Both the position numbers and the translations under genes were made by a program. From Methylomarinum sp. Ch1-1 (GTDB taxonomy: Bacteria; Pseudomonadota; Gammaproteobacteria; Methylococcales; Methylomonadaceae), in NCBI RefSeq assembly GCF_030717995.2, contig NZ_CP157743.1, positions 1,426,001 through 1,490,000 of the forward strand: DNA of 64,000 nucleotides, in the 5' to 3' direction. Below, piece by piece: positions 1 to 64,000 of this stretch (position 1 is the stretch's first letter; every line of letters starts with the position of its first letter). The notes below the pieces were generated by a model. The model saw only the letters and a program-made list of their open reading frames with translations, did not search any database and was not told the DNA's origin.

Positions 1-1
1 C

Positions 2-427
2 GTAGCAGGCGGTGGCACCGCGTTGGTTCGTGCGCTGAAAGCGCTGGAAGGCCTGAAGGGCGCCAACCATGATCAAGACGTCGGCATCAACATCCTGCGT
101 CGTGCGATGGAAGAGCCTCTGCGTCAAATCGTCAAAAACGCCGGCGCCGAGTCTTCGGTGGTGTTGAACGAAGTCGCTAAAGGCGAAGGCAGCTTCGGTT
201 ATAACGCCGCTACCGGTGAATACGGCGATATGATCGAAATGGGTATTCTGGACCCTGCTAAGGTCACTCGTTCCGCGTTGCAAAACGCCGCTTCCGTTGC
301 GGCTCTGATGATCACCACCGAAGTGATGGTCGCTGACGAGCCTAGCGATGACAAAGGCCATGCAATGCCTGACATGGGCGGCATGGGAGGCATGGGCGGT
401 ATGGGAGGCATGGGCGGCATGATGTAA
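2..427 (+). CDS. groEL: Chaperonin GroEL, C-terminal part (partial)
   Basis: This is the last 141 codons of the 60-kDa chaperonin GroEL; the gene begins before the window. GroEL forms the double-ring cage that, with GroES, folds cytosolic proteins using ATP. The visible part covers the end of the intermediate domain and the C-terminal equatorial domain, opening with the GGG-TAL segment and including the conserved NAGAESSVV and [12 protein letters not shown] stretches. It ends in the flexible Gly-Gly-Met tail (five GGM repeats and a final M) that lines the cavity of many bacterial GroELs. A strong rho-independent terminator follows 36 bp after the stop, so this is the end of the groESL operon. 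The family assignment is certain; only the 5' part is missing. Confidence 0.98.
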
Positions 428-462
428 TCATCGTCGACTCCAAGCCTGTCGCTTGAGCCAAG

Positions 463-493
463 GCCCCGGTTGCGATGCAGCCGGGGCTTTTTT
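463..493 (+). terminator. Rho-independent terminator of groEL
   Basis: A 7-bp GC stem, GCCCCGG (463-469) with CCGGGGC (481-487), closes an 11-nt loop and is followed directly by six T residues (488-493). It lies 36 bp after the groEL stop codon on the same strand. Confidence 0.93.
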
Positions 494-638
494 ATGCTTG
501 AAAATTGTTAACCCGGATATACCACAAAGGCGGCCTTGGACTTTGAAAGAGGTATTAATAACCCATGCATTAGCATTGTATGGGTCATATTTTCCTGGTG
601 GCGTTTGTCCCTCAGAACGTCCACTCCCTCAATCGAGT

Positions 639-795
639 GTAACTATTCAGTATCTTTCAGGGGTTTAGGGAGTAGGTCATTGACTTCTCGGGACGATGGA
701 AATGCAGATTTTGCAGGAGCAAAAATCTGCCTGTTGCAGACAGCCCGATAAATCAATAATCGACTCCCTCTGATAAAAATACGCTGAATAATTAC
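639..795. mobile_element. MITE family 1, copy a (157 bp, 8-bp TSD)
   Basis: A non-autonomous element with inverted ends GTAACTATTCAG (639) and GTAATTATTCAG (complement, ending at 795). It is flanked by a perfect 8-bp direct repeat AATCGAGT at 631-638 and 796-803. The interior has no usable gene. This is a short form without the CACCCAGCACC hairpin insert. The ends and the 8-bp duplication match the IS66-family element at 54651-56321. The rest of the gap between groEL and the acylphosphatase gene (494-630 and 804-848) shows nothing recognisable. Confidence 0.9.
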
Positions 796-848
796 AATCG
801 AGTTTAAGCTGTAGGGCGGATCGAGCGCAGCGGATCCTCCAAAAAGTT

Positions 849-1121
849 CTACAAAATATCGAAACCTTGATAAGACCGAGCATCGGTCAACGGTCGCGTT
901 TGCACCGAATTGACCTTGGCCATGATCGGGCCTTTGTGGCACCATTGCACCAATTTTTCCAATTGGCTTTTCTCGCCGCAGGCGATGATTTCGACATCGC
1001 CGTTGCTCAGGTTCTTGGCGTAGCCGGTCAGATTCAGTTTTTTGGCCTGCTTTTGCGTAAAGGCGCGGAAATACACGCCTTGCACCCGGCCGCTGATGAC
1101 GATTTGTACACTCTCGGTCAT
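849..1121 (-). CDS. acyP: Acylphosphatase
   Basis: A 90-residue acylphosphatase, which hydrolyses the carboxyl-phosphate bond of acylphosphates in the cytoplasm; the physiological substrate in bacteria is unclear. The signature GRVQGVYFR near the N-terminus supplies the phosphate-binding loop and catalytic Arg19, and GYAKNLSNGDVE holds the catalytic Asn37. The whole protein is one ferredoxin-like domain of the usual length. The ATG at 1121 was chosen because it overlaps the rlmKL stop as ATGA and has GGAG about 8 nt upstream; a longer start at 1139 would add six residues but lies deeper inside rlmKL. The overlap implies translational coupling to rlmKL. Confidence 0.93.
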   Translation of the reverse strand: MTESVQIVISGRVQGVYFRAFTQKQAKKLNLTGYAKNLSNGDVEIIACGEKSQLEKLVQWCHKGPIMAKVNSVQTRPLTDARSYQGFDIL

Positions 1122-3301
1122 GTTTGGATGCTCCAGCAATAATGAATTTTCGGGTTTCTGGCGTAGTCTTGCGGCACCGTCTCGGGACTGATGTCTTTTA
1201 TATTTAGCTTCGCCAGTTGTTCCGTGGCCATTTTAAAGCGGCGGAAGTTAGTTGAAAAATACAGCACGCCGCCGGGCGCCAGCAACGCTACGGCGTTTTT
1301 GATCAGGCGCACATGATCGTTCTGGATGTCGAAGGCTTCATCCATGCGTTTGGAGTTCGAGAAGGTGGGCGGATCGAGGAAAATCAGGTCGAACTGCGGT
1401 CTGTGCTTGGCGTTGGCCTGCGTTTCCAACCAGGTCATGCAATTAGCGCGCACCAGCTTGTGCTCGTCTCCGAGTTGATTGAGCGCGAGATTGTTTTTGG
1501 CCCATTGCAGATAGGTGTTGGACATATCCACCGTCGTCGATGACACGGCGCCGCCTTTGGCCGCATGGACCGTCGCCGAGCCGGTATAGGCGAACAGATT
1601 CAGGAAGCGTTTGCCCTGGGCTTCCTGTTGAATCCGCAGACGGATAGGGCGGTGATCCAGAAATAAACCGGTGTCTAGATAATCCTCGAAATTGACCAGA
1701 AACTGGCAGCCGCTTTCCTCCACGACATGAAAATGACCTTGTTCGCCCAGTTTTTCGTACTGACTCACGCTTTTCTGTTTACGGCGGATTTTCAAAAATA
1801 CCTGTTCGGGCGCGATGTTCATGACCTTCGGGATTTCCGCCAGCACGCCGGCCAGACGGGCGTTGGCCTTCACCTCGTCGATCGATTTGGGCGCTTCGTA
1901 TTCCTGGACATTGATCCAGGTTTGTTCGCCCTGGTACACGTCGATGGCGACCGCGTATTCCGGTAGGTCGGCGTCGTAGACACGATAACAGGAAATTTGC
2001 TGCTGTTTCGCCCATTTACGCCATTTTTTCAGATTTTTTTTCAGTCGATTCGCGAACATTTCCGCCGTGGCTTCGAGACTGTCGTGTTTGATTAGCTCGG
2101 CGCGGTCTTGTGGCGTTTTGCTTTTTGGGGTGAAGAAGGCTTGTTCTTCGATGTTGAAACGCAATAGTTTACACTCCAACGCGCCGTTATACAGCGTGAT
2201 CGGTTTTTGTGAGCGAATCCCTAAGCGAAATCCCAGTTCCGGATTGCTGATGATCATTGCCGCTTTCCAGCCTAAAAACCGGCGTTTCATGAGCTCGCCG
2301 AATTGACGATACAGCGCCGCGGTTTGCTCTTCATCGCCCAGACGCTCGCCATAAGGCGGATTACAGATCAATAAGCCTTTGGGCCAGCTTTCGGCCGGCT
2401 CGGCCAAGCTGATATCCCGTTTTTCGACATGAATCTTGTGTTGCAGACCGGCGTTTTCGATGTGTTTCAAGGCTGTCGCGACGGTTCGGCGGCTCTGGTC
2501 GAAGCCGACGATGACCGGTAACCGGTTCAGTCCCTCTATCTTGCGTTGCTCGGCTTCTTCGCGCAATTGTCGCCATAATTCGGCGCCATGCTTTTTCCAG
2601 CCCATAAAACCGAAATAATCTCTCAGCAGGCCGGGGGCATAATCGGCGGCAATCATCGCGCCTTCCAACAACAGGGTGCCGGAGCCGCACATCGGGTCGA
2701 TTAAGGCGCCGTTTTGTGCGGCGATCTTAGGCCAGTCGCTGCGCAATAACATCGCCGCCGCCAGGTTTTCCTTGATCGGCGCGGCGATGCTGACGTCACG
2801 GTAGCCGCGTTGATGCAAACTGGCCCCGGATAAATCCAGGCTCAATTGGGCGTGTTTGCCGTTTAGATAAACGTTGACGCGTATATCGGGCCGGTCGATG
2901 ACGATATTGGGCCGTTTATGAAATTTACTGCGCATCTGATCCACAATGGCGTCTTTGACTTTGAGCGCGCCGAAATGGGTGTGTTTGATGACCTTGCTGT
3001 TTTTGGCGCTGAAGGTCACGGCAAAACTGTCATCCGGCTTCAGGTGGTCAAACCAGTTGATGCGTTTGACGCCATCATAGAGGTCCTGTTGCGAGTCGAC
3101 TTCAAAGCTGTCGAGTTGCAGCAGTATCCGGTTGGCTGTCCGTGACCATAAACAGGCGCGGTAAGCCGTTTCCAGATCTCCCAGGAACGAGACGCCGGCA
3201 AGGGTCGGCTGAATATCTTGACCGCCAAGATTTTTGATTTCCTCGGCCAGTAAGCCTTCCATGGCTTTCGGGGTGGTGGCGAACAGCGAATAATTGGTCA
3301 T
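1118..3301 (-). CDS. rlmL: Bifunctional 23S rRNA methyltransferase RlmKL
   Basis: A 727-residue fused enzyme that methylates 23S rRNA at G2445 (N2, RlmL half) and G2069 (N7, RlmK half), E. coli numbering, during assembly of the large subunit. An N-terminal THUMP RNA-binding domain lies around residues 45-155. The RlmL domain follows, with the SAM-binding motif DPMCGSG (about 202-208) and catalytic NPPY (314-317). The C-terminal RlmK domain has the SAM motif NLFAYTGSA (about 568) and DPPTFSNS (643-650). The length matches the fused gammaproteobacterial enzyme. The acylphosphatase gene overlaps its stop codon by 4 nt, so the two are probably co-transcribed. No start problem is seen. Confidence 0.97.
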   Translation of the reverse strand: MTNYSLFATTPKAMEGLLAEEIKNLGGQDIQPTLAGVSFLGDLETAYRACLWSRTANRILLQLDSFEVDSQQDLYDGVKRINWFDHLKPDDSFAVTFSAKNSKVIKHTHFGALKVKDAIVDQMRSKFHKRPNIVIDRPDIRVNVYLNGKHAQLSLDLSGASLHQRGYRDVSIAAPIKENLAAAMLLRSDWPKIAAQNGALIDPMCGSGTLLLEGAMIAADYAPGLLRDYFGFMGWKKHGAELWRQLREEAEQRKIEGLNRLPVIVGFDQSRRTVATALKHIENAGLQHKIHVEKRDISLAEPAESWPKGLLICNPPYGERLGDEEQTAALYRQFGELMKRRFLGWKAAMIISNPELGFRLGIRSQKPITLYNGALECKLLRFNIEEQAFFTPKSKTPQDRAELIKHDSLEATAEMFANRLKKNLKKWRKWAKQQQISCYRVYDADLPEYAVAIDVYQGEQTWINVQEYEAPKSIDEVKANARLAGVLAEIPKVMNIAPEQVFLKIRRKQKSVSQYEKLGEQGHFHVVEESGCQFLVNFEDYLDTGLFLDHRPIRLRIQQEAQGKRFLNLFAYTGSATVHAAKGGAVSSTTVDMSNTYLQWAKNNLALNQLGDEHKLVRANCMTWLETQANAKHRPQFDLIFLDPPTFSNSKRMDEAFDIQNDHVRLIKNAVALLAPGGVLYFSTNFRRFKMATEQLAKLNIKDISPETVPQDYARNPKIHYCWSIQT

Positions 3302-3524
3302 AAAGAAAAGAATTGCATTGCGATAATCGGAGGTCTATTTTACCTTAACAACTGGGCGACAGGCGTATTGTCGTCGTCAAAACTGCATTCGGCACTGGCC
3401 GCAATATTTACCGTTTGCCCACCTAATGCAAAAGCGCATAATGCAAACAAGGACATCGTCGCCAGATAAATAAATTCCCTTGCCAGGGAATTTGAGCTAC
3501 GCTCCCGACTTTTGGAGAGTGTTT

Positions 3525-4856
3525 GTGGCGCATTCGGATTACCGGCAACGACTGCTGAAGTTGTCTAATCGTCTAATCGAAATTCAAAGGCCGATTCAGA
3601 TCCTAGACAGTATTAAATGGCCGCTTGCATTCAGAGAGCAATTTTTCGCTAAGAAGGCCGGTGTGCTGCCGGCGGCCGATCGTGTTTTTTATCAACAACA
3701 GCGTCCCGGCTTCGACCTCGATGGCGCGGCACGGTCGTTGGAGGCATTGCGCCGAGACATCATTCGGGAACTGGGTCAGAACGATGCGCTGGGTTTGATT
3801 TTGCAGGATACCGCCGTGCAATACCGGCGGGTGATCGATTTATTGCGCAGTCGCGGAACGGCAGATTTTTTATTACACAGCCAGGCGCTTTATGGCTCCG
3901 CCCGGGATCATTTGAGAGGCGACAATAAAAGCCTGCTGGAATTGGGGGAGCGTTTGGGAGCGATTTTTTCGTTGCCTGGCGCCAAACATCTCAACCAGAT
4001 TCATCCAAAAATTTTTACCGCCGAACAAGCCGTTGCCCGGTTGATGGAAAGACTGGGGCGTTACTTCGATCCAGCGGCCTTGAGTGTGATTCTCGATGAT
4101 GGGATTGTTTCCGATGCCTCGGCCGGCGGCGACAAGATCAAAATCAATAACAAAGCGGTGTTTTCAGAGTTGGACCTGCAGGTGTTGGAAGTGCATGAGG
4201 GTTGGGTGCATGTCGGCACCACCTTGAATGGCCGCGAACAACCCTGGTTGACCTGGCTCAGTGTTGGTTCACCGCGTATTACCGCGACCCAGGAGGGATT
4301 GGCGGTGTTGATCGAGACGCTGACGTTCAGTTCGTTTCCGAACCGGGCCAGGCGTATCAGCGATCGCGTCACCGCGATCGATTTGGCGGAGCAGGGCGCC
4401 GATTTTATTGATGTTTATCGCCATTTCAGTGAGCGGGGCATCAGTCCTCATGATAGCTATACCATTGCCCAGCGCGTGTTTCGTGGCGGCATGGTCGAGG
4501 GAGGGGCCTGCTTCACCAAGGACTTATCCTATGTCAGGGGATTTATCGAGTTGGTCAATTTCATACGCGGCGTCACGATGGAGGGGGTGCCGGAGATTCT
4601 GCCCATGCTGTTTGTCGGGAAAGTGACGTTGGATGATGTGCCGATTTTGTATGAGCACTTTTTAGACGGTCTGGTCACCGCACCTAGGTACTTGCCGCCG
4701 ATGTTCAAGGACCTGAACGGTTTGTATGTCTGGTTCGGCTTTTCCTCCGGTATCGCGCAGATAGACATCGCAAATGTGCAATCGCACTACCGGGGGCTTT
4801 TTCATCGGTTGGCGTCGGCGCCCGATTTGCCGGGCGAAGATTGCGAGTTCGAGTGA
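3525..4856 (+). CDS. QEGLA-motif (DUF1704 family) peptidase-like protein
   Basis: A 443-residue member of the family annotated as flavohemoglobin expression-modulating QEGLA motif protein (DUF1704). These are predicted zinc metallopeptidases; no substrate is established in bacteria, and the annotation name reflects an indirect phenotype. The putative metal motif HEGWVH lies at about residues 224-229 (an HExxH variant with Gly in third place), followed by TQEGLA at about 255-260, the family signature. No signal peptide or membrane segment is seen. The GTG at 3525 is preferred because GGAGAG stands 5 nt upstream; an in-frame TTG at 3480 would add 15 residues. It is convergent with the FKBP gene and appears to be transcribed alone. 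Confidence 0.85.
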   Translation: MAHSDYRQRLLKLSNRLIEIQRPIQILDSIKWPLAFREQFFAKKAGVLPAADRVFYQQQRPGFDLDGAARSLEALRRDIIRELGQNDALGLILQDTAVQYRRVIDLLRSRGTADFLLHSQALYGSARDHLRGDNKSLLELGERLGAIFSLPGAKHLNQIHPKIFTAEQAVARLMERLGRYFDPAALSVILDDGIVSDASAGGDKIKINNKAVFSELDLQVLEVHEGWVHVGTTLNGREQPWLTWLSVGSPRITATQEGLAVLIETLTFSSFPNRARRISDRVTAIDLAEQGADFIDVYRHFSERGISPHDSYTIAQRVFRGGMVEGGACFTKDLSYVRGFIELVNFIRGVTMEGVPEILPMLFVGKVTLDDVPILYEHFLDGLVTAPRYLPPMFKDLNGLYVWFGFSSGIAQIDIANVQSHYRGLFHRLASAPDLPGEDCEFE

Positions 4857-4912
4857 TTGTGCGACACGGTCAAGGGCAACGTCGTTTATCCTCGTCCGTG
4901 TCGATAAAGCGC

Positions 4913-5392
4913 TTATTGAACCTTGATCAGTTCAACATCAAAAATCAGTGTCGAGTTCGGGCCGATCTCTCTGCCGGCGCCGCGTTCACCGTAAGCCAGT
5001 TCCGCAGGAATATAGAAGCGAAATTTCGCCCCTTCTTTCATCAGTTGCAGGCCTTCGGTCCAGCCGGCGATCACTCTGTTCAACGGAAAGGTCGCCGGTG
5101 CGCCGCGATCGTAGGAGCTGTCAAAAACATTACCGTCAATTGTGGTGCCTTTGTAGTGTACCGTGACATTATCGCTGGCCGCAGGCGAGGCGCCTTCGCC
5201 TTGTTCGATAATTTCGTACTGTAGGCCGCTGACCGTGGTGATAACGTCATCCTTTTTGCCGTTTTCAGCGAGAAATGCCTCACCGGCGGCTTTGTTTTCT
5301 GCGGGTGAATTGGCATTAGCGATCGAGAACATGGTAAATCCTATTAAAAATGCGGTTAAAATTGCCGTAACGCGGTGTGTAATGTTTTTCAC
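4913..5392 (-). CDS. FKBP-type peptidyl-prolyl cis-trans isomerase
   Basis: A 159-residue exported prolyl isomerase that speeds folding of periplasmic or outer-membrane proteins. Residues 1-28 form a signal peptide (basic start, hydrophobic core, ANA before the mature part). After a short helical linker, the single FKBP domain runs from about residue 50 to the end: VTVHYKGTTIDGNVFDSSYDRG, then the FPLNRVIAGWTEGLQLM hydrophobic-pocket segment and the IPAELAYGERGAG flap. It resembles a shortened FkpA/Mip without the long dimerisation helices. It is monocistronic by context, with a convergent gene downstream and the lipoprotein gene 36 bp upstream on the same strand. Confidence 0.92.
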   Translation of the reverse strand: MKNITHRVTAILTAFLIGFTMFSIANANSPAENKAAGEAFLAENGKKDDVITTVSGLQYEIIEQGEGASPAASDNVTVHYKGTTIDGNVFDSSYDRGAPATFPLNRVIAGWTEGLQLMKEGAKFRFYIPAELAYGERGAGREIGPNSTLIFDVELIKVQ

Positions 5393-5428
5393 AGCTTCTC
5401 CCCGTTGTTATTTAGTAAGCCCTTTAGT

Positions 5429-6031
5429 TTACCAAAAAAACCAACCTTTGCTTTCTAATTCCTCTTTGCAGCCCGTTAATTGGCTATGATATTGTTTGGC
5501 TTTGTGGGCGACTTTGTTCGCCGTGTTCAGTAACCACTTCTTTTGTAAGTAACTTTTTCGTTGATAACCACCATGGCCCTCATGATACGCCAAGTACAAA
5601 TTGCGGGTATCCCATTTCGATATGCCTAATCTTTGCTGGCTGACGGCGCAATACCAGCCGATAAAGTCGCTGCTGTCGGCAAAATCATCGCGGTCTGCGC
5701 TCCATTTACCGCCGTTATTTAGATAGTCTTCCCACGTTCCGTCCTGTGCCTGGGCGTAGCCGTAAGCGCTGCTGGAGCGGAACCAAGGGATGATGCCCAG
5801 TAGCCAAGGGCGCGGCGGCTGGGCATCGGCGACAAAACGGGATTCCTGTTGCATGATGGCCATTTGCACATGAATCGGCACGCCCCATTGTTGATAGGCT
5901 TCCTTAGTCGCGTCATACCAGTCGTCTTTTTCCCGGAAAATAGCGCAGATATCGCTGCTGTTTTTCGGCGGCGATGTGCTGCAGGCGGAAATCATCATCA
6001 AGCTGGCGACAATGAAGAGTTGTGTTTTCAT
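5429..6031 (-). CDS. Lipoprotein with transglycosylase SLT-like domain
   Basis: A 200-residue predicted lipoprotein of the lysozyme-like lytic transglycosylase superfamily, probably acting on peptidoglycan at the outer membrane. The signal ends in a lipobox with Cys17 (ISAC). The SLT-like fold spans roughly residues 36-175: the AIMQQESRF segment carries the probable catalytic Glu63, and AYGYAQAQDGTWEDY corresponds to the conserved GxxQ region. Further on, NLYLAYHEGHGGYQR matches the conserved YN-G segment of the family in degenerate form. The FKBP gene follows 36 bp downstream, so co-transcription is possible. The assignment to the superfamily is firm; the enzymatic class within it is inferred. 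Confidence 0.85.
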   Translation of the reverse strand: MKTQLFIVASLMMISACSTSPPKNSSDICAIFREKDDWYDATKEAYQQWGVPIHVQMAIMQQESRFVADAQPPRPWLLGIIPWFRSSSAYGYAQAQDGTWEDYLNNGGKWSADRDDFADSSDFIGWYCAVSQQRLGISKWDTRNLYLAYHEGHGGYQRKSYLQKKWLLNTANKVAHKAKQYHSQLTGCKEELESKGWFFW

Positions 6032-6126
6032 ACAAATACGGTGAAGTTGCGCACATACCCAGATAAATTTTTGTTAGGCACTATAATTGTAGTCGATTTG
6101 TAACATAAAAATGAAAGGCTGAAACG

Positions 6127-6735
6127 ATGACAGAAGAACGTCCCTATCGCAAGAATCTAGCGACCAAGGGTTTGGTCTATCTCGGGGGGCAGGAATTGGA
6201 GATAGAGGTTAAAAATCTTTCCATTACCGGCTTGCTGGCGCGGCTACAAGCCAGTGAACCGTTGCATGAGGTGAAAGAGTTTTTTCAGGCTATCAGGGTA
6301 TCGCCGCTGGTGGATATTTATTTACCCGAATTGAGGTTGATTGGCGAGGCCGAGGTGGTCCGGTCGGAAAAAATTGACGGTTCCATGCATTTCGCGCTTG
6401 AGTTTCGTAATATCTCTTATGATATCGACAATTTGCTTTATTCGCGCCGAGCTTATCGAAAAAACATCAATGATTTAGGATGCATTGTATTGAATCAAGA
6501 AGCCCATGCTTTCTATACCGAAAATGTCTCTGTAGACGGCATGATGATACGGCTGGACGAAAGAGTCGATGTCAAGCCCGAGGAGGTGGTCAGTTATCAG
6601 TTTAAGCGTCTTGAGCTGTCCGGCGAGAGCAAGGTGGTCTGGGTAGAGCATGACGAGCAGGGCACATGGATCGGATTGGAATACCTGCATCTGGAAAAAG
6701 ATTCCATCAAGGGTGTTCCTCGCTTTTACAATTAA
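6127..6735 (+). CDS. Tandem PilZ-like domain protein
   Basis: A 202-residue soluble protein made of two PilZ-like halves, a fold that in many members binds cyclic-di-GMP. The first half starts with RPYRKN and continues to a NLSITG loop near residues 48-53; the second starts with RRAYRKN (about 107-113) followed by ENVSVDG (about 132). These mimic the RxxxR and (D/N)xSxxG signature, but the first-half spacing is loose and the second half has N at the acidic position, so binding of the nucleotide is uncertain. No output domain is present. It is flanked by divergent and convergent genes, so it is probably monocistronic. A regulatory adaptor role is an inference. Confidence 0.75.
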   Translation: MTEERPYRKNLATKGLVYLGGQELEIEVKNLSITGLLARLQASEPLHEVKEFFQAIRVSPLVDIYLPELRLIGEAEVVRSEKIDGSMHFALEFRNISYDIDNLLYSRRAYRKNINDLGCIVLNQEAHAFYTENVSVDGMMIRLDERVDVKPEEVVSYQFKRLELSGESKVVWVEHDEQGTWIGLEYLHLEKDSIKGVPRFYN

Positions 6736-6829
6736 AGCGAATGTGATGCGCGCGACGGGGTCTTTGCCCATCCTGCCAAGGTTGCCGCGACGCGTCATGA
6801 CGTGAGACGGGCAAAGGCGCAGCCGTGCC

Positions 6830-7825
6830 CTATTTAGAGCCGAACTTGTTTTTGTCGCGCTGTGCCCAATAGCGTTGGGCGAGCGCTTCCGCCTGCGCTT
6901 GGCTGTCGGCCTTACCCAGCAGCTTTAAGGCGACGGCGGCGGTGCCGATGACGGTGGCTTCGGCGAATTCATCGTTGTCTTCACCCCGCCACAGCTGGGC
7001 CAATTGTTCCGGGTTTAACTCCGCTGGTTTGACATGGCGACGGGGGAACAGGGCGGGCCAATGCTCTTCGCTGAGTTCATCGTCATGGACGCTTTGCACT
7101 AGGCAGTCCATGTCCGGGTTGCGTTCCGTTTCCCCGCCTTCGCCTTTCAATACCGCCATATGAGGCTGATTCAGTAACAGAGCCGCTTTTTGATGCACTT
7201 GGCGGTAACTGGGATGAAAGATACCCTGGATGCTGTGCTCGGCATTGAACGGATTCAGCAATCTGACCAGAGTATGAACGGGAGAGCGTAAGCCCATCAG
7301 CGGGCGCAGATTGATCATGTCGAACAATTTCGGGCAGATATGCTCCAGCGACAAGTAGCTGAACCGATGCTGCTGCAATTGTTCGGCTGCTTGTGTTACC
7401 GAGGTCGCATAGTCGATGCCGAGTGCCTTTAAGACATTGCGGGTATAGATGCGACCCGCGGTATGGCCTTCGGCGCCGTGCATGAATACCCGGATATCGT
7501 TTTCGGCCAATAACAGCGTTGTCAGTAGAAACCAGGGTAAATGCCGGCGTTTGCCGGCGTATGAAGACCAATCGAGGTCGACCTGCGAGACAGGCATGCC
7601 GGGTTGAAAGCTTTCCCGCGCGGCGGCGACAAACCCCGCCAGTTCCTCCGCCGTTTCCTCCTTGATGCGCATCAGCATCAGGAAGGCGCCCAGTTGCATC
7701 GGCTCAACCTGATCGGCCATGATCATTTTCATCGCGCGATAGGCTTCATCCTGAGTCAAAGGCCGCGAGCCTTTTTTACCTTTGCCCAGTATTTTTATAA
7801 ATTCGGCAAACGGATGTTCATTCAT
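6830..7825 (-). CDS. ybiB: YbiB-like (TrpD2 family) protein
   Basis: A 331-residue protein related to anthranilate phosphoribosyltransferase. The N-terminal helical domain ([18 protein letters not shown], about residues 19-36) and the following glycosyltransferase-like alpha/beta domain fit the TrpD2/YbiB group. In that group the phosphoribosyl-transfer motif is lost and E. coli YbiB binds nucleic acid; the GTGGD motif of true TrpD is absent here, in agreement. No other trp gene is near. Its start ATG overlaps the cyoE stop codon by 4 nt, implying coupling to heme O synthase expression. A nucleic-acid-linked role is taken from the family, not shown by this sequence. Confidence 0.8.
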
Positions 7826-8712
7826 GACAGTGACAGCGGGATATAGTGATCGATTAATAACGCGGCGAATATAATCATCAGATAGAGTATGGAATAGCCG
7901 AAGGTTCTCATCGCCGTTTTATTGTCTTTGTGGCGGCGCATCAGCAAGGCAAAATAAATAAAGCCGATTCCCAGCGGAATCGCGGTGAACAGATAGATCA
8001 GTCCGCTCATGCCGGTCAGATAGGGCAGCAGCGTGACGATCAGCAGCAAAACCGTGTACAGCAGGATATGCAGGCGGGTGAACTCGCTGCCATGAGTGAC
8101 CGGCAGCATCGGAATTTCGACCTTGGCGTATTCTTCGCGCCGGGCGATGGCCAGCGCCCAAAAATGCGGAGGGGTCCAGACGAAGATGATCAGAAACAAC
8201 AGCAAGGCGTGAGGATGCACTTCGCCGGTAATCGCGCACCAACCAAGCACCGGCGGGGCGGCCCCGGCGGCGCCGCCGATTACGATATTCTGTGGCGTCA
8301 TGCGTTTTAAATAAACGGTATAAATAATGGCATAGCCGATCAGCGACAGAAAGGTCAACACCGCGGTCAGCGGGTTTACCAGAAATATCAGCAGCAACAT
8401 CGAAATCAGACCGATCGTTCCGGCGAATATCAACACGTTGCGTGCGCTTAAGTGTCCTTTGGGTAAGGGCCGGTTTTGCGTACGGACCATTTCCGCATCG
8501 GCTTTATGGTCGATATAATGATTGATGGCCGCGGCCGACGAGGCGGCGAGGGCGATGCCGAGGGTGCCATAGATGAAATTATCCATCGGCGGCATGCCCG
8601 GCACGGCTAGCAACATGCCGACGATGGCGGTAAACACGATCAGGGCGACGACCTTGGGTTTGCACAGTTCCAGATAATTTTGCCAGGTTAGTGTAGCTGT
8701 AGAATTTGTCAT
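7822..8712 (-). CDS. cyoE: Protoheme IX farnesyltransferase (heme O synthase)
   Basis: A 296-residue UbiA-superfamily prenyltransferase that transfers the farnesyl group of farnesyl diphosphate to the 2-vinyl of protoheme IX, giving heme O for terminal oxidases. The first aspartate-rich motif N64-x3-D68-x3-D72 (NHYIDHKAD) is present, with [17 protein letters not shown] and [11 protein letters not shown] typical of the CyoE/CtaB branch. About eight to nine hydrophobic segments fit an inner-membrane enzyme. It precedes ybiB with a 4-nt overlap. Oxidase subunit genes are not in the window, so the partner oxidase cannot be named. Confidence 0.96.
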
Positions 8713-8818
8713 TAAGGTTTTGAATGAATACCGGCTTGTGAATTGTGTATAGAATACAGTGAACTATTGATTATGGAAATAGTCCGACGCGCTAACATAA
8801 AATAATAATGAGGGAGAT

Positions 8819-10189
8819 ATGAGGTTTAGGTCCATAGTTATTACGTTGTTGTGCCTGCCGTTGCTGGCGCAGGCTGGCGATCCGAAGGTGCAGGAAAAAG
8901 TGCTGACGAACGGTTTGAAAGTCCTGGTTAAGGAAGATCATCGTTCGCCGGTCGTAGTTTCCCAGGTCTGGTACAAGGTCGGTTCCAGTTATGAACCGGG
9001 CGGCATCACCGGCATTTCCCATATGCTGGAGCACATGATGTTTAAAGGTACCGATCGCCACCCGGCCGGCGAATTTTCCCGTATCATCGCTGCAAATGGC
9101 GGTAATGAAAACGCCTTCACCGGGCGAGATTATACCGCCTATTTTCAGACCTTGGAAAAATCGCGTCTGGAAGTCAGTTTTGAGTTAGAGGCCGACCGTA
9201 TGCGCAATCTGAATTTGCTGGCCGACGAGCTGAAAAAGGAATTGCAGGTGGTCACCGAAGAACGTCGCATGCGTGTCGATGACAAGCCGCGGGCCAAGAC
9301 CCAGGAGCATTTCATGGCGATGGCGTTCTCCAACAGCCCATATAAGAATCCGATTATCGGTTGGCCCGCCGATATCGCCCATTACCGGATCGAGGATTTA
9401 CAGGCTTGGTATCAACGCTGGTATGCGCCCAATAACGCTACGCTGGTGGTCGCCGGCGATGTGCGGCCGGAAGAAGTGTTTAAACTGGCTGAAAAATATT
9501 TTGCCGGTTTAAAACCTAGCGACATCGAGCCGCTGAAACCGCAAACAGAAGTCGAGCAACTTGGCGTACGCAAGATGACGATCAAACTGCCGGCCAAGTT
9601 GCCTTACTTGGTCATGGGTTACAGGGTGCCTGTTTTGGCCACTGCTCAACCGGAATGGGAGGCTTATGCGTTGGAGGTGTTGGCCGGTATTCTGGATGGT
9701 GGCAGTAGCGCCAGGTTGTCGAGCAGATTGGTCAGGGGCAAGCAGATTGCGGTGTCGGCCGGAGCCAGCTATGGCTTGATTTCGCGCTTGCCGGACCTGT
9801 TCATGTTGGACGCCACGCCGGCAAAAGGCAAGACCGTTCACGATCTCGAATATGCCTTGAAAGAGGAGATATTCGAGCTGAAAAACGAATTGGTCAGTGA
9901 CGAGGAGTTGCAGCGTGTCAAGGCGCAGGTGCTGGCCAATGACGTCTATGAACGCGATTCCAACTTTTATCAAGCCATGCAATTGGGCATGTTGGAAACG
10001 GTCGGCATAGGCTGGGAGAAAGCGGATGAATATGTGGACAAGGTTAATCAGGTGACGGCCGAGCAGGTGCGTGCCGTGGCGCGTAAATATCTGCTTGAGG
10101 ATAGGCTAAGCATTGCCTATCTCGACCCGCAACCGATTAAAGAACAAGCGCAATCAGGAAGCAAGACAGGAGGACGTAATGCGGATTAG
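8819..10189 (+). CDS. M16 family zinc peptidase, catalytic subunit
   Basis: A 456-residue exported peptidase of the M16B (processing-peptidase-like) family. Residues 1-19 are a signal peptide. The inverted zinc motif HxxEH is intact as H68-M-L-E71-H72, with the downstream glutamate in the ELEADRM segment. Two M16 domains follow (about 25-215 and 190-430). Paired bacterial M16B proteins work as heterodimers of one catalytic and one inactive subunit, and the next gene, overlapping by 11 nt, is the natural partner. Location is predicted periplasmic. The substrate is unknown. Confidence 0.93.
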   Translation: MRFRSIVITLLCLPLLAQAGDPKVQEKVLTNGLKVLVKEDHRSPVVVSQVWYKVGSSYEPGGITGISHMLEHMMFKGTDRHPAGEFSRIIAANGGNENAFTGRDYTAYFQTLEKSRLEVSFELEADRMRNLNLLADELKKELQVVTEERRMRVDDKPRAKTQEHFMAMAFSNSPYKNPIIGWPADIAHYRIEDLQAWYQRWYAPNNATLVVAGDVRPEEVFKLAEKYFAGLKPSDIEPLKPQTEVEQLGVRKMTIKLPAKLPYLVMGYRVPVLATAQPEWEAYALEVLAGILDGGSSARLSSRLVRGKQIAVSAGASYGLISRLPDLFMLDATPAKGKTVHDLEYALKEEIFELKNELVSDEELQRVKAQVLANDVYERDSNFYQAMQLGMLETVGIGWEKADEYVDKVNQVTAEQVRAVARKYLLEDRLSIAYLDPQPIKEQAQSGSKTGGRNAD

Positions 10190-11474
10190 TTGGCTGACGA
10201 TAGTGTTAATGATTTTTACGCAGACGGCATGGTCTGCGGCAACGATAGAACATTGGCAATCCCCGCAGGGCAGCCGGGTTTATTATGTGCAAACGGAAGG
10301 CTTGCCGATGGTCGACATTCGCGTCACCTTCGATGCCGGCAGCGCCAGGGATGGTTATCAGCATGGGCTGGCGGCGATCACGTCGGCGATGCTCGATGCC
10401 GGGGCCGGTGAATGGGATGCCGATCAGATCGCCGAGCGTTTTGAAAGCGTCGGCGCTCAATTCAGCACCGGCGTATCGCGGGATATGGCCTGGCTGTCGT
10501 TGCGCACATTAACCGAAAAGCCTTTGTTTGATCAATCCATTGCAACGCTGCGTGCGATACTGGCCGATCCGAACTTCGATGAGGCCGATTTTCAACGTAA
10601 AAAAACGAGAACGTTGGCGGCGTTAAAGCATCGTGAGGAGTCGCCAGGCGCGTTAGCCAGCATCGCTTTTTATCAGGCTCTTTATCATGACCATCCCTAT
10701 GCCCATCCGCGCGCCGGGGTGATTGAAACCGTCGCGGGTTTCGGCGTCGACGATTTGCGCCAGTTTTATCGACGCTATTACGTGGCCGCCAATGCGATGG
10801 TCGTGATTGTCGGTGATCTCAGCAAAAAGCAGGCCGAGCAAACCGCCGAATCGCTGTTGGCCGGGCTCGAGGTGGGCGAGCGGCCGCAGCCGATTCCCGA
10901 GATAACGATGCCGGACAAAGGCAGCACTAAGCATATCGAGTTTCCGTCGACCCAGACCCATGTGCTGTCCGGCTTGCCGGGCGTCCGTCGCCAGGATGAG
11001 GATTATTTTCCTCTCTATGTCGGCAATCACATTCTGGGCGGCAGCGGCCTGGTCTCGAAGTTGTTCGAAGAGGTCAGGGAAAAACGCGGTTTGGCCTATA
11101 GCGCATATAGCTATTTTTCGCCGATGTACCGGCGGGGGCCCTTCACGATGGGGTTGCAGACCCGCAACGACCAGACCGGCAAGGCGGTCAGAATCATGAA
11201 AAAGACGCTGGCTGATTTTGTCGCCAACGGACCGACCGAGGCTGAATTGGTCGCGGCCAAGAAAAACATCACCGGCGGTTTCGTGCTGCGTTTTGATACC
11301 AACCGGGAGCTGGCCGAATATGCCAACATGATCGGTTTTTACCGCTTGCCGTTAAACTATCTGGAAGTTTTTCCTCAGAAAGTAGAGGCGGTCACGGTCG
11401 AGCAGATCAAGGACGCTTTGCAAAGGCGAGTTAAGCCGGAACTGTTACAAACAGTGACGGTTGGTGGAAAATAA
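10179..11474 (+). CDS. M16 family peptidase-like protein, non-catalytic subunit
   Basis: A 431-residue exported M16-fold protein. The ATG at 10179 is preferred because AGGAGG lies just upstream and the product then begins with a signal peptide (hydrophobic core, cleavage near residue 20, WSA). At the place of HxxEH it has GLAAITSAMLDAG, so the zinc ligands are lost, as in the inactive subunit of M16B pairs. The C-terminal half keeps the conserved substrate-binding region (VREKRGLAYSAYSYF). It overlaps the catalytic gene by 11 nt and rsmD starts 3 bp after its stop, so the three genes probably form one transcript. Confidence 0.9.
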   Translation: MRISWLTIVLMIFTQTAWSAATIEHWQSPQGSRVYYVQTEGLPMVDIRVTFDAGSARDGYQHGLAAITSAMLDAGAGEWDADQIAERFESVGAQFSTGVSRDMAWLSLRTLTEKPLFDQSIATLRAILADPNFDEADFQRKKTRTLAALKHREESPGALASIAFYQALYHDHPYAHPRAGVIETVAGFGVDDLRQFYRRYYVAANAMVVIVGDLSKKQAEQTAESLLAGLEVGERPQPIPEITMPDKGSTKHIEFPSTQTHVLSGLPGVRRQDEDYFPLYVGNHILGGSGLVSKLFEEVREKRGLAYSAYSYFSPMYRRGPFTMGLQTRNDQTGKAVRIMKKTLADFVANGPTEAELVAAKKNITGGFVLRFDTNRELAEYANMIGFYRLPLNYLEVFPQKVEAVTVEQIKDALQRRVKPELLQTVTVGGK

Positions 11475-11477
11475 TCG

Positions 11478-12038
11478 ATGTCTAATAAGCTACGCATCAT
11501 CGGTGGCGAATGGCGCAGCCGCCAGTTGGTATTCGATGATGCTCCTGGGTTGAGGCCGACGCCGGCGCGGGTTCGGGAGACGCTGTTTAATTGGTTACAG
11601 CATCAGGTAATAGGCAGCCGCTGTCTGGATCTCTACGCCGGCAGCGGCGCCTTGGGCGTGGAAGCCGCATCCAGAGGGGCGAAGTTCGTGTTGCAGGTGG
11701 AGAGCAGTGCTCAGGCCTGTCGTCAACTGAAAGCGAATAGCGTCAAGTTGGGGGCTGAACAGATCAAGATCGTGCAACAGGATGTCTTTCGTTTTCTGGC
11801 CGGCGATGTCGAGCCGTTTGATCTCGTCTTCCTAGACCCGCCTTTCGGCAAGCAGTTGGCCTCGCAAACCTGTCATTGGCTCGAGGACAAAGGCTGGTTG
11901 GCGCCGCAGGCAACAATCTATGTCGAGGTGGAAAAGGGCTTGCCGTTGAACGATATGCCAGTCAATTGGCGGCAACTGAAAAATAAAAGCGCCGGCGAGG
12001 TCGATTATTACTTGTTTGAGCGTAATTATTCAGCGTAG
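11478..12038 (+). CDS. rsmD: 16S rRNA (guanine966-N2)-methyltransferase RsmD
   Basis: A 186-residue SAM-dependent methyltransferase that modifies G966 of 16S rRNA in the assembled small subunit. It has the N-terminal RIIGGEWRSRQL segment, the SAM-binding motif DLYAGSGALG (51-60) and the catalytic DPPF (120-123). The body up to residue 182 aligns with the family. The last four residues (NYSA) and the stop codon are encoded by the terminal repeat of a MITE that begins at 12022, so the original C-terminus has been replaced. It follows the M16 pair by 3 bp; coaD lies further downstream beyond the element. Confidence 0.95.
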   Translation: MSNKLRIIGGEWRSRQLVFDDAPGLRPTPARVRETLFNWLQHQVIGSRCLDLYAGSGALGVEAASRGAKFVLQVESSAQACRQLKANSVKLGAEQIKIVQQDVFRFLAGDVEPFDLVFLDPPFGKQLASQTCHWLEDKGWLAPQATIYVEVEKGLPLNDMPVNWRQLKNKSAGEVDYYLFERNYSA

Positions 12039-12296
12039 TTTTAAGAGGGAGTAGGTTATTGATTTATCGGGCTGTCTGCAACAGGACGTTGCAGTCAGAG
12101 CTTACGCCGCACAAGGAAGTGCAAGTGTAGCGTGAAGCAGGATGCTGTCAGCTGCCAGGGAAGTATTCACCCAGCACCTAAATACCATAGACTATTGGCA
12201 ATGATTTATAATCGTCGTTTATTTAGATGCTGGGTGAACGCGTCCCGAGAAATCAATGACCTACTGCCTAAAACCTGAAAGATACTGAATAGTTAC
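12022..12296. mobile_element. MITE family 1, copy b (275 bp), at the end of rsmD
   Basis: The inverted ends are GTAATTATTCAG (12022) and GTAACTATTCAG (complement, ending at 12296). The flanking 8-mers GTTTGAGC (12014-12021) and GTGTAAGC (12297-12304) agree at 6 of 8 positions and look like a decayed target duplication. The interior holds two extra inserts relative to the short form: a hairpin repeat with CACCCAGCACC arms (about 12168-12236) and a diverged 51-bp-type unit (about 12110-12150). Its left end supplies the last codons and stop of rsmD. Confidence 0.85.
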
Positions 12297-12325
12297 GTGT
12301 AAGCTTGGTTAAAACGGCTATTCCA

Positions 12326-12396
12326 GCCGCCGACATCCTCGCCAAACACTCCCCAAGCCCTAAATACTGCTAAAACGCTCAAATTGAGAATTGCTG
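12326..12396. mobile_element. MITE family 2, fragment
   Basis: The right half of a family-2 element, matching the complement of the complete copy at 35258-35423 (GCCGACATCCTCGCC, then CCCCAAGCCCT and the end GAGAATTGCTG at about 12396). The left half is missing. It lies between MITE copy b and coaD. The rest of the 12297-12467 gap shows only the coaD upstream region, with TATAAA at about 12432. Confidence 0.7.
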
Positions 12397-12458
12397 GCAA
12401 ACCGAGAAATGATGCATTACTGATGCCAAATAGTATAAAATTGCGCGTTTTGTTTTAA

Positions 12459-13201
<743 letters not shown>

Positions 13202-13321
13202 GCACTTGCTGAATTCCCTTTCTACAATCAGAGCAGGAGCGTTCTTTTTTGGGCCATTAATCTTATAGCCGCTTGTTTTCTTGTTAGGCCTTCAAGACCC
13301 GGTGTACATATTTTCCTGGCC

Positions 13322-13574
13322 ACTGACAGCTTCTGTTTCACGTTGCGTTGACATGTTCATGTGCGGTCGCCGCTACCGACTCCCTGTCTCACGCGGCACT
13401 TGCACATCCATGTGCGTCGGCCGCTACCGACTCCCTGTCTCACGCGGCACTTGCACATCCATGTGCGTCGGCCGCTACCGACTCCCTGTCTCACGCGGCA
13501 CTTGCACATCCATGTGCGTCGGCCGCTACCGACTCCCTGTCTCACGCGGCACTTGCACATCCATGTGCGGCGTA
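13322..13574. repeat. 51-bp tandem repeat array (four near-identical units plus one diverged)
   Basis: Four units with period exactly 51 bp start at 13371, 13422, 13473 and 13524, all beginning CGCTACCGACTCCC and differing only at the array edges. A more diverged unit precedes them (about 13322-13370). Each carries the small palindrome GCACATCCATGTGC. Because 51 is a multiple of three, several frames stay open across the array, but none has a ribosome site or recognisable protein. Related single copies occur near 20775 and inside the MITE at 12110-12150. The remainder of 13202-13714 shows no gene. Confidence 0.9.
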
Positions 13575-13714
13575 GCGTTTACTCAGCAACTAACCGCCAG
13601 GAATGGTGGGAATACCAAATCCAGGTTTCAATGCCAGACTTCCCGGCTTCCATTCCCTTAATGGACTATACATACTAGAATTTAAGCTCTTCAGTTAAAT
13701 TAAAAGGGTTTACT

Positions 13715-14584
13715 ATGACTTCGAAAATGTTGGCGGAAAAGGTAAACACCTTGTTTTCATTGCCGGATGTGGCTCTTAGAGTTAACGAATTGTTGAATGA
13801 AGACACATGCAATAACGCCGATCTTGTCGCCGTGATTCAGCATGATCCGGCCTTAACTGCAAAATTGCTAAAAATAGTCAACAGCGCCTATTTCGGGTTT
13901 TCAGGCAAAATAGACACGATTTCAAGAGCGGTCACGATGATAGGTCAGAAGTCGTTGCGTAACTTGGTCGTTGCGACGACCGTCACCGAGAGCTTTAAAG
14001 GGATTCCCGAACACTTGGTCGATATGAATACGTTCTGGTATCACAGCGTGACCAGCGGTGTGTTGGCGCGCTTACTGGCAAAGCTATGCCATAGGCAGGA
14101 TTGCGAGCGTTTTTTTATTGCCGGCTTATTGCATAGTATCGGCAAGCTAGTCTTTTTTAGCGTTTATCCCAAGCAATCGGCGTTGATACTCAGTTTGAAG
14201 GATCAAGGAGAAGCGGTGATGACGGCGAAGGAAAAAGAGACCTTCGGTTTTAGTCATGCCGAGCTAGGGACCGAGCTGTTAAAACAATGGAAATTGCCCG
14301 CGACGATTTGGGCGATGATCGCTAGTCAGCTCGATCCTTTCAAGTCGACAGAATCGGTTGATGATGCTTGCATCCTTTATATTGCGGCTCACATTGCTGA
14401 TAAGATAGAGCCCTGCGCCAAACAGGAGATTGATTTCGAAGAGCCTGAGCTTGATTATGACGCGCCGGTTTTTAGACATCTGCAATTAAACGAAGACAAC
14501 CTGGCGCCGCTAATACAAGAAGCCAGTTTTCAGGCCTTCGATATTCTGAGTTTTATGCGGCCGCAGGCCTCGGTTATTTTTTAA
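13715..14584 (+). CDS. HDOD domain signalling protein
   Basis: A 289-residue protein consisting of one HDOD domain (about residues 10-210), a relative of HD phosphohydrolases that lacks the metal ligands and is thought to act as a protein-interaction module in signalling. Visible family features are DPALTAKLLKIVNSAYFG and the FIAGLLHSIGKLVFFS helix, where HS replaces HD. A C-terminal helical part ends with FMRPQ. No receiver or EAL domain is attached. The next gene starts 18 bp downstream on the same strand. Its pathway is not evident. Confidence 0.88.
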   Translation: MTSKMLAEKVNTLFSLPDVALRVNELLNEDTCNNADLVAVIQHDPALTAKLLKIVNSAYFGFSGKIDTISRAVTMIGQKSLRNLVVATTVTESFKGIPEHLVDMNTFWYHSVTSGVLARLLAKLCHRQDCERFFIAGLLHSIGKLVFFSVYPKQSALILSLKDQGEAVMTAKEKETFGFSHAELGTELLKQWKLPATIWAMIASQLDPFKSTESVDDACILYIAAHIADKIEPCAKQEIDFEEPELDYDAPVFRHLQLNEDNLAPLIQEASFQAFDILSFMRPQASVIF

Positions 14585-14602
14585 TCTTAATGCTTAATAA
14601 AC

Positions 14603-15247
14603 ATGTCAAAAAGAGCAAGAACGAAGCCACATTTGGCAACTAACTTAGGTGACAGCGAGCAAGTTCCCTATGAAATTACTTACCAGGCGATCGTTGATCC
14701 GAAAATACAAAAATTGCCGGAACCGGTGCAAAAAGAGCTTGACGAGCTGCTGGTAAACAATCGCAAAGATGCCGAGAAGGCAATACCCAGATTGCTGGCA
14801 TTGAAACAACAATATCCGAAAATTCCCTTGATCTATAATTATTTGTCGGTGGCGTACGGCTTTACCGATCTGGCTCGGCAAAAACAGGCTATTCAAGAAA
14901 ATTATCAACAAAACCCCAATTATCTATTTGCTCGTTGCCATTACGCGCAGCTTTGCTTACGGGAAAAACAGTATGACAAAATACCGGGGATATTCGAGAA
15001 AAAATTCGATCTGAAGGCGCTGTATCCCCGCAGAAAGCAGTTTCACGCCAATGAATATGCTGCCTTTGCCGGCGTATTATGCGCTTATTTTAAGGCCATC
15101 GGCGAAACGGAGAAGGCGCAATACATCTATGATTGTATGCGCGAACTGGTGCCGAATGCCGCCGAAACCCGGCAGGCCAAGGCATTGATGCAGCCTGGGT
15201 TTTTTAGCCGTGTAGGTGCCAAAATGGTAGCGGTATTGAGTAATTAA
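14603..15247 (+). CDS. TPR-like helical protein, function unknown
   Basis: A 214-residue soluble protein that I cannot assign to a named family. It begins with a basic stretch (MSKRARTK), then shows helical-repeat character from about residue 45: AIPRLLALKQQYPKIPLIYNYLSVAYGFT and ENYQQNPNYLFARCHYAQLCLREKQYDKIPGIFEKKF have TPR spacing of small and aromatic residues. A last pair of helices (AIGETEKAQYIYDCMRELVP) fits another TPR. The gene is 18 bp after the HDOD gene and probably co-transcribed, suggesting a common regulatory job. That link is inference. Confidence 0.7.
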   Translation: MSKRARTKPHLATNLGDSEQVPYEITYQAIVDPKIQKLPEPVQKELDELLVNNRKDAEKAIPRLLALKQQYPKIPLIYNYLSVAYGFTDLARQKQAIQENYQQNPNYLFARCHYAQLCLREKQYDKIPGIFEKKFDLKALYPRRKQFHANEYAAFAGVLCAYFKAIGETEKAQYIYDCMRELVPNAAETRQAKALMQPGFFSRVGAKMVAVLSN

Positions 15248-15314
15248 CCTCAGTTTTGGATAAAAGAATCATATATTTCAAAGGGTTAGGGCGCGCCAGG
15301 TGGCTCTGGATGCC

Positions 15315-15471
15315 GCGCTCAAGCCTACATGAACATATTCACCCAGCACCTAAATTCCATAGGTTAATGGCTGCGATAAATCATCTTCGTTTATTTAGGT
15401 GCTGGGTTCATGGCGTCTTCTGGAAGAGCTATCCGATACAGGCTGGTTTCTTAACCCGAACTCAGATTAAT
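15315..15471. repeat. Hairpin repeat with CACCCAGCACC arms, copy 1
   Basis: An intergenic repeat nearly identical to 24790-24944. Its core is an inverted repeat, TTCACCCAGCACCTAAAT (15338-15355) with ATTTAGGTGCTGGGTTCA (15393-15410). The same core is inserted in MITE family 1 copies b, c and e. The rest of 15248-15567 contains only the upstream region of the MFS gene. Confidence 0.85.
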
Positions 15472-15567
15472 GGGTAAGGTCTCGATCAGCCTGACGGCCG
15501 TGATTAAGTCTGCCGCTTATGGTCGGAAGAAGATGTCAGTTTAACTTTACTATCGCGGAGGTCGATC

Positions 15568-17247
15568 GTGTTCGGACAGAAAAACGCCCTCGGAAAGGAC
15601 AAGTTAAGCGCCGCAGGATTAGCGCTGCAATGGCGGTCTTGGCTGGATCGTAATATTTTCGATTTGGGCCGGCAGATGCGTTTGAGTTATTTGCCGCCGT
15701 TGATGGTTTATTTGGCCGCCGGCATTTCGGGATTAACCGCTATCGTCGGCACCTTTTTCGTCAAGGAGTATCTGGGGTTGTCGGCCGAATTCCTGGCATC
15801 TCTAAGCTTCTGGGCCATGTTGCCTTGGTCATTGAAAATGCCGCTTGGACATTTGGTCGATCTGCTTTGGCAGTACAAGCATAGGCTGATCTATCTGGGC
15901 GCGTTGTTGATTGCCGCCAGTTTGCTGATCATGAGCAATCTGCTGTCCGACCCCGGTTATATGGAAGGTATCATGCCGGCGGAAAATTGGTATGTGTTGG
16001 CGGCATTGCTGGCGCCGGTCGGCTATGTTATGCAGGATACCGTGGCCGACGCGATGACCGTCGAGGCGGTGCCGCGGTTTGACGAACAAGGCAGACCGAT
16101 TCCCCAACAGCAGATAATGTTGGCGCATACCACGATGCAGACATTGGGTCGGGTCGCGATCATCGGCGGTTCAATGTTGGTGGCGGCCGTCAATGTTCAG
16201 CTCTTCAGCGGTGTGGCGACGATGAATGCCGCGGAGAAGGCGCGGATTTATTTGAGCGTCTACCATTGGGCGCTTTGGATTCCTGTCGTTTCAGTGCTGG
16301 GAGTGGCGCTGGCCTCGTATTTGCGTCGCCAGCAGGCCTGTCGTCTGGCGGCTCGTGGTTATGAATTTGAGGATATCGAGGCTATTCTTGGCCGTCCCCA
16401 GGAGCAGGAAACGGAAATCAATTGGTGGATCCTCGGCGGCGGGCTGGGCTTTGTCCTGTTTGCCGTCACGATGGGGGTGGTGGATATCGCTCATAATGAA
16501 GAAATTGTCTTTGTCGGTTCTCTCGCCATCGTCGTTTTTCTGATTTGGCGCTTGACTCGGGAACTGGGCAGGCGTGCTAGAAACCAGCTCTACGCGACCG
16601 CCTTGGTCATCTTTGCGTTTCGCTCCGTGCCGACCACCGGCGCCGGCGAAACCTGGTGGATGATCGATGAGTTGGATTTCGATCAGCAGTTTTTGTCGAA
16701 GTTATCCTTGCTGACCAGCAGCCTGACGTTGTTGGGCATGTTTCTGTTTCGCCGTTTTATGGCTGAACGCCCCATCACCTATATCATCGCAGTATTGACG
16801 ATCGCCTTGAGCCTGCTCTATCTGCCGAATCTGGGGCTATATTACGGTCTCCACGAATGGACGGCGGCGCATACCGGTGGGGTAGTGGATGCCCGCTTTA
16901 TCGCCTTGTTTGATACAGCGTTGGAATCGCCGTTAGGCCAGATCGCGATGATTCCGATGTTGGCCTGGATTGCCAATTCCGCGCCTGAGCATCTGAAGGC
17001 GACCTATTTCGCGGTCATGGCGGCTTTCGTCAATTTGGCCTTGTCGTTATCGCAACTGATTACGAAATTGCTTAATCAGTTGTTCCTAGTGACACGCGAA
17101 GTCAGCGATGCTGCGACCGGAGTCGTTACCATTCCGGCTGATTACAGCCAGTTGGGCAGTTTACTGTTTTTCGTGATGTTGATCAGTTTTGCCATGCCGA
17201 TGCTGGTGATCGTGATTGCCGGACGTGTTTTTTTGACGGAACGCTAG
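15568..17247 (+). CDS. MFS transporter of the BT1 (folate/biopterin transporter-like) type
   Basis: A 559-residue membrane protein with about 12 hydrophobic segments, typical of a major facilitator. The segment YVMQDTVADAMTVEAVPRF (about residues 150-168) resembles the BT1/folate-biopterin transporter signature (QD-x3-DA). A long cytoplasmic loop (residues about 255-285) divides the two halves. The substrate cannot be read from the sequence; BT1-like proteins of bacteria are mostly uncharacterised. A GGAG stands before the GTG start. It stands alone between two repeat-filled gaps. Confidence 0.8.
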   Translation: MFGQKNALGKDKLSAAGLALQWRSWLDRNIFDLGRQMRLSYLPPLMVYLAAGISGLTAIVGTFFVKEYLGLSAEFLASLSFWAMLPWSLKMPLGHLVDLLWQYKHRLIYLGALLIAASLLIMSNLLSDPGYMEGIMPAENWYVLAALLAPVGYVMQDTVADAMTVEAVPRFDEQGRPIPQQQIMLAHTTMQTLGRVAIIGGSMLVAAVNVQLFSGVATMNAAEKARIYLSVYHWALWIPVVSVLGVALASYLRRQQACRLAARGYEFEDIEAILGRPQEQETEINWWILGGGLGFVLFAVTMGVVDIAHNEEIVFVGSLAIVVFLIWRLTRELGRRARNQLYATALVIFAFRSVPTTGAGETWWMIDELDFDQQFLSKLSLLTSSLTLLGMFLFRRFMAERPITYIIAVLTIALSLLYLPNLGLYYGLHEWTAAHTGGVVDARFIALFDTALESPLGQIAMIPMLAWIANSAPEHLKATYFAVMAAFVNLALSLSQLITKLLNQLFLVTREVSDAATGVVTIPADYSQLGSLLFFVMLISFAMPMLVIVIAGRVFLTER

Positions 17248-17280
17248 TACTCAGTTACGTTATATATGACGGGTGCTCGG

Positions 17281-17485
17281 TAGGCGCCAGCCATTCCCCG
17301 TTTGAGTATTTTTGCGGTGTTTAGGGCATGGGGAGTGTCTGTCGAGGAGCGCCGTTCACCCAGCACCTAAATTATCCTGGAATGTAAAATATAGTCCAAT
17401 AGCCATGGAATTTAGGTGCTGGGTGAACGCGTCCCGAGAAATCAATGATCTACTCCCTAAACCCTGAAAGATACTGAATAGTTAC
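17281..17485. mobile_element. Chimeric MITE: family-2 left part joined to family-1 right part (copy c)
   Basis: From about 17289 to 17345 the sequence matches the left half of family 2 (TTTGAGTATTTTTGCGG, then TTTAGGGCATGGGG and GTCGAGGAGCGCC). At 17346 it switches to the family-1 interior (TTCACCCAGCACCTAAAT hairpin) and ends in the family-1 terminus GTAACTATTCAG (complement, ending at 17485). No left family-1 end and no target duplication could be found. The remainder of 17248-17697 is the upstream region of the next gene. Confidence 0.75.
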
Positions 17486-17697
17486 CAGAATAGTTACATG
17501 ATGAGGAAATTATCTGGAGATATGAAATCAAGTCGTTAATGGTGTACAGTATAATATCGATTAAATACTAATATTGTGCCTGGTATTATCGTATGTGGGG
17601 CGCCCAATGTTTGACTGGCTGCCGATAAGTCTTGAGCGAAGGGTTGGGTAGCTTAGCGATTAATACCGCCATTCATCAAATGATCAAGGGAGGACGC

Positions 17698-19044
17698 ATG
17701 ACTGAAACATTAGCTTGGAACACCTCGATGATGGTCTCGGCGATCATTTTAATCGTGACTTTTCTTGGCATCTTTACCGAGGGCGTGCATGGTTTTCATC
17801 GGACCAAATTTGCGATGCTCGGCGCCGGCATAATGATATTTGCCGGGCAATGGTTTGGGTTTTATAGTCCGGAGCTCGCCGTGGAAGCGGTCGATTGGAA
17901 TGTCGTGTTCCTATTGGGTGCAATGATGACCATCGTCAGCATCATGATTCCCACCGGCGGCTTTCAGGCCTTAGCCTATCGGATCGCCGATTTCAGCCGG
18001 GGGCGGCTTTTTTTATTGATGGTGTTATTGGGCACGGCTGTGACGGTGATATCGCTGTTGCTGGATAACGTCACCACGGTGGTTATATTCGGGCCGTTGA
18101 TTGTGTTGATTTGTCAGGCCTTAAAGGTATCGCCGGTTCCCTATTTGTTGGCGGCGGCTCTGCTTTCCGATACCGGAGGTGTCGCAACATTGGTTGGCGA
18201 CCCGCCTAACTTAATGATCGGGTCGGCGGCGCATATCGATTTTAATGCATTTTTAATGCATATGGGCGGCATCGTCTTTGCGGCTTGGTTGACGGTTCTT
18301 TATGCGTTAAAGTTTTTGTTTCGCAAGGAGCTGTCGGTTCTGCCATCGATTTCGGATTTTGCCGACAAGGGTAGGATTAAGGACCCTAAAACCTGGCGAA
18401 TTTCGTTGATTGTGCTGGCCTTGATGGTGGTCATGTTTATTTTGCATCATGAAATGGGCTGGCGCGCCTGGATGGTGGCGGCGACAGGGCTCACGGTGCT
18501 GATTTTCTTTGCCAATGATGTCGATCTCGATGAGTCTTTTGAATCATTGGAAATGACCCTGCTTATTTTCTTCATCTCATTGTTCATTCTAGTCGGGGGC
18601 GTCGAGCACAGTCATTTTCTCGAATACCTCGGTTCTTTCATTAAGCCTTTTGTCGAAAAAGACTTGTTGATGGCCAGTATCGTGCTGATGTGGGTTGCCG
18701 CCATATTGTCGGCGTTAATCGATAATATTCCGTTTACCGCAGCGATGGTGCCGATTATCCTCAGCATGGAAGCGCAAGGGATTACGGTCGCCCCGCTGTG
18801 GTGGAGTTTGGCCATCGGCGTCGGTATGGGAGGTAATGGAACGCATTTGGGGTCTACCGCCAATGTGTTTATTGTGACCTTGTCGGAGCGCCTGGCTAAA
18901 GACACCGGTAATCCGGAATTGGCGATTACCCCTGGTCTTTGGATCAAAAAAGGCACCCCGGCGATGATCATGACCCTGTTGATGTCGACGCTGATTTTAT
19001 GGATGTTTTTTGATTTCTTTGCGGCGCCGATCCATCCTCATTAA
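17698..19044 (+). CDS. ArsB/NhaD-type ion transporter
   Basis: A 448-residue inner-membrane protein of the ion transporter superfamily that includes ArsB and the Na+/H+ antiporter NhaD. About 11-12 hydrophobic segments are visible. Diagnostic stretches are LLDNVTTVVIFGPL (about 118-131), SDTGGVATLVGDPPNLMIG (about 157-175) and GGNGTHLGSTANVF (about 379-392), the two re-entrant cation-site repeats of this superfamily. The ATG at 17698 is preferred to an upstream in-frame TTG because GGGAGG stands 5 nt before it. Sodium/proton exchange would suit a halotolerant host with ectoine genes, but the ion is not proven by sequence. Confidence 0.88.
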   Translation: MTETLAWNTSMMVSAIILIVTFLGIFTEGVHGFHRTKFAMLGAGIMIFAGQWFGFYSPELAVEAVDWNVVFLLGAMMTIVSIMIPTGGFQALAYRIADFSRGRLFLLMVLLGTAVTVISLLLDNVTTVVIFGPLIVLICQALKVSPVPYLLAAALLSDTGGVATLVGDPPNLMIGSAAHIDFNAFLMHMGGIVFAAWLTVLYALKFLFRKELSVLPSISDFADKGRIKDPKTWRISLIVLALMVVMFILHHEMGWRAWMVAATGLTVLIFFANDVDLDESFESLEMTLLIFFISLFILVGGVEHSHFLEYLGSFIKPFVEKDLLMASIVLMWVAAILSALIDNIPFTAAMVPIILSMEAQGITVAPLWWSLAIGVGMGGNGTHLGSTANVFIVTLSERLAKDTGNPELAITPGLWIKKGTPAMIMTLLMSTLILWMFFDFFAAPIHPH

Positions 19045-19081
19045 CCACGCGACAGGGGCCGAAGTAACAGCAATAATTTTC

Positions 19082-19239
19082 GTAACTATTCAGTATCTTT
19101 CGGGTTTTAGGCAGTAGGTCATTGATTTCTCGGGATGCGTGAATACATCCATGTAAGCTCTGACTGCAACGTCCTGTTGCAGACAGCCCGATAAATCAAT
19201 AACCTACTCCCTTTTAGTAAAACTACGCTGAATAATTAC
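19082..19239. mobile_element. MITE family 1, copy d (158 bp, 8-bp TSD)
   Basis: The inverted ends are GTAACTATTCAG (19082) and GTAATTATTCAG (complement, ending at 19239), with a perfect 8-bp target duplication TAATTTTC at 19074-19081 and 19240-19247. This is a short form without the hairpin insert, nearly the length of copy a. A further lone left end (GTAATTATTCAACG) starts at 19256 and is broken after about 35 bp. Confidence 0.9.
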
Positions 19240-19350
19240 TAATTTTCTAGAATTGTAATTATTCAACGTACTTTTATCAGAGGGCAGGGCTCCCTCATTA
19301 AAAAATACCTGAACCAACACATTGGTTAATATCGCGTTATCCCTCTAGGC

Positions 19351-19374
19351 GGGGCGGGTTATTTAACCCGCCCC
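19351..19374. repeat. REP-like hairpin
   Basis: A perfect 10-bp stem GGGGCGGGTT (19351-19360) with AACCCGCCCC (19365-19374) and a 4-nt loop. There is no T-tract. It has the same 10-bp stem and 4-nt loop layout as the hairpins near the REP-associated transposases at 56.5 and 63.5 kb. Confidence 0.8.
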
Positions 19375-19549
19375 AAACGTTTAACTTACTCTAGTCACGG
19401 TCGGTTGAATCGTTCAGGACCTCGTTGACCTGCATAGCGACATGCGGCTACTTGCTACTTGCGCCGCGATTCCGCCAAAGTCTGCCCGTAGGAGGCCCGC
19501 CCTCGGGCCGAATGGCTCTTTTCGCGCCGAGGGCAGCGCTCCTACGCAA

Positions 19550-19740
19550 AGCACCGTCTTGCCTTCGGATGTTGAACAGCGTGAAGCGCATCAAAAACCG
19601 CCACCGGGGCAAAATTGGCCGTTGTGCGTATCCAGGCGGATTGCCCTGCGGCGAATCCTCTCTACGGTTGCGATGCCAATGTAGCCTTGCCTTCGAAGGA
19701 TGTGCTGAACAACGTGAAGCGCATCAAAAAGCGAGGCGTT
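19550..19740 (-). repeat. Two diverged copies of the long array repeat
   Basis: Two units containing GAAGCGCATCAAAAA (19583 and 19716) and the intervening GCCAATTTTG complement segment match, in inverted orientation, the units of the array at 46151-46915. The open frames here follow the repeat and are not credited as genes. The rest of 19375-20016 shows nothing else recognisable. Confidence 0.75.
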
Positions 19741-20016
19741 GCGCTTAGCTTGATGCGTATGGCTTACAAACCCCGGCCCGCTCAAGATCCACTACGTTAT
19801 GATTCGTGTCGGGCCCCTGTTTTATTCCGTTTAAATATGACCGTTGTATACGACACCTTGGAAAGGAGAGGAGTCCATATCTTCATCCTGCCTGGCGTAT
19901 TTGTTGTTAATTTTCTGCTTTGCCACTCATTCATTTAATGAGGTAGCCCTGTATCAGAGGGGGGAGGATATTTTTCTCATGACCAAGCTGAATAGTTAGT
20001 GCGTTATTGAAGTGAT

Positions 20017-20613
20017 TTAGACGACCTCTAGCGCCCCTGGCAGAAAAAATTCGCTGACCAACAAGGGGTGTTTCTGGATGGCGTAAATGGTTCTGCGCCC
20101 CCAAACGGTGTGCTTAAGATCGATTTGTTCGCGCAATGGAGGGCGCCAGATAACCGGGGGTACCGCGCTGATATCGAGCTGCAGGCGCTCCAGATCGGGG
20201 TATGAAAAAATGACCTCGCCCAGCGGACGGGTGCCTAAATGAGAAAGGTTGCGTTTGGCGATGTTGATGGTTTTTTTCGGTAGAATGGTGCGGGCCAATA
20301 TCAGCGGCTTGCCGTCCGCATGTAATAACACCTCGCGTATCAGGTTGTATTGTTGGTAGGGTAGGTGTAGTTGTCGGCTTTCGCTTAAAAAAGCCGGCTT
20401 CCATTGATGAAATAATATTTTCACGGCAAAGCTGTTGCGATAAAAGCCACGCAGCCGTCGAGTCAATGAGCCGGCTTCATAAACCCACGAGCTCACGTCT
20501 TCGGGCAGGCTGTGACGTAGGCCGGGCCGATTAGTTTTCCAATTGGGTTCTTGTTCGAATAAAAAACTGTTAGCGGGCACTTTTGCGTTAAACCTCGGTA
20601 TGTTGGCTGGCAT
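20017..20613 (-). CDS. ubiC: Chorismate-pyruvate lyase
   Basis: A 198-residue UbiC, which removes pyruvate from chorismate to give 4-hydroxybenzoate, the first committed step of ubiquinone synthesis. Family features are visible in order: WVYEAGSLTRRLR with the substrate-binding arginine (about residues 43-55), IREVLLHADGKPLILARTILP (about 92-112), LGEVIFSYPD, and the C-terminal WGRRTIYAIQKHPLLVSEFFLP with the active-site glutamate. The length is slightly above that of E. coli UbiC. ubiA is not adjacent. Later ubiquinone genes (ubiE, ubiJ, ubiB) are elsewhere in the window. Confidence 0.93.
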   Translation of the reverse strand: MPANIPRFNAKVPANSFLFEQEPNWKTNRPGLRHSLPEDVSSWVYEAGSLTRRLRGFYRNSFAVKILFHQWKPAFLSESRQLHLPYQQYNLIREVLLHADGKPLILARTILPKKTINIAKRNLSHLGTRPLGEVIFSYPDLERLQLDISAVPPVIWRPPLREQIDLKHTVWGRRTIYAIQKHPLLVSEFFLPGALEVV

Positions 20614-20962
20614 GACCTAACCAGCGATTGATAATGGGGTTCGGGTGGTGAATGACGGTGATGCTGCGACTAAGAATGGTTGTTAGCTTGATTCCCGTAA
20701 ATGAACCGTCACTATTCGGCATAATTTTCTAAAAAAGAGTCGTACCTCGTTTTTCATTTATCGGCTTCTGTCGTTGCGCATGCGAATCCTGGTGCAACGG
20801 CCGTTTCCGACGTCCTGTTTCGCACGGCATTTGCAGATCCTGAGGCAGCGTGAGTTTAAATTGCAATATTTGGCTGTCAGGGGCGGTGGAAATGCAGGCG
20901 GCTTGATCAATCAGCATTCAAATAATTACACCGAAAGAGGTAAGTCATCGATGATAGCGTCA
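20614..20962. other. Intergenic region with a diverged 51-bp-type repeat unit
   Basis: At about 20773-20850 a stretch (GGCCGTTTCCGACGTCCTG, then CGCACGGCATTTGCAGATCC) matches the 51-bp unit of the array at 13371 with scattered differences. No gene with a start signal is seen. Confidence 0.6.
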
Positions 20963-21502
20963 CTACAGAGGAGGTTTGGGGAAGGCTTCGTTTTCATCGC
21001 TAGATGGGCTTTGTCTATCCAGTTTGCCGACATCCAGTACCGGTGAAGCGTCTATATCTTGAGCATCCATCATCTGGGCAAGCCGTTGCAAGGCCGATAT
21101 GATCATGCTCTTTTCCCATTCCTGTAGTGTGTCAAACTGACGGGTAAAATGATCTTGCAGTGGAATAGGTGCGTTTTTCAGGGTTTCCATTCCTTGGGCC
21201 GTCAAATGGGCGTGGACCTTCCGTTTGTCCTCTTGAGAGCGCTCTCGATAGACTAAGTTGCGCTTCTCCAACCTGTCCAGGATGGTCGTGACGGTCGCTT
21301 GGCTGAGGCTGACTTCGTTGGCTAAATCGCCGATAGTCGCTTGGCCTTTCCCGCGTATGGTTTGCAGTAACAAGATTTGCGGTGCAGTCAGGCCTGTGGT
21401 CTTTGCAAGATATTTTGAGTGAAGATCGGTTGCTCTTATGACGCGGCGTAATGCAATCAGTACTTCTTCGATACGCTCCAAAAGTATATCCCTTTCTAAC
21501 AT
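20963..21502 (-). CDS. ectR: MarR-family regulator EctR
   Basis: A 179-residue MarR-type winged-helix repressor, divergently placed from ectA. The helix-turn-helix and wing occupy about residues 50-110 (TIGDLANEVSLSQATVTTILDRLEK, then LVYRERSQEDKRKVHAHLT). The N- and C-terminal helices form the dimer interface. In Methylomicrobium alcaliphilum the orthologous position is held by EctR1, which represses the ectoine operon by binding over its -10 region. Two likely operators lie between this gene and ectA (see 21971 and 22081). The role is inferred from position, family and the operator match. Confidence 0.9.
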   Translation of the reverse strand: MLERDILLERIEEVLIALRRVIRATDLHSKYLAKTTGLTAPQILLLQTIRGKGQATIGDLANEVSLSQATVTTILDRLEKRNLVYRERSQEDKRKVHAHLTAQGMETLKNAPIPLQDHFTRQFDTLQEWEKSMIISALQRLAQMMDAQDIDASPVLDVGKLDRQSPSSDENEAFPKPPL

Positions 21503-21957
21503 TAGTAACTCTTAATTATAAACCGTGTGGATGACAAGCTAAGAATTTTATTCATATTTCTTCATTGTTTAACGATGAGAGAAGAGGCTGTAAAGCTTGG
21601 ATAGCTCACTTGCGACCAATTTCTGCTCTGGTTGATAACGTGCTCGGGCCGCTGCTGGGCTCGGCAAAGGTTAGAGGGTCTGCTTGTCGATGCGTCAGTC
21701 TCGGTTAATCAGAAACAAGGCCTTTACGCGGTTGAGGGTAAGGGTGTGCTGATTAAATAAGCGCCGTCATAGAGGCGAGCTGCAAGTCATCGGTTTTGTG
21801 AACCGGAGGCTCGATGTGTCCTTGATTGCTGCTTCGTTAGAAGACATCGCCAAGTCGATCATTTGGACCGGGTTAGGTTTGTCGGGTTACGGCAAAACGA
21901 TGATTTTTTTCCGATATTTTTTCTAGGCCCTATTGATATCGGCTAGATTTTGTGATC
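21503..21957. other. ectR-ectA intergenic region, upstream part
   Basis: This 455-bp stretch upstream of the ectA promoter holds no supportable gene. One plus-strand frame stays open for about 50 codons (about 21604-21760) with protein-like composition but no start signal, and may be a coding remnant. The ectR promoter must also lie here. Confidence 0.4.
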
Positions 21958-21985
21958 TGGACAAATAAAATGTTTAGTGTACAAT
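21958..21985 (+). promoter_or_regulatory. Probable ectA sigma-70 promoter
   Basis: TGGACA (21958-21963), a 16-bp spacer and TACAAT (21980-21985), overlapping a TATAAT at 21985-21990. The -10 lies inside the putative EctR operator 21971-21988, which is the published arrangement in M. alcaliphilum. Confidence 0.65.
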
Positions 21986-21988
21986 ATA
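21971..21988. promoter_or_regulatory. Putative EctR operator 1
   Basis: The sequence TGTTTAGT-GT-ACAATATA matches 16 of 18 positions of the EctR1 site that I recall from M. alcaliphilum (TATTTAGT-GT-ACTATATA: two 8-bp half-sites with a 2-bp gap). It covers the -10 of the probable ectA promoter. Confidence 0.75.
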
Positions 21989-22080
21989 ATTAATCCGCTA
22001 GATAGTCCGCTAGAGAAAAAATATACTGCCAGCAAATACAATGCGTTATTGATTTGATGTTTTCTGTCTTAAGCAATAAA

Positions 22081-22098
22081 TATTTAGTGTCATAAATA
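22081..22098. promoter_or_regulatory. Putative EctR operator 2
   Basis: TATTTAGT-GT-CATAAATA has the same left half-site and GT spacer as the M. alcaliphilum EctR1 site, and perfect TATTTA/TAAATA outer arms. It ends 21 bp before the ectA start codon, downstream of operator 1 by 110 bp. Confidence 0.55.
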
Positions 22099-22119
22099 AT
22101 CGTTATTTTATAAACCTAT

Positions 22120-22626
22120 ATGAGTGAATCGGAAACCAAACAGTTAACAATAGAATTACGTCCGCCTTTGCCGGAAGATGGCGCATCAGTATTTAAGTTG
22201 GTCGAACGGTGCCCGCCATTGGACATCAACTCCATGTATTGTAATTTATTGCAGAGCAGTCATTTCGCCGCGACTTCGGTTGCCGCTTTGCTCGATGGAG
22301 AACTGGTGGGGTTTATTTCCGGCTATCTCATTCCCGAGCGCCCTGACACGCTGTTTATCTGGCAGGTGGCTGTCGCAGAACAAGCTCGAGGTCAAGGTTT
22401 GGCGTCAAGCATGGCGCAGAATATCCTGGCTAGACCTCAGTGCCGCAATGTCACGCATATTGAAACCACCATTACAGAGGCTAATCAGGCTTCGTGGGCT
22501 TTGTTTCAGGGGCTTGCAAACAAGTTGCAAACGGAACTCCAGTCGTCGGTGATGTTTGATCGGGGAAAACATTTTGACCATGCACATGACACGGAAATGT
22601 TAGTCAAGCTTGGCCCGTTAAGATGA
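22120..22626 (+). CDS. ectA: L-2,4-diaminobutyrate acetyltransferase
   Basis: A 168-residue GNAT-fold enzyme: it transfers acetyl from acetyl-CoA to the gamma-amino group of 2,4-diaminobutyrate, the second step of ectoine synthesis. Typical EctA features are LELRP-like start, DINSMYCNLLQSSHFAATSV (about residues 36-55), GFISGYLIPERPDTLFIWQVAV and the acetyl-CoA loop ARGQGLAS. No clear ribosome-binding site precedes the ATG, which may allow translational control or indicate a leaderless start. It is the first gene of the ectoine cluster; ectB follows after 174 bp that hold nothing recognisable. Confidence 0.97.
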   Translation: MSESETKQLTIELRPPLPEDGASVFKLVERCPPLDINSMYCNLLQSSHFAATSVAALLDGELVGFISGYLIPERPDTLFIWQVAVAEQARGQGLASSMAQNILARPQCRNVTHIETTITEANQASWALFQGLANKLQTELQSSVMFDRGKHFDHAHDTEMLVKLGPLR

Positions 22627-22797
22627 TTGGCCGTTGCTAAAAAACTAATTGACCGCGCCATCGTAGGCGATCAAGTCAAACGCAGACCTTGGTAAGTCGC
22701 CAGTTGGATCGGCTGGCTTGCGCCAACCCGACAATTTCTCCTGACGATAACGAACAAATTTCAAAGTTATTTCCGTTTAACAACAAATAGAGTATAG

Positions 22798-24108
<1,311 letters not shown>

Positions 24109-24261
24109 AAGCGGCATATCGGAGGTTAAAGCCGGTCAAAGCTGGCCGGCTGAAACATCTTCTGATCAAAAAAGTCAGTAAAATGTATATGCCGCAGGGG
24201 AGCATTAAAATTTTCGCACTGATGGTGTGAACAGCGACTGTAACCTGGGGTGTTAACAGAC

Positions 24262-24290
24262 GACCGTTTTACGAGTTGACGGTTGTTTTT
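24262..24290 (+). terminator. Weak terminator-like hairpin between ectB and ectC
   Basis: ACCGT (24263-24267) can pair with ACGGT (24279-24283), with a flanking G-T wobble, followed by TGTTTTT. The stem is short, so at most partial termination would be expected. A second small palindrome, GCGGATTCAATCCGC (24301-24315), precedes ectC. Confidence 0.3.
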
Positions 24291-24335
24291 GCATTTAAGC
24301 GCGGATTCAATCCGCTAATAAGAGAATAAATAAGC

Positions 24336-24740
24336 ATGATAGTTAGAAACTTACAAGATGAAGAAAAAACGGGACGCCGAATCGTCTCGCCAGATGGTAA
24401 CTGGGAAAGCACTCGGATGCTGTTAAAGGATGACAATATGGGGTTTTCGTTCCATATCACGACCATCTACGCAGGAGCTGATTTTCAGATGCATTATAAA
24501 AATCATCTGGAATCGGTTTACTGTATGGCCGGGGAGGGCGAAGTGGAAACCTTGGAAGACGGCAAGAAATATCCGATAACGCCGGGCACGCTTTATGTTT
24601 TGGATAAGCATGATAAACATATTTTACGAGCGTTCAAGGAAATGAAAATGGCATGCGTATTCAATCCTCCGGTTACCGGTAAGGAGGTGCACAATGCTGA
24701 GGGCGCTTACGAATTAGAAGCGGATCCCATCGAAGAGTAA
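24336..24740 (+). CDS. ectC: L-ectoine synthase
   Basis: A 134-residue single-domain cupin that cyclises N-gamma-acetyl-diaminobutyrate to ectoine with loss of water. The N-terminal MIVRNLQD and the cupin core are intact: [19 protein letters not shown] (about 54-72) with the metal-site Glu and Tyr, and [17 protein letters not shown] (about 86-102) with the third metal ligand His. The length is normal. The region after it contains a 150-bp repeat before ectD. Confidence 0.98.
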
Positions 24741-24789
24741 CGCGTCATTGCAAGCAAATCCTAAAAATAAGGCGGAACAAGGAGGTGTC

Positions 24790-24944
24790 CGCTCAAGCCT
24801 GCATGGACGTATTCACCCAGCACCTAAATTCCATAGGCTAATGGCTGCGATAAATCATCTTCGTTTATTTAAATGCTGGGTTCATGGCGTCTTCTGGAAG
24901 AGCTATCTGATAACAGGCTGGTTTCTTAACCCGAATTCAGGTTA
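24790..24944. repeat. Hairpin repeat with CACCCAGCACC arms, copy 2 (inside ectoine cluster)
   Basis: Nearly identical to 15315-15471. The arms are TTCACCCAGCACCTAAAT (24812-24829) and ATTTAAATGCTGGGTTCA (24867-24884). It fills most of the 310-bp gap between ectC and ectD; the rest (24945-25050) leads to an AGAGGAGGAC ribosome site for ectD. Confidence 0.85.
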
Positions 24945-25050
24945 GCAATAGATAAAAGGAGACTTTCGCATTCGCCCATAACGAAAACCCCGCAAGGAAG
25001 CTGTTTTCGGATCGCAAGCATCAGAAGCATAGAGGAGGACTTAACCAGCT

Positions 25051-25998
25051 ATGATCGTTAAGGAAAAATTTACGCTGAACGAGAGCAGCGATGTCTATCC
25101 GTCTCGCGGCGGTAGGAAAGCGCAATTGATTGAACGACAGGATCCAGTTCTTTACGCTAAAAATGTCGATAACAGTCCTATTGATGACGCCTTGGTCAGT
25201 CAATACGAAGAGCAGGGTTTTTTGGTGCTGGAGAATGTCTTCAATGACAGTGAGGTCGGCTATTTTCGTCAGGAGCTCGAACGCCTGAGAAAGATCGATG
25301 AACTAAGGTGGGCCGAAGGCACTATTACCGAGGCTGGAAGCGGAGATATTCGCTCCGTCTTTAAAATACACGAAATCAGTTCGGTATTTAACAAGCTTGC
25401 TTCCGATGTGCGTTTAGCGGGATTGGCGCAATATCTGTTGGCCGACAATGTCTATATTCACCAGTCCAGGGTTAATTACAAGCCGGGGTTTAGAGGCAAG
25501 GAGTTCTATTGGCATTCCGATTTTGAAACTTGGCATGTGGAGGATGGCATGCCCCGGATGCGGGCCTTAAGCATGTCGATCACTTTGACAGCAAACCATA
25601 GCTATAATGGCCCGCTGATGTTGATTCCGGGCTCTCATCGATACTATGCCGTATGCGAGGGCGAGACGCCTGCCGAGCATTACAGGTTTTCGTTAAAGAA
25701 GCAGGAATGTGGAGTTCCGGACGATGGATGTTTGCAGCAGTTGGTTGACCTGGGTGGGATAGTCACGGCGACCGGAAAGCCGGGGAGTGTGATCGTATTT
25801 GATTGCAATGTCATGCACGGCTCTAACAGTAATATTACGCCATTGCCTCGTTCCAATGCTTTTTTTGTTTACAACGCGATCAGTAATCGGGTTGTCGAAC
25901 CTTATGGCGGCAATCCTCCTCGTCCTGAATATCTCGGCGCCAGAACACATTGCAAGCCGATAACGCCTCAAACTCATCATTACACGACTTATGAATGA
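25051..25998 (+). CDS. ectD: Ectoine 5-hydroxylase
   Basis: A 315-residue Fe(II)/2-oxoglutarate dioxygenase that hydroxylates ectoine to 5-hydroxyectoine. The metal ligands are visible as the HxD pair in FYWHSDFETWH and the distal histidine in NVMHGSNSN; PGSHRYYAVC and RSNAFFVYNA with the 2-oxoglutarate-binding arginine also fit EctD. The N-terminus (VYPSR, then DPVLY) is typical. A strong AGGAGG site precedes the ATG. The next gene starts 8 nt before its stop codon, implying coupling. The organism should therefore accumulate hydroxyectoine as well as ectoine. Confidence 0.97.
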   Translation: MIVKEKFTLNESSDVYPSRGGRKAQLIERQDPVLYAKNVDNSPIDDALVSQYEEQGFLVLENVFNDSEVGYFRQELERLRKIDELRWAEGTITEAGSGDIRSVFKIHEISSVFNKLASDVRLAGLAQYLLADNVYIHQSRVNYKPGFRGKEFYWHSDFETWHVEDGMPRMRALSMSITLTANHSYNGPLMLIPGSHRYYAVCEGETPAEHYRFSLKKQECGVPDDGCLQQLVDLGGIVTATGKPGSVIVFDCNVMHGSNSNITPLPRSNAFFVYNAISNRVVEPYGGNPPRPEYLGARTHCKPITPQTHHYTTYE

Positions 25999-26326
25999 TC
26001 AGCAGCGCTTAAAACTCAAGCGCTTAATTCGCGCACGAATCGCTTTGTTGGAAGAAGTGCTCGGCGACATTGGAACGATAACCTCCAGGAAACATCCGGA
26101 GGAAGTTGAGTCCGCCCATCTCGATATCAGCGATTCCAGCGTTGAATCGGAAATAGTTGGCAATACTGAACGCGAATTGACTCGTTTAAAATTGAATCTG
26201 CAATGGCTCGATAGCGAAGAGGGCGGTGCGTGCGAACGTTGCGGTGGCGAAATTTCTTATGCCAGACTTGAAACAGCGCCCGATACCTGGTTATGTGCGG
26301 CCTGTACAGAACCTAAAGGAGAGTAA
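25991..26326 (+). CDS. TraR/DksA-type zinc-finger protein
   Basis: A 111-residue protein with an N-terminal helical part (about 1-75, likely a coiled-coil hairpin) and a C-terminal four-cysteine zinc finger: CERC and CAAC spaced by 17 residues (about 82-106), as in DksA/TraR. DksA-family proteins enter the RNA polymerase secondary channel; its tip acidic pair may correspond to the HLDISDSS segment here. It overlaps ectD by 8 nt and precedes ask by 5 bp, so it is part of the ectoine operon. A regulatory role in osmoprotectant synthesis is an inference; I know of no characterised protein at this position. Confidence 0.85.
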   Translation: MNDQQRLKLKRLIRARIALLEEVLGDIGTITSRKHPEEVESAHLDISDSSVESEIVGNTERELTRLKLNLQWLDSEEGGACERCGGEISYARLETAPDTWLCAACTEPKGE

Positions 26327-26331
26327 TTAAA

Positions 26332-27774
26332 ATGAATTTTCATAGCGTCGAGAAAATCGGCGGCACTTCCATGAGCGATTATACTTCGGTTCGGGATAAC
26401 ATCATCCTGAAGCCGATGCGAGAAGACACGCTCTATCAGCGAATCTTTGTTGTTTCGGCTTATGGAGGCATCACCGATCAGTTGTTGGAGCATAAGAAAA
26501 ACACTCAGCCCGGTGTTTTTGCCTTGTTCGCCAATGGTCTGAATGACGAGAGTTGGCAGGAAGCATTGTTGGCATTGAAACAAGAGATGTTTGCGATCAA
26601 TGCATCGCTATTTGCCGAAGATGAGTTGCTGGAGCAGGCGAACATTTTTATCGGACAACGTCTGGATAATGCCCATAAATGTCTGAAAGATTTACAGAGT
26701 CTCTGCCGACACGGTCATTTCGCTTTGGAAGCGCACCTGGCGACGGTCAGGGAAATGCTGGCTAGTATTGGCGAAGTGCATAGCGCTTGGAATACGGCGA
26801 CATTGTTACAACGCGACGGCGTCAATGCATGCTTGATCGATTTAACAGGCTGGCAGTCCAGCAAACATATTTCACTGGATGAGAGGATTCAAACGGCGTT
26901 TAAAGATCTGGACCTGAAAACGCAACTGCCGATCGTGACCGGCTATGCCCATAGTGAAAAGGGCTTGATGTCGACCTTCGATCGCGGTTATAGCGAAATG
27001 ACCTTTAGCCGAATCGCGGTGTTGACGGAAGCGCAGGAAACGATTATCCATAAAGAATTTCATTTGAGTAGCGCCGATCCCCGGCTGGTAGGCGAAGCCA
27101 ACGCCGTGCCTATCGGGAGAACCAATTATGATGTCGCCGATCAATTGGCTAACCTGGGCATGGAGGCGATACATCCGAAGGCCGCGAAAGGATTGCGGCA
27201 GAATAATATTCCGTTACGGGTCAAAAACACCTTCGAACCCGAACATGCGGGTACGCTGATTACCGGTGATTACGTCAGCGATAAGCCTTGCGTGGAAATT
27301 ATCGCCGGTTGCAAAGGCGTTTATGCGATAGAACTGTTTGATCAAGACATGGCGGGAAATATCGAGCAGTATGACGCCTCCATCTTGTCGGAGATTCAGC
27401 GCTTCAAGGCCCATATCATTTCCAAGGACATTAACGCCAACACCATCACCCATTATATCGCGACTAATCTGAAAACGATTAGACGGATCCGCATTGCATT
27501 GGAAGAGCGTTTTGCCGAAGCCGAGATTAATCAACAGAAAGTCTCGATCGTTTCTGCAATCGGCAGCGACATGCAAATATCCGGCATCTTGGCCAAGACC
27601 GTAGGCGCATTGGCCGATAGCAATATCAGCGTCTTGGCATTGCACCAATCGATGCGTCAGGTCGATATGCAATTCGTCATTAATGAGGATGATTTCGACC
27701 AGGCCATCAAGAGTTTGCATAGCTGTTTGGTTGAAGTCCATGATCATGGACAGGCGATATGCCTCGCCTCATAA
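26332..27774 (+). CDS. ask: Ectoine-specific aspartate kinase (Ask_Ect)
   Basis: A 480-residue aspartokinase that phosphorylates aspartate, feeding aspartate-4-semialdehyde to EctB. The N-terminal kinase domain starts with VEKIGGTSM (the KxGGTS motif), followed by TGYAHSEKGLMSTFDRGYSEMTFSRIA (about 203-229) for substrate and ATP binding. Two C-terminal ACT domains occupy about 310-475. The sequence type is that of the dedicated Ask_Ect enzymes found in ectoine operons, which escape feedback by lysine and threonine. A good AAAGGAGAG site is upstream. The following gene overlaps by 16 nt. Confidence 0.96.
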   Translation: MNFHSVEKIGGTSMSDYTSVRDNIILKPMREDTLYQRIFVVSAYGGITDQLLEHKKNTQPGVFALFANGLNDESWQEALLALKQEMFAINASLFAEDELLEQANIFIGQRLDNAHKCLKDLQSLCRHGHFALEAHLATVREMLASIGEVHSAWNTATLLQRDGVNACLIDLTGWQSSKHISLDERIQTAFKDLDLKTQLPIVTGYAHSEKGLMSTFDRGYSEMTFSRIAVLTEAQETIIHKEFHLSSADPRLVGEANAVPIGRTNYDVADQLANLGMEAIHPKAAKGLRQNNIPLRVKNTFEPEHAGTLITGDYVSDKPCVEIIAGCKGVYAIELFDQDMAGNIEQYDASILSEIQRFKAHIISKDINANTITHYIATNLKTIRRIRIALEERFAEAEINQQKVSIVSAIGSDMQISGILAKTVGALADSNISVLALHQSMRQVDMQFVINEDDFDQAIKSLHSCLVEVHDHGQAICLAS

Positions 27775-28649
27775 CGACAGTCGTTCCGCTGTTGTTGATG
27801 AGCGGATTAGCCTTTGCCGAGGTGAAGACGGCGCCGGAGCGGGCGGACGAAAAAGTGGCGGCTCTCGATAAGCCCCTTTACAGTCCGTTTGTCGAACGCT
27901 ATGTGTTGGATGAATTAAAACAGCTGCGTATCGACATGGCCGCGCAAAAGTCTGAGCTGATACAGCAAATCGTCGATAGGGAATTGACCTCGGTAGACAG
28001 GGCGGTGACTTATGCAACCGATACCGTCAGTTATTTCTTCTATTTGATCGCAGGGGCAACCTCGGTATTGCTGTTAGTGGGCTGGTCATCGATTCGAGAA
28101 ATCAAAGAGCGAGCCCACTCCTTGGTCGATGAAGAAATATCCAAGCTCGTCAATGAATACGAACAGCGCCTGCAGCTCATTGAGCAGCAACTGAGCCAAA
28201 AAACGCAGCATATCGAAGAAAACCGCGAAGAAATTGAATTGACCCGGGAGGCTCAGTCGCTGTGGCTGAGAGCGGCCCAGGAACATAATCCCGCCAATAA
28301 AATTGCCATCTATGATCAGATCTTGACATTGCGCGCCGATGATTGTGAAGCTTTGACCTATAAAGCCGATGCGGTGCTGGAGCTGGGTGAACCGCAATGG
28401 GCGGTCAATTTGTGTCACCAGGCTTTAATGATCGACCCGAATAACATTCATGCCTTTTATCAACTTGCCTGCGCCAATACGGCAATGGCGAATTATGATG
28501 AGGCGGTGCGCAATTTATCCGAGGTGGTTTCCCGCACCGACAGTTACCGCGAAGAAATTATCCATGATTCGGCATTGCGGCCCTTGCATGATTTTGCGCC
28601 GTTTCAGAAGTTGTTTAATCTTGAGTCCGAGCAGGTAGAACGCGCCTAG
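27759..28649 (+). CDS. Membrane-anchored coiled-coil TPR protein
   Basis: A 296-residue protein not assigned to a named family. Residues 1-20 form a signal peptide (LLLMSGLAFA), residues about 90-110 a membrane segment (YFFYLIAGATSVLLLVGW), residues about 118-165 a strong coiled coil, and residues about 165-270 TPR-like helices (AIYDQILTLRADDCEALTYKADAVLELGEPQWAVNLC). It starts 16 nt inside ask and is followed by a terminator, so it is the last gene of the ectoine transcript. A link to osmotic or envelope stress is plausible from location only. Confidence 0.75.
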   Translation: MPRLITTVVPLLLMSGLAFAEVKTAPERADEKVAALDKPLYSPFVERYVLDELKQLRIDMAAQKSELIQQIVDRELTSVDRAVTYATDTVSYFFYLIAGATSVLLLVGWSSIREIKERAHSLVDEEISKLVNEYEQRLQLIEQQLSQKTQHIEENREEIELTREAQSLWLRAAQEHNPANKIAIYDQILTLRADDCEALTYKADAVLELGEPQWAVNLCHQALMIDPNNIHAFYQLACANTAMANYDEAVRNLSEVVSRTDSYREEIIHDSALRPLHDFAPFQKLFNLESEQVERA

Positions 28650-28659
28650 CAGCGAGTCT

Positions 28660-28684
28660 GAAAACACTTGCGGGTTTTCTTTTT
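28660..28684 (+). terminator. Terminator at end of ectoine cluster
   Basis: A GAAAAC (28660-28665) / GTTTTC (28674-28679) stem followed by TTTTT (28680-28684), 10 bp after the stop of the last gene and before the convergent recG. Confidence 0.75.
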
Positions 28685-28768
28685 ATAGTCCTGTTTAGGT
28701 TCGTCGGCATCAGCTCTGTCTTGCAAAGCAAGGGGGGCGAACAAAAGACTATTATCTGGCCTATGCCT

Positions 28769-30832
<2,064 letters not shown>

Positions 30833-30867
30833 TGCTTTGATCGGCGACCGTCAGCCGAACGTCTGCC

Positions 30868-31266
30868 TTAAATGCTATAGCTGTCTCTTAACTCCATGAC
30901 CGCATCCATTTCCACGCCGACGCCTTTAGGCAGGGCGGCGACGCCGATCGCGGCGCGGGCAGGATATGGCTGGCCGAAATATTCGCCCATGATTTCGTTG
31001 ACGACCGGGAAATTCGCCAAATCGGTCAAGAAGACATTCAGTTTGACGATATCGTAAAAATCTCCGCCGGCTGCCTCGGCAACGGCTTTCAGATTATCGA
31101 AGACGCGGCGGATCTGAACCGAGATGTCGCCATCGACAACTTCCATCGTCGCCGGATCCAGTGGGATCTGGCCGGACAGATAGACGGTGCTGTTGACCTT
31201 GACCGCCTGGGAATAGGTGCCAATCGCTTCCGGCGCTTTGTCGGTATGGATGATTTCTTTAGTCAT
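30868..31266 (-). CDS. ridA: RidA family enamine/imine deaminase
   Basis: A 132-residue RidA (YjgF/UK114) protein, which hydrolyses reactive enamine and imine intermediates such as 2-aminoacrylate released by PLP enzymes. The catalytic arginine lies in [15 protein letters not shown] and the C-terminal VEMDAVMEL strand is conserved; GTYSQAVKV is at the N-terminus. It forms trimers in the cytoplasm. It stands 12 bp after spoT in the same operon. Confidence 0.96.
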
Positions 31267-31278
31267 TTTTTCAGTTCC

Positions 31279-33456
31279 TTAGGCTTTGACTCGGGTTAAT
31301 TTTAAAACGATATTCAGTTTCTTCAGTTTGCGGATGATGTTGGCGAGATGCACGCGATCCTTAACGGTCAGCGTGATCAAGTCCACCGAGACACGCTCAT
31401 CTTGGTCGACAACTTTGACGTTTTCGATGTTCGATTCCATGCTGGAAATGATCGAGGCGATGGTGGCCAACGTGCCGCGCTGGTTCAGCATTTCGATCCT
31501 GATTTCGGCCGGGAAATCACCTGTCGCTTCTTCGCTCCATTCCACATCCAGCCAACTGGTTTGTTTTTTTCTGACGTCGTTGCTGTTACGGCATTCATGA
31601 TGATGAACGACGATGCCCTTGCCGGGGTTGAAGAAGCCGATGATTGGGTCTCCCGGTATCGGTCGGCAGCATTTGGCCAGGGTCACAACCATGCCTTCGG
31701 TGCCCTTGATAATCAGCGGCGTTTCGTTGCGGCTTTCATGGTCGTCCAGTTTGACCGCAGCCTGCACGTCCTCCTGGCCGATGCGTTTGGCCACCAGCAA
31801 TGGCATTTTATTGCCGAGGCCGATATCCTCCAGCAACTCATCGAGTGACTGCATTTTCAGCACACTCAGTACTTGCTGGATACGATGTTCATCGATCGCG
31901 TCCAGCTGAAGATCCAGGCTTTGCAGTTCTTTTTCCAGCAGGCGGCGGCCTAGATTGATCGCTTCCTGTTGCTTGAAATGTTTCAGGTAGGTACGGATGC
32001 TGCTGCGGGCCTTGGCGGTGGCGACGTAATTGAGCCATAACGGATTCGGGCGCGCCCAGGAGGCGGTGATGACTTCAACAGTCATGCCGTTTTCCAGCTG
32101 GGTTTGCAGCGGCACCAGTTTTTTATCGATGCGGGCGGAGACACAGGAATTGCCGATGTCGGTATGGACGGCAAAGGCAAAATCGACGACGGTGGCGCCG
32201 CGCGGCAACTTGATGATGCCGCCCTGGGGCGTGAATACAAAGACCTCTTGAGGAAACAAGTCGACCTTCAGGTTATCGATGAATTCCATCGAATCGCCGG
32301 CCGATTTCTGAATTTCCAGCAAATCGCGCAGCCATTCGTTGGCGCGGGCCTGGGCGGTTTCGTTGCTTTCGTTCTCGGATTTGTACAGCCAATGAGCGGC
32401 GATGCCGGATTCGGACATGCGATGCATCACATGGGTTCTGATCTGAATCTCGATCGGTACGCCGTAAGGACCGATTAACACGGTATGCAGCGACTGATAA
32501 CCATTAGCTTTCGGCAAGGCGATGTAATCCTTAAAGCGCCCAGGTATCGGTTTGTATAAATTATGCACGCAGCCGAGGGCGCGATAGCAATCGTCGACTT
32601 CATTGCAGTAAATGCGAAAAGCGTAGACATCGAAGACATCGGAAAAGGGGATCTTTTTATGCAGCATTTTCTGATAAATGCTGGCGACGTTCTTTTCACG
32701 GCCTGCGACGGTGCAAGCCATGTCGGCCTGAATCAGGCGGTTCTGAATCGAGCCTTGAATGGTGTCGATGATTTCCTTGCGGTTGCCGCGCGCTTTCTTG
32801 ACCGCCTGGTTGATAATCTCATGGCGACGGGGGTATAAAGCTTTGAACCCCAGCGATTCCAGTTGGTGGCGTATCTTGTTCATGCCCAGTCGATTGGCGA
32901 TCGGCGCATAGATTTCCAGGGTTTCCTTGGCGATGCGGCGTTTCGCCGCCGGCGGCATAGCGCCCAGGGTTTGCATATTATGCAGACGGTCGGCCAGCTT
33001 GACCATGATCACGCGCAGGTCTTTGGCCATGGCCAAAAACATCTTGCGGACATTTTCCGCTTGCGCTTCGGCGCGGGACTTGTTATCCAGTTTGGTCAGT
33101 TTGGTGACGCCGTCGACCAGTTCGGCGACCTCGGGGCTGAATTTGGCGCCTAACTGTTTTTTGCTGACCGGTGTGTCTTCGATGACATCATGTAGGATGG
33201 CGGCCATGATGCCGCGGGTATCCATACGCATTTCCGCCAGCGTGATCGCCACCGTTACCGGATGACAAATATAGGCTTCACCGCTTTTACGGAATTGTCC
33301 GGCATGCGCTTCGGCGCCAAAATGATAGGCCCGGACAATGTCGTCAATATGTTCTCGATCCAGGTAGTCGCTCAGAACCTTACATAAACGCCTGAGTAGT
33401 TTGTCTTCAGGAGTTTCCGGTTTCTGCTGTTTCGGTTCAACGACGATGCCTGGCAT
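31279..33456 (-). CDS. spoT: Bifunctional (p)ppGpp synthetase/hydrolase SpoT
   Basis: A 725-residue long RSH protein that makes and degrades the alarmone (p)ppGpp. The hydrolase HD domain (about 45-200) has the H...HD...ED set (AEAHAGQFRKSG, ILHDVIEDT). The synthetase domain follows (about 230-345: GREKNVASIYQKM, VFDVYAFRIYC). Then come the TGS domain (VFVFTPQGGIIKLPRGA, about 412), a helical and zinc-finger-like region (CCRPIPGDPIIG) and the C-terminal ACT domain (about 655-725). The intact HD residues make it SpoT/Rel rather than a synthesis-only RelA. It lies between rpoZ and ridA. Confidence 0.97.
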   Translation of the reverse strand: MPGIVVEPKQQKPETPEDKLLRRLCKVLSDYLDREHIDDIVRAYHFGAEAHAGQFRKSGEAYICHPVTVAITLAEMRMDTRGIMAAILHDVIEDTPVSKKQLGAKFSPEVAELVDGVTKLTKLDNKSRAEAQAENVRKMFLAMAKDLRVIMVKLADRLHNMQTLGAMPPAAKRRIAKETLEIYAPIANRLGMNKIRHQLESLGFKALYPRRHEIINQAVKKARGNRKEIIDTIQGSIQNRLIQADMACTVAGREKNVASIYQKMLHKKIPFSDVFDVYAFRIYCNEVDDCYRALGCVHNLYKPIPGRFKDYIALPKANGYQSLHTVLIGPYGVPIEIQIRTHVMHRMSESGIAAHWLYKSENESNETAQARANEWLRDLLEIQKSAGDSMEFIDNLKVDLFPQEVFVFTPQGGIIKLPRGATVVDFAFAVHTDIGNSCVSARIDKKLVPLQTQLENGMTVEVITASWARPNPLWLNYVATAKARSSIRTYLKHFKQQEAINLGRRLLEKELQSLDLQLDAIDEHRIQQVLSVLKMQSLDELLEDIGLGNKMPLLVAKRIGQEDVQAAVKLDDHESRNETPLIIKGTEGMVVTLAKCCRPIPGDPIIGFFNPGKGIVVHHHECRNSNDVRKKQTSWLDVEWSEEATGDFPAEIRIEMLNQRGTLATIASIISSMESNIENVKVVDQDERVSVDLITLTVKDRVHLANIIRKLKKLNIVLKLTRVKA

Positions 33457-33465
33457 ATTGTGGAA

Positions 33466-33705
33466 TTAAAGTTCTAAGCTGGTATCGGAAACATCGCCCG
33501 TTTTGTAAAGGATGTCAATGTTTTGTTCGCTGACATGGCCGGCGGCGATTTCACGTAGCGCCAATACCGTGCTTTTGTCTTTTTCGCGAAGCATAAACTC
33601 ATCGGCCCCTTTTTCAAGTTGACGCGCTCTTTTGCTGGCTAACAAGACCAGTTTAAAACGGTTTTCGATATTTTCTAAGCAATCTTCAACGGTGACTCTA
33701 GCCAT
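33466..33705 (-). CDS. rpoZ: DNA-directed RNA polymerase omega subunit
   Basis: A 79-residue omega subunit that helps fold and recruit the beta-prime subunit and contributes to one ppGpp site on RNA polymerase. [17 protein letters not shown] and [16 protein letters not shown] are the conserved core; the length is close to that of the E. coli protein. It is 9 bp upstream of spoT, the usual order. Confidence 0.97.
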
Positions 33706-33866
33706 TTTAAAACCTATGATAAGGCGCCTGATGCGGCGACATGAATAAAAAGGAACTGATTATTATATAAAGAAAAACGCCCATAAACAAACCGCATGCA
33801 GCGCTGCCGTATTTTTGCGCAGGAAGGGCGTCGAACGCGATGAATTCCTTGTTGGGGCTAGACAGT

Positions 33867-33896
33867 CTCGCTGCTTATCAGCCGATAAGCAGCGAG
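33867..33896. other. Strong hairpin between pgk and rpoZ
   Basis: A perfect 13-bp stem, CTCGCTGCTTATC (33867-33879) with GATAAGCAGCGAG (33884-33896), closes a 4-nt loop. No T-tract follows on either strand. A second imperfect hairpin with CATGCC/GGCATG ends lies at about 33909-33940, just after pgk. They may stabilise or end the pgk transcript. Confidence 0.7.
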
Positions 33897-33953
33897 CTTA
33901 AATTTATTCATGCCCTGTCTGACGTTTACGACAAGGCATGAACCCAGCGGGGT

Positions 33954-35126
33954 TTAACCGCGCTCTTCCAAAATGGCGACGGCGGGCAGTTGTTTGCCTT
34001 CCAAAAATTCCAGGAAGGCGCCTCCGCCGGTCGACGTGTAAGACACGCGGTTACCGATGCCGTATTTGTCGATGGCCGCCAGCGTATCGCCACCGCCTGC
34101 AATCGAAAATGCGGCGCTATTGGCAATCGCCTTCGACATCGATTCGGTTCCTTCGCCGAATTGGTCGATTTCAAATACGCCTACCGGACCGTTCCAGACG
34201 ATGGTGCCAGCTGACTTGAGGATTTTTGCATACTGTTTGGCGGTTTCCGGACCGATATCCAGGATTAAGTCATCGGATTCGACATCGGCGACATTTTTGA
34301 TTGTCGCCGCGGCGTCTTCGGAAAATTCCTTCGCGCAGACAACATCAACCGGCACCGGGATATCGGAACCATTGGCTTTGGCTTGCGCCATCAGTTTTTT
34401 GGCTTCCTCGATCAGATCCTCCTCGTACAGCGAGTTGCCGACGCCATAGCCTGCGGCGGCGATAAAGGTGTTGGCGATGCCGCCGCCGACGATTAATTGA
34501 TCCACTTTAGTGGACAGTGATTCCAGCACGGTCAGTTTAGTGGAGACCTTGGAGCCGCCGACAATCGCGACCAGCGGTTTGGCCGGATGTTCCAGCGCTT
34601 GTCCTAACGCATCCAGTTCCGCGCTTAATAATGGGCCGGCGCAAGCCACGGCGGCATGTTTTGCGACGCTGTGCGTGGAAGCCTGGGCGCGGTGGGCGGT
34701 GCCGAACGCATCCATGACAAAAATATCGCACAGGGCGGCCATTTTTTTGCCCAGTTCGTCGTCGTTTTTCTTTTCGCCGACGTTGAAACGGACGTTTTCG
34801 CATAACACGACTTCGCCGGAGGCAATTTCGATGCCGTCCAGCCAGTCTCTTTCCAGACGCACCGGCTTGCCGAGCAGTTCGGATAATCTTTCCGCAACCG
34901 GTTTCAGGCTGGCTTCTTCGGAGTATTGGCCTTCTTCGGGACGGCCCAGATGGGACATCAGCATGACGGCCGCACCGCCCGCCAGTGCTTTTTCGATGGT
35001 TGGCACGCTGGCTTGAATACGCAGGTCGCTGGTGACTTTGCCGTCTTTGACGGGCACATTCAAATCCTGACGGATTAACACGCGTTTACCGGACAAATCC
35101 AGATCAACCATTCTTTTTATAGACAT
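33954..35126 (-). CDS. pgk: Phosphoglycerate kinase
   Basis: A 390-residue glycolytic kinase that transfers phosphate between 1,3-bisphosphoglycerate and ADP. The N-domain shows [12 protein letters not shown] (about 14-25), [10 protein letters not shown] and the substrate arginines; the C-domain has [13 protein letters not shown] and the nucleotide-binding [14 protein letters not shown], ending with [16 protein letters not shown] and the [13 protein letters not shown] loop. The length is standard. The upstream gap carries a family-2 MITE, so its promoter lies within about 130 bp of the start codon or within the element. Confidence 0.98.
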
Positions 35127-35257
35127 ATATCTTCCTCAAAACAGAGATTGTGGGTTAAATTTCGGCCCTATTATAAAGCCTTGTCATTGTCTAGTCTTGT
35201 TTAGCTTTCCAGCCATGACATCGGGATTCACTGGAGTCGGGGAATTTTCGTATTCGG

Positions 35258-35423
35258 CAGCAATTCCCACTTTGGCGTTCAAAAAGGGCATGGGGTGTGT
35301 TTGGCGAGGATGTCGGCAGCAAGGATGCTGCCGTCAAGCCCCCAGGGATGGGTTTACGGCGCTCCTCGACAGACACACCCCATGCCCTAAACCCCGCAAA
35401 AATACTCAAACTGGGAATTGCTG
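35258..35423. mobile_element. MITE family 2, complete copy (166 bp, 9-bp TSD)
   Basis: The perfect inverted ends are CAGCAATTCCCA (35258-35269) and TGGGAATTGCTG (35412-35423). A perfect direct repeat CGTATTCGG flanks it (35249-35257 and 35424-35432). The interior carries GCTGCC-rich hairpins and no gene. It lies between divergent pgk and the VWA gene. Confidence 0.88.
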
Positions 35424-35503
35424 CGTATTCGGAGTATCCATCGAATAACTCGTTAATTAGGCTATAGTTGTAAGTCATGACATCAACTTAAGGTAGAAAG
35501 GTT

Positions 35504-37348
35504 TTGATCAAGGCTAAGGCGAGAGCGATTTTCTTGGGCTGTCTGCTGTTATGCGGCGCGACGAACGCGACGGCCCAAAACGGCCAAGCCGGTGGCTATG
35601 AAGTTGATGTGCTGATCGATGTATCCGGCAGCATGAAACGGAACGATCCCGGCAATAAACGCATTTCTGCCGTCAAACTGCTGATCAATTTATTGCCCGA
35701 TGGCACGCGGGCCGCTATCTGGCTATTTGCGCAAAACACCCATCTGCTGCTCAAAACCGCCGCGGTGGATAAACAATGGAAGCAGCGAGCCCTGGTCTTG
35801 GCCGATAAAATTCATTCCCGAGGCTTGCTAACCGATATTGAAGGCGCCATTCAGACCGTGCTAAGGGAGGATATTGCGCCGGGATCGAGTAATAACCTGA
35901 TTTTATTGACCGATGGCAGGGTCGATATCTCCGACGACATCATGCAAAGCGCGGAATCGCGACAGCGGGTAATCAGCGATTTGATTCCGGTTCTGCAGCG
36001 GCAACGCATCAAGGTGCATACCATCGCGCTATCCGATCAGGCTGATCGGGAATTGCTGGATAAGCTGTCATTCGGCACCGGCGGCTGGGCCGAAGCGCTC
36101 GAATCGGCCGAACAATTGCAGAAAACCTTGCTGACGATGTTTAACAAGGCCCTGCCGCAGGACACCGTGCCGATCAAGGATAATCGTTTTCTCATCGATG
36201 ATGCGGTCAAGGAGTTTTCGCTATTGGTGTTCAAGAAGGCAGGGGCTGCGCCGACCCGACTCATCGGTCCAAATGGTGAAAAACTGAGTCGCCAAACCCG
36301 GAGAAAAAAACTGTCCTGGGTTCATGATCAACATTATGACTTGATCACCGTTCAGCAGCCTAGGGTCGGTCTATGGCGAATCGAAGCGGAGGTTGATCCC
36401 GATAATCAGGTGATGGTGATGACAGATTTAAAGCTCCAGGCCAGCGATTTGGCCGCTCATATCGTCGAAGGCGAAGAGCTTGAGTTGACGGCGTATTTGA
36501 CCGAACAGGGTGAAGTGATCCGGCGTGATGATTTTTTACAATTGATAAACATCGTGCTGTTGCATGTCGATGAAATGAACGGCAAAAGCGAGGTTGCGTT
36601 ACAGAGGGGACAAGACGGATTATTCAAACACAGTTTCGGTGCCGCGTTGGGCAAAGGCCGGCATACACTGAAGATTGTCGCCGATGGTAAGAGTTTTCGG
36701 CGCAAACTGCTAAAAACGATAGACATCGTGGAATCGGTGCTGACTGTCCATCGTTTTGTCGATGCCGACCGGCGCGCCGTGGTGTTGGAATTGCAGCCTA
36801 ATGACAAGATTATTGATCCGGCGATGCTGGCCGCTCAAGCCATCGTCAATGTCGCCGATAAACCGGCTGAAACGATTGCGATGCAAAAGCAGCAAGGACG
36901 CTTGCGTTTGAGCCTCGATTGGCCGGCAAAAGGCGAAAAAATCATCGTCAACTTTGCCGTGATGGCAAAAAAACTGGACGGCACGCCGATGACGCCTAGC
37001 CTTAAGCCGGTCATCATCGATGAACCGGCATTACAATCACGGCATCCACCAGATGCTGCATTGGCGGCCGTAGCCCCCCCTGAAAGAAACGAGGAAGCTG
37101 ACGCGTTAAGTTCGCATCGACGAGATTATGTGAACGGAGGCGCGGATAAAATAGTCGGTTCCGGGCACACTATCGAGGAAAGCCACGCCGACGCCTCGGA
37201 AACGACGCGGCAAGGGGAGTGGACGCTGCTAATTGGGCTCGTTGCCGGGGGGAACTTGTTGCTGCTAGGCGGCGCTTTTTTGGGCTACCGGTTGATAAGA
37301 AAAAGAACAACAAACAAACATGCGCAATTACTGGGTAGACTGAAATGA
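35504..37348 (+). CDS. Membrane-anchored von Willebrand factor A domain protein
   Basis: A 614-residue exported protein. A signal peptide (residues about 1-24) is followed by a VWA domain (about 33-215) with the metal site DVSGSMK (DxSxS, about 38-44) and LLTDGRVDIS. Beta-rich segments (about 230-510) follow, then a low-complexity linker and a single membrane helix (LLIGLVAGGNLLLLGGAFLGYRL, about 575-600) with a short basic cytoplasmic tail. It resembles TIGR03503-like VWA proteins of unknown function. The start is a TTG with AAGGTTT-type spacing from a purine-rich stretch; the next gene overlaps the stop by 4 nt. Adhesion or envelope complex assembly is a guess. Confidence 0.82.
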   Translation: MIKAKARAIFLGCLLLCGATNATAQNGQAGGYEVDVLIDVSGSMKRNDPGNKRISAVKLLINLLPDGTRAAIWLFAQNTHLLLKTAAVDKQWKQRALVLADKIHSRGLLTDIEGAIQTVLREDIAPGSSNNLILLTDGRVDISDDIMQSAESRQRVISDLIPVLQRQRIKVHTIALSDQADRELLDKLSFGTGGWAEALESAEQLQKTLLTMFNKALPQDTVPIKDNRFLIDDAVKEFSLLVFKKAGAAPTRLIGPNGEKLSRQTRRKKLSWVHDQHYDLITVQQPRVGLWRIEAEVDPDNQVMVMTDLKLQASDLAAHIVEGEELELTAYLTEQGEVIRRDDFLQLINIVLLHVDEMNGKSEVALQRGQDGLFKHSFGAALGKGRHTLKIVADGKSFRRKLLKTIDIVESVLTVHRFVDADRRAVVLELQPNDKIIDPAMLAAQAIVNVADKPAETIAMQKQQGRLRLSLDWPAKGEKIIVNFAVMAKKLDGTPMTPSLKPVIIDEPALQSRHPPDAALAAVAPPERNEEADALSSHRRDYVNGGADKIVGSGHTIEESHADASETTRQGEWTLLIGLVAGGNLLLLGGAFLGYRLIRKRTTNKHAQLLGRLK

Positions 37349-37998
37349 TAGAACTCGATTCGGCCATGATTATTTTGATGACGGAAGTGTTGGTAGGCTT
37401 GTTGGCGCTGGCTGTCGTATTGCTGATTATGTACGGTAAAAGAAGAAGTCGGGAGCATGCGGCGGCCAATGAACTGATTAATCGCTTGGAGCAGGCGGAA
37501 ATCAGTCGCGGCAAGAAGCTGGGGCAGCTGATCAGGGAAAATTGTGTCATCGACAATGACAAGCTAAAGGATATTTTGAAAGAGATTGGTCGTTGCGAAC
37601 AGGCTTTGTACCAGCAGATTTTGCAAATATTTTTGAAACGCGATGTCGCGATGTTGAAAGAAATAGATCGCTATATCAACAAACTGGCCATTCCCTATTG
37701 TCAAGTCATACAGGATGCGAATAGCGCATCAACGCCCGGCGACAACGAGGAATTGGAAGAGGCTAAGGCGCAAATTAGTCGCTTGAAAAAAGAAGGTGTG
37801 CTGCTGTCGGAACAGTTGCAGATGGCCATGAAAACGATGGACGAGATCTCAGCCGAATATACCCGGGTGTTCAGCGGCAAACAGAGTGAACTAGAGCTGG
37901 AAAACAGCAGTAAAAAAATGCTGCGGATTTTTCAGGAAGCCGAGAACACGATACGTTCGTCAGTCAAAGAAATCGAGGATGCGGAGGATCAGGCATGA
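37345..37998 (+). CDS. Small membrane coiled-coil protein A of the VWA operon
   Basis: A 217-residue protein of no family known to me. An N-terminal membrane helix (about residues 8-30) is followed by basic residues (KRRSR), a helical domain (about 36-120) and a coiled coil (about 130-205). The cytoplasmic bulk is predicted from the positive-inside rule. Its helix plus first 110 residues align by eye with the next protein. ATG overlaps the VWA stop codon as ATGA, and its own stop overlaps the next start by 4 nt, so the three products are probably made in fixed ratio. Confidence 0.7.
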   Translation: MIELDSAMIILMTEVLVGLLALAVVLLIMYGKRRSREHAAANELINRLEQAEISRGKKLGQLIRENCVIDNDKLKDILKEIGRCEQALYQQILQIFLKRDVAMLKEIDRYINKLAIPYCQVIQDANSASTPGDNEELEEAKAQISRLKKEGVLLSEQLQMAMKTMDEISAEYTRVFSGKQSELELENSSKKMLRIFQEAENTIRSSVKEIEDAEDQA

Positions 37999-38489
37999 AT
38001 GAAGCATTGTTGATTGTGTTGGCCGAGATTATCTTCATTCTATTGATGTTATTGCTGACGCTCTTGTTTGTCGATTGGAGGCGTAAAAGAAATCATCATC
38101 GGGCCTTACAACAGTTGCTGAATGACGTTGTCGAAAAGGAGGACCAGAGAAAGGCGTGCTTGATCGACTATTTGACCGACCGCCGAAAATTGCCTCATCA
38201 AATCGCGGATGATTTAAGCGCGGACTTCGTCGAGGCGGAAAAGCAGTTTATCTCCCAGTTTCTTGAGCAACAAATGAAGCAGGCGGGCGTGAGCGATTTT
38301 TATGAGAATTTGTGCCTATTGCTGGATAAATATTTAATCCTGATGCCTGCCGAAAAAAGCCCGGAGGAGCGGTTGCGGCCAAATGACGCCAAGCATGAGC
38401 AGAAGACTCATGGGCTTAATTCGGTAGAGTCCGATTGGGATATGGCGTTTGCCGAATCCGGAGCAGGCGTCAATGAATCGGTAAGATAG
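37995..38489 (+). CDS. Small membrane coiled-coil protein B of the VWA operon
   Basis: A 164-residue protein with the same plan as its upstream neighbour: membrane helix (about 5-26, IVLAEIIFILLMLLLTLLFV), basic segment (WRRKRNHH), then a helical domain to about residue 115 and a polar, probably disordered tail. The two share the pattern of a leucine-asparagine pair, an acidic-arginine helix and a phenylalanine-leucine-rich helix, suggesting duplication. No enzyme motif is visible. It overlaps the preceding gene by 4 nt and ends the trio. Confidence 0.68.
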   Translation: MNEALLIVLAEIIFILLMLLLTLLFVDWRRKRNHHRALQQLLNDVVEKEDQRKACLIDYLTDRRKLPHQIADDLSADFVEAEKQFISQFLEQQMKQAGVSDFYENLCLLLDKYLILMPAEKSPEERLRPNDAKHEQKTHGLNSVESDWDMAFAESGAGVNESVR

Positions 38490-38520
38490 GATTAGCTTGA
38501 GGCTATGCGGAAAGTTCTGC

Positions 38521-38804
38521 GTAACTATTCAGCTTGGTGTTGAGAAAATATTTTTGTAATTATTCAGCGTATTTTTATCAGAGGGAGTAGGCTATTGATT
38601 TATCGGGCTGTCTGCAACAGGACGTTGCAGTCAGAGCTTACATGGAAGTATTCACCCAGCACCTAAATTAACGAAGATTATTAATCATAGCCAATAACCT
38701 AGGGTATTTAGGTGCTGGGTGAACGCGTCCCGAGAAATCAATGGTCTACTCCCTAAACCCTGAAAGATACTGAATAGTTACATATTTTTAAAGTAAACAG
38801 TTAC
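38521..38804. mobile_element. Outer MITE-like remnant, interrupted by MITE copy e
   Basis: The left end is GTAACTATTCAG (38521); the right end, read on the complement from 38804, is GTAACTGTTTAC. The flanking 8-mers AGTTCTGC (38513-38520) and AGCTCTGC (38805-38812) agree at 7 of 8. Only about 35 and 15 bp of the outer element remain around the inner insertion 38556-38781. Confidence 0.6.
38556..38781. mobile_element. MITE family 1, copy e (226 bp, 8-bp TSD)
   Basis: The inverted ends are GTAATTATTCAG (38556) and GTAACTATTCAG (complement, ending at 38781), with a perfect 8-bp target duplication ATATTTTT (38548-38555 and 38782-38789). The interior contains the hairpin insert with CACCCAGCACC arms (about 38651-38722). 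It sits inside an older element of the same family. Confidence 0.9.
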
Positions 38805-38857
38805 AGCTCTGCATCATCATCGATGATTAAAATGTTGGGGGCAAATTGCTCACTCAT
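38801..38857 (-). pseudogene. Response regulator, N-terminal remnant
   Basis: An ATG at 38857 overlaps the macB stop codon and opens an 18-codon frame MSEQFAPNILIIDDDAEL ending in TAA at 38801. NILIIDDD is the classic first strand and acidic pocket of a receiver domain. The frame is cut by the end of a MITE-like element. Beyond the target duplication the flank reads on only to ELSA and a stop, so the rest of the gene was already lost or deleted. It suggests that the export operon once continued into a two-component system. Confidence 0.7.
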
Positions 38858-40055
38858 GCCGCAACGCCTCGATCGGGTCCATGCGCGCCGCCTTGCGAGC
38901 CGGTACGTAGCCAAAGATGACGCCGACCCCGGCCGAAAATACGAATGCCTCGACGATCACCGGTAGATCGAGCACCCAGGGCACCTGCAGCACGGTCGCT
39001 AGGATGCTTGAAGTCACCAGCGCCAGCACGATGCCGATCAGGCCGCCAGTCGACGACAACACCACGGCTTCGACCAGAAACTGTAACAATATTTCCTTCT
39101 CCAGCGCACCGATCGCCAGGCGGATGCCGATTTCGCGGGTGCGTTCGGTGACCGAAACCAGCATGATATTCATGATGCCGATGCCGCCGACTAACAGGCT
39201 CACCGCCGCGACCGCGCCGAGTAACCCGGTCAGCGTTTGCGTGGTGCCGGACAACATGTTGGCGATCTCTTTCATATCCATCACATTGAAATCGTCTTCT
39301 TCATCGCTGGAAAGATGTCGCCGATCGCGCAAAACTCGTCGCAAATCCTGTTCGACCTCCTCGGTCGACACGCCGTCGCGGGCCGAGACCTGGATCAGAC
39401 TGACGTCGTTGTTGCCGGCTATGCGGCGCTGAAAGGTGCGCAACGGGACGATGACGATGTCATCCTGATCTCTGCCCATGCTCGATTGGCCCTTGGCCTG
39501 CAACAAACCGATGATTTCGCAGGACAGTTTTTGCAGTCGTATGTGCATGCCGAGCGGGTTTTGCGCACCAAACAGCTGGCGGCGAACGGTGTCGCCGATG
39601 ATGCAGACGGCGGCGCCGGAACGGGCTTCGCTGGCGGTAAAAATACGCCCTCCGGCGATTTGGCGGTTGGTGACGGGGAAATAATCCACGGTGCCGCCGG
39701 TAACGGTCGTGCCCCAGTTCTCGTTGGCGTAAATGGCGGTGGATGAAGCGGTGGCTTGCGGCGCTACCGCGGCCAAATTCGACACCTCGCGCGCCAGGGC
39801 TTCGGCGTCGGCCAATTTGAAGGCCGGCGCCGTCGACCTTTGCCCTGGCCCCATGCGTTTACCGACCGTAATCATCAACAGGTTGCTGCCCAGGCTGGCG
39901 ATGCGCTCAGTCACTTGTTGAGTGGCGCCTCTGCCCAGCGTAACCAGCACGATCACCGCCGCCACGCCAATGATGATGCCGAGCATGGTCAGCATGGAGC
40001 GCAACAGGTTGCGGCGCAATTCACGGAAAGCCAGTCGAAACGCCACGCCTAACAT
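38850..40055 (-). CDS. macB: MacB-like ABC transporter permease
   Basis: A 401-residue permease of the MacB/FtsX family. A first membrane helix (LTMLGIIIGVAAVIVLVTLG) is followed by the periplasmic MacB_PCD domain (about 45-245) and three C-terminal helices with FtsX-type sequence (SVTERTREIGIRLAIGA, then GIVLALVTSS and AFVFSAGVGVIFGY). The ATPase, fused in E. coli MacB, is here the separate upstream gene, which it overlaps by 7 nt. The ATG at 40055 is chosen because the upstream extension is the ATPase gene read in another frame. With MacA and the NodT protein it should form a tripartite exporter of unknown cargo. Confidence 0.93.
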   Translation of the reverse strand: MLGVAFRLAFRELRRNLLRSMLTMLGIIIGVAAVIVLVTLGRGATQQVTERIASLGSNLLMITVGKRMGPGQRSTAPAFKLADAEALAREVSNLAAVAPQATASSTAIYANENWGTTVTGGTVDYFPVTNRQIAGGRIFTASEARSGAAVCIIGDTVRRQLFGAQNPLGMHIRLQKLSCEIIGLLQAKGQSSMGRDQDDIVIVPLRTFQRRIAGNNDVSLIQVSARDGVSTEEVEQDLRRVLRDRRHLSSDEEDDFNVMDMKEIANMLSGTTQTLTGLLGAVAAVSLLVGGIGIMNIMLVSVTERTREIGIRLAIGALEKEILLQFLVEAVVLSSTGGLIGIVLALVTSSILATVLQVPWVLDLPVIVEAFVFSAGVGVIFGYVPARKAARMDPIEALRHE

Positions 40056-40762
40056 GAGCTGCGTTCCGCTTGTTGGTGGTCGCTTTCGATCAGGCCGTCG
40101 CGAAAATGTACGATGCGTTTGGCGTAGGCGGCCATGTCCGCCTCGTGAGTGACCATGACGATGGTGATGCCGTGATCGCGGTTGAAGGTCGTCAATAAGG
40201 CCATGATTTCCTCGCTTCTTTGGGTGTCGAGATTGCCGGTCGGCTCGTCGGCCAAGAGTAGCAGGGGTTTGGTGACGATGGCGCGGGCGATCGCCACTCG
40301 CTGTTGTTGGCCGCCCGACAATTCGTTGGGCATGTGCTGCTCCCAACCATGCAGACCGACGGTAGCCAAGGCCCGAGAGGCGGCGGCGTGGCGCTCTTCG
40401 GCGGGCAAGCCGCGGTAAATCAGCGGCAGCTCGACGTTTTCCAGCGCCGAGGTGCGGTTCAGCAGGTTGAAGCCTTGAAAGACGAAACCCAGATAATGAC
40501 GGCGCAGCAAGGTGCGTTGATCGCGACTAAGGCTGCCGACATCGACGTCTTGAAACAGATAGGTCCCCGAGCTAGGTTGATCCATGCAACCGATAATATT
40601 CATGCAGGTGCTTTTGCCGGAGCCGCTAGGACCCATCACCGCGACGAATTCCCCCGGCGCTATGCGCAGGCTGATGCCGCGCAGAGCCCACATCTCGGCG
40701 GCGCCGCTACCGTAAACCTTAGCGACCTGTTGCAGTTCCAATAAGGGTTTTTCGCCGTTCAT
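40049..40762 (-). CDS. MacB/LolD-type ABC transporter ATPase
   Basis: A 237-residue ATP-binding subunit. Walker [10 protein letters not shown] (about 44-52), the signature LSGGQQQR (about 148), Walker [14 protein letters not shown] and the H-loop MVTHEADMA are all present. It powers the adjacent FtsX-type permease; the mechanotransmission class does not carry substrate through the membrane but drives the periplasmic pump. Its ends overlap macA by 4 nt and macB by 7 nt, so translation is coupled. Confidence 0.95.
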
Positions 40763-42039
40763 GGTGTGCTCGCCTGTCCGGAAACCAGCTCGGCGCCGAC
40801 CTCGATATCGCCGGCGACGATTTCAGTGACGATGCCGTTGGTCGCCCCCTTAGTGATCGTGATCGGTGTCAAGTCGCTGTCACGAAGGGTCCATACCTGT
40901 TGCATTTTCCCCGTCGACGCTTGCGGAGGACGGCTGGATCTGGAACGGCGGGGATGCGGCAACAACGAACCTAAAAGGCCGCCATTGTCGTTTGCTTCTT
41001 TTTGCACCGGCGGGGTGAAGCGCAAGACGCGATTGGCGACCAGCAGCACATCGTTTTTCTGCTCGACCGTGATCAGCGCGGTCGCGGTCATGCCCGGACG
41101 CAACGTCAGTTCAGCGTTGTCGACTCTGAGCACGGCTTTATAGGTCACTACGCCGTCGACCGTTTCCGAGCCGTAACGCACCTGGACGATTTCGGCCGGA
41201 AAATCGCGGTCGGGATAGGCGTCGACGGTAAAGTGCGCCGGTTGGCCGGGTTTCACCAGGCCGACATCGGCTTCGTCGACATCGACCTGCAATTCCATCT
41301 GAGTCAGGTCCTCGGCTAGCGTGAACAGCACCGGGGCTTCGAATTGCGAAGCCACGGTCTGACCCGGCTCTACCGAGCGCGCCAGCACCACGCCGTTGAT
41401 CGGCGACTTCACCACCGCCTTGGTCAGGTCGGTCAGGTTGACGTCCAGCGTTCCTTGGGCCTGAGTGACCGCGGCTTTGGCCGCGGCCAGGTCGGCGCGT
41501 GCGCGATCCAGCGTGGCTCTGGCGGCATCGAGATCGTATTGCGACGGCACCTTGCCGCCGCTCAATTCATGGACATGCCGTTGCTTGGCCAGTTGCGCTT
41601 TGGCTTCCCTGACCGTGGCCTGGGCGAGTTGCACCTTGGCGCGAGCCGACGCCAGCGCCGCCTTGGACTGCAAGGCCTGAGCCTCGAGCCGGGTGGTATC
41701 GAGTATCGCCAACACCTGGCCGACTTCGACCCGGTCGTTATAATCTGCTTCCACCGATTTGATCGTGCCGGAGACTTCGATACCGACGTCGACTTCCTTC
41801 AACGGCGCCAGCGTGCCGGTCGCGCTGACCGTGACCTGCAGATCGCCGCGAGTCACCTTGTCTGTTTGATATTGGACGGTCGGGCCATTGCCGGCGAATA
41901 GCAGAAAAACGACGATGACGAGCGCAACGATAACGGCGACGTACCACAACCATTTTTTAACCGGTTGTCGACGACTTTTCGCATCGAGGCCGAGCACCTC
42001 GGAGATCGGTTGTTGAGAGGGTTCGTTGTTGTTATTCAT
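40759..42039 (-). CDS. macA: MacA-like periplasmic adaptor subunit
   Basis: A 426-residue membrane fusion protein. A membrane anchor (about residues 28-47, WYVAVIVALVIVVFLLFAG) is followed by the biotinyl-lipoyl domain, a long alpha-hairpin (about 110-205, rich in alanine and leucine: SKAALASARAKVQLAQATV), and beta-barrel and membrane-proximal domains; the C-terminus carries a Gly-Leu-Leu and RSRSSRPP linker. The ATG at 42039 has AGGAGC upstream and overlaps the end of the NodT gene by 8 nt. It bridges the permease and outer-membrane channel. Confidence 0.93.
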   Translation of the reverse strand: MNNNNEPSQQPISEVLGLDAKSRRQPVKKWLWYVAVIVALVIVVFLLFAGNGPTVQYQTDKVTRGDLQVTVSATGTLAPLKEVDVGIEVSGTIKSVEADYNDRVEVGQVLAILDTTRLEAQALQSKAALASARAKVQLAQATVREAKAQLAKQRHVHELSGGKVPSQYDLDAARATLDRARADLAAAKAAVTQAQGTLDVNLTDLTKAVVKSPINGVVLARSVEPGQTVASQFEAPVLFTLAEDLTQMELQVDVDEADVGLVKPGQPAHFTVDAYPDRDFPAEIVQVRYGSETVDGVVTYKAVLRVDNAELTLRPGMTATALITVEQKNDVLLVANRVLRFTPPVQKEANDNGGLLGSLLPHPRRSRSSRPPQASTGKMQQVWTLRDSDLTPITITKGATNGIVTEIVAGDIEVGAELVSGQASTP

Positions 42040-43446
42040 GTTCGTCTTGCTCCTGATTGTCTTCGCTGCGCCAACCACCGCCAAGGGCTTTGTATAAGCG
42101 GATGATGTCGGCGGCGATTTCGGTCTTGCTGACAGCCACAGCCGTTTGGGCGCTCAACAGCGAACGCTGCGAGTCCAGCACCGGCTGAAAATCGATCAGG
42201 CCGGCGGCATATTGGCTATCGGCCAATTGCCGGGCCTCCCGGGCGGCGGCTTCCGCCTTTTGCAGGGCGGCGAGCCGCTTACGCTCCTCGACATAAGCCG
42301 TCAGCGCGTTTTCGACGTCGCGCAATGCGGTTGTTGATACAAGCCCAGGGCTTGCTCACGCAATGCCTTTTGTATCGCGACATTGCTGCTGATGCGGCCG
42401 AAATCGAGCAGAGTCAGCACGGTTCTAGCGGCGATTTCGCTGGCTCTGGCGCCGGCGCTATAAAGACTGGCGTACTCCAGCGATTTCAAGCCGATGGACC
42501 CGGACAAGGTCAGATCGGGATAACGTTCGCCCTCGGCGACGCCGATTTGTGCGGTTTGCGCAGCCAATTGGCGTTCCGCTCGCCGCAGGTCGGGGCGCCG
42601 TCGTAGCAGATCGGCCGGGATGCCGACGGCCACGTCGGCCGAGGCGAGCGGAATGTCGCCGCGGGCAGCCAATATCGCTGTCAATGCGACGGGTTCCCGG
42701 CCCACCAGCAAGGCCAAGTTATGTTTGGCCTGTCCCAAAGAACTCTTCAGACTGGGCAGCTCGGCCCGGGTGTTTTCCAGCGTCAGCCTGGCCTGTTCGA
42801 CATCTAATTGCGTCGTCAGACCCGCTTGCTGGCGCCATTGGGTTAATTGATAGGTTTCCGTTTGTGCCGCCAGATTGCTTTCGGTAATGCTCAGTCGAGT
42901 TTGATAGGAACGCACATCGACATAATTCAACGCCACCTCGGCATACAAACTGACCAGCACATCATGCAAATCCTCCTGTTGCGCCTCTTCGCTTGCTTCC
43001 GCCGCTTCCAGGGTTCGCCGTTTCTTGCCGAACAGGTCGAGTTCCCAACTGGCGTCCAGCGTGTGATTGTAAAGTTCAGTGTTGATGCCGCGCAGCGCGC
43101 TTTCGGTTTCGGTGCGGCTGGCGGCCATCGACATCGACGTGGTCGGCAGCAATTCGGCGCCGGCCAGTTTGCGGCGGGCGCGCGCTTCCAGTACTCGAGC
43201 TTCAGCCCGATAAACATCGCGATTGTCGATTTCCGCCATGGTTATCAGGGCCGTCAAAATAGGATCGTTGAAGACTCGCCACCAATTTTCAACATCGCCT
43301 CTTGTCTGTCGACCTCCATCGGCTGTCAATGGCGTCATCCATTGAGCCGGCAGTTCGAGGTGGGGTTCTTGGTAATCGGGGCCGACCATACAAGCTTGTA
43401 ATGCCAACAGGGCCAAACAGAATAAGGTCGTCTGAAATCGCTTCAT
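42032..43446 (-). pseudogene. NodT-family outer-membrane efflux lipoprotein, frameshifted
   Basis: An outer-membrane factor of the RND/MacAB type, about 471 residues when repaired. A lipobox (LALQAC) at the N-terminus and two outer-membrane-factor repeats (about 60-240 and 255-455) are seen; PADLLRRRPDLRRAERQL is the family hallmark. The frame breaks near 42330, after ALGLYQQ: the continuation TALRDVENALTAY lies one frame over, which one missing A in a CAACAAACC-type run would explain. The remaining 97 codons run to the macA overlap. Either the exporter has lost its outer channel or the base call is wrong. Confidence 0.85.
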
Positions 43447-43842
43447 CGCTTGATCACTTGCTGTTGAGTTTCGTCGATGACTCCAGGCAGATTAAACCTG
43501 CTGCTCGGATTGGCCGACAGTCTGCAAAAATATTCGTGGATGGGCTCAACGACGATAGTCGCTGCACGGGAAACGCTACATGTTAACTGATGCTCTGATT
43601 GCAACGGTACTTCATTATGCCTGAACAAAAGCTAAATAAATTTCAGCGGAATGTAAAATTTGCTAAGGGGCATGACGATTGCTCCCTGTCTATGTTTGCA
43701 AAGGGCTGTTTGAAACTGTCGGATCGAGTTCAAAGTTTAGTCCTGCAAGTTATTCTTCGTGTACTTGACGGTCTTCATCGTGAATAATAGGCGCTATCAG
43801 GCAATTCAGCCACTTTATCAAAGTCTTTTCAAGGAACACGGC
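43447..43842. other. Intergenic region between nodT and the NYN gene
   Basis: No supportable gene or repeat is seen in these 396 bp. It separates the divergent export operon and NYN gene and should hold both promoters. A short frame from 43617 (57 codons) has no recognised homologue and was not accepted. Confidence 0.4.
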
Positions 43843-44652
43843 ATGAGCAAACAACCTAAAACACAAAACATGGCCTTATACTGCGACTTTGAGAATGTCG
43901 CTCTCGGTGTGCGTGACGCTAAATATGACGCCTTCGATATCAGAAAAGTCCTGGAGCGACTGCTGCTGAAAGGCAATATCGTCGTTAAAAAAGCGTATTG
44001 TGATTGGGAGCGCTATAAGGAATTTAAAGCGGCGATGCATGAATCGGCATTCGAGTTGGTCGAGATACCTCATGTGCGCCAGTCCGGTAAGAACTCGGCC
44101 GACATTCGCATGGTTGTCGATGCATTAGACCTCTGCTATACCAAGTCACATGTGGATACCTTCGTGATCATTAGTGGCGATTCCGATTTCTCCGCGTTAG
44201 TCAGCAAACTGCGGGAGAACAACAAGGTCGTGATCGGCGTTGGCGTCAAGAATTCAACGTCCGACTTGTTGATCGCCAACTGCGATGAGTTTATTTTTTA
44301 TGACGACCTGGTCAGAGGAAAAGAAAAGCACGTCAAGACGCGCAAGCCATCACACGATAAGGTTGCTAAAGCAGTCGGGGCTTCCGAAGAAGAGAAAAAG
44401 CAGGAGGCCTTGGATATGCTGCTTGAGACGGTGGAGGATTTGTTTAACGAACGCGGCGAGGAAGAGAAAGTTTGGGGATCGATGGTCAAACAAGCCTTGA
44501 AAAGGCGCAAACCCGGTTTTAATGAAGCGTATCACGGTTTTCGCACCTTCGGGAAGTTGCTCGAGGAGGCGCAGAAGCGCAAACTGCTGGAGCTCAAATT
44601 GGACGAGAAATCAGGCGGCTACATCATCAAAAGTTTTTTTCATGATGAATGA
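43843..44652 (+). CDS. NYN domain (PIN-like) nuclease with LOTUS/OST-HTH domain
   Basis: A 269-residue protein. The NYN (DUF88) domain occupies about residues 8-150: LYCDFENVALGV with the first acidic residues, RQSGKNSADIRMVVDALDL with the second, and VIISGDSDFSALV with the third. These build the metal site of PIN-like RNases. After a charged linker a C-terminal winged-helix of the OST-HTH/LOTUS type (about 190-265, EEKVWGSMVKQALKRRKPGFN) is typical of this architecture and binds RNA. The ATG at 43843 has AAGGA upstream; a 28-residue longer start is unlikely. An RNA-processing or quality-control role is inferred from the family. Confidence 0.85.
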   Translation: MSKQPKTQNMALYCDFENVALGVRDAKYDAFDIRKVLERLLLKGNIVVKKAYCDWERYKEFKAAMHESAFELVEIPHVRQSGKNSADIRMVVDALDLCYTKSHVDTFVIISGDSDFSALVSKLRENNKVVIGVGVKNSTSDLLIANCDEFIFYDDLVRGKEKHVKTRKPSHDKVAKAVGASEEEKKQEALDMLLETVEDLFNERGEEEKVWGSMVKQALKRRKPGFNEAYHGFRTFGKLLEEAQKRKLLELKLDEKSGGYIIKSFFHDE

Positions 44653-44678
44653 ATTCAAGTTGATTAAGGCAACGCGCC

Positions 44679-45992
44679 TTATTCCTCTGCATAATGTTTC
44701 AGGAACAGACGTTCGCCAACAAAAATAACAATGAGTCCCGCGATGGAGGCCCAGATAACCAGGATATCGGACCGAGCTTTGACGACGAGAAAGACGGCAA
44801 GCACGATGACGTCAAGAAGCATGGCGGTGATCAAGATTGACGAGTTGGCGTTAATCTCTTTACGTAAATAACGGAATACGCCCCAATGGATGGCAATATC
44901 CATAATGATATAGAAGATGGCGCCCAGCGAGGCTATGCGGCTCAAGTCAAAAAAGACGGTGAGCAGCATTGCCATGACGATCGTATAAACCAACGTGTGC
45001 TTTTGAATGCTTCCCGGCATGCCGAAATGACTATGTGGAACCAACTTCATATCAGTGAGCATGGCCAACATCCGTGATACGGCAAAAACGCTGGCGATGA
45101 CGCCGGATACCGTCGCAATAATGGCAAAGCCGACGGTAATCCACAGGCCATACTGGCCGAAAGCGGGGCGGGCGGCTTCCGCCAAGGCGTAATCCTTGGC
45201 AGCCACAATTTCATCGATGGCTAGGTTGCCTCCGACTGCGAGCGTCACGATCAGATAGATGATCACACAAATAGCGATCGATATGATAATCGCACGACCA
45301 ACATTTTTGTGTGGATCGTTGATTTCACCGCCGCTATTAGTGATCGTGGTGAAACCCTTATAAGCTAATATCGCGAGGGCGACGGCGCTGATGAAACCAC
45401 TCCAGGTAGTTTCCTCAGGGGCAAGAGACACGCTTTCGAGATCCAAACCGGCAGCCCATAATCCTCCGGCAGCCAGCAGAGTGAGTCCGCCGATCTTGAT
45501 AAAAGCCATCAAGAAGGAAAATGCCTGAATAAATTGATTGCCCAAGATGTTGACGAAGAATGCGAAAAGCAACAGTCCGACACCCAATGCCGGAATCATC
45601 CAGTTATTGTTATTCACATCAAACAATTGCAACGTGTATGTCGCGAAGGTACGGGCTACCAGGCTTTCGTTAATCACCATCGAAAAATACATCAGTAGCG
45701 CGCATGCGGCGGTGATCGTGCCTTTGCCGTAGGCTTTTTGCAAAAACATGGCTATGCCGCCCGCCGATGGAAAGGCGTTCGACATCTTGATATAAGAATA
45801 AGCGCTAAAGCCGGCAACGACAGCCGCGACCAGAAAAGCCCAGGGGAACCATTCATGCGCCAGTTCCGCCACTTGTCCGGTGAGCGCAAAGATCCCGGCG
45901 CCTATCATCACCCCGGTGCCCATCGATACCGCACCCGCCAGGGATAGGCTGTTTTTTTGATAACGGCTCGATTTCGGCTGTGACTGTTTCAT
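44679..45992 (-). CDS. APC family amino acid permease
   Basis: A 437-residue inner-membrane protein with about 12 predicted helices of the amino acid-polyamine-organocation superfamily. The N-terminal GAGIFALTGQ (about 31-40) is the unwound substrate-binding part of helix 1, and the helix-6 region LAILAYKGFTTITNSGGE (about 212-229) matches YAT/cationic-type permeases. The substrate is not deducible. It is convergent with the NYN gene. The upstream region contains a long repeat array. Confidence 0.85.
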   Translation of the reverse strand: MKQSQPKSSRYQKNSLSLAGAVSMGTGVMIGAGIFALTGQVAELAHEWFPWAFLVAAVVAGFSAYSYIKMSNAFPSAGGIAMFLQKAYGKGTITAACALLMYFSMVINESLVARTFATYTLQLFDVNNNNWMIPALGVGLLLFAFFVNILGNQFIQAFSFLMAFIKIGGLTLLAAGGLWAAGLDLESVSLAPEETTWSGFISAVALAILAYKGFTTITNSGGEINDPHKNVGRAIIISIAICVIIYLIVTLAVGGNLAIDEIVAAKDYALAEAARPAFGQYGLWITVGFAIIATVSGVIASVFAVSRMLAMLTDMKLVPHSHFGMPGSIQKHTLVYTIVMAMLLTVFFDLSRIASLGAIFYIIMDIAIHWGVFRYLRKEINANSSILITAMLLDVIVLAVFLVVKARSDILVIWASIAGLIVIFVGERLFLKHYAEE

Positions 45993-46150
45993 TAGCGACC
46001 TCCGGTTATCTGGATTACTCCGGATTTTTCAAAAAAACCATTCAGGGATAAACTGTATCCGGAAAACATGACTCATATTAATCCAAATGCATGGATTCTT
46101 AATACCTTTTTCAAAACTAAGGCTGCCTTTGTGAAATTAGCCGGTTTAAG

Positions 46151-46915
46151 GAAGCGCACCGGTTTTTGATGTGCTTCACGCAGTTCGGCACATCCGAAGG
46201 CAAGGCTGCATTGGCATCGCAACCGTGGATACGCCGCCAGGCAATCCGGCTGGATACGCACAATGGCCAATTTTGCCCCGGTGCGGGGATTTGGCGGCTT
46301 GCTTCGCGAAGCCGCCCTACGATGCGGTAGGGTGTGCTGACGATAGGAAGCGCACCGGTTTTTGATGTGCTTCACGCAGTTCGGCACATCCGAAGGCAAG
46401 GCTGCATTGGCATCGCAACCGTGGATACGCCGCCAGGCAATCCGGCTGGATACGCACAACGGCCAATTTTGCTCCCGGTGCGGGGGTTTGGCGGCTTGCT
46501 TCGCGAAGCCGCCCTACGATGCGGTAGGGTGTGCTGACGATAGGAAACGCACCGGTTTTTGATGCGCTTCATGCAGTTCGGCACAACCGAAGGCAAGGCT
46601 GCATTGGCATCGCAACCGTGGATACGCCGCCAGGCAATCCGCCTGGATACGCACAACGGCCAATTTTGTCCCCGGTGCGGGGTTTTGGCGGCTTGCTTCG
46701 CGAAGCCGCCCTACGTTGGCCGATCCGCTGCGCGTGATCCACCTCACGGATGTAGGGTGTGCTGACGATAGGAAGCGCACCGGTTTTTGATGCGCTTCAC
46801 GCAGTTCAGCACATCCGAAGGCAAGGCTACATTGGCATCGCAACCGTGGATACGCCGCCAGGCAATCCGGCTGGATACGCACAACGGCCAATTTTGCCTC
46901 CGGTGCGGGGGGCTG
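46151..46915. repeat. Tandem array of four long repeat units (195-229 bp)
   Basis: Units start at 46151, 46346, 46544 and 46773 with GAAGCGCACCGG (GAAACGCACCGG in the third). Each contains a GGATACGCCGCCAGG stretch and ends with a palindromic GGCGGCTTG-CTTCGCGAAGCCGCC segment; the third has a 30-bp extra piece. Frames are open through the units but lack start signals. Inverted, diverged relatives are at 19550-19740. The flanks (45993-46150 and 46916-47088) show no gene. Confidence 0.88.
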
Positions 46916-46951
46916 AACGATTCAACCGTGCCTAAAGTCAGTTAAACGTTC

Positions 46952-46977
46952 GGGGCGGGTTGAATAACCGGCCCCGC
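46952..46977. repeat. REP-like hairpin at array edge
   Basis: GGGGCGGGTT (46952-46961) pairs imperfectly with the following AACCGGCCCCG around a GAAT loop. It resembles the perfect hairpin at 19351 and lies, like that one, beside the long repeat units. Confidence 0.6.
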
Positions 46978-47088
46978 CCAGGCGGTTTGTCATCGGCGCT
47001 TTTTTAGCGACTTATCGTTGCTAAATCGTAGCAAGAGCGACGTTTTTTGCAGCAAGTGATGGGCGGGAAGGTCTGCAGTGAGGCGCCG

Positions 47089-48639
47089 TTATTGCACGAG
47101 CACCGCGGTGCTGATGATCGCGGCGCTGGCTAGGATGACCCAGAGCGTGCTGCTGTGGTTGCTTTCCATCTGATGCCGCAATTGCTCTATCTCTCGATTA
47201 TTGGCTTCCAGCTGCTGCTTGCTTTTGCTGGCGCTGTCCAATGCATGGAAGAATAGCGTTGGAAGCTCTGGAAATTGTTCGGCGATTTCCGGGAACTGAT
47301 CCATGATTTTTTTTAGCTTTGCCTTCGGTCCCAGGCGTTCCTTGAACCAGTTTTCCAGAAAAGGCTTCGCGGTTTGCCAGAGATCCAGTTCCGGGTACAG
47401 TTGCCGGCCCAATCCTTCGATATTGAGCAGGGTTTTTTGCAACAACACCAGCTGCGGTTGCACGACCATGTCGAAGCGTCTGGCGGTCTGGAACAGGCGC
47501 AACAACAGCAAACCGAAGGAAATATCTTTCAGCGGTTTGGCGAAGATAGGTTCACAGACGCTACGGATGGCCGATTCAAATTCCTCGACGCGGGTTGAGC
47601 TGGGCACCCAGCCTGATTCGATGTGCATTTGCGCAACGCGTCGATAGTCGCGGTTGAAGAACGCCAAGAAGTTTTCCGCCAGATAACGTTGGTCGGAAGA
47701 CGATAAGGTGCCGACGATGCCGAAATCGACCGCCAGATATTTGGCCGGTAAGTCGACGAAGATATTGCCGGGATGCATGTCGGCGTGGAAAAAATTATCC
47801 CGGAATACCTGGGTGAAGAAAATTTCCACGCCGCGTTCCGCCAGTAGCTTGAAATCGGCGCCGCCGGCGCGCAATTGTTCGACTTCGCCGACCGGAATGC
47901 CGTGTATTCTTTCCATGACCAGTACTTTTTCACGAGTCAGCGGCCAGTGGATCTCCGGGACATAAAGGGCTTCGGAGCCTTCGAAATTGCGCCGGATTTT
48001 GCTGGCGTTGGAGGCTTCTTTGACCAGATCCAGTTCATCGAGGATGGTTTTTTCAAATTCCGCAACGACCTCCAGTGCGCGCAATCTTTTGGCGTCTTTC
48101 CAGAAACGCTCCGCCAGTTTCGCAAGCTCGTACAGCAGGCCGACATCGGAATGAATTCGCTGTTCGATGTCCGGACGCAGGACCTTGACGATGACTTTTT
48201 CGCCGGAGTTCAGGGTGGCGGTATGGACTTGGGCCACCGACGCCGAGGCCAACGGATTCGGGTCGAATTCGGCAAAGGCTTCTTCAATGTTTTGCCCTAG
48301 TTGCTGTTCGATGATTCGGCGCGCGGCTTCATTGGGAAAAGGCGGGACTTTATCTTGCAGTTTGACCAGTTCGTCGGCGATATCTTCTGGCAGCAAGTCC
48401 TTGCGCGTCGACAAGGCCTGGCCGAATTTAACGTAAATCGGCCCAAGGTCTTCCAAGGTGCGGCGTATTCTGACGCCGCGCGGTTCGCTTGGTTTTCTCA
48501 GCCAGTAGTTCGGGGACAATAAGGCCAGAAAGCGTACCGGGCGGAACAAGTGCGTCTTCAGCACGATTTCATCCAGGCCATGAAGCATCATGACCCAGTT
48601 GATATGAATTAAACGCAATAAAAGTTTGGGGCGAATCAC
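47089..48639 (-). CDS. ubiB: UbiB atypical kinase-like protein of ubiquinone synthesis
   Basis: A 516-residue member of the ABC1/ADCK/UbiB family needed for efficient ubiquinone production, with ATPase activity rather than classical kinase activity. The extension [21 protein letters not shown] (about 72-92, the KxGQ motif) and the alanine-rich loop [11 protein letters not shown] (about 131-141) are diagnostic. VDFGIVGTL is the metal-binding DFG-like motif. One or two C-terminal membrane helices ([16 protein letters not shown]) anchor it. It is the last gene of the ubiE-ubiJ-ubiB set. Confidence 0.96.
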
Positions 48640-48703
48640 GTGATTACCTTATTTTTATCTTAGGGGGCAGGGCGTGAGCGCCCTCGGCGATTGGACGCGT
48701 GGG

Positions 48704-49327
48704 TCATGCTTCATTGTTCTGCATATGTCTCTGCAGACGCTCGAATCTTGCCTCGAGACGGTCATAGTCGGAGCGCAGTTCATCCACTTGGCGAAAAAAA
48801 ATATCCGCCTCCGCCTTGGCAGGCAGGTCCCGGGTTTCCTCCTGCAAGAATTCTTCGGTATTGAGACGCCATGTCTCCAGCGTTTGTTGACTCCAATCGC
48901 GACCGGAACGAAACAGATTGCCGATTTTGTGGGCGATGATATCGCCGGTGAACTGCGACAATTTTTCTTCCAGGTCGATATCCAGTTGTTCGAATAATTG
49001 CTGAAACTTGTGGCCGGTGCGGGTATCGCCTTCAATGCGTACGTCGCCGCTGAATACCGAATGCATCGAGGAGGCGTTCAAGCCCATCAAGCCCAAAGCG
49101 GTCAAGCTGCCGGTGAGGGTGGTGTCCACGTCGCCTAGATAGGATTCAAGCACTTGAATGCCGTGTTCATTCGGGCAAAGGTAAATGGTTTCTTGGAAGG
49201 GTTCTAGCGTGACTGCGATGACCTTGCCGGCCAAGGGCGCTAAAAACAGGCTGGCTTCATCATCCAGCGCGAGGTATTGGTTGATCGCCGTTTCCAATGC
49301 GCCTGTCAAAAGCGGTTTGATGATCAT
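48704..49327 (-). CDS. ubiJ: Ubiquinone biosynthesis accessory factor UbiJ
   Basis: A 207-residue protein with an N-terminal SCP2 lipid-binding domain (about 10-110: VIAVTLEPFQETIYLCPNE, then DTTLTGSLTALGLM) and a C-terminal coiled-coil (about 165-205). UbiJ and UbiK scaffold the soluble complex that hydroxylates ubiquinone precursors. It lies between ubiE and ubiB, its constant position. A REP-like hairpin sits in the gap to ubiE. Confidence 0.93.
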   Translation of the reverse strand: MIIKPLLTGALETAINQYLALDDEASLFLAPLAGKVIAVTLEPFQETIYLCPNEHGIQVLESYLGDVDTTLTGSLTALGLMGLNASSMHSVFSGDVRIEGDTRTGHKFQQLFEQLDIDLEEKLSQFTGDIIAHKIGNLFRSGRDWSQQTLETWRLNTEEFLQEETRDLPAKAEADIFFRQVDELRSDYDRLEARFERLQRHMQNNEA

Positions 49328-49361
49328 GAGCGTGATTCCTGTTTAATTCGATAGGCTGGCG

Positions 49362-49404
49362 CGATGTGGCCCGCAAGCAGCGTGGCTCCATGCGGGCTAC
49401 ATCG
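49362..49404. repeat. REP-like hairpin between ubiJ and ubiE
   Basis: A 14-bp stem with one G-T wobble, CGATGTGGCCCGCA (49362-49375) with TGCGGGCTACATCG (49391-49404), closes a 15-nt loop. There is no T-tract. It lies within the ubiE-ubiJ-ubiB operon and may stabilise the upstream mRNA. Confidence 0.7.
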
Positions 49405-49410
49405 TTCGCG

Positions 49411-50160
49411 TTATATTTTATAGCCTCGGTGCACCGCGACGATGCCTTGAGTCATATTGAAATATTCGCAACGCTCCAGGCCGGCGTTTTCCATCATTTT
49501 TTTTAATTCTTCCTGTTTCGGGTGCATGCGGATCGATTCGGCCAGATAACGATAGCTGTCTTCGTCTTTGGCCACCACCGCGCCGATTTTAGGCAACAGC
49601 TTGAAGGAATAGAAATCGTAGACTTTTTCGGTCAGCTTGTCGGTCGGATGAGAGAACTCCAGTACGATGACGCGACCGCCCGGTTTCAACACGCGATGCA
49701 TTGAACGCAGTGCGGCGTCCTTGTCGGTGACATTGCGCAGCCCGAAGCCGATGCAGACGCAATCGAAGGTGTTGTCGGCAAAGGGAAGGCATTCGGCATT
49801 GACCTGGGCATAGCGGATATTGCCGGTCAAGCCTTTATCGATCAGCCTGTTGCGGCCGGTGCGCAGCATTTCCGAATTGATATCGGCCAACACCACTTGC
49901 CCTTTCTTGCCGACCCGTTTTTCAAATAATGACGTCAGGTCGCCGGTGCCGCCGGCCAGGTCCAAAACCTGGTCGCCGCTTCTGACATTGGCCAGTTGCA
50001 CCGCGATCCTTTTCCAGATTCTGTGTATGCCTAGCGACATCAGGTCGTTCATCAGGTCGTATTTATCGGCGACCGCGTCAAAAACGCCGCGGACCATGCG
50101 CACCTTTTCCTCGGTGCGCACTTGTTTAAAACCAAAGTGGGTTGTGTTTTCGTTTGTCAT
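49411..50160 (-). CDS. ubiE: Ubiquinone/menaquinone C-methyltransferase UbiE
   Basis: A 249-residue SAM methyltransferase that adds the C-2 methyl in ubiquinone synthesis. The family signature [16 protein letters not shown] (about 34-49) and the SAM motif [11 protein letters not shown] (about 65-75) are visible, with the second signature [15 protein letters not shown] (about 146-160) and the C-terminal [16 protein letters not shown]. It is 17 bp downstream of the DUF971 gene. Confidence 0.98.
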
Positions 50161-50177
50161 GTTGTTGCCTTGAATAG

Positions 50178-50561
50178 TTACTGCGGCTCTTGTCGCTGAT
50201 GGCCCGCCGCCTCGAGTTCATTTAGGTAGGCCGGCCAAAGAGTGTCGTATTCGGAGCCGAGTTTGTACAGCAAATCCCAGGTGTAGATGCCGCTATTATG
50301 TCCGTCACTGAAGGTCGGGGCAATGGCATAGTTGCCCATCGGTCGGATTTCCGTGATGGTGACGTTCTCCTTGCCGACTTGCAGCACCTCCTGCCCCGGT
50401 CCATGGCCTACCGCTTCCGCCGACGGCGTATAGACGCGCAGGTATTCGCAAGGCAGTTTGAAGATGTTGCCGTCATCAAAACTGACTTCCAGCACCGCAG
50501 AACGCTGGTGCAGTTTGATTTCGGTCGGTATGCGATGGGTTTCTTGAACGTTTAAACGCAT
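50178..50561 (-). CDS. DUF971 (GBBH-like N-terminal) protein
   Basis: A 127-residue protein of the DUF971 family, related to the N-terminal zinc-binding part of gamma-butyrobetaine hydroxylase. Visible family features are [26 protein letters not shown] (about 24-49) and the C-terminal [15 protein letters not shown] (about 87-101). It follows hslU by 4 bp and precedes ubiE, an arrangement common in gammaproteobacteria and probably one transcript. Its biochemical function is unknown; the eukaryotic Fe-S-related suggestion for the family is not tested by this sequence. Confidence 0.88.
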
Positions 50562-50565
50562 AGTC

Positions 50566-51891
50566 TTAGAGGATGTAGCGGCTTAGATCTTCGTCTTCCG
50601 CAAATTCAGATAAATGGGCGTCGACATAGGCGGCATCGATCGTCACCGATTTTTCCATCAGGTCCGGTGCTTTGAAGGAGATGTCCTCCAATAATTTTTC
50701 CAACATCGTATGCAGCCTGCGTGCGCCGATATTTTCGGTCGTTTCATTGACCTGCCAACCCAGTTCGGCGATGCGTTGAATGCCTTCCTCGGTAAACTGC
50801 AAGGCGACGCCTTCGGTGCCTAGCAAGGCCTGGTATTGTTCGGTCAACGACGCATCCGGCTCGGTCAGAATGCGGACGAAGTCGTTGGCGCTCAAGGCAT
50901 CCAATTCCACGCGGATCGGGAAGCGACCCTGCAGCTCCGGAATCAGATCGGACGGCTTGGTCAGGTGAAAGGCGCCTGAGGCGATGAACAGGATGTGATC
51001 GGTCTTGATGGTGCCGTATTTGGTGCTGACGGTGCTGCCTTCGACCAGCGGCAGCAAATCACGCTGTACGCCTTCACGGGAGACCTCTCCGCCACCGCCG
51101 CCGAGTTCGGAGCGTTTGCAGATCTTGTCGATCTCATCGAGAAAGACGATGCCGTTTTGCTCCACCATTTCCACAGCGGACAGTTTGATGTCGTCTTCAT
51201 TGACCATCTTGGAGGCTTCCTCTTCCTGCAACACCTTCAGCGCATCCTTGATTTTCATTTTGCGGGTTTTGGTTTTGCCGGTATTCAGGTTCTGGAACAT
51301 GCCCTGTAACTGGCTGGTCATTTCCTCCATGCCCGGAGGCGCCATGATTTCGACACCGACCGAAGGCGCCAGCACATCGATTTCGACTTCTTTGTCGTCT
51401 AGATCGCCTTCGCGCAATTTCTTGCGCATCTTCTGCCGAGTGGACATTTCCGTTTCCGACCGCATGCCGCCATCGGCCGAAGGTAGCAAGATGTCCAGCA
51501 CCCTGTCTTCGGCCGCATCGGCGGCGCGGTTTTGAACTTTTTCCATCGCCGAGACGCGCGTCATTTTAACCGCGATATCGACCAGGTCTCGGATGATCGA
51601 TTCGACGTCGCGACCGACATAGCCGACTTCGGTGAATTTTGTCGCTTCGATCTTGATGAACGGCGCGTTGGCGAGACGAGCCAGACGTCTGGCGATTTCG
51701 GTTTTACCGACGCCGGTCGGGCCGATCATCAGGATATTTTTCGGCGTGATTTCCTCACGTAAGGCGGGGTCCACTTGACTGCGGCGCCAGCGGTCGCGTA
51801 ACGCAATCGCAACCGAACGTTTGGCTCCGGCCTGGCCGATAATGTGTTTGTCCAGTTCGCTTACAATTTCTTTAGGTGTCATTTGGCTCAT
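50566..51891 (-). CDS. hslU: ATP-dependent protease ATPase subunit HslU
   Basis: A 441-residue AAA+ unfoldase that feeds proteins to HslV. Walker [10 protein letters not shown] (about 57-65), the variable I-domain (about 110-240), Walker [11 protein letters not shown] (about 249-258), sensor-1 FIASGAFH and the C-terminal [14 protein letters not shown] tail that activates HslV are all intact. It starts 3 bp after hslV. A heat-shock sigma-32 promoter would be expected upstream of hslV, but none was identified with confidence. Confidence 0.98.
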
Positions 51892-51894
51892 GGT

Positions 51895-52443
51895 CTACTC
51901 TTGCGGCTCGGCGTCTAGTTCTTCGATGGTCAGATTGTGGTTGGTGTAGATGCAGATATCGGCGGCAATGGTCAGCGATTTCTCGACAATCTCACGGGCG
52001 CTCAGGTCGCTGTTTTCCAGCAAGGCGCGCGCCGCCGATTGGGCGTAAGAACCGCCGGAGCCAATCGCCATCAGGTCGTATTCCGGTTCGATGACGTCGC
52101 CGGTGCCGGAGATGATCAGCGAGGTCTTGGCGTCGGCGATCGTCAACAGCGCTTCGAGTTTGCGCAGCGCGCGATCGGTGCGCCAGTCCTTGGCCATTTC
52201 CACGGCCGCGCGGGTCAGATTGCCGCGGTGTTTTTCCAGCTTGCCTTCAAAATGTTCGAACAGGGTAAAGGCGTCGGCCGTCGCGCCGGCGAAACCGGCA
52301 ATCACCTTGTCATGGTAGAGCCGTCGCACTTTACGGGCATTGCCTTTCATGACCGTGTTACCCAGGGTGACTTGGCCGTCACCGCCGATGACTACTTTGT
52401 CGCCTCGGCGAACAGAAAGTATGGTAGTACCTCTTAAATTCAC
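51895..52443 (-). CDS. hslV: ATP-dependent protease subunit HslV
   Basis: A 182-residue threonine peptidase (T1B family) that forms the double hexamer of the HslUV protease. The catalytic threonine is in [25 protein letters not shown] near the N-terminus; four residues would be removed before Thr. GKR-like lysine appears at [23 protein letters not shown]. The length is typical. Upstream lies a family-2 MITE in the gap shared with the divergent DUF4126 gene. Confidence 0.97.
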
Positions 52444-52621
52444 AACTATCCCACTCAGTAATATCTAAACTGGTCAATTTTACATGTTATCGAATGATAT
52501 TGGGGAAAAGATTGAGTTTTTAAAGGTGGGCAACGGCAATTATTTTTTGCAAGCATAAAGTTCGAGACGGTGATCGCTATACCTAACTGCCGTCAGTCCG
52601 CTATATGGCGGAAAAGAAAGG

Positions 52622-52789
52622 CTGCAATTCCCAATTTCAGAGTTTTAGCGGTATTTAGGGCTTGGGGTAGCCTGTCGAGGAGCGCCGTGTACCCATCCTT
52701 GGGGGGGCTTGACGGCGGACTCCCTGCCGCCGACATCTTCGCCAAACACACCCCAAGCCCTCTTCGTGAGCCATATATGGGAATTGCAG
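52622..52789. mobile_element. MITE family 2, second copy (168 bp)
   Basis: The inverted ends CTGCAATTCCCA (52622) and TGGGAATTGCAG (52778-52789) enclose an interior similar throughout to the complete copy at 35258, including the TGTCGAGGAGCGCCGT and ACATCTTCGCCAAACACACC stretches. No convincing target duplication was found. It occupies most of the hslV to DUF4126 gap (52444-52913). Confidence 0.82.
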
Positions 52790-52913
52790 GGAAAGTGGGC
52801 GAATTTAACGGCCGACATTAGAATTGCGCTACAATTCAATTTGGCGCGGTCAGGTGCTGTTAAGGTAAACACCGTTAACGTATCCGTTCAATTATCAAAG
52901 GCGATGAGCTGTT

Positions 52914-53540
52914 ATGGAAGCATTAGAGCAAATTTCGACGACATTGGCGTTAACGATGGGGTTGGCTTGGGCCAGCGGAATCAATCTTTACGCCACGTTG
53001 TTCACCTTGGGTTATCTGGCCAATACCGGCAACATCGATTTGCCTTCCGATTTGCAAGTGGTGGCGAATCCGGCGGTGATGGGAGCCGCCGGCTTGATGT
53101 ACTGCGTCGAGTTCTTCGCCGATAAGGTGCCCGGCGTCGATACCGGCTGGGATACCTTGCATACCTTTGTGCGCATACCGGCTGGCGCGATGTTGGCGGC
53201 CGGCGCGGTCGGGGATTTGAATCCTGCCGTCGAATTGGCGGCGGCGATCTTGGGAGGCGGCATGGCGGCCGGGTCTCACGCCACCAAGGCCGGAGCCCGG
53301 GTGTTGATCAACGCCTCGCCGGAACCCTTCAGCAATTGGACCGCCTCAATCGGCGAGGATATCGCCGTCATCGGCGGGGTATGGGCCTGTTTGAATCACC
53401 CGCTGATCTTTCTGCTGGCGCTGGCGCTGTTCATTGCACTGATGATTTGGCTGTTGCCAAAAATATGGAAGGGCATCAAAAAAGTTTTTGGCTTTATAAT
53501 CAACTTGTTCAGCAGTAAAAAAGGTTCGCCGCAAGCGTGA
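52914..53540 (+). CDS. DUF4126 family membrane protein
   Basis: A 208-residue inner-membrane protein of unknown function, family DUF4126. A hydrophobic N-terminus (GLAWASGINLYATLFTLGYL, about 16-35) with the GINLYAT signature, glycine- and alanine-rich middle helices (AGAMLAAGAVGDL, then AAAILGGGMAAGSHATKAGAR) and a final strongly hydrophobic helix (about 168-192) before a lysine-rich tail are typical. Four to five membrane segments are likely. It stands upstream of the tRNA genes on the same strand. Confidence 0.85.
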   Translation: MEALEQISTTLALTMGLAWASGINLYATLFTLGYLANTGNIDLPSDLQVVANPAVMGAAGLMYCVEFFADKVPGVDTGWDTLHTFVRIPAGAMLAAGAVGDLNPAVELAAAILGGGMAAGSHATKAGARVLINASPEPFSNWTASIGEDIAVIGGVWACLNHPLIFLLALALFIALMIWLLPKIWKGIKKVFGFIINLFSSKKGSPQA

Positions 53541-53566
53541 TGGCAACGGTTTATCAAGTTTTTTTC

Positions 53567-53595
53567 TTGACTCAGAGCGGATAAATTAGTTTAAT
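53567..53595 (+). promoter_or_regulatory. Promoter of the tRNA-Phe pair
   Basis: TTGACT (53567-53572), a 17-bp spacer and TTTAAT (53590-53595); each hexamer differs from the sigma-70 consensus at one position. The first tRNA begins 17 nt after the -10. Confidence 0.7.
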
Positions 53596-53611
53596 AGCGA
53601 ACTTTTGGTGA

Positions 53612-53687
<76 letters not shown>

Positions 53688-53707
53688 TCAAAAAACACTT
53701 CCTCCAA

Positions 53708-53783
<76 letters not shown>

Positions 53784-53971
53784 TGCTTTACCAGCAATCT
53801 TTTCTTTCGAATTTCTTCAAAAGCTTCCTCTGGTCCATTTCTGGTCCGGTTTTTCTTCTATTACTTGTTATTTCTACCCTGAATTAGTTCTGCTTTTTAT
53901 CATCAGAGCTATGGCTTAATCGAGCCTGTTTGCAACCACTCGCTTCTCCAGACTGTTTTAAGGAACCGCAC

Positions 53972-54010
53972 AATATTTGGGGTCAATATTTGGGGTCAGA
54001 GTAACATTTA
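53972..54010. repeat. Left flanking repeat of the REP-associated transposase
   Basis: The unit AATATTTGGGGTCA occurs twice in tandem (53972 and 53985), the second extended by GAGTAACATTTA. The inverse, TAAATGTTACTCTGACCCC, lies at 56431 and 56458 on the other side of the transposase gene. These are the transposase's own flanking repeats. The rest of 53784-53971 shows nothing recognisable. Confidence 0.8.
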
Positions 54011-54052
54011 TCTGTTATTATCGCCTTTTTGACTCGTAAATTAGGTGACGCA

Positions 54053-54650
54053 ATGGCAAGATTAACCCGAGTTGCCCCTGTCGGCGTGCCTCAACATATC
54101 CTACAGCGAGGAAATAACCGGCAGGTCTGCTTTGCCAGTGAAGAAGATATGAAGGCGTATCTCAACTGGCTCAAAGAGTTGTCCCTAAAGCATCAGGTCG
54201 ATGTGCATGCCTGGGTCTTGATGACAAATCATGTTCATCTGCTGTGTACACCTTGGAAAGAGAATGCTATTAGCCGAATGATGCAATCAATCGGTCGCCT
54301 GTATGTTCGCTATTATAATCATACCTATCAGCGCAGCGGCACGTTGTGGGAAGGTCGTTTCAAATCTTGTTTGGTGCAAAGTGAGCGGTATCTGCTTGAA
54401 CTCTATCGCTATATCGAGTTAAATCCGGTCCGAGCTGATATGGTTAATGATCCCAGTGACTATAGTTGGTCGAGCTATACTATCAATGCATTGGGCGTGG
54501 AAAGTGAATTACAAACGCCGCATCCAGAATATCTGGCTTTAGGGAGATCGAAAAAAGAGCGGTTAAGCAACTACCGTGATTTGTTTAAAGCGCATGTCGG
54601 AACAGATCTATTAATGGAAATCAGGGAGAATATTAATAAAGGGTTGGCGT
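54053..54650 (+). pseudogene. REP-associated tyrosine transposase 1, N-terminal part
   Basis: A Y1/HUH transposase of the IS200-like REP-associated (RAYT) group. The HUH motif is in WVLMTNHVHLLCTP and the catalytic tyrosine in LLELYRYIELNPVRADMV; MARLTRVAPVGVPQHILQRGNN is the typical start. The reading frame is cut after residue 199 (NINKGLA) by an IS66-family insertion; it runs on into the element for 19 codons to a stop at 54709. The 3' part resumes at 56330. A longer start at TTG 54029 is possible. With the insertion removed the gene encodes an intact protein of about 233 residues. Confidence 0.93.
54643..54650 (+). repeat. Target site duplication of the IS66 element (left)
   Basis: GTTGGCGT at 54643-54650 is repeated exactly at 56322-56329, on the two sides of the insertion sequence. 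Confidence 0.95.
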
Positions 54651-56321
54651 GTAATTATTCAGACACCCTAACAATTGGCAAGGCCGGTACCGGCAAGCCT
54701 GACCGCTGACTTGCGATCACTTGTGCCAAATAAATCCACGGTGACTGATTTCTTTTGCGGCAGGTTTCAATGACGCTGATTAAAATAGCGAACACACGCG
54801 TCCCATTTTCCGAGCGCGTGCCATAGCAAATGCCGCGTAAAATAACCCAGTGGCGCAACGCTCGCTCCGCTTCATTATTCGTTAAGGGCTGATGCGGTTG
54901 ATCCAGAACTTGAAAAATAGCTGTCCAGTCATTTAGCATTTCCGTGGCTAATGCTGCTGTTTTCTTATGTTCATGGGTTTTCATTTGTATACACATCTGC
55001 TGATAGAGCAGTAATTGCAGGCGATAAGTTTCAGAAAGTGGCGTATCAGGTGGTGTTATTCGCGCTTTGCGTACCGCACCTATCAACACAGCCAGTAAAT
55101 CGTGCGTTTGTTGACCAAAAAGCTGGGCGTCTCTGTTTAAGCTTTCATTGAGCCCTTTCGCTTTACGCAGAAGATGAGCCCAGCAACGTAACCGACTCAG
55201 ATATTTGCGATAAACCGTGTAGCCATCGCTCATTAACCAACCATTAAAGTCGTCGCCTAAAAGATTTTCCAATAATTCAGCGCTACGCGTAGCAATCCAA
55301 TAGGCTGTGACGCGATTCGTACTGAACACCCATAACCAAAGAAAAGTCGTGTGCTCCATCCAGGAGGTTTCGTCTACATGCAGCAATTCGCTGTTAATGA
55401 TTTCTTGTGCAAACTCATCTTCAAGCGGCATAGCCGCTGCGCCACTTTCATGCAGGGTATTATTGATGGTGCCAACACTTAATTTAATACCTAACCAGTC
55501 ATATAAAATTCCTGAATACGCTCACGCGATAGGCGCATACGGTAGGCAAGACAAACAATCATTGCTGCCAGTCCAGGCCCCACTAAACGCCATTCAGTTC
55601 GGCTAATACCCGGCAATTGAGCATGACTGCTACGACTGACTTCTTTGCGCGTGATATGTCCATTGGCGCACACTACTTCATAGAGATGTGCTTGGTATGG
55701 GTGACTAGAATGCCTGGATGCTCAACATCGCCCCATTCGACATTGATTGTTTCATACGCGGCATAGGCGATAGCATGACGCGGCTCTAATGTTTGATGGC
55801 AGCAGGCACATATTTCAGGGTAATGATCTTGATAGTGGGTAATGGCTAGCTTTTGTGTTCGGCCAAAGCCTTGTGCGCCTGGTTGTTTGCCGGGTTTGCG
55901 GGGTTCTTGATGTTCATTGTTAGGATCAGCGGACTGTTGCTGATCTTTTTTAGAAGGCGACGGGGGGGTGACGGTGTCTTCCGTTTCAGCAGACTTATCG
56001 ATCTCCGTTTGTTCTTGATCGTTTGTATTATCTGTAGCTGCTTTATCCCAAGGCGCTTCGCTGCTAGGTGGACGAGAGCTGTTGCGCGAATTTTGGCTTA
56101 AGCGCTCACGCGCTTCTTTTAGGTCGTTAAGTAACTTAATCGATAGGTAACGTAATTCCTCTTCCGGTAAATTGAGAAGCTCGTCTTCATCGATTTGGCT
56201 TAGGTCCTGGTTACTGAGTTGCATGGGATAAATACTAAGGCTTCTTAATGGATTTGTACAATGTTCTTGTGTCGGTTTGTCAATTATTTTGTATTTTCAG
56301 CTAGGGTGTGTGAATACTTAC
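54651..56321 (-). mobile_element. IS66-family insertion sequence (ISBst12-like, 1671 bp)
   Basis: The element has imperfect inverted ends, GTAATTATTCAGACACCC (54651) and GTAAGTATTCACACACCC (complement from 56321), and perfect 8-bp target duplications GTTGGCGT. It carries only the tnpC transposase gene and lacks tnpA and tnpB, as in the ISBst12 subgroup. The tnpC stop codon lies within the terminal repeat. Removing the element and one duplication restores the host transposase frame exactly. Confidence 0.95.
54655..56224 (-). pseudogene. IS66-family transposase (tnpC), two frameshifts
   Basis: This would encode about 523 residues. The N-terminal part (56224-55673) has the leucine-rich coiled region, a SRPPSSEAPW stretch and a CACCHQTL zinc motif typical of IS66 transposases. 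The frame breaks near 55688 after HTKHIS, continuing one base over as YEVVCANGH, and again near 55505 after RIQEF, continuing as YDWLGIKLS. Both breaks fit loss of one T. The catalytic part (to 54655) keeps the DDE residues: LHVDET, MSDGYTVYR and NNEAERALR. As read it is inactive, unless the two deletions are sequencing errors. Confidence 0.92.
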
Positions 56322-56329
56322 GTTGGCGT
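56322..56329 (+). repeat. Target site duplication of the IS66 element (right)
   Basis: GTTGGCGT, identical to 54643-54650. Confidence 0.95.
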
Positions 56330-56433
56330 TGGGAAATGAGCGGTTCACGTCACAAATAGAAGCATTAACCAAGCAACGCGTTACGGCAAGAAAGCCGGGA
56401 AGGCCACGAAATCGGAGCATTAATGAAACATAA
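56330..56433 (+). pseudogene. REP-associated tyrosine transposase 1, C-terminal part
   Basis: The 34 codons after the insertion continue the interrupted gene: read in the restored frame they give LGNERFTSQIEALTKQR and RKPGRPRNRS, the typical RAYT C-terminus, ending at TAA 56431-56433. The stop codon is the first three bases of the flanking repeat TAAATGTTACTCTGACCCC. Confidence 0.92.
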
Positions 56434-56498
56434 ATGTTACTCTGACCCCGAATATTATAAATGTTACTCTGACCCCGAATATTACCCCGAATATTTTT
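56431..56498. repeat. Right flanking repeats of the REP-associated transposase
   Basis: Two copies of TAAATGTTACTCTGACCCCG followed by AATATT (56431 and 56458) and a third partial copy (ACCCCGAATATT, about 56484) form the inverse of the left repeat at 53972-54010. Confidence 0.82.
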
Positions 56499-56520
56499 GC
56501 CTTTTAGGCTCGTCCCGTGC

Positions 56521-56545
56521 CGGACGGGTTTTGTAAACCCGCCCG
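56521..56545. repeat. REP-like hairpin
   Basis: CGGACGGGTTT (56521-56531) pairs with AAACCCGCCCG (56535-56545) with one mismatch around a 3-nt loop. Confidence 0.75.
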
Positions 56546-56636
56546 TTATGTTCCGTATTCTGACCAGCCTATATGGATAAACGCCGACCGTCATATCGGA
56601 TATGGTATCGATCGAGGCCTAAACCACAAAAGCATT

Positions 56637-56660
56637 GCGACGGGATGCATATCCCGTCGC
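56637..56660. repeat. REP-like hairpin
   Basis: A perfect 10-bp stem GCGACGGGAT (56637-56646) with ATCCCGTCGC (56651-56660) and a 4-nt loop, almost the same arm as the hairpin at 63491. The rest of 56434-56790 has no gene. Confidence 0.8.
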
Positions 56661-56790
56661 GCTCAGGATTGGGCTGCCAGTTTAGACGACTGGCGTCATA
56701 ATGAGAATTGCTGGCCTTTCATCCGTTAGTTTTTGTTTATCGATAGCGCTATTATATATTCCTTTTTATTTCTGTTGGGAAAGCAAAGAT

Positions 56791-58569
56791 ATGGATTGGC
56801 AAGGCTGGCTGTCATTGGCATTGAGCGCGGGGGCGTTATTGACGCTGATATTGACTCGTATAGGACCGCATTTCGTGATGATGGCGGTGCTGACGATATT
56901 GAGCGTCAGTGGCGTGCTTAGCAGTCAGGAAGCCTTGGCCGGATTCAGCAATTCCGGATTGATTACCGTGGCGGCGATGTTTGTCGTTGCGGCCGGTATG
57001 CATTCCTCGGGCGCGGTCGATTTACTGGTCCATCATGTGTTAGGAAATCCTGGTTCGGTGCGTTCGGCGCTTGCCCGCATCTTTTTGCCGGTGGTGTTGC
57101 TGAGCGGCTTTCTCAATAATACGCCGGTGGTCGCGACATTGATTCCGGCGATACATACCTGGTCGCGCAGAATCGGGATTGCGCCGTCACAGTTGCTGAT
57201 TCCGTTAAGTTATAGCGCCATTTTGGGTGGGACGCTGACATTGATCGGCACCAGCACTAACTTGATCGTCAATGGTCAGTATCAGACGCTTACCGGCGAG
57301 ACCGGCTTTTCCTTGTTTTCGATCTCGGCGGTCAGTATTCCGGTCGTGATCGTTGGCCTGGCGTTCATGTGGCTGTTCTTTCCCGCCTGGATGCCAAAGC
57401 GAGAGCAGAACAAGGCCTTTGCCAATTTGCGCGAATTCACGCTGGAGGTTTCGGTCGCCGATAAAGGCCCGTTAGTCGGCAAGACGGTGGAAGGGGCCGG
57501 CTTGAGAAACTTGAAGCGCATCTATTTGGTGGAGATCGAGCGTGGCGGCACCGTCGTCACCGCTGTCCCGTCGGAAGAAAGGCTGCAAGGGGGCGATCGT
57601 CTGGTCTTCGCCGGCGATACCGAGGCGATTTCGGATTTGCTGCGCATCAATGGCATCGTGCCCTCGGCCGAAAATGGTCATGCTCAACCGCTGATGAACG
57701 AGCGAGCCGAAAGACGGCTGGTGGAGGCGGTCGTTTCGCCGCATTGCGCCGCCGTTGGCGATGCGATACGCGATGCCCGTTTTCGCGATCGTTATGGTGC
57801 GGTGGTGCTGGCGGTGGCGCGCAATGGTGAACGGGTGAAAGGCAATCTGGGCAGCATCAAGTTGCAGGCGGGCGATACGTTATTGCTGGAGGCCAGGCCG
57901 GCTTTTGTCAGTCGTCAGCGTTACAATAAGGATTTTTTGCTGATCAATGACTTGGACACCGAAACGCCGCGTCATGAACGGGCCTATCTGGCCTGGGGGA
58001 TACTATTGGTTGCGGTGAGTGCCGCCGGTTTGGGCTTGATCAGCATGCTTAATGCGGCGCTACTCGGCGCGGGCTTGATGATCATCACAGGTTGCTGTTC
58101 GGTTAGTCAGGCCGAAAGAAGTCTGGATCTGACCGTGATTATCACCATTGCAGCGTCATTTGCGTTAGGGAATGCGCTGCACAAAACCGGCGTTGCGGCT
58201 TTTGTCGCCGAAAACATGATCGATTTGAGCGGCGGCACGCCTTGGTTGTTGTTGATTCTGACCTATATTGCCGTGTCAGTGTTGACCGAAGTCATTACCA
58301 ATAATGCAGCGGCGATTTTGATGTTGCCGGTCGTCTTGGAAATCACCGGTAAAGCAGGCCTGAACGACGTTCCTTTTGTCTTCGCCATCATGATAGCGGC
58401 ATCGGCCAGTTTTGCCACGCCTCTGGGCTATCAAACCAATTTGATGGTTTATGGGCCAGGTGGGTATCGATTTTCCGATTTTTTACGCGTCGGTTTGCCA
58501 ATGAATGCGGTGATAGCCACGGTCACGTTAACGGTATTATTGCTCGGATGGCCATTGGCGGCCCCTTAA
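56791..58569 (+). CDS. SLC13-type permease with TrkA-C domains
   Basis: A 592-residue membrane protein of the ion transporter superfamily. The N-terminal transport half has about five to six helices, including NNTPVVATLIPAIHTW and LGGTLTLIGTSTNLIVNG, the two cation-site motifs. A central soluble region (about 210-390) contains two RCK/TrkA-C domains (GRLRNLKRIYLVEIERGG-type start after VGKTVEGA, and VAVGDAIRDARFRDRYGAVVLAV), which commonly bind nucleotides. The C-terminal half repeats the transport fold (EVITNNAAAILMLPV, ATPLGYQTNLMV). The ATG at 56791 is preferred to one 90 bp upstream. Substrate unknown; sulfate or dicarboxylate carriers share the fold. Confidence 0.85.
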   Translation: MDWQGWLSLALSAGALLTLILTRIGPHFVMMAVLTILSVSGVLSSQEALAGFSNSGLITVAAMFVVAAGMHSSGAVDLLVHHVLGNPGSVRSALARIFLPVVLLSGFLNNTPVVATLIPAIHTWSRRIGIAPSQLLIPLSYSAILGGTLTLIGTSTNLIVNGQYQTLTGETGFSLFSISAVSIPVVIVGLAFMWLFFPAWMPKREQNKAFANLREFTLEVSVADKGPLVGKTVEGAGLRNLKRIYLVEIERGGTVVTAVPSEERLQGGDRLVFAGDTEAISDLLRINGIVPSAENGHAQPLMNERAERRLVEAVVSPHCAAVGDAIRDARFRDRYGAVVLAVARNGERVKGNLGSIKLQAGDTLLLEARPAFVSRQRYNKDFLLINDLDTETPRHERAYLAWGILLVAVSAAGLGLISMLNAALLGAGLMIITGCCSVSQAERSLDLTVIITIAASFALGNALHKTGVAAFVAENMIDLSGGTPWLLLILTYIAVSVLTEVITNNAAAILMLPVVLEITGKAGLNDVPFVFAIMIAASASFATPLGYQTNLMVYGPGGYRFSDFLRVGLPMNAVIATVTLTVLLLGWPLAAP

Positions 58570-58668
58570 GTAGCGGGCTTTTTGCTGTTGATGAGGGGAT
58601 GAAATCGGGCCGGTCTGAGCGACCTAACCCGATTCGGCTGTGTCTAATCTACATAGATGATTAGCGCC

Positions 58669-59064
58669 TTAGAATGCTTTGTATTTGCTCTGAACTTCCT
58701 TGAAGATTGAAACGGCTTCTATTAAGTAGCTTTCGGCTTTTGCGTTATCGCCTTTTCTGATCGCTGAACGCGCTTTCGAAATGCGAGAGTTGGCTTTGGA
58801 GCGCAATCTGTCGACGATGTTGCTTTCAATTCTTTTCGACGCTTGTTTGGTGGATTTTAATAATCCCAATACGGTGTCTTCGTCTGTGCCGTTTTGCACA
58901 GCGGTCAGCGCTTCTTCGGAGAGGCGAATGGCGTCCTCGATTGCTTGGCTGACTTCCTCGGCGGTCGCGTTCTCTATTTTTCCAGCGGCTGTCGCGACAG
59001 GGGCCATGGCAGACATGGCAACGGTGACGGAAACAGCCAGCAATAATTTTTTCAATAAATCCAT
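58669..59064 (-). CDS. Small secreted helical protein, function unknown
   Basis: A 131-residue exported protein. Starting at the ATG at 59064 (GGTAA upstream) it has a clean signal peptide (MDLLKKLLLAVSVTVAMSAM, cleavage after ATA). The mature part of about 105 residues is predicted all-helical, rich in alanine, glutamate and lysine, with a KSTKQASKRIESNIVDRLRS segment and a TPR-like end (KAESYLIEAVSIFKEVQ). No named family was recognised. It is convergent with the permease gene and divergent from hemC. A longer start at 59130 is less likely as the signal would then be internal. Confidence 0.75.
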   Translation of the reverse strand: MDLLKKLLLAVSVTVAMSAMAPVATAAGKIENATAEEVSQAIEDAIRLSEEALTAVQNGTDEDTVLGLLKSTKQASKRIESNIVDRLRSKANSRISKARSAIRKGDNAKAESYLIEAVSIFKEVQSKYKAF

Positions 59065-59323
59065 TAGAAATTTTACCTCGAATATAATGATGTTGATTGT
59101 TGTGATATGCGCAACAAGAAAATTCCGCACTTTTTAATTTTAACACATGCTAAAGTTGTGTTTTTAAAAATTAATCACTTACACGGATTTTATCCGGTCT
59201 AAGTTTGCCGATTTTTTAAACGATAAAGTTAAAATTGAATGCATGCTGATTTCTCTTGCGAAGGGATTTTCACAGTAAATCAGTTTACAATAAGTGTTTT
59301 TTAACTGCTGTTCAGGATCGATT

Positions 59324-60256
59324 TTGGCTAAGAAAATTATTCGTATTGCAACTCGTAAAAGTCCTTTGGCGTTGTGGCAGGCCGAACATGTCGCGACTCG
59401 TCTGGAGCAGGCTTTCCCGGAAATCAAGGCGGAGCTGGTCACGATGGTCACCCGTGGAGACAAGCTTCTGGATGCGCCGCTGGCCAAGGTGGGCGGTAAA
59501 GGTTTATTCGTCAAAGAATTGGAACAAGGCATGCTGGAAGGGGCGGCCGATATCGCGGTTCATTCGATGAAGGATGTGCCGGTTGAGTTTCCGCCAGGAT
59601 TGCATCTCTCCGTGATTCTTCAGCGCGAAGACCCCACCGATGCATTCGTCTCCAATCATTATGGATCGTTGAAAGATTTACCCGCCAACGCCAGAATCGG
59701 GACCTGCAGCCTGCGTCGGCAATGTCAGGTCAAGGAACGTCTGCCAGAGGCGGAAATTCTTAATCTTAGAGGGAATGTCAATACCCGACTGGCTAAATTG
59801 GATGCCGGTGAATTCGACGCCATTATACTCGCCTCGGCGGGATTAAAGAGATTGGGCATGGAGGAACGCATTGCCGAATCGCTAGATCCTGCGGATAGTT
59901 TGCCTGCGATAGGACAGGGAGCGGTTGGCATCGAATGTCGTGCTGACGATGTTGTCATCAACACCTATTTACAGGCCTTGCATGACGAAGAAACGACGAT
60001 CCGCCTGCGCGCCGAACGCGCGATGAATGCGCGGCTAAATGGCGGCTGTCAGGTGCCTATTGCCGGTTTTGCCGAGCTCGACAATGGCCGGCTGATGATG
60101 CGGGGCTTAGTCGGCAAGCCGGACGGCTCCTTGGTGTATCGCGCCGAGGCCTCCGGCACCCCTGAACAGGCGGAACAAATAGGCCTTACGATTGCCGAGG
60201 ATTTGCTGGCTCAAGGCGCCGCCAAGATTCTGCAGGAGGTCTATGCTCAACCGTGA
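59324..60256 (+). CDS. hemC: Hydroxymethylbilane synthase
   Basis: A 310-residue porphobilinogen deaminase that joins four porphobilinogens into hydroxymethylbilane for heme, siroheme and cobalamin. [21 protein letters not shown] is the conserved N-terminus; LINLR-like [15 protein letters not shown] binds substrate and [11 protein letters not shown] carries the cysteine that holds the dipyrromethane cofactor. The start is taken as TTG at 59324, because the upstream extension has no family similarity. It leads the hemC-hemD-hemX-hemY cluster and overlaps hemD by 14 nt. Confidence 0.96.
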
Positions 60257-61034
60257 GTTCGGTTTGAACGGCGTTCGGATTTTAGTGACCCGCCCTCGGC
60301 CACAAGCGGAAGGCTTATGTCGTTTAATCGAACGGCAGGGCGGAATTGCGCTGAACTTTCCGACGCTGGAGATTAAACCGCTTGCTCAAACGGATGAAAT
60401 CAAGGCTAAGTTGCAGGCTTTGAACGATTACCATTGGTTGATTTTCATCAGCGCGAATGCGGTAAATTTTGCGCTCAAGGCGAACAATGGCAAAATAGAG
60501 CAGTTTGCCGAGCCACGGATTGCCGCGGTTGGCGGGGCAACGGCAAAAGCCTTGAAGGATCATGATTTAAGCGTTGATTTGTTGCCGGATCAGGGCTTTA
60601 ACAGCGAAGCCTTGCTGCAAACATCGGCGATGAGAGCAATCGCCGGGCAACGGTGTTTGATCGTGCGCGGTCGGGGCGGCCGTGAAATGCTGGCCGATAC
60701 CCTGCGTCAACGGGGCGCCTCGGTTGATTATTTGGAAGTCTATCAAAGAACCATGCCGAATAGGGATATTTCGGAACTGCTGGCATTATTGCAACATAAT
60801 CGGCTAAACGCCGTCACAATAACCAGTGGCGAGGCCCTGCAAAATTTGCTGGCCATGCTGGGCGATGATGCTCCTTTATTATTTTCGCTGCCTTTGGTTG
60901 TGATTAGCGACAGAATTGAACAAATGGCCAGACAAATTGGGTTCAAACGGATCCTTGTTACCAATAGCCCGGCCGATACAGCAATTTTACAGACATTGAC
61001 TACGTTACCATGGGGAAAACAGTGGCCGAAGTAA
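60243..61034 (+). CDS. hemD: Uroporphyrinogen-III synthase
   Basis: A 263-residue enzyme that cyclises hydroxymethylbilane with inversion of ring D. The family is poorly conserved, but [16 protein letters not shown] at the start, [11 protein letters not shown] (about 75-85), [11 protein letters not shown] and [12 protein letters not shown] (about 198-209) are its usual landmarks. The ATG at 60243 has AGGAGG 6 nt upstream and lies within the end of hemC. The hemX start codon overlaps its 3' end by 25 nt. Confidence 0.93.
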
Positions 61035-62191
61035 TTGAAGAGCAAGAGACGCAGCCAGCGGCGCAGGCGCAAGTAGAAGTAAAGAAATCTCGCGCCGGCC
61101 TCTGGTTTGGCGTCATTATGACATTATGCATCGTGGTCCTGGCCGGAGCCGGTTTCTATTTGCTGCAACAACTGCGCGAACATCAGGATGCCTTGAGCAG
61201 CCAGGATGAACTTAAATTAATCGAAGTCAGCAAGCAAATGAACGCATTTCAGTCTCAACTGGCTGCGATGCAGTCGCAACTGGCGACGGTGGACGCCGAT
61301 GTGACCGGCAAGGAAGCCCATTTTAATAAAAAGCTGGAAGAGTTTTCTGATCTGCACATTGAAAAACTCGAATCGACACGCAAGCAGTTGCAAGAGTCCA
61401 TCCTCCACTTGCAAAGGCAGTTGGGTAAGACTCGGGGCGATTGGTTGATCGCCGACGCCGAGTACCTGTTAAGTGTCGCCAATCAGCGCTTACATTTGGT
61501 CGGCGACCTCAACACCACACGTGAGGCCTTGGAAGCCGCCGATCAGAGGCTGCGGGAAAGCGGCGACGCCTCGGTGTATAAAGTGCGGGAACAAATCGCC
61601 AAGGAGCTGGCCGCCTTAAAAACGGTGCAGGTGCCTGATATCGTCGGAATCTATTCGACGTTGCAATTGTTAAAGGAAAAAGTCGACAATCTGGCGGTAT
61701 TTCTGCCTTATGCCGGCAAGGATCTAACGCCCTCGAAGCAAATTCATGAGCATAAGATACCGTCAGAGGAAGGGCATGATTTTTTAAGTGCGATTTTTGG
61801 TCAACTCGAAGGTTATGTGACCTTGCGCCACACCGATCAGCCTGTGAAGGAAATTCTGACGCCGGAAGAAGCTCAGTTCATCAAAGATCAGCTCGGCGTC
61901 AAACTGGAAATGATCAAAATTGCGCTGGTGCAGCAAAACGATACCTTATATAAAACCGCGATAGCAGACGCCAAACGATGGTTGAATGAAAACTTCAGCC
62001 AAAACAATGATGCTCAGAGTTTTGCCGCCGAGCTCGAAAGGCTGAATAACATTGAGATTCGGGCGCATTTTCCAGACATCAGCGCCTCATTAAAGATGCT
62101 GCGGGATATCGGCAAGTTGAGACTCGAAAACGACAAGGCGATGCAGAATGATCGTGAGCAGCCGGCAGAGCAGCCGAATAGCGCGCAATAA
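61010..62191 (+). CDS. hemX: HemX-like membrane protein
   Basis: A 393-residue inner-membrane protein of the HemX family, found downstream of hemD; despite the historical label of uroporphyrinogen methyltransferase it has no methyltransferase motif. A single membrane helix (about residues 33-53, FGVIMTLCIVVLAGAGFYLL) is followed by a coiled-coil (about 60-140) and a large helical periplasmic domain with the family stretch GDWLIADAEYLLSVANQRL (about 143-161). Function is not established. It lies in the hem operon. Confidence 0.93.
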   Translation: MGKTVAEVIEEQETQPAAQAQVEVKKSRAGLWFGVIMTLCIVVLAGAGFYLLQQLREHQDALSSQDELKLIEVSKQMNAFQSQLAAMQSQLATVDADVTGKEAHFNKKLEEFSDLHIEKLESTRKQLQESILHLQRQLGKTRGDWLIADAEYLLSVANQRLHLVGDLNTTREALEAADQRLRESGDASVYKVREQIAKELAALKTVQVPDIVGIYSTLQLLKEKVDNLAVFLPYAGKDLTPSKQIHEHKIPSEEGHDFLSAIFGQLEGYVTLRHTDQPVKEILTPEEAQFIKDQLGVKLEMIKIALVQQNDTLYKTAIADAKRWLNENFSQNNDAQSFAAELERLNNIEIRAHFPDISASLKMLRDIGKLRLENDKAMQNDREQPAEQPNSAQ

Positions 62192-62203
62192 AGAGCAGAC
62201 ATT

Positions 62204-63436
62204 ATGAAAAACATCATTTATTTTCTGGGGGCCCTGTTTGTTGCTATTGCCGCGGCTTTTATCATTCATGGCTGGTTGACGCAATATAATGATCCCGGTT
62301 ATGTCCTGATCGGTTTCGGTCATTGGGCGCTGGAGACCTCGCTGGTGGTGTTCGCCGTTTCCTCGGTGATCGCCTTCTTTGTTTTTTATGTCTTTTTTCG
62401 TTTTCTCGGTTGGTTGTTGCGCTTGCCTTCGCGGATGAAGGAAAAAGGAAAAACGATCAAATTCAATCGTTCCCAGGAGGCTTTGATCGCCGGCTTGGTC
62501 GATTCGGCCGAAGGTAATTGGGAGCGGGCCGAGAAGGTATTGATCAAGCATGCATCCAATAGCGGTGCGCCTTTGTTGCACTATTTGACGGCGGCGAAAG
62601 CGGCCCAGTCACGCGGAGCCTTCGAAAAACGCGATGAATATCTTAGCAAAGCCGCCGAACAGGCTTCCGACAGCGATATTGCCGTCGGCTTGACTCAGGC
62701 GGAATTGCATTTATCGGAAAAGCAGTTTGAGCAGGCGCTGCAAACCCTGAGCAAATTACATTCGATAGAACCGGGGCATGCCAGCGTCTTGAAGATGCTG
62801 CACCAGGCCTATCAGCTCGCCGGTGATTGGGAGGGCTTACGAAAACTGATACCCTCGCTGCATAAAAATAAGATTCTGATGGAAGCCGAAGTCAAACTGT
62901 TGGAAACGGAGACATACAGTCGTTTGTTGAAGCAGGCTGCCGAAGAGGGCGATGAGGATGACATCCAGCAATGCTGGGACAGCGTGCCTGAGCATATCCG
63001 AACCGTTCAAGGCATCGCCGCTATTTACTATGCCGCGATGATTGAGGCCGGCGCCGGCGCCAAAATTGAGGGACAGTTGGTGAACTCCCTCGTTAAGAGT
63101 TGGGATGAAACCTTATTGGTGTTGTATGGCAACATTGAATCGGCCGATTTTGCCAAGCAATTGCAGACCGGCGAGCAATGGCTGGCGGTCCATCATTCCG
63201 ATGCGGTGTTGCTCAGAGTGCTGGGCAAAATCAGCATGAAGTGCGGGCAGATGGAAAAAGCCGAACAATACCTGGCGAAAAGCGTTGCCACCGACCCTAG
63301 CGTCGCCGGCTATCAATTGCTGGGTGATTTATTGTTGGAAAAAGGCGATAAAGACAAGGCCAGTGACTGCTTCAAAAGAGGTCTGGAGCTGGCATCCAAC
63401 GAAGTCGTCAGCCGGGTCGAATCGATTTCCGGTTGA
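62204..63436 (+). CDS. hemY: HemY TPR membrane protein
   Basis: A 410-residue HemY of the gammaproteobacterial type, which is not the Bacillus protoporphyrinogen oxidase. Two N-terminal membrane helices (about 4-24 and 43-65) are followed by cytoplasmic-side or periplasmic TPR repeats (about 95-400), for example QFEQALQTLSKLHSIEPGHASVLKML and EKAEQYLAKSVATDPSVAGYQLLGDLLLEKGD. It is thought to assist late heme synthesis with HemX. It ends the hemCDXY operon 12 bp after hemX. Confidence 0.94.
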   Translation: MKNIIYFLGALFVAIAAAFIIHGWLTQYNDPGYVLIGFGHWALETSLVVFAVSSVIAFFVFYVFFRFLGWLLRLPSRMKEKGKTIKFNRSQEALIAGLVDSAEGNWERAEKVLIKHASNSGAPLLHYLTAAKAAQSRGAFEKRDEYLSKAAEQASDSDIAVGLTQAELHLSEKQFEQALQTLSKLHSIEPGHASVLKMLHQAYQLAGDWEGLRKLIPSLHKNKILMEAEVKLLETETYSRLLKQAAEEGDEDDIQQCWDSVPEHIRTVQGIAAIYYAAMIEAGAGAKIEGQLVNSLVKSWDETLLVLYGNIESADFAKQLQTGEQWLAVHHSDAVLLRVLGKISMKCGQMEKAEQYLAKSVATDPSVAGYQLLGDLLLEKGDKDKASDCFKRGLELASNEVVSRVESISG

Positions 63437-63490
63437 TACCGGCTTTAAACGTTAACCGCAGAGGCGCCGAGGCGCTGGAGATGCCTGAGC

Positions 63491-63514
63491 GGGACGGGAT
63501 GTGTATCCCGTCCC
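63491..63514. repeat. REP-like hairpin
   Basis: A perfect 10-bp stem GGGACGGGAT (63491-63500) with ATCCCGTCCC (63505-63514) and a 4-nt loop. It lies upstream of the second REP-associated transposase. Confidence 0.82.
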
Positions 63515-63621
63515 CATGCTTAAAGATTGGCTGGATTTGCGCCGATGCCAAGAACGGTGTGAGACACAATCTGAGTGATCATGCCAGTCAGTCGGTTTTG
63601 TTGGGACGTTAGGTAAGGTTG

Positions 63622-63645
63622 CGGACGGAGTGAATACTCCGTCCG
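63622..63645. repeat. REP-like hairpin
   Basis: A perfect 10-bp stem CGGACGGAGT (63622-63631) with ACTCCGTCCG (63636-63645) and a 4-nt loop. It shares the GGACGG core with the neighbour at 63491. Confidence 0.82.
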
Positions 63646-63674
63646 ACCCAGTAGTTTCAATCGTTAAACAACTT

Positions 63675-63704
63675 GGGCGGGACGGGATTTTCATCCCGGC
63701 CCAA
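63675..63704. repeat. REP-like hairpin, bulged
   Basis: TTGGGC and CGGGAT on the left pair with ATCCCG and GCCCAA on the right, with a GGGA bulge and a TTTC loop. It completes a cluster of three in the 374-bp gap after hemY, which otherwise has no gene. Confidence 0.7.
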
Positions 63705-63810
63705 TGTTTAGATTGATTGGACTTGCTTCGATGCCAAGAGCGGTGTACGAATCATTCTGAGTGATAACAAATTCTTCCAATCTTTTCCTTCACTTTTTGG
63801 AGGTTAGTTT

Positions 63811-64000
63811 ATGCCTTCCAGACGCGTCGTTGCCGGGCTCAGTGCAGGAACGTATTATTTAACGATGACCGTTCAGCGTTGGTATTATTTGTTCGATCGC
63901 CATGGCCGATGGGAAATTCTAGCTGATTCGATCAGGTATTGCCAAGAAAATAAAGGATTGGCGCTTAACGGCTATGTATTTATGCTGAACCATCTCCACA
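63811..64000 (+). CDS. REP-associated tyrosine transposase 2, N-terminal part (partial)
   Basis: The first 63 codons of a second RAYT-type transposase; the gene leaves the window. The ATG at 63811 follows GGAGGTTAG, a strong ribosome site. The visible residues AGTYYLTMTVQRWYYLFDRHGRW and the segment ending FMLNHLH match the start of this family, the last three residues being the HUH metal motif. It is of a different subgroup from the copy at 54053 (long FDRHGRW insertion, no QRGNN motif). Three REP-like hairpins lie just upstream. Confidence 0.88.
   Translation, partial: MPSRRVVAGLSAGTYYLTMTVQRWYYLFDRHGRWEILADSIRYCQENKGLALNGYVFMLNHLH

Follow-up and report, generated by a model that had tools for sequence, protein, structure and literature searches.

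In the window, by which we mean the whole 64,000-nucleotide stretch of DNA analysed here from the methanotroph Methylomarinum sp. Ch1-1, three overlapping genes, called A, B and C below, encode a membrane module. It is probably a VWA-bearing variant, not recognised before, of a kind of motility regulator that became known only recently (MotW, reportedly first described in 2022), and B and C form a new partner family. On balance, we favour a role of the three proteins as a MotW-like membrane complex that regulates flagellar motility, perhaps that of polar flagella. The genes occur almost only in flagellated bacteria, and the probable task of the module is therefore to connect a sensor on the outer side of the inner membrane with the control of swimming. 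The architecture of the proteins, the homology of A with the TIGR03503 family, the linkage of A and B, the joint absence of the VWA domain and B in one lineage and the co-occurrence with flagellar genes are directly supported.

Gene organization

Gene A (positions 35504-37348) starts with TTG and encodes 614 amino acids, gene B (37345-37998) encodes 217 and gene C (37995-38489) 164; all three are on the + strand. Four-nucleotide ATGA overlaps join A to B at 37345-37348 and B to C at 37995-37998, in agreement with the sequence-only reading made earlier of this DNA. That reading also assumed a fixed stoichiometry of the three products, which is unsupported, because the overlaps are evidence of no more than translational coupling and C is confined to one order.

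Between pgk and A, a nested inverted repeat is present at 35257-35424, with related arms near 12340, 17325 and 52740. A palindromic short non-coding element with arms TTCACCCAGCACCTAAAT is located at 38582-38754 and has copies near 12166-12238, 15338-15410, 17355-17427 and 24812. The window has at least five occurrences of it, with nine arm matches against 0.02 expected, and it is like a dispersed MITE or stem-loop element.

Architecture of protein A

The AlphaFold2 model of A, calculated with 48 relatives in the alignment, has a mean pLDDT of 87.9 and a pTM of 0.75. It contains, in order, a signal helix, a VWA domain, three beta domains and a disordered linker, and closes with a single long helix at the C-terminus; all of these are encoded on the + strand. 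The signal peptide (residues 1-24, MIKAKARAIFLGCLLLCGATNATA; 35504..35575) forms the hydrophobic N-terminal helix H2-24 of the model. The VWA domain comprises residues 32-216 (35597..36151) and scores 36.3 bits with Pfam VWA_3, for a cut-off of 27. Foldseek matches A to VWA structures, such as the VWA domain of CLCA1 (TMt 0.80), and to integrins and chains of the Ig/FN3 type. None of the MIDAS residues Asp39, Ser41, Ser43, Thr110 and Asp137 varies among the 48 relatives. Three consecutive Ig-like beta domains follow (approximately residues 220-506; 36161..37021), with pLDDT values mostly above 90, and then the linker (37037..37213), in which residues 529-569 have values below 50. The membrane helix (37217..37291) belongs to model helix 572-613 and is followed by a short basic tail. 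Asn584, in the membrane helix (codon 37253-37255), is also invariant in the 48 relatives.

The earlier description of A as a signal-peptide VWA protein with a C-terminal anchor and a metal site is thus borne out by the Pfam match, by the signal and C-terminal helices of the model and by the intact MIDAS. The envelope complex proposed at the same time stands in so far as the three genes form a conserved membrane module whose VWA metal site is intact, but A is not wholly unrecognised, being related to TIGR03503.

Proteins B and C

Protein B consists of an N-terminal membrane helix, a cytosolic helical domain and a coiled coil with the conserved sequence TMDEISAEYTRVFSG. Its model is all-helical; a long helix extends from the membrane, followed by a short bundle and the coiled coil. 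Glu14, in the membrane helix (codon 37384-37386, + strand), is invariant in the B alignment. Protein C has the same plan plus an acidic tail. The two had been suspected of being duplicates and are true paralogues: a search in their own genome relates them with E=0.009 and 22% identity, and hhalign profile-profile comparison gives 99.3% over 175 columns, both profiles being derived from the same joint alignment. Among the 74 sequences of a tree, the 19 C proteins all cluster exactly as one group (support 0.94), so that C stems from a single later duplication, seen only in Methylococcales in this sample.

Neither small protein matches a Pfam or NCBIfam family above cut-off, so the expectation that they would not fall into known families of unrelated function was correct. 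Matches below the cut-offs (nuclear receptor coactivator, DUF4381, MshEN and others) were considered noise. The MshEN c-di-GMP motif reaches 15 bits in B (E 0.016), for a curated cut-off of 38 bits, and its corresponding invariant residues are absent from the B alignment. Structure searches with B returned generic helical matches only (best Foldseek E 1.3; best VIA-align Z 7.8, in the range labelled uninformative for helical models), and no C-ring domain was detected by Pfam or NCBIfam in B or C of the window. In some lineages, B has a very long acidic tail made up of repeats, many of the EPEAEP type, and reaches up to 1167 amino acids in total (L078:5937-7805, L155:7918-11421 and L135:7702-10386 are examples).

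Conservation and gene neighbourhood

In a sample of 274 genomes drawn evenly across the Gammaproteobacteria, A, as a TIGR03503-type protein, is present in 78. A B-like gene directly follows A in most of the best 80 loci from public genomes; several of the remaining loci end too early to judge or have a B below the profile threshold. The two genes overlap by four nucleotides or nearly abut in most loci, and the pair is kept across many gammaproteobacterial families. Conservation of the whole trio, as envisaged before, therefore holds for A and B and not for C, which is the Methylococcales duplication. Clustering of the neighbours in the 80 loci revealed no other constant partner; the pgk, metZ-like, acyltransferase-like and TonB-receptor neighbours, named by eye from their sequences, are each confined to subgroups. 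A and B thus make up a stand-alone unit. All three genes are present in Methylomonas sp. LW13 (L099).

Two genomes of the same order contain second A-like copies (L073:7423-9974 and L074:6961-11966), one with a B-like partner of 300 amino acids and the other followed by a hybrid histidine kinase of 1163 amino acids. At L079:9217-14791, A and B are followed by a REC-TPR protein and two proteins of the histidine-kinase type, which may serve as the signalling output there. A locus titled 'Bacteroidetes bacterium', from a metagenome-assembled genome (L106), has a gene layout nearly identical to that of Methylomonas sp. WSC-6 (L105); its label is probably a binning error.

Co-occurrence with flagellar genes

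FliM is encoded by 73 of the 78 genomes with A and by 70 of the 196 without it (p=4e-20, odds ratio 26, kinship being ignored). For FlhF, the counts are 72/78 and 64/196 (odds ratio 25), and at least one of the two markers is present in 75/78 and 72/196, respectively. In a logistic model including genome size and ccoN, an unrelated respiratory gene used as control, FliM is the sole significant predictor (likelihood-ratio p=3e-13, with no tree correction). Within the order of the window genome, 22 of 23 genomes with A have FliM, against 17 of 38 without A, and the association holds both in its own family and in the rest of the order. About half of the flagellated genomes are without A. The exceptions to the link are G081, G098, G200 and G330: A is present in three sampled genomes that have neither FliM nor FlhF, among these G081, which is 99% complete, and G330, of the same order as the window genome, has A and lacks FliM.

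These exceptions are compatible with a general envelope sensor or adhesion protein, in which the VWA/Ig ectodomain binds a periplasmic or wall ligand and B and C feed unrelated signalling; flagella would then correlate with A since both mark free-living, signal-rich genomes. No flagellar or chemotaxis operons adjoin the A, B and C genes, and some loci adjoin histidine kinases, REC-TPR or REC-GGDEF proteins, as such a sensor would allow. However, FliM remains predictive beyond genome size and ccoN, its association with A is maintained inside the order, and a short-form relative of A matches a protein with a motility phenotype (PMC8789113). We regard the general sensor as possible, at perhaps one chance in four.

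A role together with FimV at the cell pole or in type IV pili, in twitching or pole organisation and not in swimming, seems improbable. FimV is indeed commoner in genomes with A (72/78 against 141/196, p=2e-4), and MotW interacts with HubP, a FimV homologue (PMC8789113), but the odds ratio of 4.7 is far below those of FliM and FlhF. PilT, present in 257 of the 274 genomes, does not discriminate, and FimV is likewise too widespread to be a good marker. An assignment of A to the BatA/BatB-like, MoxR-linked 'aerotolerance' type of VWA protein can practically be set aside: its VWA fold matches BatB structures in Foldseek and a few A relatives match Bat models weakly, but all relatives match TIGR03503, far above any Bat model, and MoxR and DUF58 are absent among the recurrent neighbour clusters of the 80 loci, as read by eye.

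Tail motifs and proposed mechanism

If the module is a motility regulator, as we favour, the tails of B and C may be the parts that reach the flagellar machinery. The tail of C contains the sequence ESDWDMAFAES (38427..38459, + strand), similar to the N-terminal motif of FliN. The FliN of the same genome, encoded in a flagellar locus (L181), has the DWxxAM motif twice in its N-terminus (GDDWAAAMDEQ...EADWGDAMKEQ). Tails of B and C such as LSDEDIDSLLQGA and EPDWGDAFAESG resemble FliM of the same genome (LLSQDEIDALLHG) and the EADWGDAMKEQ sequence of FliN, the likeness being limited to short peptides. DWxxAF, the motif at the end of C tails, was seen 18 times in them, against 0.1 in shuffled tails, and DIDALL 24 times in B and C tails, against 0.8; as the motif classes were picked after viewing the tails and the sequences are related, these shuffle counts overstate independence. 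Scored with a position-specific matrix from seven FliN motifs, the divergent copy in C of the window is equalled or exceeded by 5.5% of tail shuffles; it is not significant alone, and the motif claim therefore rests on the family. Many B tails are without any such motif. Among the matches examined to the genome-wide DNA pattern DW[ADEG]xA[FMIL], an in-frame motif in acidic context is found only in C and FliN.

The EIDAL motif of FliM binds CheY (PMC6946799), and FlhG contacts the FliM N-terminus (PMC12826062). The likeness of the tails to these motifs suggests that B and C may tether CheY, FlhG or the C-ring, or compete for them. In the proposed mechanism, A would be anchored in the inner membrane, and its VWA and Ig-like domains would face the periplasm; there, either the VWA metal site would take up a ligand or the protein would bind a polar landmark, FimV/HubP for example. 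The membrane helix of A, with Asn584, may pair with those of B and C, which bear an invariant or near-invariant Glu, at position 14 in B and 11 in C, and B and C would pass the signal to the cytosol. There, the acidic tails could present peptides similar to the FliM and FliN N-termini, biasing motor switching or speed. The sensing half of this scheme is based on homology and architecture, the transmission and peptide half on conserved residues and tail motifs. We consider peptide mimicry by the tails unlikely, at about one chance in five. Of nearly the same, marginally higher standing is an integrin-like transmembrane motor switch, a tentative idea in which a ligand at the pole or in the wall occupies the VWA metal site, the Asn of A and the Glu of B and C relay the resulting state within the membrane, and the FliM/FliN-like tails draw CheY, FlhG or another motif reader off the motor or bring it there.

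Relation to TIGR03503, MotW and MotV

With NCBIfam TIGR03503, a hypoth_equivalog, A scores 116.6 bits (E 1.2e-33), below the cut-off of 305.6, and the model is matched by all 48 A relatives. A strict member (L077, 416.7 bits) is without VWA domain; the A profile matches it with 99.8% (E 2e-30) over 370 columns, spanning all Ig-like domains and the membrane helix. These comparisons of sequences place A in the wider TIGR03503 family. The three Ig-like domains, the C-terminal membrane helix with a conserved Asn and the short basic tail are shared, whereas the N-terminal VWA domain and the partner B (and C) are additions of A. The sequence-only reading had recognised no named system of this composition, which remains so for B and C, as they match no known family, but not for A. 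No solved structure was found to match a strict TIGR03503 protein by sequence, and a literature search for 'TIGR03503' found no mention.

In the order of G139 and of the L077 genome, all 27 short-form loci lack the VWA motif, and dnaQ, called from its exonuclease motif, precedes the short-form gene in 20 of them. B adjoins A in all three long-form loci examined there, two of which have the VWA motif by pattern, and in none of the 27 short-form loci. As long forms occur with B and short forms never beside it, the VWA domain and B appear to have been gained or lost jointly. The B profile has a single weak match (E 0.12) in the TIGR03503-bearing genome G139, to a sequence like a chemoreceptor coiled-coil. 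VC2233 of Vibrio cholerae, which we take to be dnaQ, would correspond to the dnaQ genes next to short forms, and this fits VC2232, the MotW gene, as a TIGR03503 gene; a literature search found nothing naming 'VC2233' together with 'dnaQ'. The putative identity of strict TIGR03503 members with MotW is thus based on architecture and synteny.

MotW was called specific to V. cholerae in a 2026 paper (PMC12918733). If our reading is true, MotW represents a single branch of a family encoded by over a quarter of the sampled Gammaproteobacteria; the long form of this family has a VWA domain and dedicated cytosolic partners, both missing together from the branch studied so far. B and C would then be partner genes that the Vibrio system could not reveal, and the module a candidate route from a periplasmic signal to the flagellar switch.

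In V. cholerae MotW, a signal peptide is followed by three Ig-like domains, a single membrane helix near the C-terminus and a short, positively charged tail; HubP places the protein at the pole, and deletion of MotW leads to less tumbling and a lower swimming speed (PMC8789113). By this published description, MotW and the strict TIGR03503 members have the same architecture, and the model of A contains each of its elements, with the Ig-like domains predicted to be periplasmic. A is, on this evidence, a putative distant relative of MotW, although MotW is described as having neither a VWA domain nor linked partner genes. B is comparable, by description only, to MotV (VC1909; ZomB in Shewanella), a helical protein with an N-proximal membrane helix and about 230 cytosolic residues (PMC8789113); unlike that of B, the MotV gene is unlinked.
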